The notes beneath the pieces were generated by a model. It was not told the DNA's origin. It was given only the letters and a program-made list of their open reading frames with translations, and did not search any database. A stretch of DNA of 64,000 nt from Verrucomicrobiota bacterium (lineage in GTDB: Bacteria; Verrucomicrobiota; Verrucomicrobiia; JADLBR01). Below, in pieces: positions 1-64,000 of this stretch (the stretch's first letter is position 1; every line of letters begins with the position of its first letter). The stretch lies in assembly GCA_029560585.1 (NCBI GenBank), contig JAKQKQ010000106.1, positions 1 to 64,000 of the forward strand. Reading direction: 5' to 3'. The position numbers were made by a program, and so were the translations under genes.

Positions 1-32
1 GTCCGCACTTCCTTGAAGAATGTTGTTTCCAT
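1..32 (-). CDS. 5' end of a possible gene running off the left edge
   Basis: An ATG on the minus strand at 32 opens METTFFKEVR and runs off the window. A GAGG sequence lies nine bases upstream of it, a usable ribosome binding site in a region with few others. Only ten codons are visible, so no function can be assigned and the call rests on the start context alone. Confidence 0.3.
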   Translation of the reverse strand, partial: METTFFKEVR

Positions 33-212
33 GGCCTGAACCTCGTTCGGCCGGCCCGCGTGAGTCCATCCGTTTTGGCGCACCAAATTTGTCGGCCATT
101 TGTCGCGGGATAACTCCGTTGGCGCGAAAGTTGATGGCACGGAAGGCCGTAGGGCCTCCTTATAGAGTGGCCGGGGATCGGGCCGCGTTTATCGGCGTTT
201 TACGGCCTTCGA

Positions 213-232
213 GTTATCGGGTGGCCGATAAC
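213..232. other. Perfect 8-bp inverted repeat
   Basis: GTTATCGG and CCGATAAC flank a GTGG loop. It sits in the gene-free stretch 33-313, about 80 bases beyond the end of the minus-strand gene at 314. Neither side has a T-run, so a classical terminator is unlikely. It could be an operator-like palindrome or a remnant. Confidence 0.4.
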
Positions 233-274
233 TGAAGACTTTGTAAGTGGCCCGTTTAGGCAGAATGGTGCCGT

Positions 275-297
275 GGGGAGGGGTGGGGATGGGGGGG
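275..297 (+). other. Canonical G-quadruplex motif
   Basis: Three runs of four G and one of seven are separated by loops of 1, 1 and 2 bases. The G-rich strand is the template for the minus-strand gene that ends at 314, so a folded quadruplex would meet polymerase just after the stop codon. The short loops predict high stability. A role in termination is inference. Confidence 0.5.
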
Positions 298-313
298 AAG
301 GCCTTGGCAGGGC

Positions 314-859
314 CTACGATTTGACCGGGGAATCGCGCTTCTCCCACAGGGCCACGCCCTCGCAGTGGAAGTTCTCCCCCTCCCGACGGCACGGCTCATA
401 CGCGTTGAGCACGAACGACCCGAGGTCGACAGCGACGGGCCAGTTGCGGTAGCCCCCGGCTGGCGGCTGCCCCCAGTGACCTCCGGCGACTAGGACGGAA
501 CCCTCGCGCGAAATCGCGAATCCCTCGACCCCCTGCAGCGGACCCCACCCGATGAAGTGAAAGTAGTCGATATGCACGCGGGTCTCGCCGTGGATCAGGT
601 CGGTGTGGAAGTGCGTCGTCCATCGGTCGCAGTGGATCCTGGCGTGGCGGGCGAGCCCCCCGATCCAGGCGAGGGGAGGCGTGGGGATGCGGCGCAGTTG
701 GCGGCCCCCGACCCGCAGGACGTCTGGTGTCATGGGATAGAACATGTCGCGGTCCAGCTGGAGCGCATCGCCCGATCCCCACGTGGGCCGACCATGGCGG
801 ATGTATTGCCGCGCGGTCTCATCAAGCTCATCGATCGCCGTGAATGGACAGGTTTCCAT
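314..859 (-). CDS. Hypothetical protein, function unknown
   Basis: This 181-residue protein shows no signal peptide, membrane segment or family motif I recognise. It is rich in His, Trp and Gly in its middle (around HFHTDLIHGETRVHIDYFHF) and near its end, which could suit a small beta-rich or metal-binding fold. The start chosen is METCPFTAIDEL. An in-frame ATG at 901 would add 14 residues, and neither has a convincing ribosome binding site. It lies 83 bases downstream of the RarA-C-like gene (943-1536) on the same strand, so the two are probably transcribed together. Codon usage looks genuine, with GC-rich third positions like the rest of the window. Confidence 0.6.
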   Translation of the reverse strand: METCPFTAIDELDETARQYIRHGRPTWGSGDALQLDRDMFYPMTPDVLRVGGRQLRRIPTPPLAWIGGLARHARIHCDRWTTHFHTDLIHGETRVHIDYFHFIGWGPLQGVEGFAISREGSVLVAGGHWGQPPAGGYRNWPVAVDLGSFVLNAYEPCRREGENFHCEGVALWEKRDSPVKS

Positions 860-942
860 GGAGACAACGTACGCGGGCGGGTGGGACAATGGCGGTCCCA
901 TATCCTTGGCGGGCCGAAGGGATGTGTGGCGGCTGTCTGGCC

Positions 943-1536
943 TCAGTCCTCGACGATCCGCGCGATGAGATCGTCGAAGAGACCCTGCTCGGCGGGACGC
1001 AGCGCCGCCTGCTCGGCCCGGAAGAAATCGGCCTTGGTCTTGCCTTGAGAGCGCCCCTTCTTCGTGTGGCAGTCGTAGGCGTAGTCGGGGATCGGTTCCC
1101 GGCCCGCCGCCCCGAGATCGGCCTCCAGTTCCTCGGCGGTCACGCCCATCCCGCGGTCGTAGACAAGGTTCTGCAGGTGGTCAGCGTCGCGGCTCTTCTT
1201 GGCCAGGGAGAGCAGGATCACGGCCTTGGAGATGAAGATCCGCCCGCGGGCCTTCTTGGCTGGGACGTTGCGGTTGATCTCGACGTACCCGTCGTGCAGG
1301 GCCTTGACCTCGGCGGTGATGATCCCCCAGCAGTCCTCCGCGCTGATGGTGAGCAGCCGACGCCACACGTAGGGACCAAAGCCGCTGGCGAAAAGCTCGT
1401 GCGCCCAGTAGCCCGCCAGGCGCGCGTCGCCCCTGCGGATCGCCTTCTGCATCGCCGAGCTAACCTCGCCGAAGTCGTAGCCCTTGATGGTCCGCAGTCT
1501 CATCTCCGGCATCTCAAAGAGGGTGGGCTGTTCCAT
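943..1536 (-). CDS. Stand-alone RarA/MgsA C-terminal-like domain protein
   Basis: The 197 residues include SSAMQKAIRRGDARLAGYWA (residues 26-45) followed by YVWRRLLTISAEDCWG. This resembles the helical C-terminal region of the AAA+ recombination factor RarA/MgsA, where paired helices precede the RR-L-ILASEDIG motif. No Walker A or B motif is present and the protein is far shorter than full RarA, so this is the C-terminal module alone. RarA acts at stalled replication forks. What the isolated module does is unknown to me. No signal peptide is visible, so it should be cytoplasmic. The gene precedes the unknown gene at 314-859 on the same strand. The family match is from memory of the motif and is only moderately secure. 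Confidence 0.6.
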   Translation of the reverse strand: MEQPTLFEMPEMRLRTIKGYDFGEVSSAMQKAIRRGDARLAGYWAHELFASGFGPYVWRRLLTISAEDCWGIITAEVKALHDGYVEINRNVPAKKARGRIFISKAVILLSLAKKSRDADHLQNLVYDRGMGVTAEELEADLGAAGREPIPDYAYDCHTKKGRSQGKTKADFFRAEQAALRPAEQGLFDDLIARIVED

Positions 1537-1652
1537 GCCCCTTGCCCTCGTTCACGGAAACTTGGTTGTCCATCCGTTTTTGAGGGTAAGTGGGGCTGGA
1601 GTGGGAAGCCATCGGGCCGGGGGGTGCAAAGGGGGTGCTCTGGTGCAATCGG

Positions 1653-1800
1653 TCACCCGTCGAGAGAAACGGGTTGCCTGCGTGGCGCGTCGATGGCGGT
1701 GCGCTCCTGGCTCTTGTAGGTCTCGAATCGGATGTGGGCTTTCCATTTGCTCTTCAGGTAGCGCTTCTCGGCGGCGATCCGGTCGGCGGATCGGAACAGG
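1653..1800 (-). pseudogene. Coding-like C-terminal fragment, minus strand
   Basis: The last 48 or so codons of a minus-strand frame read like real protein, with a charged helical stretch (EKRYLKSKWKAHIRFETYKS) and GC-rich third positions. Upstream in the same frame the composition becomes shadow-like and no start with a ribosome binding site is seen. I take it as the 3' end of a broken gene, or a very short gene with a non-ATG start. The family is not recognised. Confidence 0.3.
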
Positions 1801-2140
1801 GAATTGCCCCCTAGGTTCCTCTCCGGAGCCAGCAGCCCTGAGAGGCCGCCATCGACGTTCGCGCGGTGGCCGAGTGTCTGGGTCGCCAAAACCACAGCGC
1901 GCTGCTGCAGAAGACGTGCTCGCACCGCTATCGGGCCTGTCACCGCGTCAGGGGCGAATCAAAATGCCGCGCCGGGGTCCGGGTCGTCGTGATTTGTGGA
2001 GCTTGTTGTTTTCCGGCCGTTTGCGGGGCAAGCACACCGATGTCGCCGCAGCCCGGAGAGTTTGTGGACCCGGCCGTGTAATAGACCGGCCACCCGGCTT
2101 CACCTGGCAGCACGCAAGGCAGTCCGGCGCGGAAGCTATC

Positions 2141-2353
2141 TCAGGCGTGCCGATTGGTTGTTGCGAACTGAGTCCCCTGCGGAAAGGCAAAACGGCTTGC
2201 TCCGACGCTGGCCTCGATGGCGGTCCGGTGCCCCGCATCGTAAACCGGTAAATAGCGGCCGCCGTTCACCCATTCGCCAGCAACTACCGGCGCGGGGCGG
2301 CTCCCGTCCGCTCCTGCACCGAATTGAACCGGCTCGTGGGATTTCCGATGCCG
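2141..2353 (-). pseudogene. Coding-like remnant without a start codon
   Basis: Between two in-frame stops lie 70 codons with strongly protein-like content, including VVAGEWVNGGRYLPVYDAG and HRTAIEASVGASRFAFPQGT. No ATG is available near the front. This looks like a piece of a larger beta-rich protein stranded between neighbours. I do not recognise the family. Confidence 0.3.
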
Positions 2354-2539
2354 TCATGATGCGGGTACAGGTCCGCCGTTTAGAGGATCGAGCCGCCTCG
2401 GTGAACACCCCCGGTTGCCTCCGTCGCGACGCCGCTGGAAATGGTTACGCGACCCCTGGCCGGGCGCGCTTCAAGGACGGCCAGCGGCACTCTGGGGACG
2501 AGCAACAAAGGGGGATAACCGGGGTTTATTCCTGCGACA

Positions 2540-3487
2540 ATGGGACACCGGACATCCAGGTGGGCCGCGTCGGCGCCTGTTGCGGCCGGGTGGCTTGGCC
2601 TGGCGTGGGCCTGCCTGTTCGCGGGGTCTCTGGTTGCGGTCGGTGCCGCCCCGGCGGACAGGCCAGCGCGCGGTGCGGATGTCCGGTCTGTCTCAGCTTT
2701 GTTGCAGCGGGATTTGAACGCGGAGGCGCCGGGGGGCACGGTCAAGGTGGGATACAAGAGGGTGGGCGGGGAAACCCTGCCGATGGAGATTGACCTGCCT
2801 GGGGGCGACGGTCCGTTCCCGTTTGTCATCTACCTGCACGGTGGCGGCACTCCGGGCAAGACCCCCGCGCAGTTCAGGGCGCAGTCGCTGCACATGGCGC
2901 AGCTGGGCGTGGCGGGGGTACGGATCAACTATCGCGGTGCGGAACGCGGACCGTTCGAGGAGATCCTGGGCAACATCATGGATGCCATGGCCTACGTCCG
3001 CGCAAATGCCCCAAAGCATCATCTGGACCTCGCGCGCATGGCGTGGGCGGGAGGTTCGGCGGGAGCGTCGCTCGGGGCGTTGGCCGCGCAGCGCACGCCG
3101 GAGTGCGTCGCGTTCGTCGGGTTCAACGGCGCCTACGATATCGGCCGACATCTCGAGCGCTTCGGCGGGGCCGATAACCTCAAGGAATCCTCCTTCTATG
3201 GCAGGCTGACCCCGGAGCGCATCAAAGAGGTCTCGGCCATCGACCAGATCAGGACCCCGCCGCCGGCCACGCTCCTGCTTCATGGCAAGGCGGACAAGAC
3301 GGTGCTGCCGGAGCAGAGCCAGCGTTTTGCCGACGCCGTCAAAGCCAGGGGTGGACGGGCGGAATTGCGCCTGTACGATGGGGAGCAGCATGGCTTCTTC
3401 AACGATCGCAGGTATGATGAGACCGTGACGGATATGCAGGTCTTCCTGTTCGACGTATTCGGGTTGGAGGGTCGACGGGCACGATGA
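2540..3487 (+). CDS. Exported alpha/beta-hydrolase (esterase/lipase)
   Basis: A 315-residue esterase-like hydrolase. A long hydrophobic N-terminus (about residues 12-37) suggests export. The oxyanion motif HGGG is at 100-103, the nucleophile Ser173 lies in G-G-S-A-G, and Asp252 and His284 (EQHGFF) complete a believable triad. The arrangement fits the BD-FAE/dienelactone-hydrolase-like group that cleaves acetyl or feruloyl esters from plant polysaccharides; the substrate is inferred. No close ribosome binding site precedes the ATG. The stop overlaps the next start as ATGA (3484-3487), so the two esterases are translationally coupled. It is the first gene of the plus-strand hydrolase run. Confidence 0.85.
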   Translation: MGHRTSRWAASAPVAAGWLGLAWACLFAGSLVAVGAAPADRPARGADVRSVSALLQRDLNAEAPGGTVKVGYKRVGGETLPMEIDLPGGDGPFPFVIYLHGGGTPGKTPAQFRAQSLHMAQLGVAGVRINYRGAERGPFEEILGNIMDAMAYVRANAPKHHLDLARMAWAGGSAGASLGALAAQRTPECVAFVGFNGAYDIGRHLERFGGADNLKESSFYGRLTPERIKEVSAIDQIRTPPPATLLLHGKADKTVLPEQSQRFADAVKARGGRAELRLYDGEQHGFFNDRRYDETVTDMQVFLFDVFGLEGRRAR

Positions 3488-5805
3488 GAACGGCGGCCTT
3501 CCTCCTGTCCCTGGCGGTCTTGTCGGGCGACGGCCTCGCCGCGACGGCGGTGAAGGTCAATTTTACCCTGAACACCACCGACGCGTATGGCACCCCGATG
3601 GTCGAGAACCGGTTTTACTACGTGTACCGGCCCGATGGGTTGTCCACGAACAGCCCCGTCCCCATGATCCTGGTCATGGAGGCCAGCCCCAACGGCAGCC
3701 CCGCGGGGTTCCTCAACGCGAAGGCCGGACAGGCGGGATTCGTCGTGGTCTCCTGCTCGTTCTCCGGCAATTCGACGGGGGTACCGGGGACCGTGTGGAA
3801 CAACGACGACCCGCGGGTCACCGGGTGGGAGGACTTTGACTACGCCACCGAGGTCATCAACCGGGTGAGGGCGTCCGACAACTGCAACGACGCGTTCATC
3901 TGCGGCATCTCGAAGGGCGGCCACATGACGCTGGCCTACGCCTGCGAGCGGCCCGACATGATCCGGGCTGCCGGCCCCATGAACGAGTTCATGGGGCTGA
4001 CATCGAACATCCCCATCGCGCCGGTGCCGATGATCGTGTTCCAGGGGACGATGGACGCGAACGTGCCCTACACCATGGTGAAGGACACCGTCGACGCCTG
4101 GCGGATGACCGATGGGCTGATGGATGCGGTGCCGGTGACAACGCATGAGTCATCGCCGCTGATCCCCGGGAGGGTCACGCAGGCGACGTGGCGCGGGGGG
4201 GTCGGCGGGACCCAGGTTGCGTTCGTGACCATCATTGGCGGCATCCATGAGATCCCGACGCCCTCCGTGCGAACCGGCTATAATGTCGCCGACGGGCTCT
4301 GGGCATTCTGCAGCCAATTCCTGACAGGCCGGGGATCCCAGCCGAAGATCGTGTCGAACCCCGTCAACAACGTGCAGCCCGAGGGGCATCCGGCCAGTTT
4401 CTGGGTGACCGCCACCGGCGACGCGCCGTTGGGCTACCGGTGGCAGAGGAACGGCGCGGACATCCCCGGCGCGACGTCCCTGTGGTACACGACGCCGGCC
4501 ACCACGATAGCCGACGGCGGCGCGACTTTCCGGGCGATCGCGGGCAACGGCCTCGGCAGCGTCACCAGCTCCGTGGCGACGTTGACCGTCATATCCGCCC
4601 CCGCAGACCCGGCCATCACCGTCCAGCCCACGAACCAGACGGTTCTCGCGGCCCAGCAGGCGGTCTTCTCGGTCACCGCGGCCGGCACCGCACCGCTGAA
4701 CTATCAGTGGCGCAGGAACGGGATGAACATCCCGAACGCGACCGGCCCTTCGCATACCAGATCATCACCCCTCACCTTCGACTGCGGTGCGGCCCATGAT
4801 GTCGTGGTCAGCAACAGCGCCGGCAGCGTGATCAGCGCCGCGGCGACCCTCGCGGTGCTGCCGGCCTCCGGCGCGCCCTGCATCATCACTAATCCCGCCA
4901 GGGCGCGGGTGCTCACCAATCAGGTCGCCGTATTCTCGGTCGGGGCGTGGAGCCCGGCACCCATCAGTTATCAGTGGCAGAGGGGGACGTTCACCGGAGT
5001 GATGACGAACATCGCCGGTGCGACCTCGCCGAGCTACACGACGCCGGTCACAAGCCTCGCCGATCACCTGGCGCTTTTCCGCTGCGTGGTCTCGAATCCC
5101 TCGGGCAATGCGGCGAGCGCCTCCGAGATGCTCATGGTGACGGTGGCGCCAAAACCGCCGACCGATATCACCAGCGCGGTCGCGGCGTTCGGCCAGATCG
5201 GCGCGCCATTCCGCTTGACCGCCACCTCATCCGGGGGCACCGCACCGCTCACCTATGGCGCGGCGCCTCTGCCGGAAGGGCTATCCGTGGATCCCGCAAC
5301 CGGCGTGATCGCCGGCACGCCCACCTCCCCCTGCACCACGAACGTCACGGTCACGGCGGGCAACGCCGCGGGCTCCACCTCGGCCACGCTGGTGCTGACC
5401 ATCGGCCCCGATCCGCCCCAGGTCCCGATCGAATCCTGGAGGCGCTCCCATTTCGGGGCGAGCGCCAACAACCCCTCCATGTCGGGCGATCTCGCCGACC
5501 CCGATTGCGACGGGTCGGCAAACCTGTTCGAGTACGCGGCCGGCACCGACCCGCTCCGCGCGGACCCGTCGCGGTGCGATCTGCGCGGCGCCATGGAGGG
5601 TGGCTTCCTGACCGCGACGCTTTCGAAGGCAGCCGGTGTGACCGGCATCCTCTGGGGCGCCGAGTCGAGCGGGGACCTCCGGGTCTGGAGCGGTTCAGAT
5701 ACCACCGTCCTCCAGGACACCCCGCAGGTGTTCTCGGCCAGGGACAACTTCCCTGTCGCCACGAACGGCCACCGCTTCCTGCGACTCAAAGTGTCGCACC
5801 CGTGA
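3484..5805 (+). CDS. Multidomain secreted PHB-depolymerase/feruloyl-type esterase
   Basis: A 773-residue exported protein. After a signal peptide (residues 1-20) comes an alpha/beta esterase domain with Ser143 in G-I-S-K-G, Asp191 in GTMDANV and His255 in GGIHEIP. Three Ig-like repeats follow (about 285-375, 380-470 and 475-565), each with a YRWQRNG/YQWRRNG core. Next is a putative-Ig (He_PIG) module with PLPEGLSVDPATGVIAGTP (about 570-650). The C-terminal tail (about 655-773) carries the ADPDCDGSANLFEYAAGTDP motif typical of Verrucomicrobiota secreted proteins and ends HRFLRLKVSHP. The repeats probably place the catalytic domain on a polysaccharide or the cell surface. Its last 35 residues reappear as a remnant at 7382-7489. 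Confidence 0.88.
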   Translation: MRTAAFLLSLAVLSGDGLAATAVKVNFTLNTTDAYGTPMVENRFYYVYRPDGLSTNSPVPMILVMEASPNGSPAGFLNAKAGQAGFVVVSCSFSGNSTGVPGTVWNNDDPRVTGWEDFDYATEVINRVRASDNCNDAFICGISKGGHMTLAYACERPDMIRAAGPMNEFMGLTSNIPIAPVPMIVFQGTMDANVPYTMVKDTVDAWRMTDGLMDAVPVTTHESSPLIPGRVTQATWRGGVGGTQVAFVTIIGGIHEIPTPSVRTGYNVADGLWAFCSQFLTGRGSQPKIVSNPVNNVQPEGHPASFWVTATGDAPLGYRWQRNGADIPGATSLWYTTPATTIADGGATFRAIAGNGLGSVTSSVATLTVISAPADPAITVQPTNQTVLAAQQAVFSVTAAGTAPLNYQWRRNGMNIPNATGPSHTRSSPLTFDCGAAHDVVVSNSAGSVISAAATLAVLPASGAPCIITNPARARVLTNQVAVFSVGAWSPAPISYQWQRGTFTGVMTNIAGATSPSYTTPVTSLADHLALFRCVVSNPSGNAASASEMLMVTVAPKPPTDITSAVAAFGQIGAPFRLTATSSGGTAPLTYGAAPLPEGLSVDPATGVIAGTPTSPCTTNVTVTAGNAAGSTSATLVLTIGPDPPQVPIESWRRSHFGASANNPSMSGDLADPDCDGSANLFEYAAGTDPLRADPSRCDLRGAMEGGFLTATLSKAAGVTGILWGAESSGDLRVWSGSDTTVLQDTPQVFSARDNFPVATNGHRFLRLKVSHP

Positions 5806-5834
5806 CCCGTGGAGGGCCCCCGGAGTCGCGACGG

Positions 5835-6152
5835 TCACTGGTCCCCGAGGATCGCGATCTTCTGGGCCGTGCGCGTCTCTCCCTCTTTGACGTAGGTGAC
5901 GCTCACCTTGGCCTCGGGCTTGATGTCCTCGATCTTCTTCGGCTCGTCGCGCCGGGTGATCTTGGTGTCGTCCGTGACGGTGAACGTCAGCGCCCGCGCC
6001 ACCTGAACGACGACCTGCTTGGCCGCGACGTCCACCCTGGTGACTGTGCCCGTCTTGGTCTGTGCCGATTTACCCTCAGCGGCAGTGGAAGCCGCCATCG
6101 AAATGCCCAATGCCAGCATCACTGCCAATGCCAATGTCATGATTCTGTTCAT
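5835..6152 (-). CDS. Small exported DUF5666-like protein
   Basis: A 105-residue protein with a clear signal peptide (about 1-25). The mature part is a compact beta-rich domain, from KTGTVTRVD to GETRTAQKI, of the kind often labelled DUF5666-like. The start is fixed by GAGG six bases upstream of the ATG at 6152; longer upstream frames lack this. A sigma70-like promoter lies at 6177-6206. It is the only minus-strand gene inside the hydrolase run. The same domain is fused to the C-terminus of the hydrolase at 17466-18647, with 34 of 67 gap-free aligned positions identical by hand. Its function is unknown, but the fusion suggests a periplasmic role linked to these hydrolases. Confidence 0.8.
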   Translation of the reverse strand: MNRIMTLALAVMLALGISMAASTAAEGKSAQTKTGTVTRVDVAAKQVVVQVARALTFTVTDDTKITRRDEPKKIEDIKPEAKVSVTYVKEGETRTAQKIAILGDQ

Positions 6153-6454
6153 CGGAACCTCACTTTCCAGATGCATAACATACCGCGAATCGGGCACCGC
6201 CCTCAAGTGGAACGCGGCGGTGGGAGTGACACGCGATGCGATGTCGGTGGGACGGCGGCACTGGCCGGATTCCCGGCGCATGCTGCCGGCGTGAACCGAT
6301 CCGCCGATGACCGTTCTTTCTCTGCTTTGACCGCAATGCAGCGACCGCGCCTGCGGGGGACCGGCGCATCGCGGCCGAATAGCTGGGCCGCGAGAGACCA
6401 CGGCGCTTTGTCTTGTGGCTGACGGACGGCGACGGTGATACCCTAACGCAAGTC
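6153..6454. other. Divergent intergenic region
   Basis: These 302 bases separate the small minus-strand gene from the esterase at 6455. They hold the promoter at 6177-6206 for the minus-strand gene. I see no clear plus-strand promoter, operator or terminator. Confidence 0.4.
6177..6206 (-). promoter_or_regulatory. Sigma70-like promoter of the small exported protein
   Basis: On the minus strand, TTGAGG (6201-6206) and TATGTT (6177-6182) are spaced 18 bases apart, and TATGTT ends about 24 bases before the start codon at 6152. The ribosome binding site follows between them and the start. Both hexamers match four or more consensus positions. Confidence 0.45.
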
Positions 6455-7315
6455 ATGAACAGACTCCTCCTCGCTGGCCTCGCTGTTCCGTTGCTGGTGC
6501 CGCTGGCCGTTTTGCACGCTGCCGACGGCGACTCTCCCCAAGCCACCGCTGCCCCGCCGGTGCGGACGGCCACCACGCACCCGATGAAGTACTTCATTTC
6601 ACTGCCCAAGGACTGGTCGGCGGGCCGGACGTGGCCGGTGCTCGTGGCCCCCAGCGCCCACTATGGCGACAAGGGGAAGAACATTGCCATGTTCGCGGCA
6701 GAACGGGACAAGCGCAAGGCCAGCTTCATCATCGTGGCACCCTTCGTCATCAATGCCGACCGAGTGGCCACCATGGCGGAATATCGCGGGGCAGTTGCCG
6801 ACGCCATCAGCACTGCGGACGCCGCGACCGATGGCCGCGACGAGACTGCGCGCGCCAAATTCGATTCGGAGGGAATCCGCGCGATCCTTAAGGATGTTCA
6901 GAAACTCCATCACGGTGAGGACAAGGTCTATATCACCGGCTTTTCATCCTCGACGCATGTCGCCTACCTGTTTCTCTTCAACCACCCCGAATTACTCAAG
7001 GGTGTCATCATCAATTCCGGGGTCTATCTGGCGCGCGGAGTCGATGAGGATCACCTCCCGTTCCTGAACTCCTCGGAACGCACCACAGTCCCGATCAAAT
7101 ACATCATCGGCGAAGACGATCGGGGCTACAAAAAGTGTTCGGAGAATTGGCAGGAAACGAAAGCCAAATTGCTCCGTTATGGACATCCCGAGTCCAAGAT
7201 GCAGATGGAAGTCATCAAGAAAGGGAACCGGGAAAATCTCAACCCTGGTCACAGTTGTTATATCGCCAGAATTCTCGATTTCTGCGCTGACGTCGAAATG
7301 TCCTCGCGGAATTGA
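6455..7315 (+). CDS. Exported esterase of the PHB-depolymerase-like type
   Basis: A 286-residue exported alpha/beta-hydrolase. The start MNRLLL is chosen because a signal peptide (1-22) begins there; an in-frame start 14 codons earlier only adds polar residues. The nucleophile Ser164 sits in G-F-S-S-S, so the usual last Gly of GxSxG is Ser. An acidic residue in GEDDRG and His in NPGHSCY are the likely triad partners. The gene ends with TGA at 7313, but the same frame stays open beyond it and enters a copy of the tail of the esterase at 3484 (7382-7489). This gene may therefore have lost a longer C-terminus. It probably removes acyl groups like its neighbours. Confidence 0.78.
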   Translation: MNRLLLAGLAVPLLVPLAVLHAADGDSPQATAAPPVRTATTHPMKYFISLPKDWSAGRTWPVLVAPSAHYGDKGKNIAMFAAERDKRKASFIIVAPFVINADRVATMAEYRGAVADAISTADAATDGRDETARAKFDSEGIRAILKDVQKLHHGEDKVYITGFSSSTHVAYLFLFNHPELLKGVIINSGVYLARGVDEDHLPFLNSSERTTVPIKYIIGEDDRGYKKCSENWQETKAKLLRYGHPESKMQMEVIKKGNRENLNPGHSCYIARILDFCADVEMSSRN

Positions 7316-7381
7316 TGCGTCTCCACGCCGGCACACGCTCAATGTCCGGAATCCGGATCCCGTCATCAGCGGCGCCAGTGC

Positions 7382-7489
7382 GACACGATGGCCCTCGAGG
7401 ACACCCCTCGGCTGTTTTCGGCAAGGGACAATTCTCCTGCCGCGACAAACGGCCACCGGTTTCTGCGCTTGGGGGTTTCGCACCCGTGA
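7382..7489 (+). pseudogene. Remnant of a secreted-esterase C-terminal tail
   Basis: Thirty-five codons plus stop match the end of the protein at 3484-5805 without gaps: 27 of 35 residues are identical, including FSARDN, ATNGHRFLRL and VSHP. No rest of that gene is present. The remnant is in the same frame as the esterase at 6455-7315 and separated from it by a single TGA (7313-7315) and 22 open codons of unrelated composition. It is best explained as the scar of a deletion within a paralogous gene. Confidence 0.7.
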
Positions 7490-7570
7490 TGGGTGGCGGG
7501 GGATCGGGTGGCACGGCGTCCGAGTACCGGTCCGGCGCGAACCTGCGCCAGGGTCGATTTGGAGCAACCA

Positions 7571-8740
7571 ATGGCACTGTGCGGTGTTTCACGTATGATG
7601 GGGCCGAGGTTCTGGCACGTTCTTCTGATATTTGCGACACTGGCGGCGCCGTTCGTGGCACGCGGAGAGGACCAGGCGATCGATTTCGACAAAGCCCGGC
7701 AGATTCTCGAGCGCGGCAAACGGGGCGAAAAGGTCACCGACGAGGAGCGGGCCTACGTCCAGAGGGCGATCGAGGCGCGCCGGAAGGCGCAGGCCAACCA
7801 GCCTCAGGGCAAAGGCGGGAAGGGACTTCCGCCGCCGCCTCCGAAGTGGACAGAGCACCTCATCCCGTTGACGGAACTGGGCACCGCAAAGTACAAGGGC
7901 GAGGAGGGCGGCCTTTACGGCGGCGGCAGCAATCAACCGCCCAAGGCACATTTCGAAGCCACCATGAGAGAATCGGCGAAGATCCGCCCGCTGGACGACG
8001 ACGGCAAACCTGCAGATGGCGGCAAGATCGGCGTCCTGTCGGTGGGCATGTCCAACACTACGCAGGAGTATTCGCGCTTCATCGCCCTGGCCAACGCCGA
8101 TCCGCAGAAGCCGCCCGAGGTCGTTCTCGTGGATGGGGCGCAGGGCGGCCAGACCGGAACGCGGTGGGCCGACCCCGATGCGCCGCTGTGGTTGACGGTG
8201 GACGAACGCGTCAAGAGCGCCGGTCTGAGTTCCAAACAGATCCAGGTCGCCTGGATGAAGCAGGCCGAGGCCGGCCCGGCGCGAATGGGCGAATTCCCAA
8301 AGCACGCGGAGGTGCTCAGGGACAACCTCGTCGTGGTGCTGGGTCACCTGAAGCGGCGCTTTCCCAATCTCCGCATCGTGTATCTCTCCAGCCGCATCTA
8401 CGGCGGCTACGCCATCACGTCGCTGAACCCGGAACCCTATGCCTACGAGGAGGCGTTCTCGATGAGATGGCTGATTCAGGACCAGATCGCAGGCAAGAGC
8501 GAACTCAATTATGACCCGGCCCGCGGCGAGGTGAAATCCCCGCTGCTGCTGTGGGGACCCTATCTCTGGGCGGACGGCGAGATGCCGCGCAAGGCCGACG
8601 GCTTCACCTATGCGCGCGAGGACCTCTCGGAACGCGATGGCACTCACCCCAGCGAGACCGGCCGCACCAAGGTCGCCGAGCTGTTGCTGAAATTTCTGAA
8701 GACCGACCCCACCGCCAAGTCATGGTTTGCCCGCAATTGA
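7571..8740 (+). CDS. Exported SGNH-like hydrolase, copy 1
   Basis: A 389-residue protein. The start at 7571 follows GGAG by six bases and opens a signal peptide (hydrophobic core about 17-30). The candidate catalytic Ser161 lies in VLSVGMSN, where block I of GDSL/SGNH hydrolases normally is. The C-terminal Asp356-G-T-His359 (DGTHPSE) matches the SGNH catalytic Asp-xx-His, and LSSRIYGGY resembles the third block. The N-terminal 40-90 region is charged and ends in a proline run. It is paralogous to the next gene (shared WGPYLWA, EPYAYE and DPARGEVK). SGNH enzymes of this kind deacetylate glycans; the exact substrate is unknown. Confidence 0.72.
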   Translation: MALCGVSRMMGPRFWHVLLIFATLAAPFVARGEDQAIDFDKARQILERGKRGEKVTDEERAYVQRAIEARRKAQANQPQGKGGKGLPPPPPKWTEHLIPLTELGTAKYKGEEGGLYGGGSNQPPKAHFEATMRESAKIRPLDDDGKPADGGKIGVLSVGMSNTTQEYSRFIALANADPQKPPEVVLVDGAQGGQTGTRWADPDAPLWLTVDERVKSAGLSSKQIQVAWMKQAEAGPARMGEFPKHAEVLRDNLVVVLGHLKRRFPNLRIVYLSSRIYGGYAITSLNPEPYAYEEAFSMRWLIQDQIAGKSELNYDPARGEVKSPLLLWGPYLWADGEMPRKADGFTYAREDLSERDGTHPSETGRTKVAELLLKFLKTDPTAKSWFARN

Positions 8741-9996
8741 GGACAAGATCGATCCCGTTCGTCACGCTGGCGCTGGCCGCACTCCTCGTCTCCTGCGGCC
8801 CCTTGCGCGCGGCCGAATCGGAACCGCCCATCGACGCGATGCGAGGGCGGGAGCTCATGCAGCGATCCGCCCGCGGCGAGGCACTCACCGCCGAGGAGTC
8901 GGCTTATCTCGAGCGCGTGAAACGGGAGATCCGCAGGCGTGCCGCCGGCAAGAAGGGCCCCATCCCACCGGGCGGACCCCAGCGCCAGGTCGTGGTGTCT
9001 ACGAATGACTGGAGCGCGCTGGTGCCCATCACCGACATGACGGCGCCCTACAAGGGCGAAGACGGCGGCCTCTATGGCGCGGGCGGCAACACGCCGCCCG
9101 AGGCGCATCGGGTCGCCTACCTGAAGGAGTCGGAGAAGATCCGCCCCCTCGACGTCGGGGGTCGCGCCTCGGGCGATGGCAAGATCGGCCTGATCACGAT
9201 CGGCTTCTCCAACCCCTCGATTGAATCGGAGGATTTCAAACGCGCCGCGGATGCGGATGCGCAGAAGTCGCCACACGTCATCATCGTCAACGGATGCATG
9301 GGCGGGCGCTCGGCGGTCATGTGGGCATGGGACGGCGCGGACGTCCTGCCGGGGGCCGAGCGGGAGCGGCTCGACCGGGAAATGGATCTCCTCGGCATGC
9401 CAAAGGAGAATCGGCGCACCGCGGCCGGCGTCGCAAGAGACACGTGGCCGACCCTGGCGAAACGGATCGAGACGGCCGGCCTTGCGCCGGCGCAGGTGCA
9501 GGCATGCTGGCTCAAGCACGTCGAGGCGAACCCGAAACCGCTCGGCGAATTCCCGGCCCACGCCCGCGCGTTGCAGGCCGACATCGCGGCCATCCTCCAG
9601 ATCGCGCGGCATCATTATCCGAACCTGCGCGTCGTAGTTCTGTCCAGCCGCACGTTCGGGGGATGGTCGGGGCGGCAGAGCGGCAGCCCGGAGCCGTACG
9701 CCTACGAATCGGGTTTCGCCACGCGCTGGCTCGTGCAGGCCCAGATCCGGGGCGACGCGGCCCTCAACTTTGACCCCGCACGCGGCGAGGTGAAGGCGCC
9801 GCTGGTCTTGTGGGGACCCTACCTCTGGGCGTGTGGCAATTCGCCGCGGAAGCTCGATGGGCTGACCTGGACGCAGAACGACGTGCGCTCTGATCAACTG
9901 CATCCGAACGAAAATGGCTGCAAGAAGACGACAACGTTGCTGCTGAACTTCTTTATGAGCGACGCGGGCGCGCGCAAATGGTTCGTCAAACCATAG
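8722..9996 (+). CDS. SGNH-like hydrolase lipoprotein, copy 2
   Basis: A 424-residue paralogue of the preceding gene, overlapping its end by 19 bases, so the pair is probably translationally coupled. The N-terminus has a lipobox (L-V-S-C25), so this copy should be membrane-anchored while copy 1 has an ordinary signal peptide. Ser163 in ITIGFSN and Asp391-Q-L-His394 (DQLHPNE) form the expected catalytic pair. A region near 178-225 with GCMGGRSAVMWAWDGA is longer than in copy 1 and may alter substrate choice. It probably acts on glycan esters at the cell surface or in the periplasm. Confidence 0.72.
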   Translation: MVCPQLRTRSIPFVTLALAALLVSCGPLRAAESEPPIDAMRGRELMQRSARGEALTAEESAYLERVKREIRRRAAGKKGPIPPGGPQRQVVVSTNDWSALVPITDMTAPYKGEDGGLYGAGGNTPPEAHRVAYLKESEKIRPLDVGGRASGDGKIGLITIGFSNPSIESEDFKRAADADAQKSPHVIIVNGCMGGRSAVMWAWDGADVLPGAERERLDREMDLLGMPKENRRTAAGVARDTWPTLAKRIETAGLAPAQVQACWLKHVEANPKPLGEFPAHARALQADIAAILQIARHHYPNLRVVVLSSRTFGGWSGRQSGSPEPYAYESGFATRWLVQAQIRGDAALNFDPARGEVKAPLVLWGPYLWACGNSPRKLDGLTWTQNDVRSDQLHPNENGCKKTTTLLLNFFMSDAGARKWFVKP

Positions 9997-10004
9997 AATC
10001 CACC

Positions 10005-11369
10005 ATGCGAACGACCATCATCAGTGCCGCAATCGTGTCGACTGCGACGATCGCGCTCTCAGGCACAACCCTCGTGCGCGGAGATGACGATTCGCCCCTC
10101 ACTCAGCTTGCTTTCCAGCGGTCCATGCGATCGGGGGTTCGCGACGCCAACGGCAACCCCATTGCCGGCACGGAGGTGATGCACCTGGTGCCGCACAAGG
10201 GCCTGCTTTACGCCAGCACGAGCCTTTGGATGGAAAGCGATCCATCCATCCCGAAGGCGTGCCAGATTATCGTGCTGGATTCGCCCAAAGGTCAGTGGCG
10301 CGTGGAGCATCAGTTCACCACAAACAACTTGCGGTACGGCAGCCTGCGGGAGGTCACGTTTTCCACCGACGCCACCGGTAAGGCGATTGCGCCGGTTGAC
10401 CTGCTGCTGGCCGCGCCGGATGTCAGAAGCGGGCCAGTGGAAGTCTTCTGCCGCGAGGAAACCACCGGGGATTGGGTCGCCTCGGGGTTGGGGACGGTCA
10501 CAAGGGGCGCCACCACCCGCGCCATGGGATTGCACCGGGACAAGGTCACGGGGATTGACCGCATCTTCGCCGGCAACAGACCGCTGGGCGTCATTAGCGG
10601 CGTTTACGACCCGGCGGCGCCGGGCCGCATCCGCTGGGACAAGACACCCGAGTTTCCGACGCCGGAAGGGGAGCGCGTCATGGGCTTCTGCGATTGCAAC
10701 GGAATCCTATACTGTGCAACCACGCGCCACATCTTCCAGCGCACCGACGGCGTGGCGCCGGCGTGGAAAAAGGTCTATTTCTGCGAAAAAGAAATCCCCC
10801 CTGTCGGCATTCGCGGTCTGACGTCCGTGCCGAGACCGGGCGGGAAGGGCGAGGTGCTCTGGTTCGTCGCATTGCGGAAGGTCCGCCGGTTGGACCCCGG
10901 CGACGGGTTCAAGGAAACCATCGAGTTGGATATGCCCGTGTTCCTGACGGAAAAGCTGGGCCTTCCAGTGACTGGTGCCCTCTCCGCTTACAACGAATTG
11001 ATGCCCTACGTGATGCCCGGCTCGGGCGAAAGGCTCTGGCTGTTTGGATTTCAGTGTTCCCACCCGGCGGCGGTCATCAACTCGCATCCGCGCATCAAAG
11101 CGCGCGTGCAGAAGCAGGACACCGTCCGGGGAGGGCGCGCCGGCAACGGGCGTTACTGCATCCGCCACGCGAAGGGGGCGGACATCACCTATGAGGTGGC
11201 GGAGATCACCGACCCACGCGAGCCGCAACTGGTCTCCACCCGCACCATAGCCGTGTCGCCGTTCCCGCAGGACCGGGGCAAGGTGTTGTATTTTGGTGGT
11301 TACGACTGCAACAGCGTTCCGTCCCACGACACCGCATGGATTTACCGGGGGGAACCGCGCGCCCCATGA
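10005..11369 (+). CDS. Exported beta-propeller-like protein, function unknown
   Basis: A 454-residue protein whose signal peptide covers residues 1-26. The rest is made of repeated beta-strand segments with Gly, Trp and aromatic residues (VPHKGLLYAS, DCNGILYCATTRH, MPGSGERLWLFGFQ), which suggests a propeller fold. I see no catalytic motif. It has several Cys residues, some perhaps in disulphides. It lies nine bases after the SGNH lipoprotein and 49 before the next hydrolase, in the same direction. Propellers of this sort in Verrucomicrobiota and Planctomycetota are mostly uncharacterised; ligand binding or a lyase activity is possible. Confidence 0.65.
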   Translation: MRTTIISAAIVSTATIALSGTTLVRGDDDSPLTQLAFQRSMRSGVRDANGNPIAGTEVMHLVPHKGLLYASTSLWMESDPSIPKACQIIVLDSPKGQWRVEHQFTTNNLRYGSLREVTFSTDATGKAIAPVDLLLAAPDVRSGPVEVFCREETTGDWVASGLGTVTRGATTRAMGLHRDKVTGIDRIFAGNRPLGVISGVYDPAAPGRIRWDKTPEFPTPEGERVMGFCDCNGILYCATTRHIFQRTDGVAPAWKKVYFCEKEIPPVGIRGLTSVPRPGGKGEVLWFVALRKVRRLDPGDGFKETIELDMPVFLTEKLGLPVTGALSAYNELMPYVMPGSGERLWLFGFQCSHPAAVINSHPRIKARVQKQDTVRGGRAGNGRYCIRHAKGADITYEVAEITDPREPQLVSTRTIAVSPFPQDRGKVLYFGGYDCNSVPSHDTAWIYRGEPRAP

Positions 11370-11418
11370 AACACTTCCGCTCGAAGAAAGTCTTTCGGGG
11401 GCAAAAGGAGCTTCGCGT

Positions 11419-12444
11419 ATGAACGACAGACCAGAGGGGAAGTTCCGAGTAAACCACATCGCCATTCAACTGGTGGCGGTTGGCCTCGTCGCACTAGCAA
11501 CCCCGGCCGACGCCCAGGTGCCCCGACCGATGCCTTTGCCCGGCAACGTCGATAAGCGCGATGTGACGATCTGGAGCGATGGCGTGCGGATGGCCGGCGA
11601 CCTCTATCTTCCGAAAGAACTGAAGAAGGACGCGAAACTGCCCGCCGTGTTGTTCTGCGCCGGCACCGGCGGCACGAAGAAAGGCACGCCGCGACAGCTC
11701 GCGCCAAGGTTCGTGCAGGCGGGGTTCGTGTTCTTGGCGTTCGACTACCGCGGTTGGGGCGAGAGCGACAGCCGACTGATGTCGCTCGACAAACAGCCCG
11801 CGCCCGACGCCAAGAGCGAGATCGCGGTCCGCGCGCGGGCGATCCGCTGGCAGATGGATTTTGCGGACCAGGCGATGGACATCCGTGCGGCAATCAGTTT
11901 CCTCGCCGGCGAACCGAACGTTGACCCGCAACGCATCGGCATCTTGGGCACCAGTTATGGAGGCGGGCTGGTGACATGGACCGCCGGCAACGATCCGCGC
12001 GTCAAATGCGTCGCCGCCCAGGTGGGTGGCATGGGTGGCGGGCGCGGTCCGGCGGTAGAGCAGAACGCGTATGATCTCGCGACCAAGCAGGCGCGCGCCG
12101 AAACTGAACCGGTGCCGTTCGAGACCGGCAAGATGGGCGGAAAGATGGCGCGCTACGAGAACATGCGGGTCAATCCCGCGAAGAGCATCGGCTTCAGTGC
12201 CATCGAGGCCGCCGAGAAAATCCGAGTGCCGATGATCATCATTGACGCCGAGAACGAGGAACTGATGGACCGCCATAAGAACGGCGAGCAGGTCGCCGAG
12301 ATTTTGAAAAGGAACGGCGTGCCGGTAGCCTATCACGTCCTCAAAGGCATGACGCACTACGATATTTACCGCGCCGGTTTCGAGGAAGCGACGCGGCTCG
12401 AACTGGAGTGGTTCACCAAGCACATGATGAAGACGACACCATGA
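11419..12444 (+). CDS. Exported alpha/beta-hydrolase, dienelactone/X-Pro-peptidase-like
   Basis: A 341-residue hydrolase. The start is set by AAAGGAG eight bases upstream. A signal peptide (about 10-32) is followed by a DLYLP strand and the oxyanion region around CAGTGG. The nucleophile is Ser179 in G-T-S-Y-G-G, with Asp in IIDAENEE and His in GMTHYD as the likely partners. The RGWGESDSR segment is typical of the X-Pro dipeptidyl-peptidase/dienelactone-hydrolase group. Many homologues in saccharolytic bacteria are glycan esterases. The stop overlaps the start of the next gene as ATGA. Confidence 0.82.
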   Translation: MNDRPEGKFRVNHIAIQLVAVGLVALATPADAQVPRPMPLPGNVDKRDVTIWSDGVRMAGDLYLPKELKKDAKLPAVLFCAGTGGTKKGTPRQLAPRFVQAGFVFLAFDYRGWGESDSRLMSLDKQPAPDAKSEIAVRARAIRWQMDFADQAMDIRAAISFLAGEPNVDPQRIGILGTSYGGGLVTWTAGNDPRVKCVAAQVGGMGGGRGPAVEQNAYDLATKQARAETEPVPFETGKMGGKMARYENMRVNPAKSIGFSAIEAAEKIRVPMIIIDAENEELMDRHKNGEQVAEILKRNGVPVAYHVLKGMTHYDIYRAGFEEATRLELEWFTKHMMKTTP

Positions 12445-13472
12445 ACACACAAAGGGATATCAGCATACAGACCAGGCAACTGGACCGGCGCGAGTTTCTG
12501 AAGAGGGTCGCGCAAGTGACCGTGGCCGCACCACTCGTCGCCCGCGCCGCCGAGACGCCGAGTCCACGTGCTGCGCGGATCTCGTACTTCTGCAACGGCC
12601 AGATTCACGTGAATGAGCTGGGCCAGCCGGAACGGAAGCCTCTGACTCCGGGCCAGCCCTATTGGGACTTCAAGCCGTCGTGGTCGAAGACCGGGAACCA
12701 CCTCGTCTGTTTCCGCAGGCTCAAGGACGACCCGGTCACCGTCAACTGGAAGAGCGCGATCTTCATCATCGACGCGGACGGCACTGGATTCCAAACGTTG
12801 AGCGACGGCACACACACGGATTTCAATCCGACCTGGACGCGCGACGGCCTCAACACGCCCATCTGGAACCGGAAGAACGAGAAGGGCCGCGGTTTCATCG
12901 TTATGCAAAGCAAGGTGGGCGGCAAGCCGGGCGAGGAGGTCGCGGTCACCGAGGCGAATTTTCATAATTGGGCGCATTCGTGCCTCATGGATGGCCGGAT
13001 TGTCGTAACCGCGTCTCCGCCGAAGCAGGCCGCGGGCATCTTCTTGCTGACGCGCCGGGAAGGGCCAAAGCCAATTTACGAGCGCGTCCAGTGCGAACTG
13101 ACAGGCAAGGGCATCTTTCACCGCATGAGCGTTTCGCCCAGCGAGAAGAAGATCTGCTTCGAATACATCACCCACGAGCACCAGAAACTACTCAAAACCG
13201 GAGAACCCGGACACACGCTTTATCTCGCGGATTTCGATGTCGAAAAACGGACGATCGCGAACCTCAAGGCGTTTGCCAACGCGGAGGCCAAACCGATTTG
13301 GTTTGCTTATGCGCGCTGGATTGATGGCGAGTCGGCGATCGTCTATCACTCGACCCAAACCGGCAAGGGGCAGCTTTACGTGTATCGTCTGGAAGACAGC
13401 TCGACCACACGGGTGTCCACTAACCCAAAAGCCGATTACCGCTACCCGCACGGCGAAGCCGCTCCGTGCTAG
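12441..13472 (+). CDS. Tat-exported PD40/TolB-like propeller protein
   Basis: A 343-residue protein with a twin-arginine signal (D-R-R-E-F-L-K then AAPLVARA). The mature part has repeated WD40-like/PD40 strands (RISYFCNGQIHV, PSWSKTGNHLVCF, IFIIDADGTGFQ, NPTWTRDGLNTPIW), resembling TolB propellers and oligogalacturonate-lyase-like proteins. Export by Tat means it folds, or binds a ligand, before crossing the membrane. It overlaps the previous gene by four bases and is 16 bases from the next, another Tat substrate. A lyase function is possible, but I cannot see enough catalytic residues to claim it. Confidence 0.75.
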   Translation: MNTQRDISIQTRQLDRREFLKRVAQVTVAAPLVARAAETPSPRAARISYFCNGQIHVNELGQPERKPLTPGQPYWDFKPSWSKTGNHLVCFRRLKDDPVTVNWKSAIFIIDADGTGFQTLSDGTHTDFNPTWTRDGLNTPIWNRKNEKGRGFIVMQSKVGGKPGEEVAVTEANFHNWAHSCLMDGRIVVTASPPKQAAGIFLLTRREGPKPIYERVQCELTGKGIFHRMSVSPSEKKICFEYITHEHQKLLKTGEPGHTLYLADFDVEKRTIANLKAFANAEAKPIWFAYARWIDGESAIVYHSTQTGKGQLYVYRLEDSSTTRVSTNPKADYRYPHGEAAPC

Positions 13473-13488
13473 GAAACTGGGCGGGAAC

Positions 13489-14505
13489 ATGAGTCATCAA
13501 TCTGCCATTGGACGCCGTGAGTTCATCAAAGCGGTGGCCCTGTTGCCGGCGCTCGCCAGCGACTTGCCCTTGGCAGGTGCGCCGGACAAATCCGCGGGAG
13601 AACTTCCGATTCGCACCCTGGGCAAAACCGGCTTGCAACTGCCCATCCTCGGCTACGGCGGGGCTGGCTTGCCCACGAAATGGGGCAATCCCCTGTCGCA
13701 GGAGGATCGGGTGGCCCTGGTCCGGTACGCCCACGACCGGGGCGTGCGCTATTTCGACACTTCGCCGGGTTACTTTGAAAGCCAAGCCATCATGGGCGAG
13801 GCGCTTAAAGACCGACGGCGAGACGTGTGTCTGGTAACAAAAGTTGACGGCACCCGTCCCGAGGCCGTGCGTCGCCAAGTCGAGACTTCACTAAAAACGC
13901 TCCAGACCGATCATGCTGACATTCTGCTGATTCATGGCACACCGGGCATTGAGCAGATGAGCGTCGCGCAGGCGATGAAAATCCACGGCGAGATCGTCAA
14001 GCTCCGCGACGCAAAGATGACCCGCTTCATCGGATTCTCCGCGCACGGCTACTTCGACAAGGCGCTGGCCCTGATCAACTCGGGCGGATTCGACCTCTGC
14101 ATGCTAGCCTGCGGCTACGTGCCGCGCGGCCACAATCAGCTCTGGACACCCCGAACGACCCAACTGCGCGACGCCTGCCTGGCCAGGGCACACGAACTTG
14201 GCATGGGCATCGCCGCGATGAAAGTCATCGGCGGCGGCTGGCTGGGCGCCTGGTCGGGTCACCTCGTGCCGGGATTCGACAAGGAACGTCTCGCGCAACT
14301 GCCCGGCGCCGCGATCCGCCACGTGTTGGGGGATCCGCGTGTCCACATGTTGGTCATCGGCATGCGCCTGCGGAAAGAAGTTGATGCCAACCTCGACATG
14401 CTCTCGAACGCCGCCATTTGCACACCGCAAGATCGCACGCTGCTGGAGGAGTTCACCGCCAGGCTCCTGGAAACCGACACGGCCCGCAAGTTCAGGGTTG
14501 AGTGA
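13489..14505 (+). CDS. Tat-exported aldo/keto reductase
   Basis: A 338-residue aldo/keto reductase with a twin-arginine signal (G-R-R-E-F-I-K). The catalytic tetrad is present: Asp and Tyr in RYFDTSPGYF, Lys in LVTKVDG and His in LLIHG. The barrel is otherwise normal in length. A periplasmic, NAD(P)-using AKR must carry its cofactor through Tat already bound, which fits the signal. In this cluster it may oxidise or reduce sugar carbonyls released from the glycan, but the substrate is inference. It sits between the Tat propeller and the first sulfatase. Confidence 0.88.
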   Translation: MSHQSAIGRREFIKAVALLPALASDLPLAGAPDKSAGELPIRTLGKTGLQLPILGYGGAGLPTKWGNPLSQEDRVALVRYAHDRGVRYFDTSPGYFESQAIMGEALKDRRRDVCLVTKVDGTRPEAVRRQVETSLKTLQTDHADILLIHGTPGIEQMSVAQAMKIHGEIVKLRDAKMTRFIGFSAHGYFDKALALINSGGFDLCMLACGYVPRGHNQLWTPRTTQLRDACLARAHELGMGIAAMKVIGGGWLGAWSGHLVPGFDKERLAQLPGAAIRHVLGDPRVHMLVIGMRLRKEVDANLDMLSNAAICTPQDRTLLEEFTARLLETDTARKFRVE

Positions 14506-14596
14506 CATGAGACGCTGGCTAGCGACTTTTGGCTGGGTCGCTCCACCAAGCCGCCCCTCCCAGTCGGTCGATGCAATTCTGGCTTGGAGCAGATGC

Positions 14597-16228
14597 ATGC
14601 ATTCAAAACTTTGCAGGCTACTCGTTGGCCTCGCTTTGATCGTCGCCGTGGTTTGCACGGGGGCGGCGCGGGGAGGAGACGCCAAGGCTGAAAACGAGGA
14701 TGCGCGCCGCCCGAACATCCTGTGGATCATGTGCGACCAGCTGCGCTACGACTGCGTGGGCGCCAACGGCAACGCGATCATCAGGACGCCGAACCTTGAC
14801 CGATTGGCGGGGCGGTCCGCGAATTTTTCCAACGCGTTTGTGCAGGCGCCGGTGTGCGTGCCGTCACGCGCGTCATTCTTCACCGGCCGCTATCCGCACA
14901 GCCATCGCAACCGCGTCAACTATACGCCGCTGGCGACCTGCGAGGTGTTGTTGCCGGCCCGGCTCCAGCGCGCCGGCTACCGCACGGCGCTGGTCGGCAA
15001 GACGCACCTCTATTATCAATATCCGCCGACCCCCGACGAAGCGCGGCGCACCGGCTTCGATCTGGTGGATTTGCATGACGGGGCCGGATTCACAGACCAG
15101 TGGTCGGACTATGTGAGGTGGCGCCAGGCAAACGACCCGCTGCGTGACATGCAGTATCGGCGGCTGGCGCGTACGGTCCGGCAGCTTCGCGACAGTCTGC
15201 CGTCGGACGCGAATCCGTTCCGTTCGGCGATCGACGAGCGGTTCACCGAGACGACATGGACTGGGCTGCGCGCGTGCGAACGGCTGAAGGAGTTGGCGTC
15301 CGGCGACCGGCCCTTCTTCCTCTTTTGCTCGTTCTGGAAACCGCACGGCCCCTACGAAGTGCCGGTGCCGTTCGATTCGATGTATGGCAACGTGGAGATT
15401 CCGCTGCCCGCGCCGGAGACCGCCGAGACGATCGGCCGCTTGCCGCCACCGCTCCAGAAGCTCATCCTGCGCGGCAAGAGGGCGGAATACGGCATGGACC
15501 GTAAGGAGCTTCAGTGGCTCTACCGCAGCTACTACGGAACGGTCAGCCATCTGGACCGAGAAATCGGGCTCATCCTCGACGCGCTGAAGGCTGCCGGTGT
15601 CGCTGAGGAGACCATCGTGGTATTCACGTCAGACCACGGCGACCAACTCCTCGAACATGGCCTGACGGGCAAGAATTGCTTCTTTGAGGCCTCGGTCCAT
15701 ATCCCGCTGATGATCCGGTCACCAGCCCGCATTCGACCGGGACGGTATGAGGCGCTGGTCGAGAGCGTGGACGTGCTGCCGACGCTGCTTGAACTCATCG
15801 GATTACCGGAGCCGCTGGAGTGCCAGGGCCGCAGCCTACTGCCCCTGTGCGATGGCTCGGGCCGGCAGGCGTACGCGCGCGAGGCCGTGTTCGCCGAGAA
15901 CATCATCCCGGAAGTCATTACCGGCGGGAACATGGACTTCCCGTTCGAGAAGGGCAAAGGCGTGAAGGGCATTCGCCATCCCGACGCGAAGATGGTCCGC
16001 ACCGCTCGCTGGAAATACAATTACTACCCGGAGGGCCATGCCGAGTTGTATGACTTGAAGAACGATCCTCACGAACAACGCAACCTCGCCGCCGACCCGG
16101 CCCAGAAGGCTGTTGTGGACGAGATGAGGCAGCGGCTCATGAACTGGTTGATCACCGCCGACGAGGCCGATCAGGTCGCTCCCCGCTGGATCATTCCCCG
16201 CCCGAGCGAGGAAGCAAAGCAGCCATGA
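14597..16228 (+). CDS. Exported S1 family sulfatase, first of cluster
   Basis: A 543-residue sulfatase. The start at 14597 follows GGAG by seven bases and opens a signal peptide (1-25). The formylglycine site is C87-V-P-S-R91. The metal site starts with IMCDQ and includes TSDHGDQL. It should need a formylglycine-generating enzyme, which is not in the window. The CDQ and DHG forms resemble the choline-sulfatase/idose-sulfatase side of the family rather than typical ADDLGYG arylsulfatases. Its end overlaps the next gene as ATGA. It probably desulfates a glycan in the periplasm. Confidence 0.92.
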   Translation: MHSKLCRLLVGLALIVAVVCTGAARGGDAKAENEDARRPNILWIMCDQLRYDCVGANGNAIIRTPNLDRLAGRSANFSNAFVQAPVCVPSRASFFTGRYPHSHRNRVNYTPLATCEVLLPARLQRAGYRTALVGKTHLYYQYPPTPDEARRTGFDLVDLHDGAGFTDQWSDYVRWRQANDPLRDMQYRRLARTVRQLRDSLPSDANPFRSAIDERFTETTWTGLRACERLKELASGDRPFFLFCSFWKPHGPYEVPVPFDSMYGNVEIPLPAPETAETIGRLPPPLQKLILRGKRAEYGMDRKELQWLYRSYYGTVSHLDREIGLILDALKAAGVAEETIVVFTSDHGDQLLEHGLTGKNCFFEASVHIPLMIRSPARIRPGRYEALVESVDVLPTLLELIGLPEPLECQGRSLLPLCDGSGRQAYAREAVFAENIIPEVITGGNMDFPFEKGKGVKGIRHPDAKMVRTARWKYNYYPEGHAELYDLKNDPHEQRNLAADPAQKAVVDEMRQRLMNWLITADEADQVAPRWIIPRPSEEAKQP

Positions 16229-17469
16229 AGACGACTGCCCCCACCCGTGTGGCCGTTCTGTTGGTGTGCGTGTTCCTCGGTCAGGGTGTTCCGTTGTTCG
16301 CCGAACCGGATGAGGCGGCGCTCGGCAAGGCAATGGGTTATCCGCGCGGCACGGCGACGACGATGTTCACCGAGCTGTTCAAAGTCGGCAGCTTCAGCGC
16401 CGCGGACAAGATTCTGCCCTCACGTGTCGTGCCCCGCAGTGGCCCGGTTACACCGTTAACCAACGGCGCGCCGGCAACGATAGGCTACCGTTACCAGAAC
16501 GCGCGCTACGACCTCGCCGATTATCTGGAGCACCAGCGCGCAACCGGCCTGCTGATTCTCAAGGACGGCGCGATCATCGCGGAACGCTACCGCTACGGGC
16601 GAAGCGAGCGCGATCATTTCCTTTCATTCTCCGTGGCCAAGAGCATCACGTCGTTGTTGGTCGGAATCGCTCTGGAGAAAGGTGTACTCGCGTCGCTCGA
16701 CGATCCGGCCGAAAAATACGTCGCTGAGCTGAAAGGATCGGGTTATGGCCGGGCTACGGTCCGGCAGTTGTTGCGCATGAGTTCCGGCGTGAAGTTTACC
16801 GAGGAATACACCGGACGCGATGACATCGCCCGGCTCGGTCGCGCCGAACGCGGCGGAGAACCTGGGGCCGTCCTGCAATTGCTGGCGTCCTTTACCGAAC
16901 GCGCATACCCTGCGGGCGAGAAGCTCGGCTACGCTTCCTCCGAGCCGATGGTGTTGGGCTACGTGCTGGCGCGCGCGGCCCGCAAAAACATCGGGGAGTT
17001 GACCAGCGAGTGGCTCTGGGGACCGCTTGGCGCCGAAGCTGACGCGGCATGGAATATCAGCACCGACGGCCAGGAAGGAACCCACGGCCGCTTTAACGCC
17101 ACCTTGCGCGATTACGGCCGGCTGGGCCTGTTGCTGGCGCGCGACGGCAACATCGGCGGTCGGCAGATTGTGTCCAAGGAGTATCTGCTCGACGCCACCG
17201 ATCCAGCGCGCCAGCCGCCCGCGTTCCGCCCGCGCACGGCCACACCGTATCACGGCTACGGCTATCTGTTCTGGCTCTTCCCCATGCGACATCGGACATT
17301 CGCGATGCTCGGCATTTATGGCCAAAGCGTTTTTGTTCAGCCCGACTCTGGCATCGTGATGGTGCAAACCTCCGTGAACCAAGACCCGCGCGGCACTCAG
17401 GCCCGCGCTGAGCGCGACGCCCTCTGGCGCGGTGTGCTGGAATCGCTCGGCGGCCATGTAGAACCATGA
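16225..17469 (+). CDS. Class-C beta-lactamase-like serine hydrolase, copy 1
   Basis: A 414-residue exported serine hydrolase with a signal peptide (about 8-26). The SxxK motif is S136-V-A-K139. The Tyr motif is Y-A-S rather than the usual Y-x-N, and no clear KTG is seen, only an HGYGY segment. This pattern is closer to 6-aminohexanoate-dimer hydrolase or esterase EstB than to a true beta-lactamase. In a cluster of esterases and sulfatases it more likely acts on esters or amides of a glycan than on antibiotics. It is coupled to both neighbours by ATGA overlaps. Confidence 0.8.
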   Translation: MKTTAPTRVAVLLVCVFLGQGVPLFAEPDEAALGKAMGYPRGTATTMFTELFKVGSFSAADKILPSRVVPRSGPVTPLTNGAPATIGYRYQNARYDLADYLEHQRATGLLILKDGAIIAERYRYGRSERDHFLSFSVAKSITSLLVGIALEKGVLASLDDPAEKYVAELKGSGYGRATVRQLLRMSSGVKFTEEYTGRDDIARLGRAERGGEPGAVLQLLASFTERAYPAGEKLGYASSEPMVLGYVLARAARKNIGELTSEWLWGPLGAEADAAWNISTDGQEGTHGRFNATLRDYGRLGLLLARDGNIGGRQIVSKEYLLDATDPARQPPAFRPRTATPYHGYGYLFWLFPMRHRTFAMLGIYGQSVFVQPDSGIVMVQTSVNQDPRGTQARAERDALWRGVLESLGGHVEP

Positions 17470-18647
17470 CACATCCCCACCCCGTTTACTCATTCGCAAC
17501 CATGCGCATCAACAGATTGTTCCTGTTCGGTCCGCTCGCAACGACGATGCTGCTGGCTTCGCCCCCCGGTGTCATCGGCGAGCCTGCTCCAAGACTCGAG
17601 CCCGGAGAGACCATCACCATCCCGTTTCCGGAGATGCCGCCGACATTCGCGGAACGGCCCGACCCCAAGGGCATCCCGGCGATGATGACGGTGTTCCTGC
17701 CCCGCAATTACGATCGCGAGCGCAAGCACCCGCTGCTCATCTTCCTGGGCGGAGGCGGAGGGGGCCGCGGGCAAAATCCGGTCGTGGCCCGCAAGCTCAC
17801 GGAGGAGATGGATTTCGTCTGTGTGGACCTGCCGTTGTTCAAGGAGAAGCTCGATCCGCCGGTGCCCGGCAATGGCACGTCGCGGCTGATCCTACAAGCA
17901 AACGACTGCCGGTTCATGTGGTCGTTTCACAAGATCATGCTGGCGAAACTGGAGGCAACGGTGCCGAACCTGGATCCCGCGCACCGCGTGCTCGGGGGCT
18001 TCTCGAACGGCGCCCACGCGACAGCGGGGTTGATCGATCAGTCCGATGGCGAGGTGGCCCGGCGTTTTTCGGCGTTCTTCTTCGGCGAAGGCGGCGGACG
18101 ATTGGAGCACTACGAATGGCTAAAGGCCAAACCGTTCCTCATGTTGTACGGCAGCACCCAGTCCGGGAAACGGGCAAAGGAAATATATGAGGCGGCCGTC
18201 GCGGCGGGGGCGAAAGCGACGCTGCACGAGATGAAGGGCGTGGGCCACGCCTTCCCTGAGTCGCAATACCCGGTGGTGAGGGCATGGCTGCGCGGTGAGC
18301 CACTGCCAGCAAGTGTGGTCGCCGCCAGCGCCACGGCGGAAGAAAGAAAGGCCCCCGAGCAGACCAAGACCGGCAGGGTGAAGAAAGTGGACTTGGACCG
18401 CAAACAATTGACGCTGCTAGTGGCGCGCGAAATGGTCTTCACCGTTACCGACAACACCGCGATCACACAGGCAGGTGAGCCCATGAGGCTTGCGGACATC
18501 AAGGTGAACGACACGGTCCGCGTGGAATACATCAAGGACGGCGACACACGCACAGCCCGCAGGATCGAGGTGCAAAATGTGTCACCCGCGGCAGCACCCG
18601 GCAATTCCCAGATCAGCGTGCGGGTGGGGGCGCAGACGAGGACATAA
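17466..18647 (+). CDS. Exported alpha/beta-hydrolase fused to a DUF5666-like domain
   Basis: A 393-residue fusion. The N-terminal part is an esterase-like hydrolase with Ser180 in G-F-S-N-G and His in GVGHAFPE. The C-terminal part (about 300-369) is the DUF5666-like domain that stands alone at 5835-6152, 34 of 67 positions identical without gaps. The start at 17466 overlaps the previous stop as ATGA; an ATG at 17502 would give a cleaner signal peptide (MRINRLFLFG). A low-complexity linker (about 285-299) joins the parts. The fusion implies the small domain works beside this kind of hydrolase. Confidence 0.82.
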   Translation: MTHPHPVYSFATMRINRLFLFGPLATTMLLASPPGVIGEPAPRLEPGETITIPFPEMPPTFAERPDPKGIPAMMTVFLPRNYDRERKHPLLIFLGGGGGGRGQNPVVARKLTEEMDFVCVDLPLFKEKLDPPVPGNGTSRLILQANDCRFMWSFHKIMLAKLEATVPNLDPAHRVLGGFSNGAHATAGLIDQSDGEVARRFSAFFFGEGGGRLEHYEWLKAKPFLMLYGSTQSGKRAKEIYEAAVAAGAKATLHEMKGVGHAFPESQYPVVRAWLRGEPLPASVVAASATAEERKAPEQTKTGRVKKVDLDRKQLTLLVAREMVFTVTDNTAITQAGEPMRLADIKVNDTVRVEYIKDGDTRTARRIEVQNVSPAAAPGNSQISVRVGAQTRT

Positions 18648-18725
18648 CATGGACTCGCCGCCAGCGAAGCGTTGTGGGAGTTTTTCTCGAACCACCCCAA
18701 GGCGGCGCGATCAGGAACTGACAAT

Positions 18726-19703
18726 ATGAAACGACGACTGATTCATTCATCCCTGTGCATGCTGCTGTTGCCGGCCATCATGGCGACTGGCGCCGACCCG
18801 GCATCAAAGGCGCGCCAGCCAATGCCGAAGCGGCCCATGCCGAAAGCCGAGTGGTTGGAGCCGGACCGCGGCGCGCCAAACGGCACGCAATACAGGACAT
18901 TCCAATGCAAAGTGCTGGGCCGCGAGGTCAGCTACTTGGTATGGCTGCCGCCGGCCTACGAGCAGGAGACGAAGCGTTACCCGGTCATCTACTGGCTGCA
19001 CGGCATGGGCGGGAACCAGCGCGGCGGCGCGACCATGTTCGTGCCGCACGTCGAGGCGGCAATCAAGGAAGGCGTGCTGCCGCCTGTCATCGTGGTGCTC
19101 GTCAACGGCATGGTAAAGAGCTTCTACTGCGATTCGAGCGACGGCCGGTGCCCAATGGAAAGCGTCATCGTGAAGGACCTGATTCCCCACGTGGACGCCA
19201 CCTACCGCACGATCGCGGGACGCGACGGCCGCATCATCGAAGGATACTCGATGGGCGGCTACGGGGCGGGTCATCTCGGGTTCAAGTATCCCGAACTGTT
19301 CGCGACGGTGGTCATCAACGCGGGCGCGCTGCTCGATCCGAACATGACGAATGCCCCGCGAGAAGGCCCGATGTTCGGCGTGTTCGGCAACGACGCCGCG
19401 CGCCGAGTGGCCGAGCACCCGCGTGAACTGGCCCGCAAGAACGCCGACCAGTTGCGCGGCAAGACGCGCATCCGCATCGGCTGCGGTTCGCTGGACGGCC
19501 TGCTGCCGCGGAATGAGGATCTGCACAACGTCCTGACCGAACTCGGCATCGAGCACGACTACGAGGTCGTCCCCGACGTGGCGCACGAGTCGCCGCGCTA
19601 TTACCAGATGCTTGGCACGAGTGTGTATGGGTTCCACGCGAAGAGCCTCCGGTCCGCGCGGGAAGGCCCTCGCGCGTCCTGCCCGAGCCACTCCGCCTTT
19701 TGA
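18726..19703 (+). CDS. Exported esterase D/feruloyl-esterase-like hydrolase
   Basis: A 325-residue protein starting MKRRLIHSS with a signal peptide (1-22). The esterase-D fold is indicated by the YPVIYWLHGMGG oxyanion region and nucleophile Ser175 in G-Y-S-M-G-G, with Asp in CGSLDGLLP and His in VAHESPRYY. This is the family of Fae1-type feruloyl esterases and antigen-85-like proteins. It likely releases hydroxycinnamoyl or acyl groups. The end overlaps no gene: the next ATG is nine bases further on. Confidence 0.86.
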   Translation: MKRRLIHSSLCMLLLPAIMATGADPASKARQPMPKRPMPKAEWLEPDRGAPNGTQYRTFQCKVLGREVSYLVWLPPAYEQETKRYPVIYWLHGMGGNQRGGATMFVPHVEAAIKEGVLPPVIVVLVNGMVKSFYCDSSDGRCPMESVIVKDLIPHVDATYRTIAGRDGRIIEGYSMGGYGAGHLGFKYPELFATVVINAGALLDPNMTNAPREGPMFGVFGNDAARRVAEHPRELARKNADQLRGKTRIRIGCGSLDGLLPRNEDLHNVLTELGIEHDYEVVPDVAHESPRYYQMLGTSVYGFHAKSLRSAREGPRASCPSHSAF

Positions 19704-19711
19704 AACTGCCC

Positions 19712-20881
19712 ATGAAAACCACCCGCATCCCATTTCTCCGCATCACACCGTTGGTCGTTGCGCTCGGGCTTGCGTCTCATGCCCGCGCCAGCGACGCCAT
19801 CGCATCCGTTCTCCGTCCGTTCGTGGACCGGCATATCCTCGCGGGTGCGGTCACGCTCGTGGCGGACAAGGACAAGGTGCTGGACGTCACGACCATCGGA
19901 TATGCTGATGTCGGCACGAAGAAACCGATGGGCGCAGACGATCTGTTCTGGATCGCATCGATGAGCAAGCCGATCACCGCGGCTGCGCTCATGATCCTCG
20001 TGGACCAAGGCAAGGTGAGCGTGGACGATCCGGTGGAAAAGTATCTGCCGGAATTCAGGGGCCAGATGGTCTCAGAGAAAGGCGGCGCGAACCAGAAGCC
20101 CACCTCCGGCACACCGCACGCGCCGAGGCATCCGATCCTCGTGCGCAACCTGCTGAGCCACACGAGCGGGCTGGCTTTCAAATCGCCGATGGAACAGCCG
20201 ACGCTGGATCAGGGGACGCTGGCGATCCGCGTGAAGAGCTACGCGAAGCTGAATCTGGAGTTCGAGCCGGACACGAAGTACCAATACTCGAACGCCGGCA
20301 TCAACACCGCCGGTCGCGTCATCGAGGTGGTCACCGGGATGTGCTACGAGGACTTTTTGCAGGGGCGTCTGTTCGATCCGCTCGGCATGAAGGACACCAC
20401 CTTCTGGCCGACGGAGGCGCAGATCGCGCGCATCGCGAAATCCTATAAGGCGAACAAGGACAAGACGGATATCGAGGAGACGAACGTAGCGCAGCTACGC
20501 TATCCGCTGAACGATCGCGCGAATCGCTTTCCGATGCCGGCGGGCGGTCTATTCTCAACCGCGGTGGACTGCGCGAAGTTCTGCCAGATGCTGCTCAATG
20601 GCGGCGTCCTCGACGGTAAGCGCATCCTTTCCGAGGAGGCGGTGAAGCAGATGACCAGCAAACAAACCGCGCCGGAGGTGAGCAATGCATACGGCTTCGG
20701 ATTCGCCACGGGCGGCGGCACCTTCGGGCACGGCGGCGCATACAGCACGAACATGACAGTCGATCCGAAGAAGGGGCTCATCACGATCTTCATGGTGCAG
20801 AACGCCGGCTGGCGAAGCGACGACGGGAAGAAGGTGGAAGGGCAGTTCCGCGACGCCGCGTACCGGGCATTCGCGAGGTGA
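19712..20881 (+). CDS. Class-C beta-lactamase-like serine hydrolase, copy 2
   Basis: A 389-residue exported protein with a signal peptide (about 9-27). All three class-C motifs are visible: S83-M-S-K86, Y-S-N in YQYSNAG, and H-G-G in FGHGGAY. A TTG four codons earlier is possible but overlaps the previous stop. It is more canonical than copy 1 at 16225. In this setting it is probably an esterase of the EstB/PBP4-like group, though a D-amino-acid peptidase or beta-lactamase cannot be excluded. Confidence 0.87.
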   Translation: MKTTRIPFLRITPLVVALGLASHARASDAIASVLRPFVDRHILAGAVTLVADKDKVLDVTTIGYADVGTKKPMGADDLFWIASMSKPITAAALMILVDQGKVSVDDPVEKYLPEFRGQMVSEKGGANQKPTSGTPHAPRHPILVRNLLSHTSGLAFKSPMEQPTLDQGTLAIRVKSYAKLNLEFEPDTKYQYSNAGINTAGRVIEVVTGMCYEDFLQGRLFDPLGMKDTTFWPTEAQIARIAKSYKANKDKTDIEETNVAQLRYPLNDRANRFPMPAGGLFSTAVDCAKFCQMLLNGGVLDGKRILSEEAVKQMTSKQTAPEVSNAYGFGFATGGGTFGHGGAYSTNMTVDPKKGLITIFMVQNAGWRSDDGKKVEGQFRDAAYRAFAR

Positions 20882-20885
20882 CCCG

Positions 20886-22343
20886 ATGAGACCGGCAGCT
20901 TCTCTCCTGGGCCGCGCCTTTCGCGGCATGCTGGCTCTCGTCCTCCTGCTGGCCGCGCGCGGGTCGCCGCACGCCGCCCGCCTCCCCAACATCATCCTCA
21001 TCGTCGCCGATGATCTCGGCTACGCGGATGTCGGCGCATATGGCGCGAAGGGATTCGCGACGCCGAATCTCGACGGGCTCGCGCGCCAGGGCATCCGGTT
21101 TACCGATTTCCACGTGGCGCAGGCGGTTTGCTCGGCGTCGCGCGCGGCGATCATGACGGGGTGCTATCCGAACCGCGTCGGGATCGAGGGCGCGATGGAG
21201 CCGTGGTATGACTTCGGGATCAGCAAGCGCGAGCTGACGTTTCCGCAGATGATGAAGCGCAGAGGCTACGCCACCGGCATGGTCGGCAAGTGGCATCTTG
21301 GCACGCCGACCGAGTTTCTGCCGACGCACCGCGGCTTCGACGAATGGCTGGGCCTGCCTTACTCGAACGACCAGTGGCCGCTGCATCCTGAGAAACCGGG
21401 CAAGTTCCCGCCATTGCCGCTCTACGACGGCGACAAGGTGATCAATCCGAACCTGACCCACCGCGACATGGAGCAGCTCACCACGCAATACACCGCGCGC
21501 GCGGTGGAATTTATCGAACGCAACAGGGCGCGACCCTTTTTCCTGTACGTGGCACACACGATGCCGCACGTGCCGCTGGCGGTGAGCGAGAAGTTCCGCG
21601 GCAAGACCAAGCGCGGGCTCTATGGCGATGCGGTCGAGGAGATCGACTGGAGCACGGGGGAGATCCTCGGGGCGCTGAAGAAGCACGGACTGGAGGAGGA
21701 CACGCTTGTCATGTTCCTGTCCGACAATGGCCCGTGGCTGGTCTATGGCAATCACGGGGGTTCGGCGGGCGCTTTGCGCGAGGGAAAGACCACGACGTGG
21801 GACGGGGGCACGCGCGTGCCATTCATCGCCCGCTGGCCGGGCCACATCCCCGCGGGGAGCATCGCGAGAGAAATGGCCTGCGCGATCGACCTGCTGCCGA
21901 CGGTCGCGCGGCTCATCGGCGCGAGGCTGCCCGATCACAAGATTGACGGCATGGACATCTGGCCGTTGCTGGCAAGCCAGCGCGGCGCGAAGAATCCACA
22001 CGAGGCCTATTTCTTCTACGGCGTCCCATTCGGCCAATGGACTGGCGCGCAATTGGAGTCGGTCCGAACGAGTCGTTGGAAGCTCATTTTGCCTCACGGC
22101 TACCGCACGCTCGGCGGTCATAAACCCGGCATGGACGGCTGGCCCGGTGTGTATCTGAAGCAGCCGGTGCTCGCGCCGGAGCTCTACGATATGGCGGAAG
22201 ATGTTCGCGAGCACCGAAACGTGGCCGCGAGGCATCCGGAGATCGTCCAGAGGCTACTGGCATTGGCCGAACAATGCCGCGAGGATCTGGGCGACTTGAT
22301 CGCCAACCGGAAGGGTTCCGGTGTCCGCGGCCCGGGGCGCTAG
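20886..22343 (+). CDS. Exported S1 sulfatase (arylsulfatase A type)
   Basis: A 485-residue sulfatase. GAGGTG five bases upstream of the ATG overlaps the previous stop. The signal peptide ends near residue 31. The formylglycine site is C82-S-A-S-R86, followed by the metal-site ADDLGYADVG (41-50) and FLSDNGPW. GKWHLG provides the conserved Lys and His. This is the common arylsulfatase layout with ADD and DNG, different from the CDQ/DHG sulfatase at 14597. The segment GSIAREMACAIDL is echoed in a remnant at 24067-24153. Confidence 0.93.
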   Translation: MRPAASLLGRAFRGMLALVLLLAARGSPHAARLPNIILIVADDLGYADVGAYGAKGFATPNLDGLARQGIRFTDFHVAQAVCSASRAAIMTGCYPNRVGIEGAMEPWYDFGISKRELTFPQMMKRRGYATGMVGKWHLGTPTEFLPTHRGFDEWLGLPYSNDQWPLHPEKPGKFPPLPLYDGDKVINPNLTHRDMEQLTTQYTARAVEFIERNRARPFFLYVAHTMPHVPLAVSEKFRGKTKRGLYGDAVEEIDWSTGEILGALKKHGLEEDTLVMFLSDNGPWLVYGNHGGSAGALREGKTTTWDGGTRVPFIARWPGHIPAGSIAREMACAIDLLPTVARLIGARLPDHKIDGMDIWPLLASQRGAKNPHEAYFFYGVPFGQWTGAQLESVRTSRWKLILPHGYRTLGGHKPGMDGWPGVYLKQPVLAPELYDMAEDVREHRNVAARHPEIVQRLLALAEQCREDLGDLIANRKGSGVRGPGR

Positions 22344-22349
22344 AAAAAG

Positions 22350-24005
22350 ATGGAACGGCTATCGTTTTGGCTTTTGTTCACTGCAGCAGCTCTTCTCGCG
22401 TTTTTCGCGTCCACTTTGGTCCACGCCGGCGCGCCGCAGCGGCCGGTGAACCTGCTGTTCCTCATGACCGACCAGCAGCGCTGGGATGCGCTCGGTTGCG
22501 CGGGGAACAAAGTCCTTGAGACGGCGAACCTCGACCGGATGGCGCGCGAGGGCGCGCGGTTCACGAGCTTCTACTCGTCCTGTCCGGTTTGTTCGCCGGC
22601 GCGCACGACGATCCTGACCGGGCGCAGCGTCGGCTCGCACAAGGTCACCGACAACAAGGAGATCACGCGAGACGATCTGCCCGATCTCGTTACGTTCGAC
22701 CAGATTTTGCTGCGCAGCGGTTACAGCGGCGAGTACCACGGCAAGTATCACAGCCCTTACAAGATGGCGCTCGACTACTCGCATCCGGTGCGCTGGGTCA
22801 ACGGGCCGCGCCCGCCCGGTTCCAAGGCCGACATGAACGAGGGGCAGGCTTTCGGGGCGTACATCGAGGCGCACGTGCCGGCGCGCCCGCTCAAGCCGGG
22901 CGAATTGCTCGCCAACTTCTATGGCCGGCCTTACACGCCCGACCCGATTGACGGCGGCTACGGCATGACGCAGGAGCAGGTCGAGAAACTCCTTCGGGCG
23001 GGGAAAGACAAGAGAGGCGAACTCACGGTCGGCCAGGGATTCACCTACGGCTGCCTCGACGTGCCACCAGAGCACACGCTCACCGCTTGGACGGCGAAGG
23101 AAGGTCTGGAGGGCCTCGAACGACTGCGCAAAATGGGCGGCCCGTTCACGCTGACGATTTCCATCGGCCCGCCGCATCCGCCGATGGCGGTGGCGAAGCC
23201 TTACTACGGCATGTATCCCGCCGCGACGATTCCGGCGCCGGCGAGCCTGAACGATCGCTCCGAAAACTCACCTTACATGCGACGGCAAAGCAAAGACGCC
23301 GATCCTTATCGCGACCCGGAAAAGGTCCGGCAGATGATTTCCGACTACTACGGTCTCGTCGCCGAGGTGGATGACTGGATCGGCAAAATTCTGAAACGGC
23401 TCGACCAACTCGGCCTCGCGCAGAATACGCTCGTCGTGTTCACCAGCGACCACGGCGAAATGCTCGGCGACCACGGCATGAATTCGAAGATGGCGTTCTA
23501 CGAAGGCGCGGCCCACATCCCGCTGTTGATGCGGCTGCCCGGCGTCATCCCAGCGGGCACGGTGGTCAAGACGCCGGCCGCGCAGATTGATTTGTTTGCG
23601 ACGATCCTTGACTACCTCGGCCAGCCGGGCCACGCGTCGGAAGGCCGGAGCCTGCGCCCGCTCATCGAGGGCAAGGACGATGGCGAGGCTCGCATCGCCG
23701 TCTCGGAATGGCACAGCACCCACTTCCCCGGCTTCATGGTGTTCGACGGCCGATGGAAACTCATGTTCGGCCAGACCGCCGATGCGAAGTCCCTGGACGC
23801 GCTCTACGATCTCCAAAACGACCCGAACGAAATCACCAATCTCATCGGCCGCAATCCCGAGAGGCAGAAGCATTGCGCCGAAGCCGAGCGGATGAAAGCT
23901 TTGCTGGTGGACTGGTTGGCACGCGTGAAGTCGCCATATCTGGAAGGCGTGAAGGCGCGTCCAATCACCCGACAACAGACAGCGACTGCGGTGCTTGCGC
24001 CATGA
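22350..24005 (+). CDS. Exported S1 sulfatase, third of cluster
   Basis: A 551-residue sulfatase with an N-terminal hydrophobic segment (6-26). The formylglycine site is C81-S-P-A-R85. The metal site uses MTDQQRWD and TSDHGEMLGDHG, so it belongs with the DQ/DHG type of the sulfatase at 14597. GEYHGKYHS stands where the Lys-xx-His motif lies. It starts six bases after the preceding sulfatase and closes the hydrolase run. A stray ATG overlaps its stop (24002-24005) but opens only decayed sequence. Confidence 0.92.
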   Translation: MERLSFWLLFTAAALLAFFASTLVHAGAPQRPVNLLFLMTDQQRWDALGCAGNKVLETANLDRMAREGARFTSFYSSCPVCSPARTTILTGRSVGSHKVTDNKEITRDDLPDLVTFDQILLRSGYSGEYHGKYHSPYKMALDYSHPVRWVNGPRPPGSKADMNEGQAFGAYIEAHVPARPLKPGELLANFYGRPYTPDPIDGGYGMTQEQVEKLLRAGKDKRGELTVGQGFTYGCLDVPPEHTLTAWTAKEGLEGLERLRKMGGPFTLTISIGPPHPPMAVAKPYYGMYPAATIPAPASLNDRSENSPYMRRQSKDADPYRDPEKVRQMISDYYGLVAEVDDWIGKILKRLDQLGLAQNTLVVFTSDHGEMLGDHGMNSKMAFYEGAAHIPLLMRLPGVIPAGTVVKTPAAQIDLFATILDYLGQPGHASEGRSLRPLIEGKDDGEARIAVSEWHSTHFPGFMVFDGRWKLMFGQTADAKSLDALYDLQNDPNEITNLIGRNPERQKHCAEAERMKALLVDWLARVKSPYLEGVKARPITRQQTATAVLAP

Positions 24006-24066
24006 AACCTCGATTTCTAAGCGTCACCGCACTCGCCCGCATGGGCGCCCGACTTTCAAAAGTTTG

Positions 24067-24153
24067 GCGGCGGGCAGCGCCTCGAAGGAGATGGCCTGCG
24101 CGAGCGACCTCTGCCAACGGGTGGAAGCAGCGAACCTTGACGGGATATCGGTG
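24067..24153 (+). pseudogene. Fragment of a lost sulfatase gene
   Basis: The frame reads AAGSASKEMACASDL and later LDGISV, which lines up with AGSIAREMACAIDL and IDGMDI of the sulfatase at 20886-22343. At the DNA level a 20-base block matches at 19 positions. Start, catalytic site and most of the gene are gone. It suggests that a fourth sulfatase gene stood here and was deleted, leaving 257 bases of mixed remnants (24006-24262) before the efflux operon. Confidence 0.5.
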
Positions 24154-24262
24154 GCATGCTTTCGTCAACGGACGCTTCAACGGCGGCCGCTGGCCCCGCG
24201 ATGGTGGGACATGCCGGCTGGCGCCGGTGCTGATGGCGCCTATCCACAAAACAGGTGACACG

Positions 24263-25651
24263 ATGGCCGGGGTGCGCGACGAGCTGCGACGAGAGTTTGC
24301 TGTATGCCGGATGTTGCCGGTTTGCGGGATCCTGCTTGTCGCCGGGTGCGCCGGGCCCGGCATCGATGATGGCACCATTGGCTCGGCCCTCCATTTGCGA
24401 ACCGGTTTCTCGACCCCGACGAATGTCGCGGCCCGGACCGTTGCCGCCGATGCGGTTTTACGGCCCCCGGGGGTGAATGAGGCCGACGGATTGAACGAAG
24501 ACGAACTGGTCGCCCTGGCGCTGTGGAACAACGCGTCCTTTGCGGAAGCGATGGCCGATCTTGGGCTGGCCCGGGCCGACTGGGTGCAGGCGGGCAAACT
24601 GCCGAACCCGACGGTCACGATGTTGCTGCCGAACGCACCCAAGATTCTCGAGCTCACGGCCCGGCTGCCGATTGATGCTCTCTGGCTGGCGCCGCAGCGG
24701 CAGCGCGCCGCGGCCTTCGACCTCGAGCGCGTCGCCGAAACCCTTGTCCAGCAGGGATTGGACCTGATCCGCGACGTGCGTGCCGCCAGCGTCGAACTGG
24801 CCCTTGCCCGAGCCCGGGTGGCGTGTGGGACCGAATCGGCGGGCGCGCTCGAACGCATGGCGGCGCTGGCCTCGACCCAACTGGCCGGCGGCGAGGCGAG
24901 CGAACTCGAAACGGTCAACGTCTGCAACGCGGCGTTGCGCGCGCGGGAAGAGCTGGCCATCGCCGAGCGCGATGCGGCCGTCGCGGAGGAGCGATTGCGC
25001 CATCTGGCGGGAATGACGTTTGTGAAGTTCCGTCTCGATCCAGGGCCGCTCGAAGCCCCCACCGGGGAACTGTCCCCGGTCGAGGCGCTGCTGCGCGACG
25101 CGCTGGCCAGCCGGCCCGACTACCGGGCGGCACAACTGGCCGTCGAGGCCGCGGCGAAGCGCGCCGGGCTGGCGCGTGTCGAGATCATCTCCCTGACCGG
25201 CATCTTCGATTCCAACAATGTCGGCCCGTTGTTCGAGCCGGGTCCCGGTTTCGATCTGATGGTGCCCTTGTTCGACCAGGGCCAGGGACGCCTGTCACGC
25301 CGGCGCGCCGAACTGGACAAGGCCGTGCGCCACTGCGCCGCCGTGAGGCACCGGATCGCGCTCGAAGTGCGGGAGAGCCGGCTGCGCGAAGAGCAGGCCT
25401 CGTCGGAGGTGCGTGCGTGGCGGGAGCGGCTGCTGCCACAACTCGAGGCCGGCCAGCGACTGGCCGGGCAGGCGGCCAAGGCGGGCGCCACCAGTTTCGT
25501 GCCGGTCCATGAGGCGGAGCGCGCACTGGCGGAGGCGCGCTTGCGCGAGGCCACGGCGCTGGCCGCATGGAGACGCGCGCGCGCGGAACTCGAACGGAGC
25601 ATCGGTCACCGCCTCGGGCAAAATCCTCCGGAGCGGGGGAAGACATCATGA
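24263..25651 (+). CDS. TolC-family outer-membrane efflux lipoprotein
   Basis: A 462-residue outer-membrane factor. The start at 24263 has AGGTGA four bases upstream. The signal ends at a lipobox with Cys29 (V-A-G-C), so the mature protein is lipidated. Two alpha-helical hairpin repeats of the TolC/CusC type follow, rich in Ala, Glu and Arg (AEAMADLGLARADWVQAGKL and the second half near LSRRRAELDKAV). It would form the exit duct for the adaptor and pump encoded next. The end overlaps the adaptor start as ATGA. Confidence 0.85.
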   Translation: MAGVRDELRREFAVCRMLPVCGILLVAGCAGPGIDDGTIGSALHLRTGFSTPTNVAARTVAADAVLRPPGVNEADGLNEDELVALALWNNASFAEAMADLGLARADWVQAGKLPNPTVTMLLPNAPKILELTARLPIDALWLAPQRQRAAAFDLERVAETLVQQGLDLIRDVRAASVELALARARVACGTESAGALERMAALASTQLAGGEASELETVNVCNAALRAREELAIAERDAAVAEERLRHLAGMTFVKFRLDPGPLEAPTGELSPVEALLRDALASRPDYRAAQLAVEAAAKRAGLARVEIISLTGIFDSNNVGPLFEPGPGFDLMVPLFDQGQGRLSRRRAELDKAVRHCAAVRHRIALEVRESRLREEQASSEVRAWRERLLPQLEAGQRLAGQAAKAGATSFVPVHEAERALAEARLREATALAAWRRARAELERSIGHRLGQNPPERGKTS

Positions 25652-26670
25652 AGAAGGCGGCATTCGGTTTCGCATTCGTACTGGTGCTGGCGGTGGCTCG
25701 GGGTGCGTCCGCACCGACTCCCGCGCACGGTCCGGCGCCCGCGCAGGTCGCCCGGAAGATCGAGGAAACGGCCCTCAACACGATCACTCTCACCGGAGAG
25801 GCCGAGCGTCGCCTGGGAATCAAACTTGCGAAAGCAGAACGCCGGCCCGTGCCATGCACCCGCCTGTTCTCCGGCGAAGTGATTCCCCCGCTACCCGACC
25901 AATCGGGACTCCACGGCCAATCGGCTTACCCCGTCATCCCCACCTTGCTGCCGGCCGATTTGATCCGGTTGGCGCAGCAGCAGATCGACGCGGACGGACG
26001 CGTGGCCGCGGCAGCGGCCCGCGCAGACGGGGCGCGCCGGGCCCTCGATCGCGCGGAGCGGTTGTTCCAGAGCAAGGCCGGCAGCGAAAGGGCGGTCGAG
26101 GAGGCTCGCACCGCCGCGGAAGTTGCGGACACCGAAACCGAGACCGCGAGGGCCCAGCGCGCGCTGCTGGGGCCGCCGCTGCTCCCGGCGGGGGGGGCGG
26201 GAAAGGTCTGGATTCGCGTGCCGGTCTATGCGGGGGATGTCGGTTCGATCGATCGTGATGCCAGGGGCGCCGTGGCGGAATTTTCGTCACAGCAGGGCCG
26301 GACGCTCGAAGCCCGCCCCGTCGCGAATCCCCCATCCAGCCGGGCACCGGCTCCGACCGTCGATCTTTACTACGAGGTCGAGGATGCGGCCGGATCGCTC
26401 CGGCTCGGCCAGCGCATCGGCGTTCTCATTTCTCTGCGGGCAAGGGAGGGCGCGCTGGCGATTCCCTGGAATGCGGTGGTGCACGACATCTACGGCGGCA
26501 CATGGGTTTACATGAAGGCGGGGCCGCTCGCCTATGCGCGGCGGCGGGTCGAGGTGGCGCGCGTTTCCGGGGCCGACGCCGTGATCGAGGCGGGCCTCGA
26601 CGAGAAGGACGAGGTGGTGACGGACGGCGCGGCCGAACTCTTCGGCACGGAATTTGGCGCCGGCAAATGA
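25648..26670 (+). CDS. RND periplasmic adaptor (membrane fusion protein)
   Basis: A 340-residue exported adaptor with a signal peptide (1-23). The opening strand [19 protein letters not shown] is typical of CzcB/CusB-like adaptors. An Ala/Arg/Glu coiled-coil hairpin follows (about 104-170), then the beta-barrel region with [13 protein letters not shown] and a membrane-proximal LAIPWNAVV strand. It links the lipoprotein duct to the pump. No His/Met-rich metal-binding N-terminus is visible, so the metal is not predictable. Confidence 0.83.
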
Positions 26671-26692
26671 GGCCGCTCGTGGAACCCGCAAC

Positions 26693-29600
26693 ATGATCCG
26701 CTGGCTGGTCGAGAACTCCCTGCACGCGCGGGTGGCGGTGGTCGTCGCCGCCGCGGTGCTGCTGCTGACGGGGGTGCGGCAGGTGCGCCACGCGCCGCTG
26801 GATGTGTTTCCGGAATTCGCGCCGCCGCGCGTCGAGATCCAGACCGAGGCACCGGGCCTTTCGACAGAGGAGGTGGAGAATCTCGTCACGCTGCCCATCG
26901 AAAACGCCATGAGCGGGGTGGCCGGCGTCACGGTGCTGCGCTCGAAGTCCGTCCTCGGGCTTTCGTCGGTCCTGATGCTTTTCGAGGAGGGCAACGACTT
27001 CATGCGGGCGCGGCAATTGGTGCAGGAGCGTCTCGCCGCCGTCGCCCCGCGGCTCCCGACGGTCGCCCGCGCCCCGCACATCCTGCCCCCGCTTTCGTCG
27101 CTCAGCCGCGCGCTGAAGATCGGCGTCTCCTCGACGACGCTCGATCAGATGGAGCTCACGGACCTCATGCTCTGGACCGTGAGGCCGCGCCTGATGGCCG
27201 TGCGCGGCGTGGCCAATGTGGCCATCTGGGGCCAGCGCGACCGCCAGTTGCAGGTGCTCGTCGATCCCGACCGGCTCAACGCCCATGACGTCACCCTCGA
27301 CGCGGTCGTGCGCGCCGCGCGCGACGCGACCGCCATCGGCGCCGGCGGATTTATCGACACCCCCAACCAGCGCATGGCCGTGCGCCATGTCGCCCCCGTC
27401 TTGACCCCGGCGGACCTCGCCCGGACGGTGGTCGATTACCGCGACGGCTTCCCGCTTCGCCTCGGGGATGTCGCCCGCGTCGTGGTGGGGCACCCTCCGC
27501 CCATCGGCGACGCCATCATCAACGACGGCCCGGGACTGCTCCTCATCGTCGAGAAATACCCGTGGGGCAACACGCTCGATGTCACCCGCGAAGTCGAAAG
27601 GGCCCTCGATGCCCTCGGGCCGGGGCTCAATGGAGTCGAGTTCGATTCGACCATCTTCCGGCCGGCGACGTTCATCGAGCTCTCGATCCACAACCTGGGC
27701 CGAACGATGCTGCTCGGATGCCTCATGGTGATCGTGGTGCTGTGCGCCTTCCTTTTCGACTGGCGGGCGGCATTCATCAGCCTGCTGGCGATCCCGCTGT
27801 CGGTGGTGGCCGCGGCCGCGGTGCTGCACTGGCACGGATACACCCTCAACGTCATGGTCCTGGCGGGGCTGGTGATCGCCGTGGGCGAGGTGGTGGATGA
27901 CGCGATCATCGACGTGGAGAACATCCGCCGCCGCCTCCAGCTCAACCGCCGCCTCGGGGCGCCCCGGCGCGCGTTCGATGTCGTGCTCGATGCGTCACTC
28001 GAAGTGCGCAGCGCGGTGGTGTTCGCGAGCCTCGTGGTGGTGATGGTGTTCCTGCCGGTGTTCTTCCTTCCGGGGCTGGCGGGGACGTTTTTTCGGCCGC
28101 TGGCGCTGTCGTACATGGCCGCGATCGGTGCATCCCTGCTCGTGGCGCTGACGGTGACCCCGGCGCTCTGCCTGATGCTGCTGCCGACGGAGCACCCCGT
28201 GCGGCAGGAATCGCCGTTGGCCGCCTGGCTCAAGGCCCGGTACCGCGGGATTCTGCCGTTCATCGTCAGGCGCCCGCGCGCCGCCGTGATGTTCCTCGCG
28301 GCGGCGTTCGCCGCCACCGCCGCCGCCTGGCCACTGCTCGCCGAGCAGTTTCTTCCCGATTTCAAGGAGCGGGACTTCCTGATGCACTGGGTCGAGAAAC
28401 CGGGCACCTCGATCGAGGCGATGAACCGGATCACGGTGCAGGCCAGCCGCGAACTGCGTTCGATCCCCGGAGTGCGCAACCTCGGCTCGCACATCGGCCG
28501 GGCCGAGGTCGCCGACGAGGTGGTCGGCCCGAATTTCACCGAGCTTTGGATCAGCGTCGATCCGTCGGTCGATTACCGCAAGACGCTGGCCAGGATCCAG
28601 GAGGTGGTCGCCGGGTATCCGGGCCTGTACCGCGACGTGCAGACCTATCTCAAGGAGCGGATCAAGGAGGTGCTGACGGGGGCGAGCGCGACGATCGTGG
28701 TGCGGATTTTCGGCCCCGAGCTCGACGTATTGCGCACCAAGGCGCAGGAGGTGGCCGCGGCCATCGCGGGGGTGCCGGGGGTGGCGGACCTCAAGGTCGA
28801 GCCGCAATCGCTGGTGCCGCAGGTCCAGGTGCGGCCGCGGCTTGAGGCGGCCGCCAACCTCGGGCTGGGGCCCGCGCAGGCGAGACAGGCCGCCGTGACG
28901 CTGGTGAAGGGCACCAAGGTGGGCGAGGTGTACGAGACGTCGAGGATCTACGATGTCGCGGTCTGGGGCGAACCGCGGCTGCGCACCGACCTGCACGCGC
29001 TCAGCGCGATCCCGATCGAGACGCCCGCGGGCGCGCCCGTGCCCCTGGGTGCGGTGGCGGATGTGGCGATCGTGCCGACGCCGAATGAGATCAAGCGCGA
29101 GAACGCCTCGCGGCGCATCGACGTCACCTGCAACGTGAGCGCCCGCGACCTGGGCGCCGTGGCGCGCGAGGTCGAGAGGCGCGTCCGGGCGTTGTCGTTT
29201 GATCGCGGCTATCATCCCGAGTTTCTGGGCGAATACGCCGCCCGGCAGGAGTCCCAGCGGCGCCTGCTGGCCCTCACGGGGCTGGCGTTGCTCGGCATCC
29301 TCGTGCTGCTCCACCTCGACTTCCGCTCCTGGCGGCTCACGCTGCTGGTCGCGCTCACGCTGCCCTTTGCGCTGATCGGCGGGATGGCCGCCGCGTTCCT
29401 CGGGGGCGGCGTGCTCTCGCTCGGGTCGCTGGTCGGGTTCGTCACCGTGCTGGGCATCGCGGCGCGCAACGGCATCATGCTCGTAAGCCACTACCGCCAC
29501 ATCCAGGACAAGGAGGGCGAGCCCTTCGGCGAGACGCTGGTGCTGCGCGGCGCCGAGGAACGGCTCTCGCCCATCCTGATGACCGCCTCGTGCGCGGCGC

Positions 29601-29788
29601 TGGCGCTGCTGCCGCTGGTCGTCGCAGGCGATATTCCCGGCCACGAGATCGAATACCCGATGGCCTGGGTGATCCTCGGCGGCCTGGTCACCTCGACGGC
29701 GCTCAATCTCTTCCTCCTGCCCGCGCTTTACCTTCGCTTCGCGAATCCCGGCGAACAGAAAGGGACCGTCCAGCAGCCTGCCTCGTGA
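26693..29788 (+). CDS. Heavy-metal-type RND efflux pump (CzcA/CusA-like)
   Basis: A 1031-residue inner-membrane pump, normal length for the family. After the first membrane segment comes [20 protein letters not shown], the signature start of the heavy-metal RND class. Transmembrane helix 4 carries [14 protein letters not shown] (about 397-410), with paired acidic residues where CzcA has its proton-relay Asp. Two large periplasmic loops and twelve predicted helices are evident. With the two genes before it this forms a complete tripartite exporter. The acidic helix-4 variant differs from classical CzcA, and the substrate could be a divalent cation or Cu/Ag. Confidence 0.9.
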
Positions 29789-29814
29789 CGGTCGAACTCA
29801 GATCATCCGGGCAC

Positions 29815-30966
29815 TCAGAGCCCGTCATTGAAAGCCCGGTCGAGGATGGAGGGCATCAGCGCGGCTAGGTCTGCGGCGCGCGCGGATTGGGCGGAGCGGA
29901 TTTGCGCGATGGCACGAAACGCGGGAAGGAGTCGGCGTTGCCGGGCGATGTCGGGCATTGGGAGTTCAAGGTTCAAGAAACGTTCGGGCCGGACCCGTTC
30001 GCGGCGTGCGCCAGCTCCATGGGTAGCGTCCCGCAGGCGTGACCAGAACCACTCCTTTCGGACAATCGTCGCCAGGTATGCCGGGTCCGCCTCTCCATCT
30101 CGGCATCGGAAGGTGCGATACTCCGGCGACACAAACCACCCGGCCAGTTCTGCTGGGCACACGGCGATGGCGCCTTCCCACCCCTTGACCTGGCTCAGAA
30201 CCAATGCTCCCGCAAAAAGACGATTGAACGTCCGGTACGTGGTTTGAGAGCCAGCGATCGCACCTTTCGCAAATAGACCGCAGCCAAAGCTCTTTACTCC
30301 AACTTGCGGGTACTCCGAGTCGAAGTCGATGGACTGTGCTTCCTCGTGGAGTTCCAAGAGCTGGTGGATTGGAATGATGCGTCCCGCTGCCGCAGTCTCG
30401 TGTAGAGCCACTTCCAAGCTTTCAGAATCCCTTTCGTTCGCGGCCTGCGCAGCGGTGATGCGGTCGATGGCGGCGGCGACGGCATCGAGCTTGGCGACAA
30501 GGCGGCGCTGTTCGGCGAGGGGTGGTAGGGGGATTTCCAGATTGAGGAAGAAGTCCTCTTTGAACCGGTTTCGCGTCAGTGCCGTGCTTCCGCTGCAATC
30601 TTGAGCGACACGTCGAAGAGTGGAGGGCAGGCGAAACCAATAAGTGAGAAAACGGAGATCGATTGCATCATTGTTGGTTTGGAAGACAGGGAACTCGCTG
30701 GACACGTAGCAGTCGGTCAAATCGGGCGAGACCACGCCGAATGCGCCTCGCCATGCGAACAGGCGGCTGTAAATGAAATCTCCATCTTCAACACGGTTTA
30801 GAGATGATGCCGAGGTTTGATCGCCAGTGACCGTTTCACGAAAAAACGGTCCGGCACCGTCAAGGCGAACGCCAAGAAGGCGATATTCCTTGTCCACTGC
30901 GGGGGTCTCCCACCGCTGGATCAAATGCAGGACATCACGGAGACGCACTGAAGGCCGAGCAGTCAT
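29815..30966 (-). CDS. hsdS: Type I restriction-modification specificity subunit
   Basis: A 383-residue specificity subunit with two target-recognition halves. Each half ends in a conserved helix: PLPPLAEQRRLVAKLDAVAAA in the first and MPDIARQRRLLPAF in the second. The protein directs the HsdM/HsdR complex to a split DNA site. Its start overlaps the hsdM stop as ATGA (30963-30966), giving the usual coupled M-S order. Base composition is somewhat lower in GC than the flanking efflux genes, which fits an acquired module. Confidence 0.9.
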   Translation of the reverse strand: MTARPSVRLRDVLHLIQRWETPAVDKEYRLLGVRLDGAGPFFRETVTGDQTSASSLNRVEDGDFIYSRLFAWRGAFGVVSPDLTDCYVSSEFPVFQTNNDAIDLRFLTYWFRLPSTLRRVAQDCSGSTALTRNRFKEDFFLNLEIPLPPLAEQRRLVAKLDAVAAAIDRITAAQAANERDSESLEVALHETAAAGRIIPIHQLLELHEEAQSIDFDSEYPQVGVKSFGCGLFAKGAIAGSQTTYRTFNRLFAGALVLSQVKGWEGAIAVCPAELAGWFVSPEYRTFRCRDGEADPAYLATIVRKEWFWSRLRDATHGAGARRERVRPERFLNLELPMPDIARQRRLLPAFRAIAQIRSAQSARAADLAALMPSILDRAFNDGL

Positions 30967-32552
30967 TCTTGAGACAATTCGATCGTCTGCTGAATCTCGT
31001 GCAGCGCCTCCTGAATCTCCTTCTCCCTTGCGCGTATCCGGGCGAGGAGTTCTTGGGGCGGGAGGTGTTCGATGTCATTGGGGGCATTGGGGTTCTTGCG
31101 GTCGAGGTTGCAGGAGAGGAGTCGGCCGGAATCGTCGTAGCGGAGGACGTCGTCGACGGGGACCTTCCAGGCCTGCGTATTTTCGGCGCGTTTCTTGGCG
31201 CGCATCCAGGCGATGGCGGGGGCGAACTCCTCGAATCGGAGGGGCTGGGTTTTCGAGTACTTCTTGCGGCCTTCGGGGCGCGGGAGTTCGTAGTACCAGA
31301 TCTCACGGGTGGGACCGGAGCGGTCGAAGAAGAGGATGTTGGTGGGGATGTCAGTGTAGGGGGCGAAGACCCCGTCGGGGAGACGCACGATGGTGTGGAG
31401 ATTGAACTCCTTGAGGAGCTGCTCCTTGATGCGGGCGCAGACGCCGTCGCCAAAGAGCGTGCCGTGCGGCACGACGACCGCGGCGCGGGCGGGACCATGG
31501 CCGGGCTTGGACGCCTTCCGCAGGCGCCGCATGATCAATTGCAGGAACAACAGCGCGGTCTCGGAGGTCCGCATGTCCTCGGGGAAATTGCCCTGGATGC
31601 CCTTTTCTTCCTCGCCGCCGAACGGCGGGTTCGTGAGGATGACATCGACGCGGTCCTTCTCGCCGACATCTGACAACTTGAAGCGCAGGGAGTTGCCGGC
31701 ATCGATCCGCGGGGCGTCGAGCCCGTGGAGGAGCAGATTCATCTGGCAGAGGAGGTACGGGAGGGATTTCGGCTCGCAGCCGAAAAGCGACTTGCCTTGC
31801 AGGACCCTGCGGTCCTCGACGGTCCTCACCTGTTTCGCAAGGTGGCTGAACGCCTCGACGAGGAACCCGCCGGTGCCGCTTGCGGGATCGAGGACCGCCT
31901 CCCCGAGGCGGGGATCGGTGACCTCGACCATGAAGCGGACGACGGGGCGCGGCGTGTAGAACTCGCCGGAGTCGCCGGCGGCATCGCGCATCTCGCGCAG
32001 CATCGTCTCATAGAGCGCGCCGAGCGTATGGAGTTCCTCATGGGAGGTGAAGTGAATCGCGGCGACCCTGTTGATGACGTCCCGCAGCAGGTAGCCGCTG
32101 CGCATGCGGTTGTCCACGCCGCGGAACACGGTGGCGATGACATCCCGCCGGTCGTCGCCGTTGGCGCTGGTGAGGCCGCGCAGGTACGCGAACAGCCCGG
32201 GACCGCGCTTGCCGTCGGGCCGGCGGCATTCGTCCTGGTTGATGAAGGCGAGCAGGTCGTCGCCCGTGATGCCACGCGGATCGGCAGCCCAGTCGCGCCA
32301 GCGATACGGCGGCTCGATGGCGGGGCGGAATTTCGCCCTGGCGAGCTTGGCCTCCTGCTCCCGCATCTCTTCGAGGTCGCCGAGGAATTTGAGGAACATG
32401 ATCCAGGTGAGCATCGGCAGCCGGTCGAGGTCGCCGTTGAGGCCCTTGTCCTTGCGCATGATCTGCCGCGCGGATTTGACCAGCGCCCCGAGGGACTGGG
32501 CGGTGGTCAGCGGAACGGCGGGCGGGCGGGCGGTTCTCTTCTTTGAGGGCAT
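30963..32552 (-). CDS. hsdM: Type I restriction-modification methyltransferase subunit
   Basis: A 529-residue N6-adenine methyltransferase. The AdoMet motif is D222-PASGTGG229 and the catalytic motif N308-P-P-F311. The N-terminal HsdM helical domain (about 15-160, with PMLTWIMFLKFLGD) and the ALYETMLREMRDAAGDSGEFYTPRPVV linker are as expected. It methylates the host site and forms the core of the restriction complex. It starts three bases after the hsdR stop, so the operon reads hsdR-hsdM-hsdS. Confidence 0.94.
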   Translation of the reverse strand: MPSKKRTARPPAVPLTTAQSLGALVKSARQIMRKDKGLNGDLDRLPMLTWIMFLKFLGDLEEMREQEAKLARAKFRPAIEPPYRWRDWAADPRGITGDDLLAFINQDECRRPDGKRGPGLFAYLRGLTSANGDDRRDVIATVFRGVDNRMRSGYLLRDVINRVAAIHFTSHEELHTLGALYETMLREMRDAAGDSGEFYTPRPVVRFMVEVTDPRLGEAVLDPASGTGGFLVEAFSHLAKQVRTVEDRRVLQGKSLFGCEPKSLPYLLCQMNLLLHGLDAPRIDAGNSLRFKLSDVGEKDRVDVILTNPPFGGEEEKGIQGNFPEDMRTSETALLFLQLIMRRLRKASKPGHGPARAAVVVPHGTLFGDGVCARIKEQLLKEFNLHTIVRLPDGVFAPYTDIPTNILFFDRSGPTREIWYYELPRPEGRKKYSKTQPLRFEEFAPAIAWMRAKKRAENTQAWKVPVDDVLRYDDSGRLLSCNLDRKNPNAPNDIEHLPPQELLARIRAREKEIQEALHEIQQTIELSQE

Positions 32553-32555
32553 CGT

Positions 32556-34934
32556 TCAGGCAGCGTAGAGGTATCGCTGGAGATTCTCGACGGCATTCTG
32601 GAGATTATCCGGGCCGCCGAAAATGCGGATGATGTCCCCGACGGATCCGCGATCCGAGATCGGCGGCACCTTGAGCACGTCGGGGATCGTGAACTGGGCC
32701 GTGCCGTGCTCGGCATACTTCTCGATCAGCTCATCAAGGATGGCGCGCGCCTCGCCGGAATAGCGATCAAAGAAAGTTCTTTTCTCCTCGCGCAGGCGCT
32801 GGGCGCGCTCCCGGCGGCTTCGGATCGGGGCATTGAAGGCCAGATGGCAGAGCAGGTCGAACGGGTCGGCTTCGGGCTGCCGGGCGGCCCCCATGAGTTC
32901 CTCGAAGCTGATGCCGCGCTCCTCAAGAAGCCGGATCACGTCGGAGCGGCCCTCCGGCGACATCCAGCGCTTGCGGAGCGCGGGAGCGGAGATGAAAAGC
33001 GTGCGCACCTTCTCGGCGGCGTAATCGGTGAAGCGGACAACCCGGAGCTGCGTGCCGTCGGCGTCCAGCTCGTACACCATGTGGGCGGCGATCTCGACCT
33101 GGCCGCCGTCGAAGTAGTATTTCCGGCGCTGTGTTTCCGGCGGTTCGATGACGGTGCCGGCGCCGGGCGCTGAGGGCTCGATGTCGATGGGCTCGGGCTG
33201 AACCGCGGTGAGTTCCGCGGGGTCGATGCGCAGCTTGGTCTTGTATTCGTCGATTTCCTCTTCGGTGACGAGCGCGGGATCGCCGTCGAAATCGGGATCG
33301 GCGAAGTTCCGCGTGGCCGTGCCGGTGTAGTCGATGATGTTGAACCAGAGCTTGTCGTAGTCGTCGCGGACTCGGGTTCCCCGGCCGATGATCTGCTTGA
33401 AGTCGGTCATGGATCCCACCACCCGCGCGAGCACGATGTTGCGGCAGGTGGGAATGTCCACGCCGGTGGTGAGCAGTTGGGAGGTGGTCACGATGACCGG
33501 CGTCCGACCTTCCACGTCCTGGAAGCGTCCGAGGTGGCCCCGGCCGATGTCGCCTTCGTCCGCCGTGATGCGGCACACGTAGTCCGGGTGCCCGCGCACG
33601 AGGTCGCTGTTGAGATCGATCAGCGCGCGGCGCATTTCGGATGCGTGTTCCTGGTCGACGCAAAAGACGATGGTTTTTGCGAACCGATCCGTGCGCCCGA
33701 GGAACGCGTTCAGGTGGGCGGCGATGGCCTCGGTGCGGGCGCGCAAGGCCACGGCATGTTCAAAGTCGGGCGTCTGATACTCCTCGTCGGGGATCTGGCG
33801 GCCGTAGCGGTCGATGTCGCCGGGGCTGGGGCGCCAGCCGGCGGCATCCCACTCGGTGATGACGCGATGGACGCGGTAGGGGGCTAGGAAGCCGTCCTCG
33901 ATTCCCTGGCGGAGGCTGTACTGGTAGATCGGGTTGCCGAAGTAGAGGTAGGTGTCGCGATTGTCCTCGCGCAGGGGCGTGGCGGTCATGCCGAGCTGGC
34001 AGGCCGGTTGGAAATACTCGAGGATCTCGCGCCAGTTGCTGCGGTCGCGCGCGCTGCCCCGGTGGCACTCGTCGACGACGATGAGGTCGAAGAAATCGCT
34101 GGGGTATTCCTTGTAGAGGCCCGGGCGGCGTTCGTCCTGAGCGATTGCCTGGTACGTGGCGAAGTAGATGTCCCGGCTCTTGACGGCTTCGCCGTTTTCG
34201 ATCCTGTGGCGTGCATCGCCGAAGGGGGCGAACATCTTGTCCTTGGGGTCATCGACGAGGATGTTGCGGTCGGCGAGATAGAGGATTTTCGGGCGGCGGT
34301 GCGCGCCCGCCCGGTTCCAGCGGGCATTCCAGAGCTTCCAGCAGATCTGGAACGCCACGGCGGTCTTGCCGGTCCCGGTGGCCATGGTGATCAGGATGCG
34401 GGGTCGCCCGCGCAGAATCGCCTCGACGGCCCGGTTGATCGCGATCTGCTGGTAGTAGCGTTCGCCTTTGTCCACCGTCGTGTTGATGGGGGTGAGCAGG
34501 CGGTCCGCAACCGTGTCGTCGGTCAGTGAACTGCCGACGCGGTACCGGGTCCAGAGGGTAGAGGGTGAGGGGTACGCGGTGACTATCGATTCCTTGCCGG
34601 TGAAATAATCGATCTCGATGATCTCTTTGCCGTTGGTGGCGTAGGCAAATTTCAGACCAAGGAGCTCCGCGTAATCCCTGGCCTGCTGGATGCCGTCTGC
34701 CGCCTTGCGGTAGCTCGCCTTGGCCTCGACCACCGCGAGGGGGAAATCCCGCCGGTAACGCAGGAGGTAGTCAACCCGCTTGGGCGGCTTGCGGACGAAT
34801 CCCTTGCCGAGGGGCACGATGCGACCATCGGTGATCGTTCTCTGTTCGGCGATCGAGTGCGGCTCACTGTCCCACCCCGCCGCCTGCAACTTCGGCACCA
34901 CGAAGCGCCGGCACGTGTCGGCCTCGGTCGGCAT
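32556..34934 (-). CDS. hsdR: Type I restriction enzyme, motor and nuclease subunit
   Basis: A 792-residue restriction subunit. The N-terminal PD-(D/E)XK nuclease is marked by Asp55 (KRVDYLL) and E70-A-K72. The motor has Walker A A185-T-G-T-G-K-T191 and the DEAD-type box D288-E-C-H291 followed by RGS. The length and EcoEI-like layout, with a helicase C-domain near 400-560 and a C-terminal helical domain, are typical. It translocates and cuts unmodified DNA. This is the first gene of the minus-strand operon, and a promoter should lie in 34935-34987 or further upstream. Confidence 0.94.
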   Translation of the reverse strand: MPTEADTCRRFVVPKLQAAGWDSEPHSIAEQRTITDGRIVPLGKGFVRKPPKRVDYLLRYRRDFPLAVVEAKASYRKAADGIQQARDYAELLGLKFAYATNGKEIIEIDYFTGKESIVTAYPSPSTLWTRYRVGSSLTDDTVADRLLTPINTTVDKGERYYQQIAINRAVEAILRGRPRILITMATGTGKTAVAFQICWKLWNARWNRAGAHRRPKILYLADRNILVDDPKDKMFAPFGDARHRIENGEAVKSRDIYFATYQAIAQDERRPGLYKEYPSDFFDLIVVDECHRGSARDRSNWREILEYFQPACQLGMTATPLREDNRDTYLYFGNPIYQYSLRQGIEDGFLAPYRVHRVITEWDAAGWRPSPGDIDRYGRQIPDEEYQTPDFEHAVALRARTEAIAAHLNAFLGRTDRFAKTIVFCVDQEHASEMRRALIDLNSDLVRGHPDYVCRITADEGDIGRGHLGRFQDVEGRTPVIVTTSQLLTTGVDIPTCRNIVLARVVGSMTDFKQIIGRGTRVRDDYDKLWFNIIDYTGTATRNFADPDFDGDPALVTEEEIDEYKTKLRIDPAELTAVQPEPIDIEPSAPGAGTVIEPPETQRRKYYFDGGQVEIAAHMVYELDADGTQLRVVRFTDYAAEKVRTLFISAPALRKRWMSPEGRSDVIRLLEERGISFEELMGAARQPEADPFDLLCHLAFNAPIRSRRERAQRLREEKRTFFDRYSGEARAILDELIEKYAEHGTAQFTIPDVLKVPPISDRGSVGDIIRIFGGPDNLQNAVENLQRYLYAA

Positions 34935-34987
34935 GCGGAGTCACGCTATAGATTCGAGGCCGCATGAGCCAGCGAATACCGTGCAGG

Positions 34988-36232
34988 CTATGGCCTGACG
35001 ATGCTAAACCACCCCCGCGCCTGCTCCTCGGTGACCAGTTCCCGGTAGTGCTTGAAGATGATCGCGGGGGAGTTGCCCGCCTCCAGCGCGACCTGGTCGG
35101 CGCTTTTCACTAGCGCAATCCGGTAGCTGATGAAGGAGTGGCGCAGGACGTTGTGGGGCCACCGGATGCCCGCGCGCTTGGCCGTGGGCCTGATCCGGCG
35201 GTCCACCGGTGGGTCAGTGACGACGGGGCCGCGCGAGACGTAGGGCCGCAGCCACGCGGCGAGGTTGTCGCTCACCGGCACAATGCGCCGGGACGCCGTC
35301 TTGGCCTGCGTGGCACGGATCTCGATGGTGCGGCGCTCCAAATCGATGGCGCCCCAGTCCAGCCTGCATACCTCGGCGCAGCGCAGCCCCGCGAAACCCG
35401 CGATCGCCAGGTACGGGATGATCTCCGGCTCTGCCGCGGCCAGCACCGCACGGAATTGGTCCGGGGTGAAGATTTCCACATCCTTGTCCGGCAACTTGAC
35501 CTTGCCCAGCGCCTGGGCCTCGGTGCGCTCGTTCTTGGGGAGGTAGGACCGGCTCCGGGCGAAGGAGAAGAGCGTCTTGACCGAGGTCAGCAGCCCGTTG
35601 CGCCGGCACGGCCCCACCTTCTGCGAGCGGAGCCAGTCATCGATCTGGTCGGAGCGCACCTCGAGGATCGGGCCGGTGAACGCCGCCGCGAACCGGCCCA
35701 GGTCGCAGCGCAGCGATTGCTGGTAGCAGAGGCTGGCGCCGTCCTGCGCCTTGGCCCGGATGCACTCCTCCACCGCCTCGGCCACGCCCATGACGCGCGC
35801 GACGCCACGGCCCCGCCGGGCGTGTTCCTCGACGGTCGCAAGGAGCGGCGCGCCATCCAGCAGCTTGCGGGCGGCGACGTACTCCTGCACCGCCGCCACC
35901 AGCGGGATGCCCAGTGGTTCCAGCAGACCCCTGACGGCCACGTACTCCGTGCGCGCCGATGGCCCGAGGTCGAGATTGTGGGTCTGGCCGTTCTGAATCA
36001 GCATGGCCGCCCGGCGCGCCTCGAGCTTGGCCACCGCGAGATTGCCGAAGGTCTTCCGGACCCTTCGGCCCCCGTGATAGTACGCGACCGTGAATCGGGT
36101 GCGTCCGTGGACCTGCCCGCTGTAGATCGGCACTTCCGCCGACCCTGCCCGCACCCGGATGATCTTGCCCTTGTCCGTTGTGACCCGACTCCCTGTCATA
36201 CCTATGTCATGGGGCGTCAAAGATTCGGTCAT
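34988..36232 (-). CDS. Tyrosine recombinase (integrase)
   Basis: A 414-residue site-specific recombinase. Arg284 (GLRCAEV), Lys311 (QAKTAS), His360 and Arg364 (PHNVLRH) and Tyr396 (KHYRELV) make the active site. The second His/Trp position reads Asn387 (GNSPA), a substitution I recall as common in Verrucomicrobiota integrases of the GNSP-HYRELV type. It lies directly upstream of hsdR on the same strand and is probably what moved the restriction module. An in-frame ATG 11 codons later is an alternative start. No tRNA or obvious att repeat is beside it. Confidence 0.9.
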   Translation of the reverse strand: MTESLTPHDIGMTGSRVTTDKGKIIRVRAGSAEVPIYSGQVHGRTRFTVAYYHGGRRVRKTFGNLAVAKLEARRAAMLIQNGQTHNLDLGPSARTEYVAVRGLLEPLGIPLVAAVQEYVAARKLLDGAPLLATVEEHARRGRGVARVMGVAEAVEECIRAKAQDGASLCYQQSLRCDLGRFAAAFTGPILEVRSDQIDDWLRSQKVGPCRRNGLLTSVKTLFSFARSRSYLPKNERTEAQALGKVKLPDKDVEIFTPDQFRAVLAAAEPEIIPYLAIAGFAGLRCAEVCRLDWGAIDLERRTIEIRATQAKTASRRIVPVSDNLAAWLRPYVSRGPVVTDPPVDRRIRPTAKRAGIRWPHNVLRHSFISYRIALVKSADQVALEAGNSPAIIFKHYRELVTEEQARGWFSIVRP

Positions 36233-36365
36233 TTTGGCCGTTTCGACTCCGTCCGAACCATCTGGTTTTGAATCGGTTATGGCAGCATCGCTGCCCCCGT
36301 TTGCCTGTAGATCCCATGCCCTGCAGACGGGGCATCGGCCAAAGACGAAAATGCGGCTGCAGCAG

Positions 36366-36384
36366 GGCGGCTGTGCCAGCCGCC
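36366..36384 (-). terminator. GC-rich hairpin after the MMPL gene
   Basis: GGCGGCT and AGCCGCC flank a five-base loop, 42 bases downstream of the MMPL transporter stop (36426). A short T-run (TTTT) follows but about 18 bases away on the minus strand, so intrinsic termination would be weak. Confidence 0.3.
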
Positions 36385-36425
36385 GACGCGCCGTCTCGCA
36401 GAAACGGCCAGCAACGGAAATCCCC

Positions 36426-38855
36426 CTATTCTCGAATCGGCCCGTCGCGATTTGGCGGGCAGGTTCCCCGCCACCAAACGGGTAAGAGGTAGACCGCCAC
36501 CAGCAGCGTCAACGTGATTCCCAGGGCGCAGGTCCTGCCCAAACTAGCCATGCCTCTGTTGGTCGAAAACGCGAGCGATGCAAATCCGGCGACGGTCGTG
36601 GCCCCCGCGAGCAACAGCGCGCGACCGATGGAACGCCTCACCGCGAGCCTATCACCCCGATAGTCGCGCAGAGCGAGTTGCATGTGGATGCTGAAATCCA
36701 CGCCCATTCCCAGAAGGAGGGGGAGCGACATCACGTTCATCAGATTCCACTTCCAGCCAAGAGCGGCCATGAGCGCGCCCAGCATCAACGCACTGAACGC
36801 AAGGGTCGCGAAACTGAGCAGAACGTCTCGCATCGAGCGAAACGCCAACCACAGGGACCCAACCACCACGGCAAGAATCGGCAGCAGCACGAATGGCAAC
36901 TCGCGCAGCACCTGATCGAAGATCGTGCCCCCGAGGAGACCCCAGCCCGTCACGATGGCCCCCGCCGCGTCAAGTTCCCGCGCCCAATCCGCGCCGACCA
37001 CTCCCGAGGCCACCGCATTTGTCGCGGGCTGGATCGCCCCAAGGGCGATAACCGTTCCCTCGCCTCGCGCCGCGACCTTGTCCAAGAACCACCGACTGGA
37101 ACCGTTGCTCGGCCAGATGGCGCTCTCACCGGAGGGCGCCGACGCCCAGCACCTCAGCACTTCCTCCGTCATTCGCAGCGCCTCGGCGGTAAAGCCCGCG
37201 GCGAGCGCCGCATCATGGAGTTCCTTGCTCCTCTGCACAAGCGACGCCAGTGCGGCCCGATTGGCACTCTGGTTTTCCGGATCTGGCCACAGTGCGGTCG
37301 GCAACGTGAATCCGGCAATCTCTCGCCGAGACACGGCCTCCGATAGAATCCCGTTCGCGCGCGATAGCCGGAGAGCGACTTCTGATTCGTTACGTCCGGG
37401 GAGGAGGATTATCAGCGAATCCCGGCCCTGACCCAACAAGCCTTGAACTCGCGCCAGCGTTTCCTGGGCCTGGCTGTTCCGGGGCTCCAGCGCACCGGAC
37501 GAACGGTCAAAGCATAAACCCCGGGACCATAAAACCGCGACCGCGACGCACGCCAGCAGAACGGTCATTCCCCAGCTGAACCGGGCGGGCATCACGCAGA
37601 TCGGTTGAAACAACAACAGCCTCTCCCCTCGCCCCTCATGGCGGCTGCCATCGGTCCCGCGACGAAGCCTCAACAGGGGCGGAAGATACCCGAACAGCAT
37701 GACAACCGCAGCCAACAGAATGCCAAGGGCCACGAGTGTCCCGAGTTGCCCCAACCCCGGTAAAACGCTGAGATTGAGCGCAAAAAACGCCCCCGCCGTG
37801 GTGATCGCAGACCAAAAGATTCCGGGCCTCACCCGCCTCCGCAGGGCCGGCGCATCAAGGTCTGGATGTGACCTCGACTCCTGATAGATCACGATCCCGA
37901 AATCCTCGGCCAGTCCAAGCAATATGGCCGCAAAACCCATGCTCATGACGTTGATAGTGCCCAAGCACAGTCCACCCAAAGCGAGCGTCCCCGCCAAGAT
38001 CATGAGCATCACAAGCAACAGCCACACCAGCGGGCGCAATCGCCGGTGCGTCAGCCAAAACAGGATCGCGATAACGGCCAGGGTCCCGCTCGAGGAACCC
38101 GCCATGTCGTTCTCCATCCCAGAAGAGATCTCGTCCACGAACGCGGGTCGGCCGGTGTACCCGACCCTAATCCCCGCCGGAATGACCCCGCTGTCCCGAC
38201 CCGTGTCTACTGCCCGCCTCAGATCGGCCATCCACGCGCGACAGGCCCGATAATCCCCCAGCTCCGGATGGGCTCTCACGATGACCAGGCGCAACATCCC
38301 ATCGGCGGACACAAATGAGTCATGGCTCGCCCCGATCGCGGGACTAGCGCCCGCCAGCGATTCCGGAAGACGCAAGAATCCATAAGGATCATAACCGCCC
38401 ATCGCCATGTCGGCGGGAGAAAAAGATGTGGCCAGCCGTTCCCGGGTTTCTTCCAGCGTGTTGGTAAGATTCGCCGACGCCAGCCGCCCCACCATCTCGG
38501 CAACGACCGGAGGTGGTTGATTCAGCCAAAGGAACGCGATCAACTCGGCAGCCTCATCCGGTTTCTCCACCCATGTCGGCTGCCACGCCGCCCAAGAGAC
38601 CAGGTTTGACTCCGCCCCGAGCAACCGCGCGACCGCACGCGCGCCAGATTCGGCCGTTTCGGCGGTCGGGGCCTCAATGGTGATGATCACCTCACGGGGA
38701 TCGGTGAAATGGCGCTGATAGAGCCCAAGCCCCCGCACCACCCCGAGCCGACTCGGTAGAAGATGCAGGATCTCGGTGTCGAATCGGAGGCGCACCACCC
38801 CGGCAATCAGCCCGGCCGCAAACACTACCCAGAGCAGCCACGCGCACCGTTTCAT
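36426..38855 (-). CDS. MMPL/HpnN-like RND lipid transporter
   Basis: An 809-residue two-fold RND protein. The start MKRCAWLLW is chosen because it begins the first membrane helix; an upstream ATG at 38894 adds a non-hydrophobic leader and overlaps the preceding gene. The repeated membrane blocks carry GLAEDFGIVIYQ in the first half and GMGVDFSIHMQ plus AGATTVAGFASLAFS-NRGMASLG in the second. These are the marks of the MMPL branch and especially HpnN, which moves hopanoids between membranes. The gene starts 11 bases after the stop of a cobalamin-type radical SAM gene, so one operon is likely. No hopanoid cyclase is in the window, so the cargo is inferred to be some lipid. Confidence 0.86.
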   Translation of the reverse strand: MKRCAWLLWVVFAAGLIAGVVRLRFDTEILHLLPSRLGVVRGLGLYQRHFTDPREVIITIEAPTAETAESGARAVARLLGAESNLVSWAAWQPTWVEKPDEAAELIAFLWLNQPPPVVAEMVGRLASANLTNTLEETRERLATSFSPADMAMGGYDPYGFLRLPESLAGASPAIGASHDSFVSADGMLRLVIVRAHPELGDYRACRAWMADLRRAVDTGRDSGVIPAGIRVGYTGRPAFVDEISSGMENDMAGSSSGTLAVIAILFWLTHRRLRPLVWLLLVMLMILAGTLALGGLCLGTINVMSMGFAAILLGLAEDFGIVIYQESRSHPDLDAPALRRRVRPGIFWSAITTAGAFFALNLSVLPGLGQLGTLVALGILLAAVVMLFGYLPPLLRLRRGTDGSRHEGRGERLLLFQPICVMPARFSWGMTVLLACVAVAVLWSRGLCFDRSSGALEPRNSQAQETLARVQGLLGQGRDSLIILLPGRNESEVALRLSRANGILSEAVSRREIAGFTLPTALWPDPENQSANRAALASLVQRSKELHDAALAAGFTAEALRMTEEVLRCWASAPSGESAIWPSNGSSRWFLDKVAARGEGTVIALGAIQPATNAVASGVVGADWARELDAAGAIVTGWGLLGGTIFDQVLRELPFVLLPILAVVVGSLWLAFRSMRDVLLSFATLAFSALMLGALMAALGWKWNLMNVMSLPLLLGMGVDFSIHMQLALRDYRGDRLAVRRSIGRALLLAGATTVAGFASLAFSTNRGMASLGRTCALGITLTLLVAVYLLPVWWRGTCPPNRDGPIRE

Positions 38856-38866
38856 CGGGGCGAGGT

Positions 38867-40366
38867 TTAGCCGCCCAGCTCCCGCTGTAAACATCTCCCG
38901 GTATAGTGCCGCAAGTGTGGCGGGAAGTCCTTGTGCAGGCGGCGGAAGGAGCGGACGTAGAAGAATTCTGCATACAGCACGCGCAATAGATCACGCGCCC
39001 GCCTCGGAATGGCGCGCACACGCATCGGGTTCCGCCGCGCCGCGGCGGCCACGGTCAACGAGTACTGGCGTGAAAACTCCCGCAACGAGAGTTTCGTGGG
39101 CAACAGCGGGTGCATGCAGTCGTGGACCAAGGACGGCTGCTCAACCCAGATCCTCGAGCGCATGGCATCGTAGTCGGCTGTACCGGGCGAGGGCGTGCAG
39201 ACGGTGAAGCTGAATTCCGCGGGCGGCATACGGGCCACGTAGTCGCGGAGAGCTTCGAAATCGGAGACGCCCCATTCAGGGAGGATCATGAAGGCCACGT
39301 GGACGGCTATGTTCAGACCTCGAAGGACTTCAAGGGCCTGCTCGTTCTGGGCAAGCGTGGAGCCCTTGCGGATCCTGCGCAACATGTCGTCAGTGGCGAA
39401 TTCGAAACCCAGAAATGTCACGTCGAGCCCCAACGCGCGCCAGCGGCGAAACAATTCCGGATGGCGGTTGACTGTGGTCGTCCGGGCCCAGGCAAAGTAG
39501 TGCTTCTTCACACCCATCCGTTCGAGCGCGTCTGCCAGCGCGTCAGCAAACTCCGGATCGATGAAGTTCTCGTCGTCACAGAAGTAGACGTGATCGGTAG
39601 CGAGGTTGGCAATTTCTCTGGCCACCTCTTCGGGGTCACGCGCGTAATGCCGTCCGCCGAATAATTTCGGAACGATGCAGAATGAACAAGTCATACGACA
39701 ACCGAACGAACTGCGGACCATCGATACCGGGGGAAACAGTGGGTCGGAATAGCGCGATTCCTCGCCGGTCCACACGCAGTAGTAGCGGCGGTGGTCCCAC
39801 AGATCTCGCCTTGGCACAGGCATTTTTTCGACCCCAGGAAAGGCGGGCCAAGATTCGGGATCGATCTGCCGAAAGGACGGCCCGGGCCGCCGCGTCCCGG
39901 GCAGGTCGGGCAGAGGTCTGTGGTTGGCAAGCGCGTCCACGATCGCGCGGAATGTCCCACACCCCTCGCCGCGCACGACCATGTCAATCTCGGGCATGTC
40001 GAAGTCGTCCGGAGCGACCGTGGCATGGTGCCCGCCGATGACCAGGCATGTGTCGGGCAACGTCCGCCGGATCAGCCGGGCGAGGTCCTTCATCACGACC
40101 GCCACATGTGTGTAGCCAGTCAAACCAACGACATCGGGTCGGAACCTGATCAGGGTCTGTTCGAGCGCCCGGCGCGCGGACGATTCAAAGCGCAGGTCAA
40201 GCACGCGGACTTCGTGCTCAGGACCGACTGCGGCGGCGAGGTAACCAAGCTCGATCGGTTCCAACAACTGGAACCTCTGAAGCGCAATCACGGTGCGCAA
40301 CGAGGCCTTCGGCTTCACCAGCAGGATGCGCAAACGCCGCGGCGTGATCGTTGTTGGGCTGGTCAT
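38867..40366 (-). CDS. Cobalamin-type radical SAM protein, BchE/HpnR-like
   Basis: A 499-residue protein. The start MTSPTTITPRRLRILLVKP is preferred since it opens the first strand of a B12-binding-like Rossmann domain (about 11-150; VIGGHHATVAP at 109-119). The 4Fe-4S cluster ligands are C223, C227 and C230 (C-R-M-T-C-S-F-C). The FLGFEFATDDMLRRIRKGS segment is typical of this barrel. Members methylate or cyclise unreactive carbons, for example in hopanoids and bacteriochlorophyll. With the lipid transporter 11 bases downstream, lipid modification is the leading idea. A long upstream extension of the frame (to 40570) is unlikely to be translated. Confidence 0.84.
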   Translation of the reverse strand: MTSPTTITPRRLRILLVKPKASLRTVIALQRFQLLEPIELGYLAAAVGPEHEVRVLDLRFESSARRALEQTLIRFRPDVVGLTGYTHVAVVMKDLARLIRRTLPDTCLVIGGHHATVAPDDFDMPEIDMVVRGEGCGTFRAIVDALANHRPLPDLPGTRRPGPSFRQIDPESWPAFPGVEKMPVPRRDLWDHRRYYCVWTGEESRYSDPLFPPVSMVRSSFGCRMTCSFCIVPKLFGGRHYARDPEEVAREIANLATDHVYFCDDENFIDPEFADALADALERMGVKKHYFAWARTTTVNRHPELFRRWRALGLDVTFLGFEFATDDMLRRIRKGSTLAQNEQALEVLRGLNIAVHVAFMILPEWGVSDFEALRDYVARMPPAEFSFTVCTPSPGTADYDAMRSRIWVEQPSLVHDCMHPLLPTKLSLREFSRQYSLTVAAAARRNPMRVRAIPRRARDLLRVLYAEFFYVRSFRRLHKDFPPHLRHYTGRCLQRELGG

Positions 40367-40862
40367 GACAACGGCGCAAAGCCACCGCTCCTCCCCTGCC
40401 ACGCCCCAATGGCCGAAAACCGACCCCGCGCAGATCCCCCCCAAAATCGACTCCCGGCGGGCCAAAATCGAGCGCTGAACTCTCCCGCCATCGAAACAGC
40501 GTAACAAGCGCTTCACCCAAGGTCGAGGCCAAATACGTGCGCTATCAGGGGGACCAACACCGTTCTTCAACGGGCTGCTAACCCGGATATTTCACAGCCG
40601 TCAGGCCGTGAAATACGCAGGCTAACCGTTCCCCCAGGAAATCCCATTCCCATCGCCACACTCCCAGAAACATCCCCGCCTTATCCCACCGGACTCGTTC
40701 GACTTGACACTCGCCACGCCCTATTCGCACCATCCGCCGAAACCACTCTCATTCCCGAACCCGGATCGCCGCACGACTCGTCCCTTCTTGGCGAAACATC
40801 GCTTAGCCACCCGCCCAGAGCAACGCCACCAGATCTAATCCACATGGCACCCGGCTAGCAAA
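40367..40862. other. Intergenic region between divergent radical SAM genes
   Basis: These 496 bases separate two genes that face away from each other, so both promoters should lie here. The hairpin at 40588-40615 is its only strong structure. A perfect TTGACA sits at 40704-40709 but has no -10 hexamer at the right distance. No operator, small gene or terminator is otherwise apparent. Confidence 0.5.
40588..40615. repeat. Near-perfect hairpin, possible REP-like element
   Basis: TATTTCAC and GTGAAATA pair around an inner GCC/GGC with a GTCA loop; only one A-C mismatch interrupts 12 positions. It sits in a longer stretch with CTAACCCGG on one side and GGCTAACC on the other. It looks like a mobile intergenic palindrome or a regulatory hairpin. 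No T-run follows on either strand. Confidence 0.5.
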
Positions 40863-42167
40863 ATGAAAATCAGATTCATATTCCCGAAATGGCAAAAGCT
40901 CTTAGATCAAGACGAGGATCTCAGTCGGACGCTCGCCGGCTATGAAATCGGCAATTTCAGGATGCCCGGCCTTGCAGTTCCTTCGGTCGCCGCAGCCACA
41001 CCTCACGACTGCCAAATAGAACTCGTCGACGAACACACCCAGTCGCTCGATTTCGACAATCTGGATTTCGATCTCGCAGCAATAAGTTTTTTCACACCTC
41101 AAGCCTCACGCGCATACGAGATTGCCATCCAAATTCGCAAGAGAGGAAAGAAAGTGGTCTTTGGAGGCCTGCATCCCACCCTCCTCCCTTTTGAAGCCAT
41201 GAAACACGCCGATGCGGTCTGCGCGGGAATGGCCGAACCGTGCTGGACGGACATCATCACCGACTTCAAACACAATCGCCTCAAACCACTATACGACACG
41301 CGATCCGCAGTTCCATATTCGTCGCAATACCACACCCCTGTTAGGAGTCTCTGGCAAAAGAAGGGATACGTCCAGATCGGCGTGGTTCAAATCTCTCGCG
41401 GCTGCACCTACCGATGCCCCTATTGCGTGGTTCCCCCGTATGCCGGCGACGACATCGTCTACAGGCCTCTCGACGATGTCGTCGCCGAAATCGCCGCCCT
41501 CGATTACCCCTCTTTCTATGTGGCCGACGAGAATTTGATCTTTTCATCAGCACGCGACTCGCAATACGCATCCGCGCTGCTGCGGCAAATCGCGCATCTG
41601 AAGAAACGTCTGTTCATCGCCTCATTCCCTTTTCTAATCAACCGCGCCGCAGATAACATAATGGAACTCCTTGCCAATGCGGGCTGCACACAGATATATC
41701 TCGTCACCGGCCTCGATTCCGAGAGCGAAAAGATGTATGCTGGCGACACAACCGCCGTCGACCAAGCTGTCAAGAAAATCAGGAGCTTTGGAATTCCTGT
41801 AATGACAAGCTTTTGCGTGGGCTCCGATCTATTCGAAGAGAAACATTTTAGCTGGCTTATCGACTATTCCGATAGCCTTGAGACGGATCTGGCTGAATTC
41901 TTTATCTCAACGCCATATCCGGGGACGAGCGTGCGCGCGAGGCTCGCAGGCGAACGGAGACTTCTTGATGTTCCATGGAGCAAATATAACGGAGCGAACG
42001 TCACGTACCGGCCAGCGAGGATTTCCGAACGAGAGCTGGCACATGGTTTTAGAAACCTGTGGCTTAAGTATTACGGTAGGCTTAGCAGATTCGAGGCATA
42101 CAAACGGATCACTCGCTGTTTTGGTGCATCGGTATTGAAAACCTTTGAGCGCAAAGCAACAGGTTAG
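40863..42167 (+). CDS. Second cobalamin-type radical SAM protein
   Basis: A 434-residue protein. The B12-binding-like domain is in the first 150 residues (FGGLHPTLLPF at 100-110), and the cluster ligands are C181, C185 and C188 (C-T-Y-R-C-P-Y-C). VADENLIFS and YLVTGLDSESEKMYAGD fit the barrel. It is only distantly like the first radical SAM gene, which it faces away from. Its codons are visibly more AT-rich than any neighbour, suggesting a separate origin. The reaction is unknown; together with the lipid transporter it may make a two-step modification pathway. Confidence 0.84.
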   Translation: MKIRFIFPKWQKLLDQDEDLSRTLAGYEIGNFRMPGLAVPSVAAATPHDCQIELVDEHTQSLDFDNLDFDLAAISFFTPQASRAYEIAIQIRKRGKKVVFGGLHPTLLPFEAMKHADAVCAGMAEPCWTDIITDFKHNRLKPLYDTRSAVPYSSQYHTPVRSLWQKKGYVQIGVVQISRGCTYRCPYCVVPPYAGDDIVYRPLDDVVAEIAALDYPSFYVADENLIFSSARDSQYASALLRQIAHLKKRLFIASFPFLINRAADNIMELLANAGCTQIYLVTGLDSESEKMYAGDTTAVDQAVKKIRSFGIPVMTSFCVGSDLFEEKHFSWLIDYSDSLETDLAEFFISTPYPGTSVRARLAGERRLLDVPWSKYNGANVTYRPARISERELAHGFRNLWLKYYGRLSRFEAYKRITRCFGASVLKTFERKATG

Positions 42168-42341
42168 GATCGACATGCACACGGCCAAGAATTCGGCGCG
42201 GGCAGCGTCGTGCTATCCCTCCCGAGCGGGCGCCGCGGAGGAGAATATCATTCCTCTTTCCAGGCCTGTGATCGCTCACCTATCCACGTACTTCTTGTGC
42301 CAGTTTAACCAGCCGGACCCTATGAGAACGGATACCCCACA

Positions 42342-43544
42342 ATGAACAAGACACTTATCACCACCATTGCGGCACTGCTTGCCTGCTCACTCTCGCCCGC
42401 CGCCGAACCGGCCAAAGTCCCCCTCTGGCCCGACGGCGCTCCTGGGGCAAAGGGAAACGAGGGCAAAGACCAACCATTCCTGCTCGTCTGGCCGGCGGCA
42501 AAGGAAAAGTCGAATGGCGCCGCATTTGTCGTTTGCCCCGGCGGCGGATACGGGGGTCTGGCCGCCGACCACGAGGGCACCCAGGTCGCGAAGTGGTTCA
42601 ACGGCCTCGGCGTCTCCGCCTTCGTGCTGCATTATCGCCTCGGCAGCCAGGGCTACCATTTCCCCACCCAGCTCATCGATGTCCAGCGCGCCATCCGCCA
42701 TGTGCGCGCAAACGCAACCCAACTCGGCGTTGACCCGCACCGCATCGGCATCATCGGATTCTCCGCTGGAGGCCACCTCACCTCCATGGCGGCGACGATG
42801 TTCGATGAGAAACCCGCCGGAGCCACAGACGATGCCATCGATCAGGTCAGCGCTCGACCCGATGTGGCCGTGCCCACGTACCCGGTCATCTCGATGATCG
42901 ATGACTTCGGCCACAAGGGTTCCCGAAAAAACCTCCTCGGCCCGAACGACAGTGACGAACTCGCCCGCCATGTCAGCACCCACCTGCGCGTCACGGAGAA
43001 CACCCCGCCGATATTCATCTTCCAAACGGACGAGGACATCGTCGTTCCGGCGGAGAATAGCGTGAATTTCTATCTCGCATGCCGAAAGCACGGCGTGCCT
43101 GCCGAACTGCACATCTACCGCCCAGGGCCACATGGCGTCGGCCTCTTCCTCGGCGATCCCGTGCTGGGAACCTGGAGCGGCCATCTCCGCGACTGGCTGC
43201 GCAACCAGGGCTTCCTCAGCCCCGGCGCGCGCGCCGCCGTCAGCGGCAAACTCACCGTCAATGGCGCACCCGTGAGCTGGGGAAGTATCGTGTTCGCGCC
43301 CGACGATCCCTCCGCACCAGTCGCCTGCGCCCGTGTGATGAAGGGCCAATTCAAACTGAATGAACAGACCGGACCCGTCCTCGGCAAGGTGAGCCTCACC
43401 GCCAGCTACAGCGCCACAGACGTCCCGGGCCTCGAAACCCCCGATGGCACTGTCACCACCAAAGAGCAGAGCCCCGGCGGAGGCGCCTGGACCATCAACA
43501 TCCAACCCGGCACGAACACCCTCGCGCTCGACATCTCGCGCTGA
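42342..43544 (+). CDS. Exported acyl/xylan esterase with C-terminal beta domain
   Basis: A 400-residue hydrolase with a signal peptide (1-20). The catalytic domain shows CPGGGYGGL at the oxyanion position, the nucleophile Ser in G-F-S-A-G-G, and a His in GPHGVGLF. This is the BD-FAE/Axe1-like group that deacetylates plant polysaccharides. The last 100 residues start VSGKLTVNGAPVSWGSIVFAP, a carboxypeptidase-regulatory-like beta-sandwich common in Planctomycetota and Verrucomicrobiota secreted proteins. No good ribosome binding site precedes the start. It opens the second saccharolytic region. Confidence 0.86.
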   Translation: MNKTLITTIAALLACSLSPAAEPAKVPLWPDGAPGAKGNEGKDQPFLLVWPAAKEKSNGAAFVVCPGGGYGGLAADHEGTQVAKWFNGLGVSAFVLHYRLGSQGYHFPTQLIDVQRAIRHVRANATQLGVDPHRIGIIGFSAGGHLTSMAATMFDEKPAGATDDAIDQVSARPDVAVPTYPVISMIDDFGHKGSRKNLLGPNDSDELARHVSTHLRVTENTPPIFIFQTDEDIVVPAENSVNFYLACRKHGVPAELHIYRPGPHGVGLFLGDPVLGTWSGHLRDWLRNQGFLSPGARAAVSGKLTVNGAPVSWGSIVFAPDDPSAPVACARVMKGQFKLNEQTGPVLGKVSLTASYSATDVPGLETPDGTVTTKEQSPGGGAWTINIQPGTNTLALDISR

Positions 43545-43706
43545 TCCCCACCGGGATCCCACGGTCCGTGAGGTGAGATAAGAACCCTTGCCTGAATCCC
43601 CAAAATTCTCTTTCTGGCATGCGGCGTCGATACCGGTAGACGCACCGCTCCTCGATGCGGTACGCTGTCGTCTTGGTGTGAGCGCGAGGGAACCGAGGAG
43701 TGCCCG

Positions 43707-44516
43707 ATGAGAACTTGGCTGGTATTCGTGGCAATGCTAGCTGGAACATTTGCGCTCAACGCCGCTGGACACGAGGGGTGGAAGATGGTCTGGTCGGACG
43801 AATTTGGCCAGCCCGGGCTGCCAGACCCGCATAAGTGGACGTACGAGGTCGGCCGCGTGCGAAACAAGGAAGCCCAGTACTACACGAAGGCGCGGATGGA
43901 GAATGCGCGCGTCGAGGGCGGGCACCTGATCATCGAGGGTCGCAAGGAGGCGTGGAACGGCCCCGGCCCCAAGCCGGAAACCGCGCAATACACCGCTGCA
44001 AGCCTCACGACCGATCGCCTCTTCTCGCTGACCTACGGCCGCGTGGAGGTCCGCGCCAAGCTGCCGCGCGGCCGCGGCGTCTGGCCGGCTATCTGGATGC
44101 TGGGCACGAACATCCACTCCACCGGCTGGCCAAAGTGCGGCGAAATCGACATCATGGAATTTGTCGGCCACGAGCCGGGGACACTGTTCGCCACGGTGCA
44201 CTGGTTCGGTTACGAAAAGGGGAAGCGCGCTTCCTTGGGCGGCAATCTGAAAGGACAGCGACCCTCGGATGATTTCCACATCTATGCGATGGAGTGGTCC
44301 GCAGACCGAATGGATTTCTTCTACGACGACACCCAGTACTTCACTTACCCCATCCCGAAGGCGGGGCCAGACGAACAAAACCCTTTCCACAAACCACACT
44401 ACCTGCTGATGAATCTGGCGATCGGTGGGTCCTGGGGCGGCCAGAAGGGCATTGATGACACCATCTTCCCGCAGCGTTACGAGATCGACTACGTCCGTGT
44501 TTATCAGAAGAAATAG
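43707..44516 (+). CDS. Exported GH16 endo-glucanase (laminarinase type)
   Basis: A 269-residue GH16 enzyme with a signal peptide (1-20) and strong ribosome binding site (GAGGAG, six bases before ATG). The catalytic motif is E146-I-D-I-M-E151, with Glu146 as nucleophile and Glu151 as acid/base. The inserted Met gives the ExDxxE beta-bulge form, as in laminarinases and agarases. WSDEF and WPAIWMLG flank the cleft as usual. It has no carbohydrate-binding module. A beta-1,3-glucan or sulfated galactan substrate is likely; nearby sulfatases favour an algal-type polymer. Confidence 0.93.
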   Translation: MRTWLVFVAMLAGTFALNAAGHEGWKMVWSDEFGQPGLPDPHKWTYEVGRVRNKEAQYYTKARMENARVEGGHLIIEGRKEAWNGPGPKPETAQYTAASLTTDRLFSLTYGRVEVRAKLPRGRGVWPAIWMLGTNIHSTGWPKCGEIDIMEFVGHEPGTLFATVHWFGYEKGKRASLGGNLKGQRPSDDFHIYAMEWSADRMDFFYDDTQYFTYPIPKAGPDEQNPFHKPHYLLMNLAIGGSWGGQKGIDDTIFPQRYEIDYVRVYQKK

Positions 44517-44538
44517 CGACGGGAAAGCGAGGGCACCG

Positions 44539-46509
44539 ATGAAACGGATCATGCTGGTGGTGATGGCGGCCGCGGTCGCCGCGGGTTCACCTGCCGCGGC
44601 GCCAGAACAGGTCGCGCGGGTGGTGTCGGGCGAACTCAAGGAGGCCCGCGCTTCGTGGTGGGGCTTCGAAAAAGAGGACGCCACGCGCGCGCTGCAGGCG
44701 GCCATCGATTCGCGCGTCCCGCGCCTGATCGTGGATGATACCGGCGCGCCATGGATAACTGACAGGCTGACGCTCGTGAGCGACCAGGAGATCGTGTTCG
44801 AAAAGGGCGTGGAGGTCCTGGCCAAGAAAGGCGCTTTCACGGGCAAGTCTGACTCGCTTTTCTCGCTGGTGTGCGTCACTAACGTGACCCTGCGGGGCCC
44901 CGGCGCGACGCTGCGCATGAGGCGGGCCGATTACGACGCGGCGCCCTATGCCAAGGCCGAGTGGCGCCACGTGCTGAACATCCGCAGCAGCGTCAACGTG
45001 AAGATCCTTGGCCTGACCCTGGCCGAGAGCGGCGGCGACGGCGTCTATCTCGGCTGCGCCAAGGGCGGCGCCCCGAACGTCGGCATCCACATCAAGGACG
45101 TGGTGTGCGACAAGAACTACCGGCAGGGCATCAGCGTGATCTCGGCCGAGGATCTCCTCATCGAGAATACCGTCATGCGCGAAACGGCGGGCACGCCGCC
45201 GGCCGCGGGCATCGATTTCGAGCCCAACCACGAACGCGAGCGCCTGAAAAACTGCGTGATGCGCGATTGCCTGACGGTGAGCAACCAGGGTGACGGTTAC
45301 GACTTCTACGTCCCCCAGCTCACGGGCGCCTCCGAGCCACTCGCCATCCGCATCGAGAACTGCACTTCGTCCGGCGACAGGTTCGCCGTGCGGATCACGA
45401 CCGGCAACTCACCCGAGCAGGCCGTGCGGGGCACCATGACGTTTACGGGTTGCCGATTTGAAAATGCTCAGCGCTCAGGTGTGGGCATTGCGCGCAAACC
45501 CGCCTCAGGCGCCTCGCTGGCGTTCGAACGCTGCGTGATCGCGGGATGTGCGGCCGGGGCCCCGGGCACACCAGATATCCATCTGTCCAACCGCGTCGAG
45601 GACGAGTTGCCCGTGGGCGGGATCCGCCTCGATCGCTTGATGATCATGTCGCCGATCGAAAGGCCATGGATCGCGTGGCAGAATAACACCACCGTCGTCG
45701 AACCGGTGGCCGACCTGGAGGGCACGGTGACGGTGGAACAGGCCGGTATCAGGCGAGAGATCGCCCTGACCCCAGAGTGGGCGAACAAAATGTTCCCCCC
45801 GCGGTTTACGGTGCGTGTCCCGCGCGTGGCGCCCGATCTCGCCAATGCGCGCGTGGTGGATCGCGAGGAGGGAATCCAGAAACTGTCGCCCCTGCGGCTG
45901 CGCCGCGCCGGAACATACGTGTTCCATGCCGCGGCCGGGCGCGAGGTCGTGCTCGTCGGCCAGCATAGCCAGGTCGGACGCTACGCGCCGGCCACGAAAC
46001 CCCTCCTTGTCCGCTCCCCCGTCGGGAAAGTGGTCCAGAAGGTCGCCCTGCCCGCGTTTCGGGGACAGGCGGAGATCCGATTCGTGCCCGATGTGGGCGG
46101 ATTCTACACCCTGGAGGTGGATGCTGGTGCAAATGCATTCGCACTGCTGTCGGCGAACGTGCCGGTCGCGCTGGACGTGACCAAGAAGGCCGCGAACCTC
46201 ATTGCGAGCACCGGTTCGCTGTTCGTGCCCGTTCCACCTGGCACGGGCGTGTTTGCCATTGGCGCGGCGGGTGAAGGGGATGGAGAAGCGGTCAAAGTGA
46301 CCGTCCTCGATCCCTCGGGCGCAAAAGTCTGGACAAAAGACAACATCACGCAGATCGAGCGGTTCACGGCGACGGATGGGCAGGGCTCAAGCGGCGGAAT
46401 TTGGCAGGTGAAGTTAGAGAGACCCGGGGCGGGCGCCTTTGAGGATTTCCACGTGGAGGCGCTGGGCGTGCCAGGTTACCTCTTTCTGAATCGAAACCGC
46501 TACTGGTGA
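44539..46509 (+). CDS. Exported right-handed beta-helix protein
   Basis: A 656-residue protein with a signal peptide (1-21). Repeated short strands with Asn/Gly/Val steps (LGLTLAESGGDGVYLGC, IENTVMRETAGTPP, IRIENCTSSGDRFAV; about 110-330) mark a pectate-lyase-like parallel beta-helix. The C-terminal third (about 400-656) looks beta-sandwich-like and could bind carbohydrate or anchor the protein. The family includes polysaccharide lyases, glycosidases and epimerases. I cannot pick a catalytic residue, so activity is unassigned. It follows the GH16 gene by 22 bases. Confidence 0.8.
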   Translation: MKRIMLVVMAAAVAAGSPAAAPEQVARVVSGELKEARASWWGFEKEDATRALQAAIDSRVPRLIVDDTGAPWITDRLTLVSDQEIVFEKGVEVLAKKGAFTGKSDSLFSLVCVTNVTLRGPGATLRMRRADYDAAPYAKAEWRHVLNIRSSVNVKILGLTLAESGGDGVYLGCAKGGAPNVGIHIKDVVCDKNYRQGISVISAEDLLIENTVMRETAGTPPAAGIDFEPNHERERLKNCVMRDCLTVSNQGDGYDFYVPQLTGASEPLAIRIENCTSSGDRFAVRITTGNSPEQAVRGTMTFTGCRFENAQRSGVGIARKPASGASLAFERCVIAGCAAGAPGTPDIHLSNRVEDELPVGGIRLDRLMIMSPIERPWIAWQNNTTVVEPVADLEGTVTVEQAGIRREIALTPEWANKMFPPRFTVRVPRVAPDLANARVVDREEGIQKLSPLRLRRAGTYVFHAAAGREVVLVGQHSQVGRYAPATKPLLVRSPVGKVVQKVALPAFRGQAEIRFVPDVGGFYTLEVDAGANAFALLSANVPVALDVTKKAANLIASTGSLFVPVPPGTGVFAIGAAGEGDGEAVKVTVLDPSGAKVWTKDNITQIERFTATDGQGSSGGIWQVKLERPGAGAFEDFHVEALGVPGYLFLNRNRYW

Positions 46510-46538
46510 CCCGGCATAAGTCATCTCCACCTACCCCG

Positions 46539-48212
46539 ATGATGGCGCACGACCAACGGCAAGAGACCCGCACCGGGATCGCACGGGTGTCTTTCGCCAC
46601 CTTGGTCCTTCTGGCCGTCGGCAGCACGGGATGTCGCCCGGTCGCGTCAGAGGATGCATGGGCGTGCCAGTGCGGAACCGTGTCAGCCATCACGTCCGGC
46701 GACGGCAACGACACGGAGGCCGCATGGTCCCCCGATGGAGACCGCATCGCATTCCAGACTGATCGCAAGGGAGATCTCGACATCTCATTGGTGGATCTGA
46801 AGACCGGGGCGATCTCTGGAATCGCCGAAGGCATCGGCCATGCCTGCTATCCGGCGTGGGCGCCCGATGGCGCCTTGGTGTACACATTTGGGTACCAAGC
46901 CGGTACCGCCGTCGAGGCGGAAACGAGGAAATCCGATTCTGGATACGGCCTCCGGCTGTTCAAAGACAATGCCACCCGCGTCCTGACCCGCGGCCACTGG
47001 CGCGACTACACACCCTCGGTGACGCCCGATGGCGTTGCGGTGTACTATGCCTCTACGCGGGACAACACCGAGAACAGCACCTCGCTCTGGCGCCTGCCCC
47101 TGGCACAAAACGCCGTTGCGACACGCGTGCTCCATCTGGACGGGCCATCATCGGGCGCCGTTCAACCGTCGCTCTCGCCAAATGGCGCTGTCTTGCTCTG
47201 GAACCAGCTCGACGGTTTCCGCAGTAATTGGCGGCTCCGCGCCGCACGCCCCGACGATCTGGCGGACAGCATCCCCCTCACTCCCGCCGAGATGAGCGCC
47301 TACGCGCCGCGCTGGTCGCCGGATGGCCGCCTGATCGCATTCACCGGATTTCGCGGTGGCGACCCCGGTTGGGGCATTTATCTGCTGGAGCCGCGATCTG
47401 GCGCAATGACCCGCCTGAAGACCGGCAAGGGAAACTCACGCAGCCCCGCATGGTCACCGGATGGACGCGAGATCGTCTTCGAGAACAACCGAAGTGGATT
47501 CTACAAGCTCTGCCGGATGCGCGTGGAGCCGCGTCCCCCCATCCTGAAAGGTCCGCCTGCGGTTTCACCGGCCACGAGCCGCGTCGAAGCCCGCCTCGCG
47601 GTGAAAGGGGGTGCCGCGACGCTCGTCAATGCCGATGGGGCGGCGGCCCCGGCCGTGCTTCAGGGCCTTGTCACGTTTCCGGAATCAGGAGGCCTCGCCC
47701 TCGATGGCAAAGGGTCCGCCACTTTTGAGAGGCCCCTGGGCCTCGACTATGGGGCCGGACGTTTCTTTGTTCGCATGACCCTGGTGGTCGATGCAGTCGG
47801 TGGTGGGCCTCGGATCGCGGTGGTCGGCCAATACGCGGAACACCCTCTCGGTTGGCAGATCTTCGTCAACGATGCGGGACACGTGTGCTTCAGCTCCCGA
47901 GACCCCAAGGGGCTCTACGTGGGTGTGGCCTCGGACACCCCACTCAAACGCGGAACGGCGTTCACCGTGATGGGCCTGCGCGACGAGGAGGGCGGATTGC
48001 GGATGTATCTCGATGGTGCCCTGCAGGCCGGACGCGCGGCGGGCGCGACAATGGCGTATGGACCAGCGACCAAGGTGTGCCTTGGCCGCCAGGGGAGCGG
48101 CGGATGCCGGCTGCGCGGCACCATCGTGGCGTTTGAAACCGGGCGCGGCTATCCCCCCGGCATGAAACGTCCACCCACGCGCGAAGAACTGTTCGCGGAG
48201 GCAGTGCGATGA
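46539..48212 (+). CDS. PD40 propeller plus LamG-like protein, probable lipoprotein
   Basis: A 557-residue protein. The start at 46539 (MMAHDQ) is the first ATG; a GTG at 46506 overlapping the previous stop is possible. The N-terminus holds a hydrophobic segment ending GSTGC, a weak lipobox since -3 is Ser. The middle has at least five PD40 blades (AAWSPDGDRIAFQTD, PAWAPDGALVYTFG, PRWSPDGRLIAFTG, PAWSPDGREIVFEN). The C-terminal 200 residues resemble a LamG/concanavalin fold (GWQIFVNDAGHVCF, GLRMYLDGALQAG), which often binds sugars. A surface glycan-binding role is inferred. Confidence 0.78.
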   Translation: MMAHDQRQETRTGIARVSFATLVLLAVGSTGCRPVASEDAWACQCGTVSAITSGDGNDTEAAWSPDGDRIAFQTDRKGDLDISLVDLKTGAISGIAEGIGHACYPAWAPDGALVYTFGYQAGTAVEAETRKSDSGYGLRLFKDNATRVLTRGHWRDYTPSVTPDGVAVYYASTRDNTENSTSLWRLPLAQNAVATRVLHLDGPSSGAVQPSLSPNGAVLLWNQLDGFRSNWRLRAARPDDLADSIPLTPAEMSAYAPRWSPDGRLIAFTGFRGGDPGWGIYLLEPRSGAMTRLKTGKGNSRSPAWSPDGREIVFENNRSGFYKLCRMRVEPRPPILKGPPAVSPATSRVEARLAVKGGAATLVNADGAAAPAVLQGLVTFPESGGLALDGKGSATFERPLGLDYGAGRFFVRMTLVVDAVGGGPRIAVVGQYAEHPLGWQIFVNDAGHVCFSSRDPKGLYVGVASDTPLKRGTAFTVMGLRDEEGGLRMYLDGALQAGRAAGATMAYGPATKVCLGRQGSGGCRLRGTIVAFETGRGYPPGMKRPPTREELFAEAVR

Positions 48213-49477
48213 CTGGCCTGAGCCCCACGGCACTTCTTATCCTGATGACCGCGGTCGCCGTGGCGGCACCCGAGCCCGCGCGCTTCGAGTCGGCGGCACT
48301 CGTGGACAGTTTTGATTTCGCAAGGATCCCGAAGGACGGGCAGTACCTCTTTGATACCGAGACGCCCGCCGGCAACATCGCCGTGCTGGATCATGTCCTC
48401 CAAACCGGCGCGAGGACGATTCTATGGCGCAACTGCGGTGGCGCGACCATGCGCTATCGCAGTGCCGAGGAATCCACGCCCAGGGTCGAGGCCCCGCTCG
48501 ACAAACGTCGCTTGCCAGACAATCGACCGGTCCACGGTTGGCTGCGCTATTATGAGAGCGAACCCGATATCCTCCGCCACATTCTCGGCGTCTGCCACCA
48601 GCGCGGCCTTAACGCGGGCGTCCACTGGCCCTTTGAGGAGACCCACTGGGCCAGCTGGACATTCGGCGCGTGGAACTTCGAGCACCCCCAGTTCTGGGCG
48701 ACCACCGCCCAGGGGCAGGTCTGGGCGGGGCGCTGCAGCCTCGCCTATCCAGAGGTAGTCGCCCATAAGCTCCGGCTTGTCGACGAACTGCTGGCGCGCG
48801 GCATGGATCACCTTCTCGTCGACACGTGGCGAAATGGGGCGTGGGGACCCGCCTGCGAATACGTGCGACCCGAGATCGAGCGCTGGCGAAAGAGGTATCA
48901 CTCCGAACCACCCACCGACGCAGCCGATCCTCGCTGGTGCGCGTTCGTCGCCGAAACCACGCACGCCTACCTCGTTGCTTTGCGGCGCCGGTTGGATTCC
49001 TCCGGGCGCAAGGTGCGCCTGATCCTGGGCGTCTCGGATGTCTCTCCCCTGGGCCCGTCGCCCGACGCGACGTTGCTCACGCGCGCCGTAGACTGGCGGC
49101 GGCTGGTCAAGGAAGGCGTTATAGACACCGTCGCCATCATGAGCGTGACATGGGACAGGGCCCGCCCCTTCGAGAGCACCCGCGAAATCTACCGAGACGC
49201 CATCGATTTCTGTGCCGGGCGCTGCCAGGTGCTGTGTCCCGTGCAAATGTACGACTTCACTAGGCGCGGGATACCCTCGTACCACGCGGCCACGAAACTT
49301 CCCATCCACGAGATCCCCGGAAAGTTGCTCCATCTCGCCTGGGAAGAGGGCGCGGACGGGATCTGCATGGAATGCGTCGATTACAATAACTATCCGCCCG
49401 AGGCCTGCTCCGAAATGCGCCGATTGCTCGAGGGACCGTGTCGATTCAGAAAGGAGCGCGTTCAGCCAAATGAATAA
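48209..49477 (+). CDS. Exported TIM-barrel glycosidase-like protein (GHL type)
   Basis: A 422-residue protein with a short signal peptide (1-19). Barrel strands can be followed through TILWRNC, GLNAGVHWP, DHLLVDTWR, VRLILGVSD, DTVAIMSVTWD and QVLCPVQMYDF, ending in DGICMECVDYNN. The layout resembles the glycosyl-hydrolase-like families GHL10/DUF187. Asp and Glu residues at strand ends could be catalytic, but no established signature is present. It overlaps the propeller gene by four bases and the M55 gene by eight. Confidence 0.7.
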   Translation: MTGLSPTALLILMTAVAVAAPEPARFESAALVDSFDFARIPKDGQYLFDTETPAGNIAVLDHVLQTGARTILWRNCGGATMRYRSAEESTPRVEAPLDKRRLPDNRPVHGWLRYYESEPDILRHILGVCHQRGLNAGVHWPFEETHWASWTFGAWNFEHPQFWATTAQGQVWAGRCSLAYPEVVAHKLRLVDELLARGMDHLLVDTWRNGAWGPACEYVRPEIERWRKRYHSEPPTDAADPRWCAFVAETTHAYLVALRRRLDSSGRKVRLILGVSDVSPLGPSPDATLLTRAVDWRRLVKEGVIDTVAIMSVTWDRARPFESTREIYRDAIDFCAGRCQVLCPVQMYDFTRRGIPSYHAATKLPIHEIPGKLLHLAWEEGADGICMECVDYNNYPPEACSEMRRLLEGPCRFRKERVQPNE

Positions 49478-50351
49478 ATATAAAGCAGATATCCGCGTGT
49501 CGGCCAGGCGGCTAATTCGAATCCTTGTTGCGGCCATCGCGATCGTGCCCCGGGTACTTCCCGATGTCGCGCTCGCACAAGCACAGACGAAGATTTATGT
49601 CATCACCGACCTGGAGGGTGCCAGCGGTGTCTACAAGTTCGCACAGACGCGAGATGCGAAAGAAACGGAGCTTGGCAGGTTGGCCATGGAATACCTGATG
49701 GGCGACATCGCCGCCGTGGTCCGCGGTCTCCGCGAGGGCGGCGCCGCGGAAATCGTCGTTCTGGATGGCCACGGTTCGCAGGCGTTCGTGCCCCACCTGA
49801 TGGAACCGGGCGCCAAATACGTTACCGGCCTCCCCCGCCCTCCGTCCCCGTGCGATCTCGATGGGTCGTACGCCGGCCTCGTCCTGCTGGGCTACCATGC
49901 GATGATGGGCACGCCCGACGGTGTGCTCAACCACACCCAATCTTCGAAAGCCGAAAACCGTTATTGGTACAATGGCGTCGAATCGGGCGAATTGGCCCAA
50001 TCCGCGGCGATGGCGGGACACCTCGGCGTTCCGCCGATCATGGTCACCGGCGACGAGGCAACGTGCCGGGAGGCGCGCAGGTTCTTCGGCGACGAATGCG
50101 TGACCGTCGCGGTGAAGCGCGGCATTTCCCGCGAGGCGGCCGAACTCTATCCGTTCGCCGAAACCCGCCAAGCGCTTTACGATGGGGCAAAGCGGGCAAT
50201 GGCCGCGATCGGCAAATGCAAGCCCTACATCCTCACGACGCCAATCAAGGCAAAGAAGCAATGCCTCGTCCTCGATCCCCCATCCGCACCGCCGAAACTA
50301 GTGACCAAAGAAGGCGAAGTCACAAACGTCTTACAGCTGCTGCGATTCTGA
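49470..50351 (+). CDS. Exported M55 D-aminopeptidase (DppA-like)
   Basis: A 293-residue protein. The metal ligands of the M55 family are all found: Asp47 and Glu49 (TDLEG), His101 (DGHGS), His143 (GYHAM) and Glu171 (NGVESGE), with LNHTQ near 155. DppA of Bacillus is cytoplasmic, but this one begins with a typical signal peptide (hydrophobic 15-38, ending ALAQA). It would release D-amino acids from peptides outside the cytoplasm. AAAGGAG lies 13 bases upstream, rather far. A role in trimming peptidoglycan-derived or glycan-linked D-peptides is plausible. Confidence 0.88.
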   Translation: MNKYKADIRVSARRLIRILVAAIAIVPRVLPDVALAQAQTKIYVITDLEGASGVYKFAQTRDAKETELGRLAMEYLMGDIAAVVRGLREGGAAEIVVLDGHGSQAFVPHLMEPGAKYVTGLPRPPSPCDLDGSYAGLVLLGYHAMMGTPDGVLNHTQSSKAENRYWYNGVESGELAQSAAMAGHLGVPPIMVTGDEATCREARRFFGDECVTVAVKRGISREAAELYPFAETRQALYDGAKRAMAAIGKCKPYILTTPIKAKKQCLVLDPPSAPPKLVTKEGEVTNVLQLLRF

Positions 50352-50354
50352 ATC

Positions 50355-50375
50355 GGGGCGCGATCCAATCGCCCC
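50355..50375. terminator. Hairpin between converging genes
   Basis: GGGGCG and CGCCCC pair around nine bases, three bases after the M55 stop and 79 before the end of the convergent sulfatase. It has no T-run on either strand. The position between converging genes is what favours a terminator. Confidence 0.35.
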
Positions 50376-50454
50376 AGCCCGTGCCGGCGATACCTCGCCA
50401 TCCCGCCTCGCGGAAGCATCACGATCGCGCCGACACGTCGAACGACGGAGGCGT

Positions 50455-52026
50455 TCAGTTTCCGCCCGCCCTCGGCGCACGGGCAGCCGGAAAGCGCCTG
50501 ACCTCGACGTCATTCTGCCGGGGCGCGCCCGGCGTGCTCCGGCCCTCGGCCACCAGCCTCTCGATCAGGGCGGACATTTCTGCAACGGTCCCGGCATTTT
50601 CCGCGGCGACGTTATGGCTTTCGCCAATGTCGCTATCGAGATTGTAGAGCTGAACCGGGGTGCCGGATTTCGCGTCGGGCGCCAGGATGAGCTTCCATGG
50701 CCCCTTGCGCAGACCGGGGATGCCGCTGGCGGCACAACTGACCGCATGCTCGCGGACCCGCCTGTCCTCTCCTTTCAGCAATGGCAAGAGGCTGAAGCTA
50801 TCCTCGCCGACGCCATCAGGGAGCTTTGCGCCGAAGATGTCCGCCAGCGTCGCCATCACGTCGGCATGGTGGACCAGCCGCCCGCACGCGGCGCCGGGTC
50901 GCACCACGCCCGGCCATCGGACGATGAATGGCACCCGGTGGCCACCCTCGAATACGTCGCCCTTGTAGCCGCGCAACGGCCCACTGGGAAAGTGGCCCTT
51001 CGCCTCCATCTCCTTTGCCCCGATGTAGGGCGCGCATCCGTTATCGCTGGTGAACAGCACCAGGGTGTTGTCCGCCTCCCCGCTCTGGGCCAGCGCATCG
51101 AGCACGCGGCCCACCAGCGCGTCCGTCTCCATGACATAGTCCGCATAGGCGATGAGGCCACTCTTGCCGCGCCACTCTTCCAACACGGCGATTGGCGTAT
51201 GCGGTGAAGTCAGGGGCAGGTAGAGCAAAAAGGGCCCCCTGCCTCCCGCCTGGCGCCTGATGAAGTCGACCGCGCGATCGCAAAGCGCAGGGAGGATCGC
51301 TTCAAGTCGCCAGCCCTCGAGCGCCGGCCCCTGGAGGCTCGCCTGGTGCTTCCGCAGCAACTCCGCAGGCAGCAACTCGGACGGCATGCCCACCGTCCGG
51401 TCGTTCTCGATAAAACAGTAGGGTGGCCAGTTGGGCACGTCGGTGCCGAAGTATTCGCCAAATCCCCGCGTGGTCGGCCCGCCTCCGATCGGCTTTGAAA
51501 ACAGTTCGCGCCATGCCGCCCGATCCGCGTCCGTCGCGTTGGCCACGACCTTGCCACCGCCGCCCGCCTTGCCGCCGAAGCCACGAAAGTGCGCCGCCTT
51601 CTCATCCGGGATCGACCAGTCCCACCCGAGGTGCCACTTGCCGATGCAAGCGGTCCGGTAGCCTTTCGTCTGTGCCAGGCCCGCGATCGTCATACGCTCG
51701 GGCGCGATGAGCGGTTCGCCGAAGACGCCGACAATGCCCGCCTGCAGCCGCGTCCGCCAGTGATAGCGCCCCGTCAGCAGGGCATAGCGAGACGGGGAGC
51801 ATACACCGGAAGAGGAATGCCCATCCGTGAAGCGCATGCCCTCCTCCGCCAGGCGGTCGATATTCGGCGTGGCGATCTTGCCTCGCTCGCGATTATAGCA
51901 CCGCACGTCACCGTATCCCAAATCATCGGCCAAAATGATGACGATGTTCGGCTGAATGACCCGCACGCCTTCCGCCGCGCCACACCGCCAACCAAGAAAC
52001 ATCAGGAGGCACGCCCACGCTCTCAT
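50455..52026 (-). CDS. Exported S1 sulfatase (arylsulfatase type)
   Basis: A 523-residue sulfatase. The start MRAWACLL begins a signal peptide; an earlier ATG at 52089 adds 21 polar residues and would overlap the GH130 gene. The formylglycine site is C76-S-P-S-R80, the metal site ILADDLGYGDV and FTSDNGCAPY, and GKWHLGWDW gives the conserved Lys/His. Its insertion around 160-210 (GFGGKAGGGGKVVANATDAD) is unusual and Gly-rich. It is the last gene of the minus-strand GT4-GH130 operon, 43 bases after GH130. Confidence 0.92.
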   Translation of the reverse strand: MRAWACLLMFLGWRCGAAEGVRVIQPNIVIILADDLGYGDVRCYNRERGKIATPNIDRLAEEGMRFTDGHSSSGVCSPSRYALLTGRYHWRTRLQAGIVGVFGEPLIAPERMTIAGLAQTKGYRTACIGKWHLGWDWSIPDEKAAHFRGFGGKAGGGGKVVANATDADRAAWRELFSKPIGGGPTTRGFGEYFGTDVPNWPPYCFIENDRTVGMPSELLPAELLRKHQASLQGPALEGWRLEAILPALCDRAVDFIRRQAGGRGPFLLYLPLTSPHTPIAVLEEWRGKSGLIAYADYVMETDALVGRVLDALAQSGEADNTLVLFTSDNGCAPYIGAKEMEAKGHFPSGPLRGYKGDVFEGGHRVPFIVRWPGVVRPGAACGRLVHHADVMATLADIFGAKLPDGVGEDSFSLLPLLKGEDRRVREHAVSCAASGIPGLRKGPWKLILAPDAKSGTPVQLYNLDSDIGESHNVAAENAGTVAEMSALIERLVAEGRSTPGAPRQNDVEVRRFPAARAPRAGGN

Positions 52027-52069
52027 GCCCCATTGTCCCGCAATGCCCCACCCATTTCCAGTCTGCCCT

Positions 52070-53560
52070 TCACTTGTGTTCCATGGCACCGAGCAGGGAC
52101 GTCAGCGGCACGACCGCGAACCGACTGGCTGAGTCCGAAACCGCATAGGGCAGGATGAGGTTCGGGCCATGCACGACGCTGCCGCAGCTATACACAACGT
52201 TTGGCACATACCCTTCTCGTTCGTCTGATGCCGGACGCAGCAGGGGTTCACGGAGTCGCCCGATCACCCGCGTCGGGTCCTGCCTGTCGAGCAGGATGGC
52301 CCCGATACAATACTTCCGCATCGGTCCCACGCCGTGCGTCAACACCAGCCAGCCCGCATCGGTCTCGATCGGGGATCCACAGTTCCCCAGCTGGACGAAT
52401 TCCCACGGCTCCGACGGCCGCAGAATTATTTGAGAATCATGCCAGAAATGCAGATGGTCGGAGAACATGATGTGGATATTCTCGCTGTCCTGCCTGCCGA
52501 GCATCACGTGGTGGCCGTCGATCCGCCGGGGAAATAGCGCCAGCCCCTTGTTCCGGACCGCCGCCCCATTGAGCGTGCAGAAAGAAAACTCCTGAAAGTC
52601 ACGGGTCTCCACCATCTGGGGGAGCACGACATTGCCGTCGTAGGCGGTGTAGGTCGCATAGTACGTGACGGATCCATCCTCGTCCGTGAAGCGGACGAAC
52701 CGCGCGTCCTCGATCCCATTGCTCTCGCTTGGCGCATAGGGAAAGATGATCTTCTCGGAAATGCCAAGCCCATCGGCGAAACGGACCGTGTAGTTCGCCT
52801 GCGCGAGCATGAGGGCGCGGTCGGCGGCCCGGCGCACGGCGGGTTCCTCCGCGCTCGTGCGAAGCCGTTTCACAAGACGCACCACGTCCTCCATGATGAA
52901 ACCATCGGCGAGATCCCGCGTGCACGCGACCACCGTCTCATGCTCGACACCCAATTCCTCCAGCTTGCGCCGGAATGTCCTCAGGTCATAGCGGGCGGCA
53001 GGCTGCGGTCGCGGCTGGTGGACGAAACGAGAGACCGGGTCCAGGCGGATGCCACCTTCCCTCGACACCACCCCCGACCGAAACGTTATCGAGGAAATGT
53101 GCCCCTCACCCGTGGCACGCAGGCTCAGGATGAAACGCAGCTCGCCCTCGCCGACGCCTTCCTGATCGGGCGCCGCGACCATGCTCGGATTGAATAGCGC
53201 ACTGGACTCCAGCGAATACTCGTTTGTGAAGTACGAGCCCAGCAGCAGCCTGCGGCCCTCTCCCAATTCCCTGTCCGTCGGCAACAGCGGGCGGATCTGC
53301 TCGTAACGCTCGGCAAAAATGTCCCGTATCCGCTGGTGGCGCTCGTCGAAGTCCGCCATGACCTCCCCCAGCTTCTCGTCCACCGCGGCGTCGTCCAGCA
53401 GCATGACCCGCGAAAATAGGTGCGCCACGCGCTGATTCGGTTCCATCGGGGAGAGGGGTTTGACGATCAGGGATGGCATGAAGGGACGCAGCAGGACCCG
53501 CCTGGGATCGGGCCCCAGCGCCAGCGGCAAACGACGAATCTGTGATTCGATGCTATTCAT
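52070..53560 (-). CDS. GH130 beta-mannoside phosphorylase-like protein
   Basis: A 496-residue cytoplasmic protein without signal peptide. The five-bladed GH130 fold is marked by GIEDARFVRF, whose Asp285 is the expected general acid, together with LFPRRIDGHHVMLGRQ and HGVGPMRKYCIGA. GH130 enzymes cleave beta-mannosides by phosphorolysis, giving mannose-1-phosphate. The N-terminal 100 residues, longer than in short GH130 proteins, look like an extra helical domain. The start overlaps the stop of the glycosyltransferase fusion as ATGA. Confidence 0.88.
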   Translation of the reverse strand: MNSIESQIRRLPLALGPDPRRVLLRPFMPSLIVKPLSPMEPNQRVAHLFSRVMLLDDAAVDEKLGEVMADFDERHQRIRDIFAERYEQIRPLLPTDRELGEGRRLLLGSYFTNEYSLESSALFNPSMVAAPDQEGVGEGELRFILSLRATGEGHISSITFRSGVVSREGGIRLDPVSRFVHQPRPQPAARYDLRTFRRKLEELGVEHETVVACTRDLADGFIMEDVVRLVKRLRTSAEEPAVRRAADRALMLAQANYTVRFADGLGISEKIIFPYAPSESNGIEDARFVRFTDEDGSVTYYATYTAYDGNVVLPQMVETRDFQEFSFCTLNGAAVRNKGLALFPRRIDGHHVMLGRQDSENIHIMFSDHLHFWHDSQIILRPSEPWEFVQLGNCGSPIETDAGWLVLTHGVGPMRKYCIGAILLDRQDPTRVIGRLREPLLRPASDEREGYVPNVVYSCGSVVHGPNLILPYAVSDSASRFAVVPLTSLLGAMEHK

Positions 53561-55839
53561 GGGACAGCATGATTACCAAAAGTCACGGTCTGGTTGTGAA
53601 GCATACGCATCTCGGCCAGCGCGAGGAGGAATGACAGCGTCGATTCCGCGCCCTGATTCTGATTCACGCGGTTGCTCTGCAGCCCATCGCAACAGCCACC
53701 GGTGGCCGCGTCGCACAGCGGAAGCCGGAGATCGTTCGATCCGAGGAACCATTCGAACGCCCGCGTGGCGTCGTCTCTCCAGCGCGGATCGCCGGTCGCA
53801 TTGAACGCCTCGATGCACGCGCCCACGGCCGCCGCCGCCTCCAGCGGCTGCTGGTCGAACGCCGCGGCCTGGTGCCCCCGTCGCCAGAACCCATCGGACC
53901 CCACGGGGCGAAAGCATCCGTCGGTGCCTACCTGATGATCCATGAGCCATCGGAGCGAATGCAGCCCCGCGTCGCGCATCGCGTCATTGCCCGTCCAGCG
54001 CCCCGCCAGAATCAGCGCGTGCGGCAACCGGCAGTTGTCATACGCGACGGTATCCTCAAGCCACGCCCAATCCTCTCCAGAGTTCCGACGGAACATCTCC
54101 AGGATCCGCTCCGCCAGCTCGACGCGGGCCCGATTGGCGAGAAGGTCCCCGTGCAGCACCCGTAGATATTCGTGCAGCCCGAGGATCGTGAACGCCATCG
54201 CGCGCGGCGAACTGAAGGCGACGGTCGCCGGCAACGCTTTCTCGAACAGGGCGGCGGCCCATTCACGCAGGCTCTGAAAGGATGTGCGGCCGACCACCGC
54301 CCCCAGCGCCCACAGGGCCCGACCGTGACTGTCCTCAGAGCCCGTCGCCTCGAGCCATCGCCTGTCGGCGCTCATGAAATTGCGGAAACGGCCCGTCTCC
54401 GACGCGAATGCATCTTGGAGAAAGGCCGCATACACCGACCGCAGGCGAATGATCTCTGGCACTTCCTCGCCGAGGTCATCAAGCATCATCGCCAGCAACA
54501 GCGCCCGCGCGTTGTCATCCGTGCAGTAGCCGTGTTCAAACCACGGCACCGAGAAGATCGCGTGCTGCAAAATCCCGGTCGTGTCGGTCATTCGCACCAG
54601 GTGATCAAACTGCCACGGCGGTAGATCCGCGTGCCCCCCCGCAAGCGTCGCAGCGACCGGGGCACGCCCGCCCCCCGTCTGAAACAGGTGGCGGGCCTCC
54701 AAAAAAAGATTCGCGTAGGAATGGGCCACCTGAGACCAGATCATCCCCCGGCCAATCAGGTAAGCCTGTTTGCGCAGGGAATGCCTCCGCGCCTCCTCGC
54801 CGAGCAAACCATTCACGGCGCCCGCTATGGCCTCCGCATTCCGGAAAGGCACCAGGATACCCCGGTTCTCACGGAGCAACTCCGCCGCGTGCCAGAAAGG
54901 CGTCGAGACCACCGCCTTGCCCGACCCGAAACAGTACGCGAGCGCACCGGAGGTTATCTGCATCTCATTCAAATAAGGCGCCACGTAGATGTCCGCCGCG
55001 CCGATGTACTCGCACAGCTCGTGCTTGTCCACGTAGCGATTCACGAACACGACGTTGGCCTCCACCCCAAGCTCCTTGGCGAGCCGCTCCAGGGACAGGC
55101 GATACATCTCGCCTTGCTCCCGCAACAGGTTGGGATGCGTCGCACCCAGAATGATGTATACCACGCCAGGATGTTCCCGAATGATGGCCGGCAGCGCCCG
55201 GATCGCGAACTCGATCCCCTTCCCCGGAGAAAGCAGGCCAAATGTCAAGAGCACGGGGCGTCCAGCCACCCCAAATTGATCCTTGTAGAAATTCGGATCG
55301 ATGAACGGCACATCGGGGATCCCGTGAGGGATGACGGCGACCTTCTCCTCGGGCACGCCGTAGATATCCCGCAGCAATCCGGCACCACGTTCGGACATGA
55401 CCACCACGCGATCCGAGCAATCCAGAACTTGGTGGAACGCCCGCCGTTGCTCCACATTCGGCGCATCCAATACCGTGTGGAGCGTGGTGATCGTCGGCAT
55501 CCGCGACCGCCGCAAAAGCGCCACAATATGGCTCCCGGCGCGCCCGCCAAAGATCCCAAATTCGTGCTGAACGCACAGAACATCTGCGTGCGAGAGGTTC
55601 AAGAAATCCGCCGCCCGAAGATACGATTGCACGTCCGGCTCCGGGATCTCGAATCGGACGTCCAGGGGATAATCGTACTGGCGGCCGGAATCCGTGACAG
55701 CCAGCACCGGACACTGCCACTCGGGCTTCAACGAGACGACCGCATCCCTCAGGTCCCGCGTGAATGTGGCGATCCCGCACCTCCTCGGCGGGTAATCTCC
55801 CAAGAACGCAACCTTATAGGAATTCCTCGCGTGCGACAT
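53557..55839 (-). CDS. GT4 glycosyltransferase fused to an alpha/alpha glycosidase-like domain
   Basis: A 760-residue fusion without signal peptide. The first half is a GT4 transferase: FLGDYPPRRCGIATF at the start, VIPHGIPDVPF, a donor-site FGLLSPGKGIEFAI, and PYLNEMQITSGALAY with GKAVVSTPF. The second half (about 400-760) is an alpha/alpha-toroid-like domain with HGYCTDDNARALLLAMM and EDTVAYDNCRLPHAL. Its product is probably a mannoside, given the coupled GH130. The start is the first ATG after the AT-rich promoter region. Confidence 0.85.
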   Translation of the reverse strand: MSHARNSYKVAFLGDYPPRRCGIATFTRDLRDAVVSLKPEWQCPVLAVTDSGRQYDYPLDVRFEIPEPDVQSYLRAADFLNLSHADVLCVQHEFGIFGGRAGSHIVALLRRSRMPTITTLHTVLDAPNVEQRRAFHQVLDCSDRVVVMSERGAGLLRDIYGVPEEKVAVIPHGIPDVPFIDPNFYKDQFGVAGRPVLLTFGLLSPGKGIEFAIRALPAIIREHPGVVYIILGATHPNLLREQGEMYRLSLERLAKELGVEANVVFVNRYVDKHELCEYIGAADIYVAPYLNEMQITSGALAYCFGSGKAVVSTPFWHAAELLRENRGILVPFRNAEAIAGAVNGLLGEEARRHSLRKQAYLIGRGMIWSQVAHSYANLFLEARHLFQTGGGRAPVAATLAGGHADLPPWQFDHLVRMTDTTGILQHAIFSVPWFEHGYCTDDNARALLLAMMLDDLGEEVPEIIRLRSVYAAFLQDAFASETGRFRNFMSADRRWLEATGSEDSHGRALWALGAVVGRTSFQSLREWAAALFEKALPATVAFSSPRAMAFTILGLHEYLRVLHGDLLANRARVELAERILEMFRRNSGEDWAWLEDTVAYDNCRLPHALILAGRWTGNDAMRDAGLHSLRWLMDHQVGTDGCFRPVGSDGFWRRGHQAAAFDQQPLEAAAAVGACIEAFNATGDPRWRDDATRAFEWFLGSNDLRLPLCDAATGGCCDGLQSNRVNQNQGAESTLSFLLALAEMRMLHNQTVTFGNHAVP

Positions 55840-55885
55840 GGCAGTATAATTAAAAACTATCCGCGCGAGGATAAAAATCAATATG
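55840..55885 (-). promoter_or_regulatory. AT-rich promoter region of the GT4 operon
   Basis: Within a GC-rich window this stretch is clearly AT-rich and lies directly before the GT4 start. It holds an inverted repeat TATCC-(6)-GGATA (55858-55873) that could be an operator or core promoter part, and a TATACT close to the start. I could not fit a standard -35/-10 pair. Confidence 0.35.
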
Positions 55886-56060
55886 TCTGCCGCGGCCACG
55901 CCAAGGTGCTCGCGTATTGTCACGTCCCATCCGCCTCGCGCACGCTCCTCGCGATGCGAAAGCAGTTTTGGGCCCGCTCCTGACTGGATCGCCCAGGCCG
56001 CATGGGGTACCGTCCGTTCGGGCGCCCATTGCACCGCCGCGCCGAATGGAGAACACCGAC

Positions 56061-56810
56061 ATGGAACTCGACGACAAGATTTGTCTGATAACCGGAGGCA
56101 CAAGGGGCATCGGAGCTGCAACGGCGCTGGCCCTGGCCAGGGGCGGTGCGGACATCTCGCTCGTCGCCCGCCATCCCGGCGCAGAGTCCGAACACGTCTG
56201 CCACCAGATCCAAGAACTCGGGCGCAGGGCCGCATTTATCGCCGCCGACGTCGCCCGACCGGACGAGGCGACGCGCTGCGTCGAGCAGACGGCGGCGCTT
56301 CTTGGAGGGGTGGACGTGCTCATCCACGCGGCCGGCGGCCCCGTCAATGGCGGCCTGCTCGACCTCACTGCCGAGGCTTGGGACGAGGCCTTCGCCGTAC
56401 ACGTCCACGCCATCTTCCATCTCTGCCGCGCCGCGGTCCCCGCCATGCGACAGCGAAAGAACGGCTGCATCGTCCTTGTCTCCTCGGCCGCCGGATTGCG
56501 TGGCCTCAAAAAGAACCTCGCCTATCAGACGGTCAAGGGCGCCCTGCCACAGTTCGCCCGCGCCATGGCCTGCGAGTTCGCCGATGACAACATCCGCGTC
56601 AACTGTGTCGCCCCGGGCATCATTCGCACCGCGTTCCATGCGTCCATGACGCCGGAGATCCAGCGACACAATATCGCCAATCGCATCCCGTTGCACCGCG
56701 AGGGCACCCCGGCGCAGGTCGCCAGCCTGATCCGCGAACTCGTCTCCAACGATTATGTGACCGGCGAGACTTTCGCCATCGACGGCGGCCTCACGATGCG
56801 GATCGCCTAG
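56061..56810 (+). CDS. Short-chain dehydrogenase/reductase
   Basis: A 249-residue classical SDR. The cofactor motif is TGGTRGIG (11-18), the catalytic triad Ser141/142, Tyr155 and Lys159 (Y-Q-T-V-K), and NCVAPGIIRT follows. The start at 56061 has GGAG nine bases before it; an ATG at 56046 adds five residues. No signal peptide is present, so it is cytoplasmic. It runs opposite to the GT4 operon and may reduce a sugar or acyl intermediate, but the substrate cannot be read from the sequence. Confidence 0.9.
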   Translation: MELDDKICLITGGTRGIGAATALALARGGADISLVARHPGAESEHVCHQIQELGRRAAFIAADVARPDEATRCVEQTAALLGGVDVLIHAAGGPVNGGLLDLTAEAWDEAFAVHVHAIFHLCRAAVPAMRQRKNGCIVLVSSAAGLRGLKKNLAYQTVKGALPQFARAMACEFADDNIRVNCVAPGIIRTAFHASMTPEIQRHNIANRIPLHREGTPAQVASLIRELVSNDYVTGETFAIDGGLTMRIA

Positions 56811-56832
56811 CTCGAAAATCCAGACACGGAAT

Positions 56833-56884
56833 CGCAGGAGCCTGCTCGCAGCCGATTCGAATCGCGCGCAAGCGCGCTCCTGCG
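56833..56884. repeat. REP/BIME-like palindromic element
   Basis: A 9-bp inverted repeat (CGCAGGAGC and GCTCCTGCG) encloses 34 bases, inside which ATTCGAAT is a palindrome and GCGCGC-AA-GCGCGC a perfect hairpin. It lies between two converging genes. This layout resembles bacterial REP elements spread by TnpA-REP transposases, and the sequence is of the GGAGCGCGCTTGCGCGC type. It may also act as a bidirectional terminator. Confidence 0.6.
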
Positions 56885-56934
56885 TCCCACGGCGTGGAGT
56901 GCGGTGCGTCCCCGCATCGCCTTGCAGGCCGCGC

Positions 56935-59616
56935 TCAATCGCCGCGCCGGATGGGTTGCCCGCTCGTGATCGGCGTTAGCACCCTTGCCTGAATATCCGC
57001 CGCCTGCGGTGATCCCGGTGGGACCAGTTCCATCGCCTGTCCCGCGCTGCGCCGGGCCCCCTCGAAGTCCCCAACTTCGGCATAGCCCGCCGCCAGCGCC
57101 GTCAGACAGAGCACATTCTTGTAGCCAGTCAGCTCGCAGGCTTTCGTCGCGCAACGGACAGCCTCTTCGCCGTTGCGCACGTTTCCGTCCATATGCGTGG
57201 CCAAAAGAAGCGCCAGATTGCAGTATGCGGCAGCATGGTTCGGATCCAGCTCGATCGCCCGACGATAGAGGCCCACCGCCTCACCCCCGCGCCCAAGCTT
57301 CGCCAGCACCGCCCCTTCGTTGGCGTACCCCGACGCAAAATTCGCATCACACTTCACCGCCTCCCTGAAGTGCAGAAGGGCCTCCTCCAGCTGTCCCGAT
57401 CGCGTTAGGATCTGACCAAGGTTATTGTGCGCGAAAGCGTTTTGCCCATTGAGTTCCAGCGCCTTCCGATAACAGTTCACAGCTTCCGCGTCCCGCCCGG
57501 CAACGGCGAGCAGATCGCCATAGTGCCGGTATGCGTCATCATCCAACGGATCGATCTTCAGCGCCGCCATCAGGTGCCCGACGGCCTCGTCCAACTGCCG
57601 CGCCTTTATCAGCGTCTGCGCCCAATAGCGGTGGGCGCCCCCGTCCCTGGGATCCATCCTCAAGGCCTCGGCGTATTGCTCCACCGCCTCCCGCGGCCGA
57701 TTGAGCGAATCGAGAACAAATCCGTACGTCACATGCGTTGCGGCATAGTCGCCCCTCAGCGCCAATGATTCCCTCAGATAGCGTTCCGCCTCCGCCAGTT
57801 TTCCTGACTTCGCCAGCGCGGTCCCCTTCTTCATCAGCCGCCGATAGTCCACGGCGGGGATATCGATCTCCTCGATGCCCCCCTCCGGTATGTTCGCGAA
57901 TTCTGGGATATTCACGGCGCGATTCGCGGAGGTACAATTCGGAACCAGCACCGCCGGTGAATCCCGCCCATCTTCGTCGACGTGCGCCAGAAACATCCTG
58001 GTGTAGGGCCCAAACGCTTTGGAGGAGAATGCCAGCCACCTCCCGTTCGGCGACCAGCTGTGCCACGAGTTCATCGGGTACATGTTGCATGTCATCACTC
58101 GCACCTCGCCACCCGAGGCCGGGATGATGCACAATTTCGAATCCGGGCGCATCAGCAGGCCATTGTTCGCCTGAACGAATACGATCCACCTTCCATCTGG
58201 CGATATCTTCGGAAACGAGTTGCTCTTCCCATTCGCGGAAGCGCCGGGAATGGGCTTGGCGACGCCCCCCCTCCCGCCGTTAAACGGCACGCGATACAGG
58301 TCATACTGGATCGGCGTCTCGTTGGGGTCGTTGGCATACGTCGCCCGAGGCCCCCTCCCATAGCTATCCCGGGCCGCGGCCCTTATGAACACGACCTCCT
58401 TGCCGTCGGGGCTCCACACCGGATTTGACTGAACGAACTGCGGGTCATCCGCGCCCGGCAGGGTGTCTATTTCTCCGGAAGACTTATCGTATATGGCGAT
58501 GATGCCCTTCGTCGGATAGAATGTCTGGAGGAACCGGAAATCCATGTAGTTCTGCACGTACACCTCGTCGTGTATGGTGGCAGCCACATAGCGACCATCT
58601 GGAGAAATGCGGGGAAAGAGGCCGGAGGATTTTGTACCCTGGGGATTCTGCCGCCGAAAGTCGTTCCAGCTGAACACGTCATCACGTTCCACCGACATGC
58701 GCGCCGCCACCGGCATGATCGCGTGCGCTCCCTTGTCCCCATCGGGGCCATCGATGTCCATCGACATCCGCCCCCCATCCGACGCGAACGAATGGCAGTT
58801 GGCGCACGTGGGCATGTCATGCAGCACGACGCGCGAGGCGGGTTTCGATATATCGCGCAGGCGCCACTTCACCAGCGGGACGGCATCATCGGAGAGAGGT
58901 TTGACCACTCCCTCCTTGGTCCGGCTGGGCATGAGCGGCACATCGCGATAAAAGACCGGCGCGCCAATCGGATCGCTCGACGTGCTGAAGGCGACCGAAC
59001 CCCTCGACACGACGCGCGCATCCTCGCCCCCACCGAAACCAGGTGCGTCCAGGCCGTAAATCGTCATGACTAGCGCATTGGTTACCGAAGATCTCTTGAT
59101 CCTTTCCCAGATGGGATCGGGCGGGCGCCATCCTTTGGCCGATGCTATGTTGGCCGATTCTTCGTACCTGTTATTATCGCGGACACATTCCTTATCGATG
59201 TCCGGCTCGAGCCGCTTCCCGTCGCACAGGATATGTATCGCGGCCCTGTTCGTGCCGAAGCGGATACTCAACAGCCATGCGCGCGCCGCGGATGCATCAT
59301 TCCACAACACCTCGGGGGCAACGATATCCGGCGGGAACTGGGATCCCGCGAACGGATAGCAGACACTCAAGACCGCGCACTCCGCATTGGTCTCCGGAAT
59401 CCTCCGCAAAATGGGTCGAATCAGGTCTGCCGCCGATGCGCCGCCCACTTCTATCCCTTGCGTGGCGAAGATGTCCCCCTCCGGGGCGCGCCCGTTTTCG
59501 CACCAGGCGCTCGGAATGACGACAGACCGTGATGCGGCCGCCAGAAAAACGCAGAGGGCAAAAGGCAGCCGTCGCGACACGACTCGCACCATTACGGCAT
59601 CTGCATCTGTTTCCAT
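56935..59616 (-). CDS. Exported PD40-TPR protein with CXXCH motif
   Basis: An 893-residue protein. A signal peptide lies near the front; a later ATG at 59592 would begin it more tightly. At C271-A-N-C274-H275 there is a haem-c-type CXXCH motif in MPTCANCHSF. Propeller blades (about 330-580: PRISPDGRYVAATI, PVWSPDGKEVVFI, PKISPDGRWIVFV, HSWSPNGRWLAFS) and seven or more TPR units (about 600-870) follow. It is probably periplasmic and could be a redox-linked scaffold. PD40-CXXCH-TPR proteins occur in Bacteroidota and Verrucomicrobiota, mostly without known function. Confidence 0.78.
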   Translation of the reverse strand: METDADAVMVRVVSRRLPFALCVFLAAASRSVVIPSAWCENGRAPEGDIFATQGIEVGGASAADLIRPILRRIPETNAECAVLSVCYPFAGSQFPPDIVAPEVLWNDASAARAWLLSIRFGTNRAAIHILCDGKRLEPDIDKECVRDNNRYEESANIASAKGWRPPDPIWERIKRSSVTNALVMTIYGLDAPGFGGGEDARVVSRGSVAFSTSSDPIGAPVFYRDVPLMPSRTKEGVVKPLSDDAVPLVKWRLRDISKPASRVVLHDMPTCANCHSFASDGGRMSMDIDGPDGDKGAHAIMPVAARMSVERDDVFSWNDFRRQNPQGTKSSGLFPRISPDGRYVAATIHDEVYVQNYMDFRFLQTFYPTKGIIAIYDKSSGEIDTLPGADDPQFVQSNPVWSPDGKEVVFIRAAARDSYGRGPRATYANDPNETPIQYDLYRVPFNGGRGGVAKPIPGASANGKSNSFPKISPDGRWIVFVQANNGLLMRPDSKLCIIPASGGEVRVMTCNMYPMNSWHSWSPNGRWLAFSSKAFGPYTRMFLAHVDEDGRDSPAVLVPNCTSANRAVNIPEFANIPEGGIEEIDIPAVDYRRLMKKGTALAKSGKLAEAERYLRESLALRGDYAATHVTYGFVLDSLNRPREAVEQYAEALRMDPRDGGAHRYWAQTLIKARQLDEAVGHLMAALKIDPLDDDAYRHYGDLLAVAGRDAEAVNCYRKALELNGQNAFAHNNLGQILTRSGQLEEALLHFREAVKCDANFASGYANEGAVLAKLGRGGEAVGLYRRAIELDPNHAAAYCNLALLLATHMDGNVRNGEEAVRCATKACELTGYKNVLCLTALAAGYAEVGDFEGARRSAGQAMELVPPGSPQAADIQARVLTPITSGQPIRRGD

Positions 59617-59764
59617 CGCATCGTATGACGACGACTGTCAGATAGGGGGTTTGTGATGGCATGCTAGCGCACCTGGGCCCATGTGTCGAGCCGGGCTCAG
59701 CAAGCCAGAATCCCTGTGCGGAACGGCATCCAAGTCGGCTCGCCTATGCTCGCCTGTTCATGTT

Positions 59765-60637
59765 TCAGGCCCGGCTCGGGCAGATGATGGTCCGCAATGT
59801 GTGTTGTGCACCGGGTGGCAAGACGGGCAGATCACCATCCGCGTTGGCTGCCTCAAGGCAGACGAAATGCCGAAATCCATCTGGCGGCAGATCATCAAGC
59901 CTCCCGGTTTTTTCCACCCACGGGTTCCAGACCACCAAGTCCTTTGCGCCCTGCTGGTTCACCGAGACCTGTCGGCCCCATGCCCCGTCCAACAAGCGGC
60001 AGCCATTCCTGTGCCGAAAAATGCGGTCCACCTCGCCACCGAACGTCACCGGCCCGCCCTGTCTGCGGGATTCCCTTGGCCCGACAGTGTCCAGGTACTC
60101 AGCACCGTCAAGGCCATCGATGTGCGACCGCATGATATCGCCCACGCGCAGATATGTGTGCAGGGCCGCGCCAAGAGCAAAAGGGCGATCGCCCGTGTTG
60201 TGTGTCACGAGGGTGATCGTCAATGTGGCTCCGATATCGGCGACCATCACGAGGCGGAACTCGTGGGGCCAAATCGACCGCGTTCCGGCGTCGTCCCGCA
60301 GTTCCATGCGCACGGAAACCCCATCCTCGCGTTCATCGACCGTCCCCCACTCCCAGAATCGCCCCCGCGCAAACCCGTGGGCGGGAAGCCCCGCATCGAT
60401 CCGGTGCGCGCCGAACCATGGCCAGCACACCGGCACCCCACCACGAATCGCCTTGCCGGGTGAGAAAACCGCCCGTGGGCTCAAGTACAGCATGGGCTGA
60501 TGGCCGGCGGGGATCCACTCCATCACGTGTCCACCGTGCAACGCTATCCGAGCGTCCGCCCGCGGGTGCCTCATCCGAAGCGACGGGTATCCGGCCCCAA
60601 TCTCCTCAAGCTCGACCGAGGGAGGCAAAGACATCAT
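59765..60637 (-). CDS. Hexose-6-phosphate mutarotase-like (aldose-1-epimerase, YeaD type)
   Basis: A 290-residue cytoplasmic protein (MMSLPPS start; earlier in-frame ATGs at 60649 and 60685 have no better context). His87 (PAHGFARGRFWEW), His160 (ALHTYLRVGD) and Glu262 (CLEAANA) match the catalytic positions of the galactose-mutarotase-like fold, and FSPGKAIRGGVPVCWPWFG is the YeaD-family signature. It equilibrates the alpha and beta forms of a sugar phosphate, fitting catabolism of the sugars released by neighbouring enzymes. Confidence 0.88.
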   Translation of the reverse strand: MMSLPPSVELEEIGAGYPSLRMRHPRADARIALHGGHVMEWIPAGHQPMLYLSPRAVFSPGKAIRGGVPVCWPWFGAHRIDAGLPAHGFARGRFWEWGTVDEREDGVSVRMELRDDAGTRSIWPHEFRLVMVADIGATLTITLVTHNTGDRPFALGAALHTYLRVGDIMRSHIDGLDGAEYLDTVGPRESRRQGGPVTFGGEVDRIFRHRNGCRLLDGAWGRQVSVNQQGAKDLVVWNPWVEKTGRLDDLPPDGFRHFVCLEAANADGDLPVLPPGAQHTLRTIICPSRA

Positions 60638-60870
60638 GGCATGAACCATGGGACATCGCGCGTGGCCATGCAAGGCGCCCCACAATTCCGCCGCCTAGCA
60701 GCCTCTCGGACCTTGGGGTAGTCCGCCAGACTGCCAGGCAGAGAATCCGCAGGATACCCGCCGTCCCGCGCTCCCGTCGCGGCGGCACCGGTCAAGCCGC
60801 GCGTTCCACCCTCGATCATCGCGCTGGGGAAGATGGTTGCGCGACGCCCGGGCGGCGCGAGTATTCGCGC

Positions 60871-61404
60871 ATGCGAAAGCACATCCTCCTCCCCGCCCTA
60901 TTGCTCGCCGTCGCAGCGGCATCGCCTGGCGTGGCTCCAGATCAATCGTCGCCAGGCACCGTATCGGGCGCGCCGAAGACGCTCCGGTCCACGGTGTATG
61001 ACTGGACGAAACTCGACGTGATCCCGACAAAAACCGGCGAACGGCGCGATATCGTCAGTGCCCCCACCGCCACACTCGCGAGATTCGAGAGCCACGTGAC
61101 CACGCTCCGCGCCAACGAGGCGCCCCACCCATCGCACAGCCATCCGGACGAGGAAATCGTCATCGTCAAAGAAGGGACCCTGGAGGTCACGATAGACGGA
61201 AGGGTGGAAAAGGTCGGTCCGGGATCAACGATCTTCTTCGCCTCCAATGAATCCCACGGCGTGAAGAATGGCGGGGACACGCCGGTGACCTACTTCATAA
61301 TCCGCATCCTCACCCCGGAAGCCGCAAACGCCGCCGCCAAACAGGTCACCGCTCGGGCACCGGGAACCGGAGCCGCACCGGGCCAAGCGGTTGGCCCAGA
61401 CTGA
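60871..61404 (+). CDS. Exported single-domain cupin
   Basis: A 177-residue protein with a signal peptide (1-22). The cupin motif has H86/H89/H91, Glu95 and His129 (FFASNESHG), a complete metal site. The fold is a small beta-barrel whose activity, from sugar isomerase to dioxygenase or simple binding, cannot be told. Its 3' end runs 59 bases into the end of the convergent metallophosphoesterase gene. It diverges from the mutarotase gene. Confidence 0.8.
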   Translation: MRKHILLPALLLAVAAASPGVAPDQSSPGTVSGAPKTLRSTVYDWTKLDVIPTKTGERRDIVSAPTATLARFESHVTTLRANEAPHPSHSHPDEEIVIVKEGTLEVTIDGRVEKVGPGSTIFFASNESHGVKNGGDTPVTYFIIRILTPEAANAAAKQVTARAPGTGAAPGQAVGPD

Positions 61405-62845
61405 CGGAAGAAATGGCATCGCCCGGGATGATTTTCCAACCGTGGGCGATCCTGGCAGCATTGCCCTCGGCCTCGGTTGCTGAAAACAGAAAGCGCTTCG
61501 AAACCCCGGTCCGCGCGATTCGACCGTCCCTTAGCGTGGCCTCGAGATAGGCGTGGCCCAGACCAAAAATTGCACTCTTGGGGTTGTCGATGCTCAGGTC
61601 GTTCGCGACGCGCAGCAATTCCCATTTCTCCGCCGGAATCGGGATCCTCGTCTCGTCCACGAATGCATTGCTTCGCATTGTCGGACCGATGTGGGCCGTC
61701 GCGACGCGCTCGCCATTGAGGGTGACGCCGATCTCCGCGCGCTCCTCGGCCCACGGGCAAAGCACCAGCGCGACGGCCTTGGCCTGCCGCAACGCGTCTT
61801 CCGTCACGGTCACCGGCGGCCTCGGCGGCGGCTTGATGCTGTCGGTGATCTTGCCCGATTGCCGCCACGCGAACTCACGGATCACCTTCGCGCCAGACCG
61901 AAGCTGAACCCGCACCCCCTCATCGACGGTGACGAGGAAAAAACCGCAGGGAGGTCCGGAGACGTAGCCCCAGAAATAGCTCAGTTCGTCGGCCGGAAGC
62001 AGCAGGGTGCGCCGCTGCTCCATTGGCACCAGTTCCGGGCTCGACTGGCATGCCACGCCCTGGATCTGCGTGATCGTCGCGCCCTCGATGCGCCGAACCC
62101 AGGCGCACGTGTTGTGCGTGTGCCCACAGAAAAATGCGTCCACCGGAAACTGCTTGAAGATCGGCATCAGCGAGCCGGTGAATCGCTCGCTGCTGAATCC
62201 CGGACGGATGAGCGGCCACAGCGGATAGTGCGCGAAGAGGAAGGTATGCTGGACGCCGGGGGTCGCGCGGACACGGGCGAGGAATTCCAAAACGAAATCC
62301 CGCTGCGCATCGAGGTCCGCCGCCGCGAAATCCAAGAAGACAAAACACGTGTTCCCGTGGCGAAACCCATAGTATGATCGCGTCACCTCGGAGCGCAGTT
62401 CGCGCGACACGAGCGGCAGGAACACCTCGGGAAATGCCGTGCCGCCACCATGCTTGTCGTGGTTGCCAACCGCGATGAAGAACGGCAAGTGGAAGCGACC
62501 CAGGACATCCTCCATCGCGAAGGAGATCTCCTCTTTCGTCTCGTCATGGTTGGCCAACCGGAACACCCGCTTGCCATCCTTCACGGAGTACGTGCCCCCC
62601 TCGGCGATATCGCCGGTGTGGCAGACGAACGCCACGGGAGGGTCGCAGTCCCTGATGCTGTCGGCAATCGTCGCCACGGTCTTGCGGGTCTCGAAGTCCG
62701 GCCGCTTGTAATGGAGGTCACCGAGGACAACAAAGCTGAACGGCTTGGCCGCATCCGAGAGCACCGGCACCTCGTCGGCACCCGTGGGCAAGGCCGCTCC
62801 CAACGCCAGCAGAAGGATGGGACAACGCCGCAGGATGGCTTTCAT
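61346..62845 (-). CDS. Exported calcineurin-like metallophosphoesterase
   Basis: A 499-residue protein with a signal peptide (1-23), preceded by a weak GGAAA. The metal-site motifs are in order: Asp43 and His45 (GDLHYK), Asp79 (TGDIAEGG), Asn128/His129 (GNHDKH), His206 (FAHYP) and His242/His244 (GHTH). The C-terminal 150 residues form a beta-rich domain. It is a periplasmic phosphatase or phosphodiesterase. Its last 59 bases overlap the cupin gene on the other strand. Confidence 0.88.
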   Translation of the reverse strand: MKAILRRCPILLLALGAALPTGADEVPVLSDAAKPFSFVVLGDLHYKRPDFETRKTVATIADSIRDCDPPVAFVCHTGDIAEGGTYSVKDGKRVFRLANHDETKEEISFAMEDVLGRFHLPFFIAVGNHDKHGGGTAFPEVFLPLVSRELRSEVTRSYYGFRHGNTCFVFLDFAAADLDAQRDFVLEFLARVRATPGVQHTFLFAHYPLWPLIRPGFSSERFTGSLMPIFKQFPVDAFFCGHTHNTCAWVRRIEGATITQIQGVACQSSPELVPMEQRRTLLLPADELSYFWGYVSGPPCGFFLVTVDEGVRVQLRSGAKVIREFAWRQSGKITDSIKPPPRPPVTVTEDALRQAKAVALVLCPWAEERAEIGVTLNGERVATAHIGPTMRSNAFVDETRIPIPAEKWELLRVANDLSIDNPKSAIFGLGHAYLEATLRDGRIARTGVSKRFLFSATEAEGNAARIAHGWKIIPGDAISSVSLGQPLGPVRLRFPVPER

Positions 62846-63011
62846 TAAGGGTTTCCTTGGTCGGGAATCGCGTTGGTGCACCGTATGCAACCGACGGATG
62901 CGATACAACCCACAACGAACCGCTCGGCGACAACTCGCCTCTCTCAAGCCTCATCCCGTTTCAGGGGCCCGCCCGACGTGGCGTGGATGTCCGGTTGATA
63001 CGAGAATTGGG

Positions 63012-63041
63012 TTGAAGTGCACGACGCTGTGGCCATTTTAA
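63012..63041 (+). promoter_or_regulatory. Promoter close to a start codon
   Basis: TTGAAG (63012-63017) and TTTTAA (63036-63041) are 18 bases apart. Transcription would begin about 7 bases further on, almost at the ATG at 63049, so the mRNA would be leaderless. No ribosome binding site is present, which agrees with this. Confidence 0.4.
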
Positions 63042-63048
63042 AATGATC

Positions 63049-63771
63049 ATGAAAACTTTTCCCATTCGCCGGGGGCGCTTGTTTTCGGCCCCCCTCCTCC
63101 TTCTCATGGCCGCAGGTCCCTTGGCCGCCCAGAACGACAAGTCCGCCGTTCGCGAGGTCGTCGACCGCATCGCCAGCGCACTCTTGCTCACCGACAAAGG
63201 GACGCGCGTCCTGGGCGCGGAGATCGAAGATTCCTTGGACGGGCAAACCTGGAGAGTCCAGTTCCTCGACCCAAAATTCAAGTCCGACCGGCGCCTCGTC
63301 GAATTCAGAGATGACAAAGTGGTTTCCGATGACGCCAAGACTCTCGATGACCTCCAGAACACGACCCCTGTCGCCCTGGAGGCCTCGGAAATGTCGCAAT
63401 CCCCAGGCAACCTGCGCGGGCGGGTCCATGCCGCGGCCAAAGCCGCCGGCGTCGAGCCCAAGAGCTTTCGCTATGTCCTTTTCCATCCAGAAGACAAATC
63501 TGTAGCCCGCTGGTATCTCTATGCCTATGATACCGGACACACCATGGTGGGCCGCATGGCGCTCAACGCGCAAACCAGCGAGGTCCTCGCTGCCACCTGG
63601 GGCGCGGATGCGCTCACGACCGCCAAGACAAAGAAGAAAGCGCGACGCTCCTCAGGCTCGGGCGCGGAGTCCGAGTTTCAAGAGTTCGGCCGGGATGTGG
63701 AACGCACGTTTAAAGGCATCGGCGCCGACCTGGAGCAGTTCTTTACGGGAAAACGGACCGTCGACAAATGA
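63049..63771 (+). CDS. Small exported protein, function unknown
   Basis: A 240-residue protein with a signal peptide (1-27). A short cystatin/PepSY-like region (about 30-180; KSFRYVLFHPEDKSVARWYLYAYD) is followed by a Lys/Ser linker and a C-terminal helix (EFQEFGRDVERTFKGIGADLEQF). I assign no function. The start at 63049 is chosen over an ATG six bases earlier because the promoter lies right there. Confidence 0.6.
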   Translation: MKTFPIRRGRLFSAPLLLLMAAGPLAAQNDKSAVREVVDRIASALLLTDKGTRVLGAEIEDSLDGQTWRVQFLDPKFKSDRRLVEFRDDKVVSDDAKTLDDLQNTTPVALEASEMSQSPGNLRGRVHAAAKAAGVEPKSFRYVLFHPEDKSVARWYLYAYDTGHTMVGRMALNAQTSEVLAATWGADALTTAKTKKKARRSSGSGAESEFQEFGRDVERTFKGIGADLEQFFTGKRTVDK

Positions 63772-63869
63772 TGGCCCGACGGTCAAATTTGGCTTCACTC
63801 CGTGCCCTGGCGATGGTTACTTGATGCCCTGCTTTCGACCATGGACACGACCCACCACCCGAGACATCA

Positions 63870-64000
63870 ATGAAAACGCGCACGATCATTGGCCTAACCT
63901 TCCTCATCACCTCGGCCGCTTTCGCCGCCGAATTGCCCAAGATTCCCTCCAATCCAATCGCCAGGAAAAAGGAACTGCTCTTCTCCGATGACTTCCAGGG
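63870..64000 (+). CDS. 5' end of an exported protein, cut by the window edge
   Basis: Forty-three codons begin with a clear signal peptide (MKTRTIIGLTFLITSAAFAA) and continue ELPKIPSNPIARKKELLFSDDF. LLFSDDF is how many DUF1080/concanavalin-type secreted hydrolases of Verrucomicrobiota and Planctomycetota start their mature part, so a glycan-acting protein is likely. The remainder lies outside. Confidence 0.55.
   Translation, partial: MKTRTIIGLTFLITSAAFAAELPKIPSNPIARKKELLFSDDFQ

Follow-up and report, generated by a model that had tools for sequence, protein, structure and literature searches.

A transporter gene and two radical SAM genes that lie side by side in the genome of a Verrucomicrobiota bacterium are likely to be components, for export and tailoring, of a type II FAS/PKS lipid pathway that is aryl-polyene/ladderane-like and has its remaining genes dispersed elsewhere in the genome. 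This reading builds on gene identities and linkage, on co-occurrence across genomes, and on a transporter-acyltransferase fusion of relatives, whose two halves are found on separate contigs in this organism. Comparison with other genomes provides strong indications that each of the three genes is homologous to parts of aryl-polyene-like clusters and co-occurs with them. In this way, an exporter and two radical SAM enzymes, all three orphans, can be assigned, via fusion and co-occurrence, to one particular type of lipid pathway. The sequence analysed, hereafter the window, comprises 64,000 nucleotides (contig C147, positions 1-64000) of a draft genome of 7.06 Mb, in 336 contigs and 95.7% complete.

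We revised the gene models (Table 1). Translation and Pfam searches bore out the three intact open reading frames of the preliminary description, namely, MMPL and rSAM1 on the reverse strand and the divergent rSAM2 on the forward strand. The longest reading frame for MMPL spans positions 36426-38894, but both the relatives and the first membrane helix favor the inner ATG at 38855, a start that lies 11 bases from the rSAM1 stop codon (38867), as originally reported. The reading frame listed for rSAM1 spans positions 38867-40570; since the alignments of its relatives begin only around residue 78, the shorter model of 499 amino acids is preferred. When judged by the features of cobalamin radical SAM enzymes, that is, a B12-binding domain, a Radical_SAM domain and the CxxxCxxC motif, which is invariant in the alignments of both radical SAM families, rSAM1 has all three (Pfam B12-binding, 2.1e-21; Radical_SAM, 5.3e-18). 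In rSAM2 the Radical_SAM domain is present, but the B12-binding match, of 28 bits, is under the Pfam cut-off of 32.1. Beside these genes, the window holds no ketosynthase (KS), chain-length factor (CLF), acyl carrier protein (ACP), acyl-ACP ligase, LolA-like carrier or acyltransferase.

Table 1. Genes of the window discussed in the text.
Feature	Position	Strand	Remarks
Tyrosine recombinase	34988..36232	-	PF00589, 1.7e-10; adjoins the 3' end of the MMPL gene
MMPL/RND gene (MMPL)	36426..38855	-	PF03176, 2e-23; corresponds to the first ~800 residues of the MMPL-LpxL fusion of relatives
B12-binding radical SAM (rSAM1)	38867..40366	-	Forms a two-gene operon with MMPL, which lies downstream of it
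Radical SAM with weak B12-binding domain (rSAM2)	40863..42167	+	Radical_SAM, 5.7e-13; family kept next to ketosynthases

Evidence on the transporter comes from its nearest relatives. In eight of those studied, a single protein combines MMPL with an LpxL-type acyltransferase, and this fusion is followed by LolA and FabA and, in most cases, by the rest of a cluster, with the order MMPL-LpxL, LolA, FabA, AMP-ligase, GT2, KS, CLF, ketoreductase (KR) and ACP. The domains PF03176 (MMPL) and PF03279 (Lip_A_acyltrans) were both confirmed in the three fusions tested with Pfam. Using the genome stretches retrieved, the MMPL half of the fusions matches the window gene (43-46% identity over ~800 amino acids, six relatives aligned), while the LpxL half matches a gene on a different contig, C43, with 42-57% identity over ~300 amino acids. 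Thus, the window MMPL is most likely the transporter half of a fusion that is split across contigs here, with C43 carrying the acyltransferase half.

The distribution of these genes points in the same direction. Window-type MMPLs were found in 19 of 387 other genomes of the phylum. A C43-type KS (at least 338 bits) is encoded by 17 of these genomes, every one of which carries such an MMPL, an association with a Fisher p value of 9e-28, not corrected for relatedness. In a second set of genomes, from nearer relatives, the transporter is present in 15 of 15 genomes with a KS of at least 390 bits, and in 23 of 31 when the threshold is set to at least 290 bits (p 8e-16, again uncorrected for relatedness). 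Co-occurrence does not imply proximity: MMPL and KS are widely separated in many genomes, for instance at 0.54 and 3.83 Mb of a single contig in genome G351. In a genome of the same genus, G001, neither a window-type MMPL nor a C43-type KS was found.

The genes for chain building are located on contigs C43 and C155, and the trio is therefore not self-contained. C43 encodes an LpxL-type acyltransferase, LolA, an AMP-ligase, a radical SAM enzyme, KS, CLF and ACP, and so unites in one cluster the KS, CLF, ACP, acyl-ACP ligase, LolA-like carrier and acyltransferase by which we recognize aryl-polyene-like clusters. The radical SAM enzyme of C43 passes the NCBI rSAM_ladder_B12 model (TIGR04072), with 388 bits for a cut-off of 360, whereas rSAM1 and rSAM2 score only 54 and 37 bits, respectively. 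No MMPL, FabA or GT2 was found on C43, and its ketoreductase is reduced to a remnant of 57 residues between CLF and ACP; this erosion suggests that the pathway may be decaying. On C155 we found a paralog of rSAM2 (33% identity), a single open reading frame of 1251 residues in which a radical SAM domain is followed by a ketosynthase and a CLF-like third domain. Only five KS domains occur in the 7.06 Mb of the genome. Contigs C43 and C155 share their tetranucleotide signature with the rest of the window's contig (0.68-0.86), and this comparison gave no sign of a foreign origin of either contig.

With regard to rSAM1, its ten close relatives (53-77% identity) come from Verrucomicrobiota, Acidobacteria and purple sulphur bacteria, and nine further, more distant ones occur within the phylum. 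The closest, at 77% identity, belongs to an aryl-polyene-like cluster of an Akkermansiaceae genome (locus L060), together with MMPL, LolA, a ketoreductase, ACP, a second B12 radical SAM enzyme, acyltransferases, GT2, an AMP-ligase, a ketosynthase and a FabA-type dehydratase. Both Thiocapsa loci likewise combine rSAM1 with LpxL, LolA, MMPL, two ketosynthases, a ketoreductase and GT2. Overall, KS genes lie in the retrieved flank of eight of the 19 rSAM1 loci, including that of the closest relative, where a window-type MMPL is part of the cluster as well. The retrieved flanks of the other 11 are devoid of KS; several of these loci are short contigs, and the Acidobacterial loci are mostly without. 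At the structural level, rSAM1 has no sequence relative in the PDB at 1e-10, and a fold search gave AprD4, MgmA, TokK, OxsB and CysS as its nearest folds, all of them too divergent to fix the substrate. According to their entry titles, the structures of TokK and CysS have pantetheinylated substrates bound, which fits carrier-bound chains as the substrates of radical SAM enzymes. Based on these results, rSAM1 is likely a tailoring enzyme.

The rSAM2 family was searched with an alignment of three sequences against 387 other genomes of the phylum, which yielded 23 strong hits with E values no higher than 1e-110. Ketosynthases are found beside rSAM2 in 17 of the 18 phylum loci examined, and these loci share a conserved order of AMP-ligase, (LolA), MMPL, KS, rSAM2 and, usually, a second radical SAM enzyme, GT2, LpxL, ACP, KS and CLF.

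Whether the three genes form a single unit is a different matter. The preliminary description saw in their independent placement in relatives an argument against a module. For the exact trio this is what we encountered, as none of the 387 other phylum genomes pairs a window-type MMPL with rSAM1 or rSAM2, and only the Akkermansiaceae locus unites the first two. This lack of overlap between families would agree with an alternative in which rSAM1 and MMPL are one unit and rSAM2 was separately acquired and is merely adjacent, as would the divergent orientation of rSAM2, its GC content of 52%, against 62-63%, and the different affinities of its two neighbors, since MMPL and rSAM1 are 35% and 77% identical, respectively, to their counterparts in the same Akkermansiaceae locus. 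However, rSAM2 is present in seven of the nine phylum genomes with rSAM1 (p 3e-8, uncorrected for relatedness), four genomes have both on one contig within ~16 kb, and all three families separately indicate the same kind of pathway. Thus, we regard the mere adjacency of rSAM2 as possible but somewhat doubtful. What stands of the lipid modification and transport module first proposed is its type, lipid tailoring and export, but neither its hopanoid lipid nor its self-containment.

In the hopanoid reading, the genes were named HpnN-like and HpnR-like, and HpnN and HpnR are indeed the best-scoring named families, but with scores of only a quarter to a third of the curated cut-offs. First, MMPL reaches 196 bits against HpnN (TIGR03480), for a cut-off of 751.85. 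Second, rSAM1 reaches 213 bits against HpnR (TIGR04367), for a cut-off of 650. Third, against BchE (TIGR02026), with a cut-off of 481 bits, rSAM1 and rSAM2 reach 121 and 37 bits, respectively; identities as BchE or HpnJ were ruled out on score. The likeness to these enzymes is thus one of family in the case of the transporter, an MMPL/RND protein whose nearest solved structure is HpnN (PDB chain 6wu0), and of domain order and CxxxCxxC motif in the case of rSAM1. Moreover, the statement that no squalene-hopene cyclase gene (shc) is present is correct for the window's contig but not for the genome, as contig C272 encodes a genuine one (TIGR01507, 699 bits for a cut-off of 431), unlinked to the trio. 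It could then be proposed that this cyclase supplies hopanoids in trans, for methylation by rSAM1 and transport by MMPL, the more so since in one relative, G017, a hopene cyclase lies ~1.3 kb from the KS cluster.

Despite this genomic cyclase, we consider a hopanoid module in trans very improbable and reject it on the family scores and on the distribution of cyclases. A cyclase over the cut-off accompanies rSAM1 in only one of 19 other genomes, and a window-type MMPL in three of 19, and both Thiocapsa genomes and that of Imhoffiella have none over the cut-off. The absence from 18 of the 19 rSAM1 genomes, as far as comparative data go, speaks against an HpnR-type C-3 methylation of hopanoids by rSAM1. 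In addition, contig C156 encodes a protein that matches HpnN better (550 bits), and in a tree of 29 MMPL proteins, in which some branches are long, the HpnN-like protein of this genome falls apart from the window MMPL, which belongs to a group with MMPLs of aryl-polyene-like clusters (support 97/99). Therefore, annotation as HpnN-like or HpnR-like is poor evidence for hopanoids or methylhopanoids, compounds which serve as biomarkers.

For the dispersed aryl-polyene/ladderane-like pathway, the following mechanism can be suggested, with an order of steps modeled on the published aryl-polyene scheme and a radical SAM chemistry deduced from domains and nearest folds. First, the AMP-ligase would load a starter acid onto a dedicated ACP. 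Second, the ketosynthase and chain-length factor, with a reductase and a dehydratase, would build a (poly)unsaturated chain; starter, chain and carrier would depend on the genes of C43, acting as putative direct partners of the trio, and the reductase and dehydratase would come from the C155 cluster or from general FAS. Third, rSAM1 and rSAM2 would alter the chain or the head group, for which cobalamin-dependent C-methylation is the likeliest chemistry and a radical cyclization or rearrangement an alternative. Fourth, the LpxL-type acyltransferase of C43 would join the chain to a lipid anchor, and the window MMPL may then carry the lipid product over the inner membrane to a LolA-like carrier bound for the outer membrane. 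More tentatively, and with a fair measure of doubt, Verrucomicrobiota may make exported polyene lipids of an as yet undescribed class. In these, two or three cobalamin radical SAM enzymes would act in succession on ACP-bound chains, one of the enzymes being physically fused to KS/CLF, and the exporter-acyltransferase fusion could be split and relocated.

In the aryl-polyene cluster of E. coli, the LolA-like ApeL and the RND protein ApeM form the proposed route by which the lipid reaches the outer membrane (PMC8253772). The clusters of the relatives, as named by BLAST of mechanically called open reading frames against a fixed reference set, resemble apeA-R in their type II KS/CLF, KR, dehydratase, ACP and acyl-ACP ligase, and also in their acyltransferases, LolA-like carrier and RND exporter (PMC8253772). 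They differ from it in three respects: B12 radical SAM enzymes are present in this genome and in some relatives, whereas E. coli has an ordinary methyltransferase, ApeB; the exporter of the relatives is fused to an LpxL acyltransferase; and the exporter and radical SAM genes of the present genome lie away from the cluster. For ladderanes, a B12 radical SAM enzyme has been proposed to act with FAS II genes (PMC2649909), and ladderane-like clusters, with a product that is not known, have already been reported in Verrucomicrobiota (PMC9902471). The C43 radical SAM enzyme passes the corresponding model, TIGR04072, unlike the two window enzymes, and a ladderane as the product is without support. 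Our literature search retrieved no paper that brings radical SAM enzymes together with both aryl polyenes and MMPL proteins, nor one that connects cobalamin radical SAM enzymes to polyenes and ACP. Thus, the kind of pathway is already known; the features that appear to be new are the splitting of the fusion, an exporter unlinked from the cluster and the set of radical SAM enzymes. The scattering of such pathways in Verrucomicrobiota implies that their export and tailoring genes would be missed by cluster-based genome mining, and the radical SAM-KS-CLF fusion offers a single-protein handle on the role of cobalamin radical SAM enzymes in ladderane-like lipid clusters.

In relatives the fused acyltransferase is found at the 3' end of MMPL, and here exactly this end faces the tyrosine recombinase, along with genes for type I restriction. 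From this arrangement, it is plausible that a rearrangement boundary or an acquisition site lies at that side of the gene, and no flanking repeats, searched as 11-12-mers shared between the tested ends of the recombinase/restriction island, were found. An adjacent island of this kind, together with the reductase remnant of C43, could indicate that the trio is a non-functional relic of an aryl-polyene-like cluster that the island has split. This is rather unlikely, as the three reading frames are full-length, the cysteine motifs of the radical SAM genes are intact, and the separation of MMPL from KS is common among relatives with intact genes. By tetranucleotide profile, few stretches of the window are less host-like than the trio (0.32, for a window mean of 0.59 and a standard deviation of 0.10), which may thus have been acquired.

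Within the window, the tyrosine recombinase is the immediate neighbour of the gene for the MMPL/RND lipid exporter (MMPL), and the restriction genes beside it were assigned by sequence as hsdS, hsdM and hsdR. A simple check revealed no repeats flanking this region. The restriction genes separate the MMPL side from an ORF on the opposite flank, which looks like an RND pump of the AcrB/CusA type.

Elsewhere in the same genome, a single ORF of the contig C155 lipid cluster unites a radical SAM domain of the B12 type with a ketosynthase (KS) and a domain resembling a chain-length factor (CLF). The GcvT-like protein, flanked by an acyl carrier protein (ACP) and a 4HBT thioesterase, is an atypical member of this cluster. 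The ketoreductase (KR) remnant on the lipid-cluster contig C43 occupies the exact position of the full-length gene in relatives, reflecting either erosion or an assembly error.

In the comparison genome G017, a relative, a hopene cyclase that shares 61% identity with that of our genome lies ~1.3 kb away from an ACP-KR-CLF-KS cluster. In the Akkermansiaceae locus, a beta-lactamase-type domain comes after the cluster MMPL without a change of frame.

Coordinates of the features discussed
Feature	Coordinates	Location	Length (residues)
Type I restriction-modification genes and tyrosine recombinase	29815-36232	window	
AcrB/CusA-type RND pump-like ORF	26654-29788	window	1044
Radical SAM-KS-CLF-like fusion ORF	L086:5723-9478 (C155:69722 onwards)	C155	1251
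GcvT-like (glycine cleavage T) protein	L086:3959-5065	C155 lipid cluster	
Ketoreductase remnant	L087:18286-18456	C43, between CLF and ACP	57
Hopene cyclase	L247:3453-5741	G017:C55	
Cluster MMPL with in-frame beta-lactamase-type domain	L060:3-2768	Akkermansiaceae
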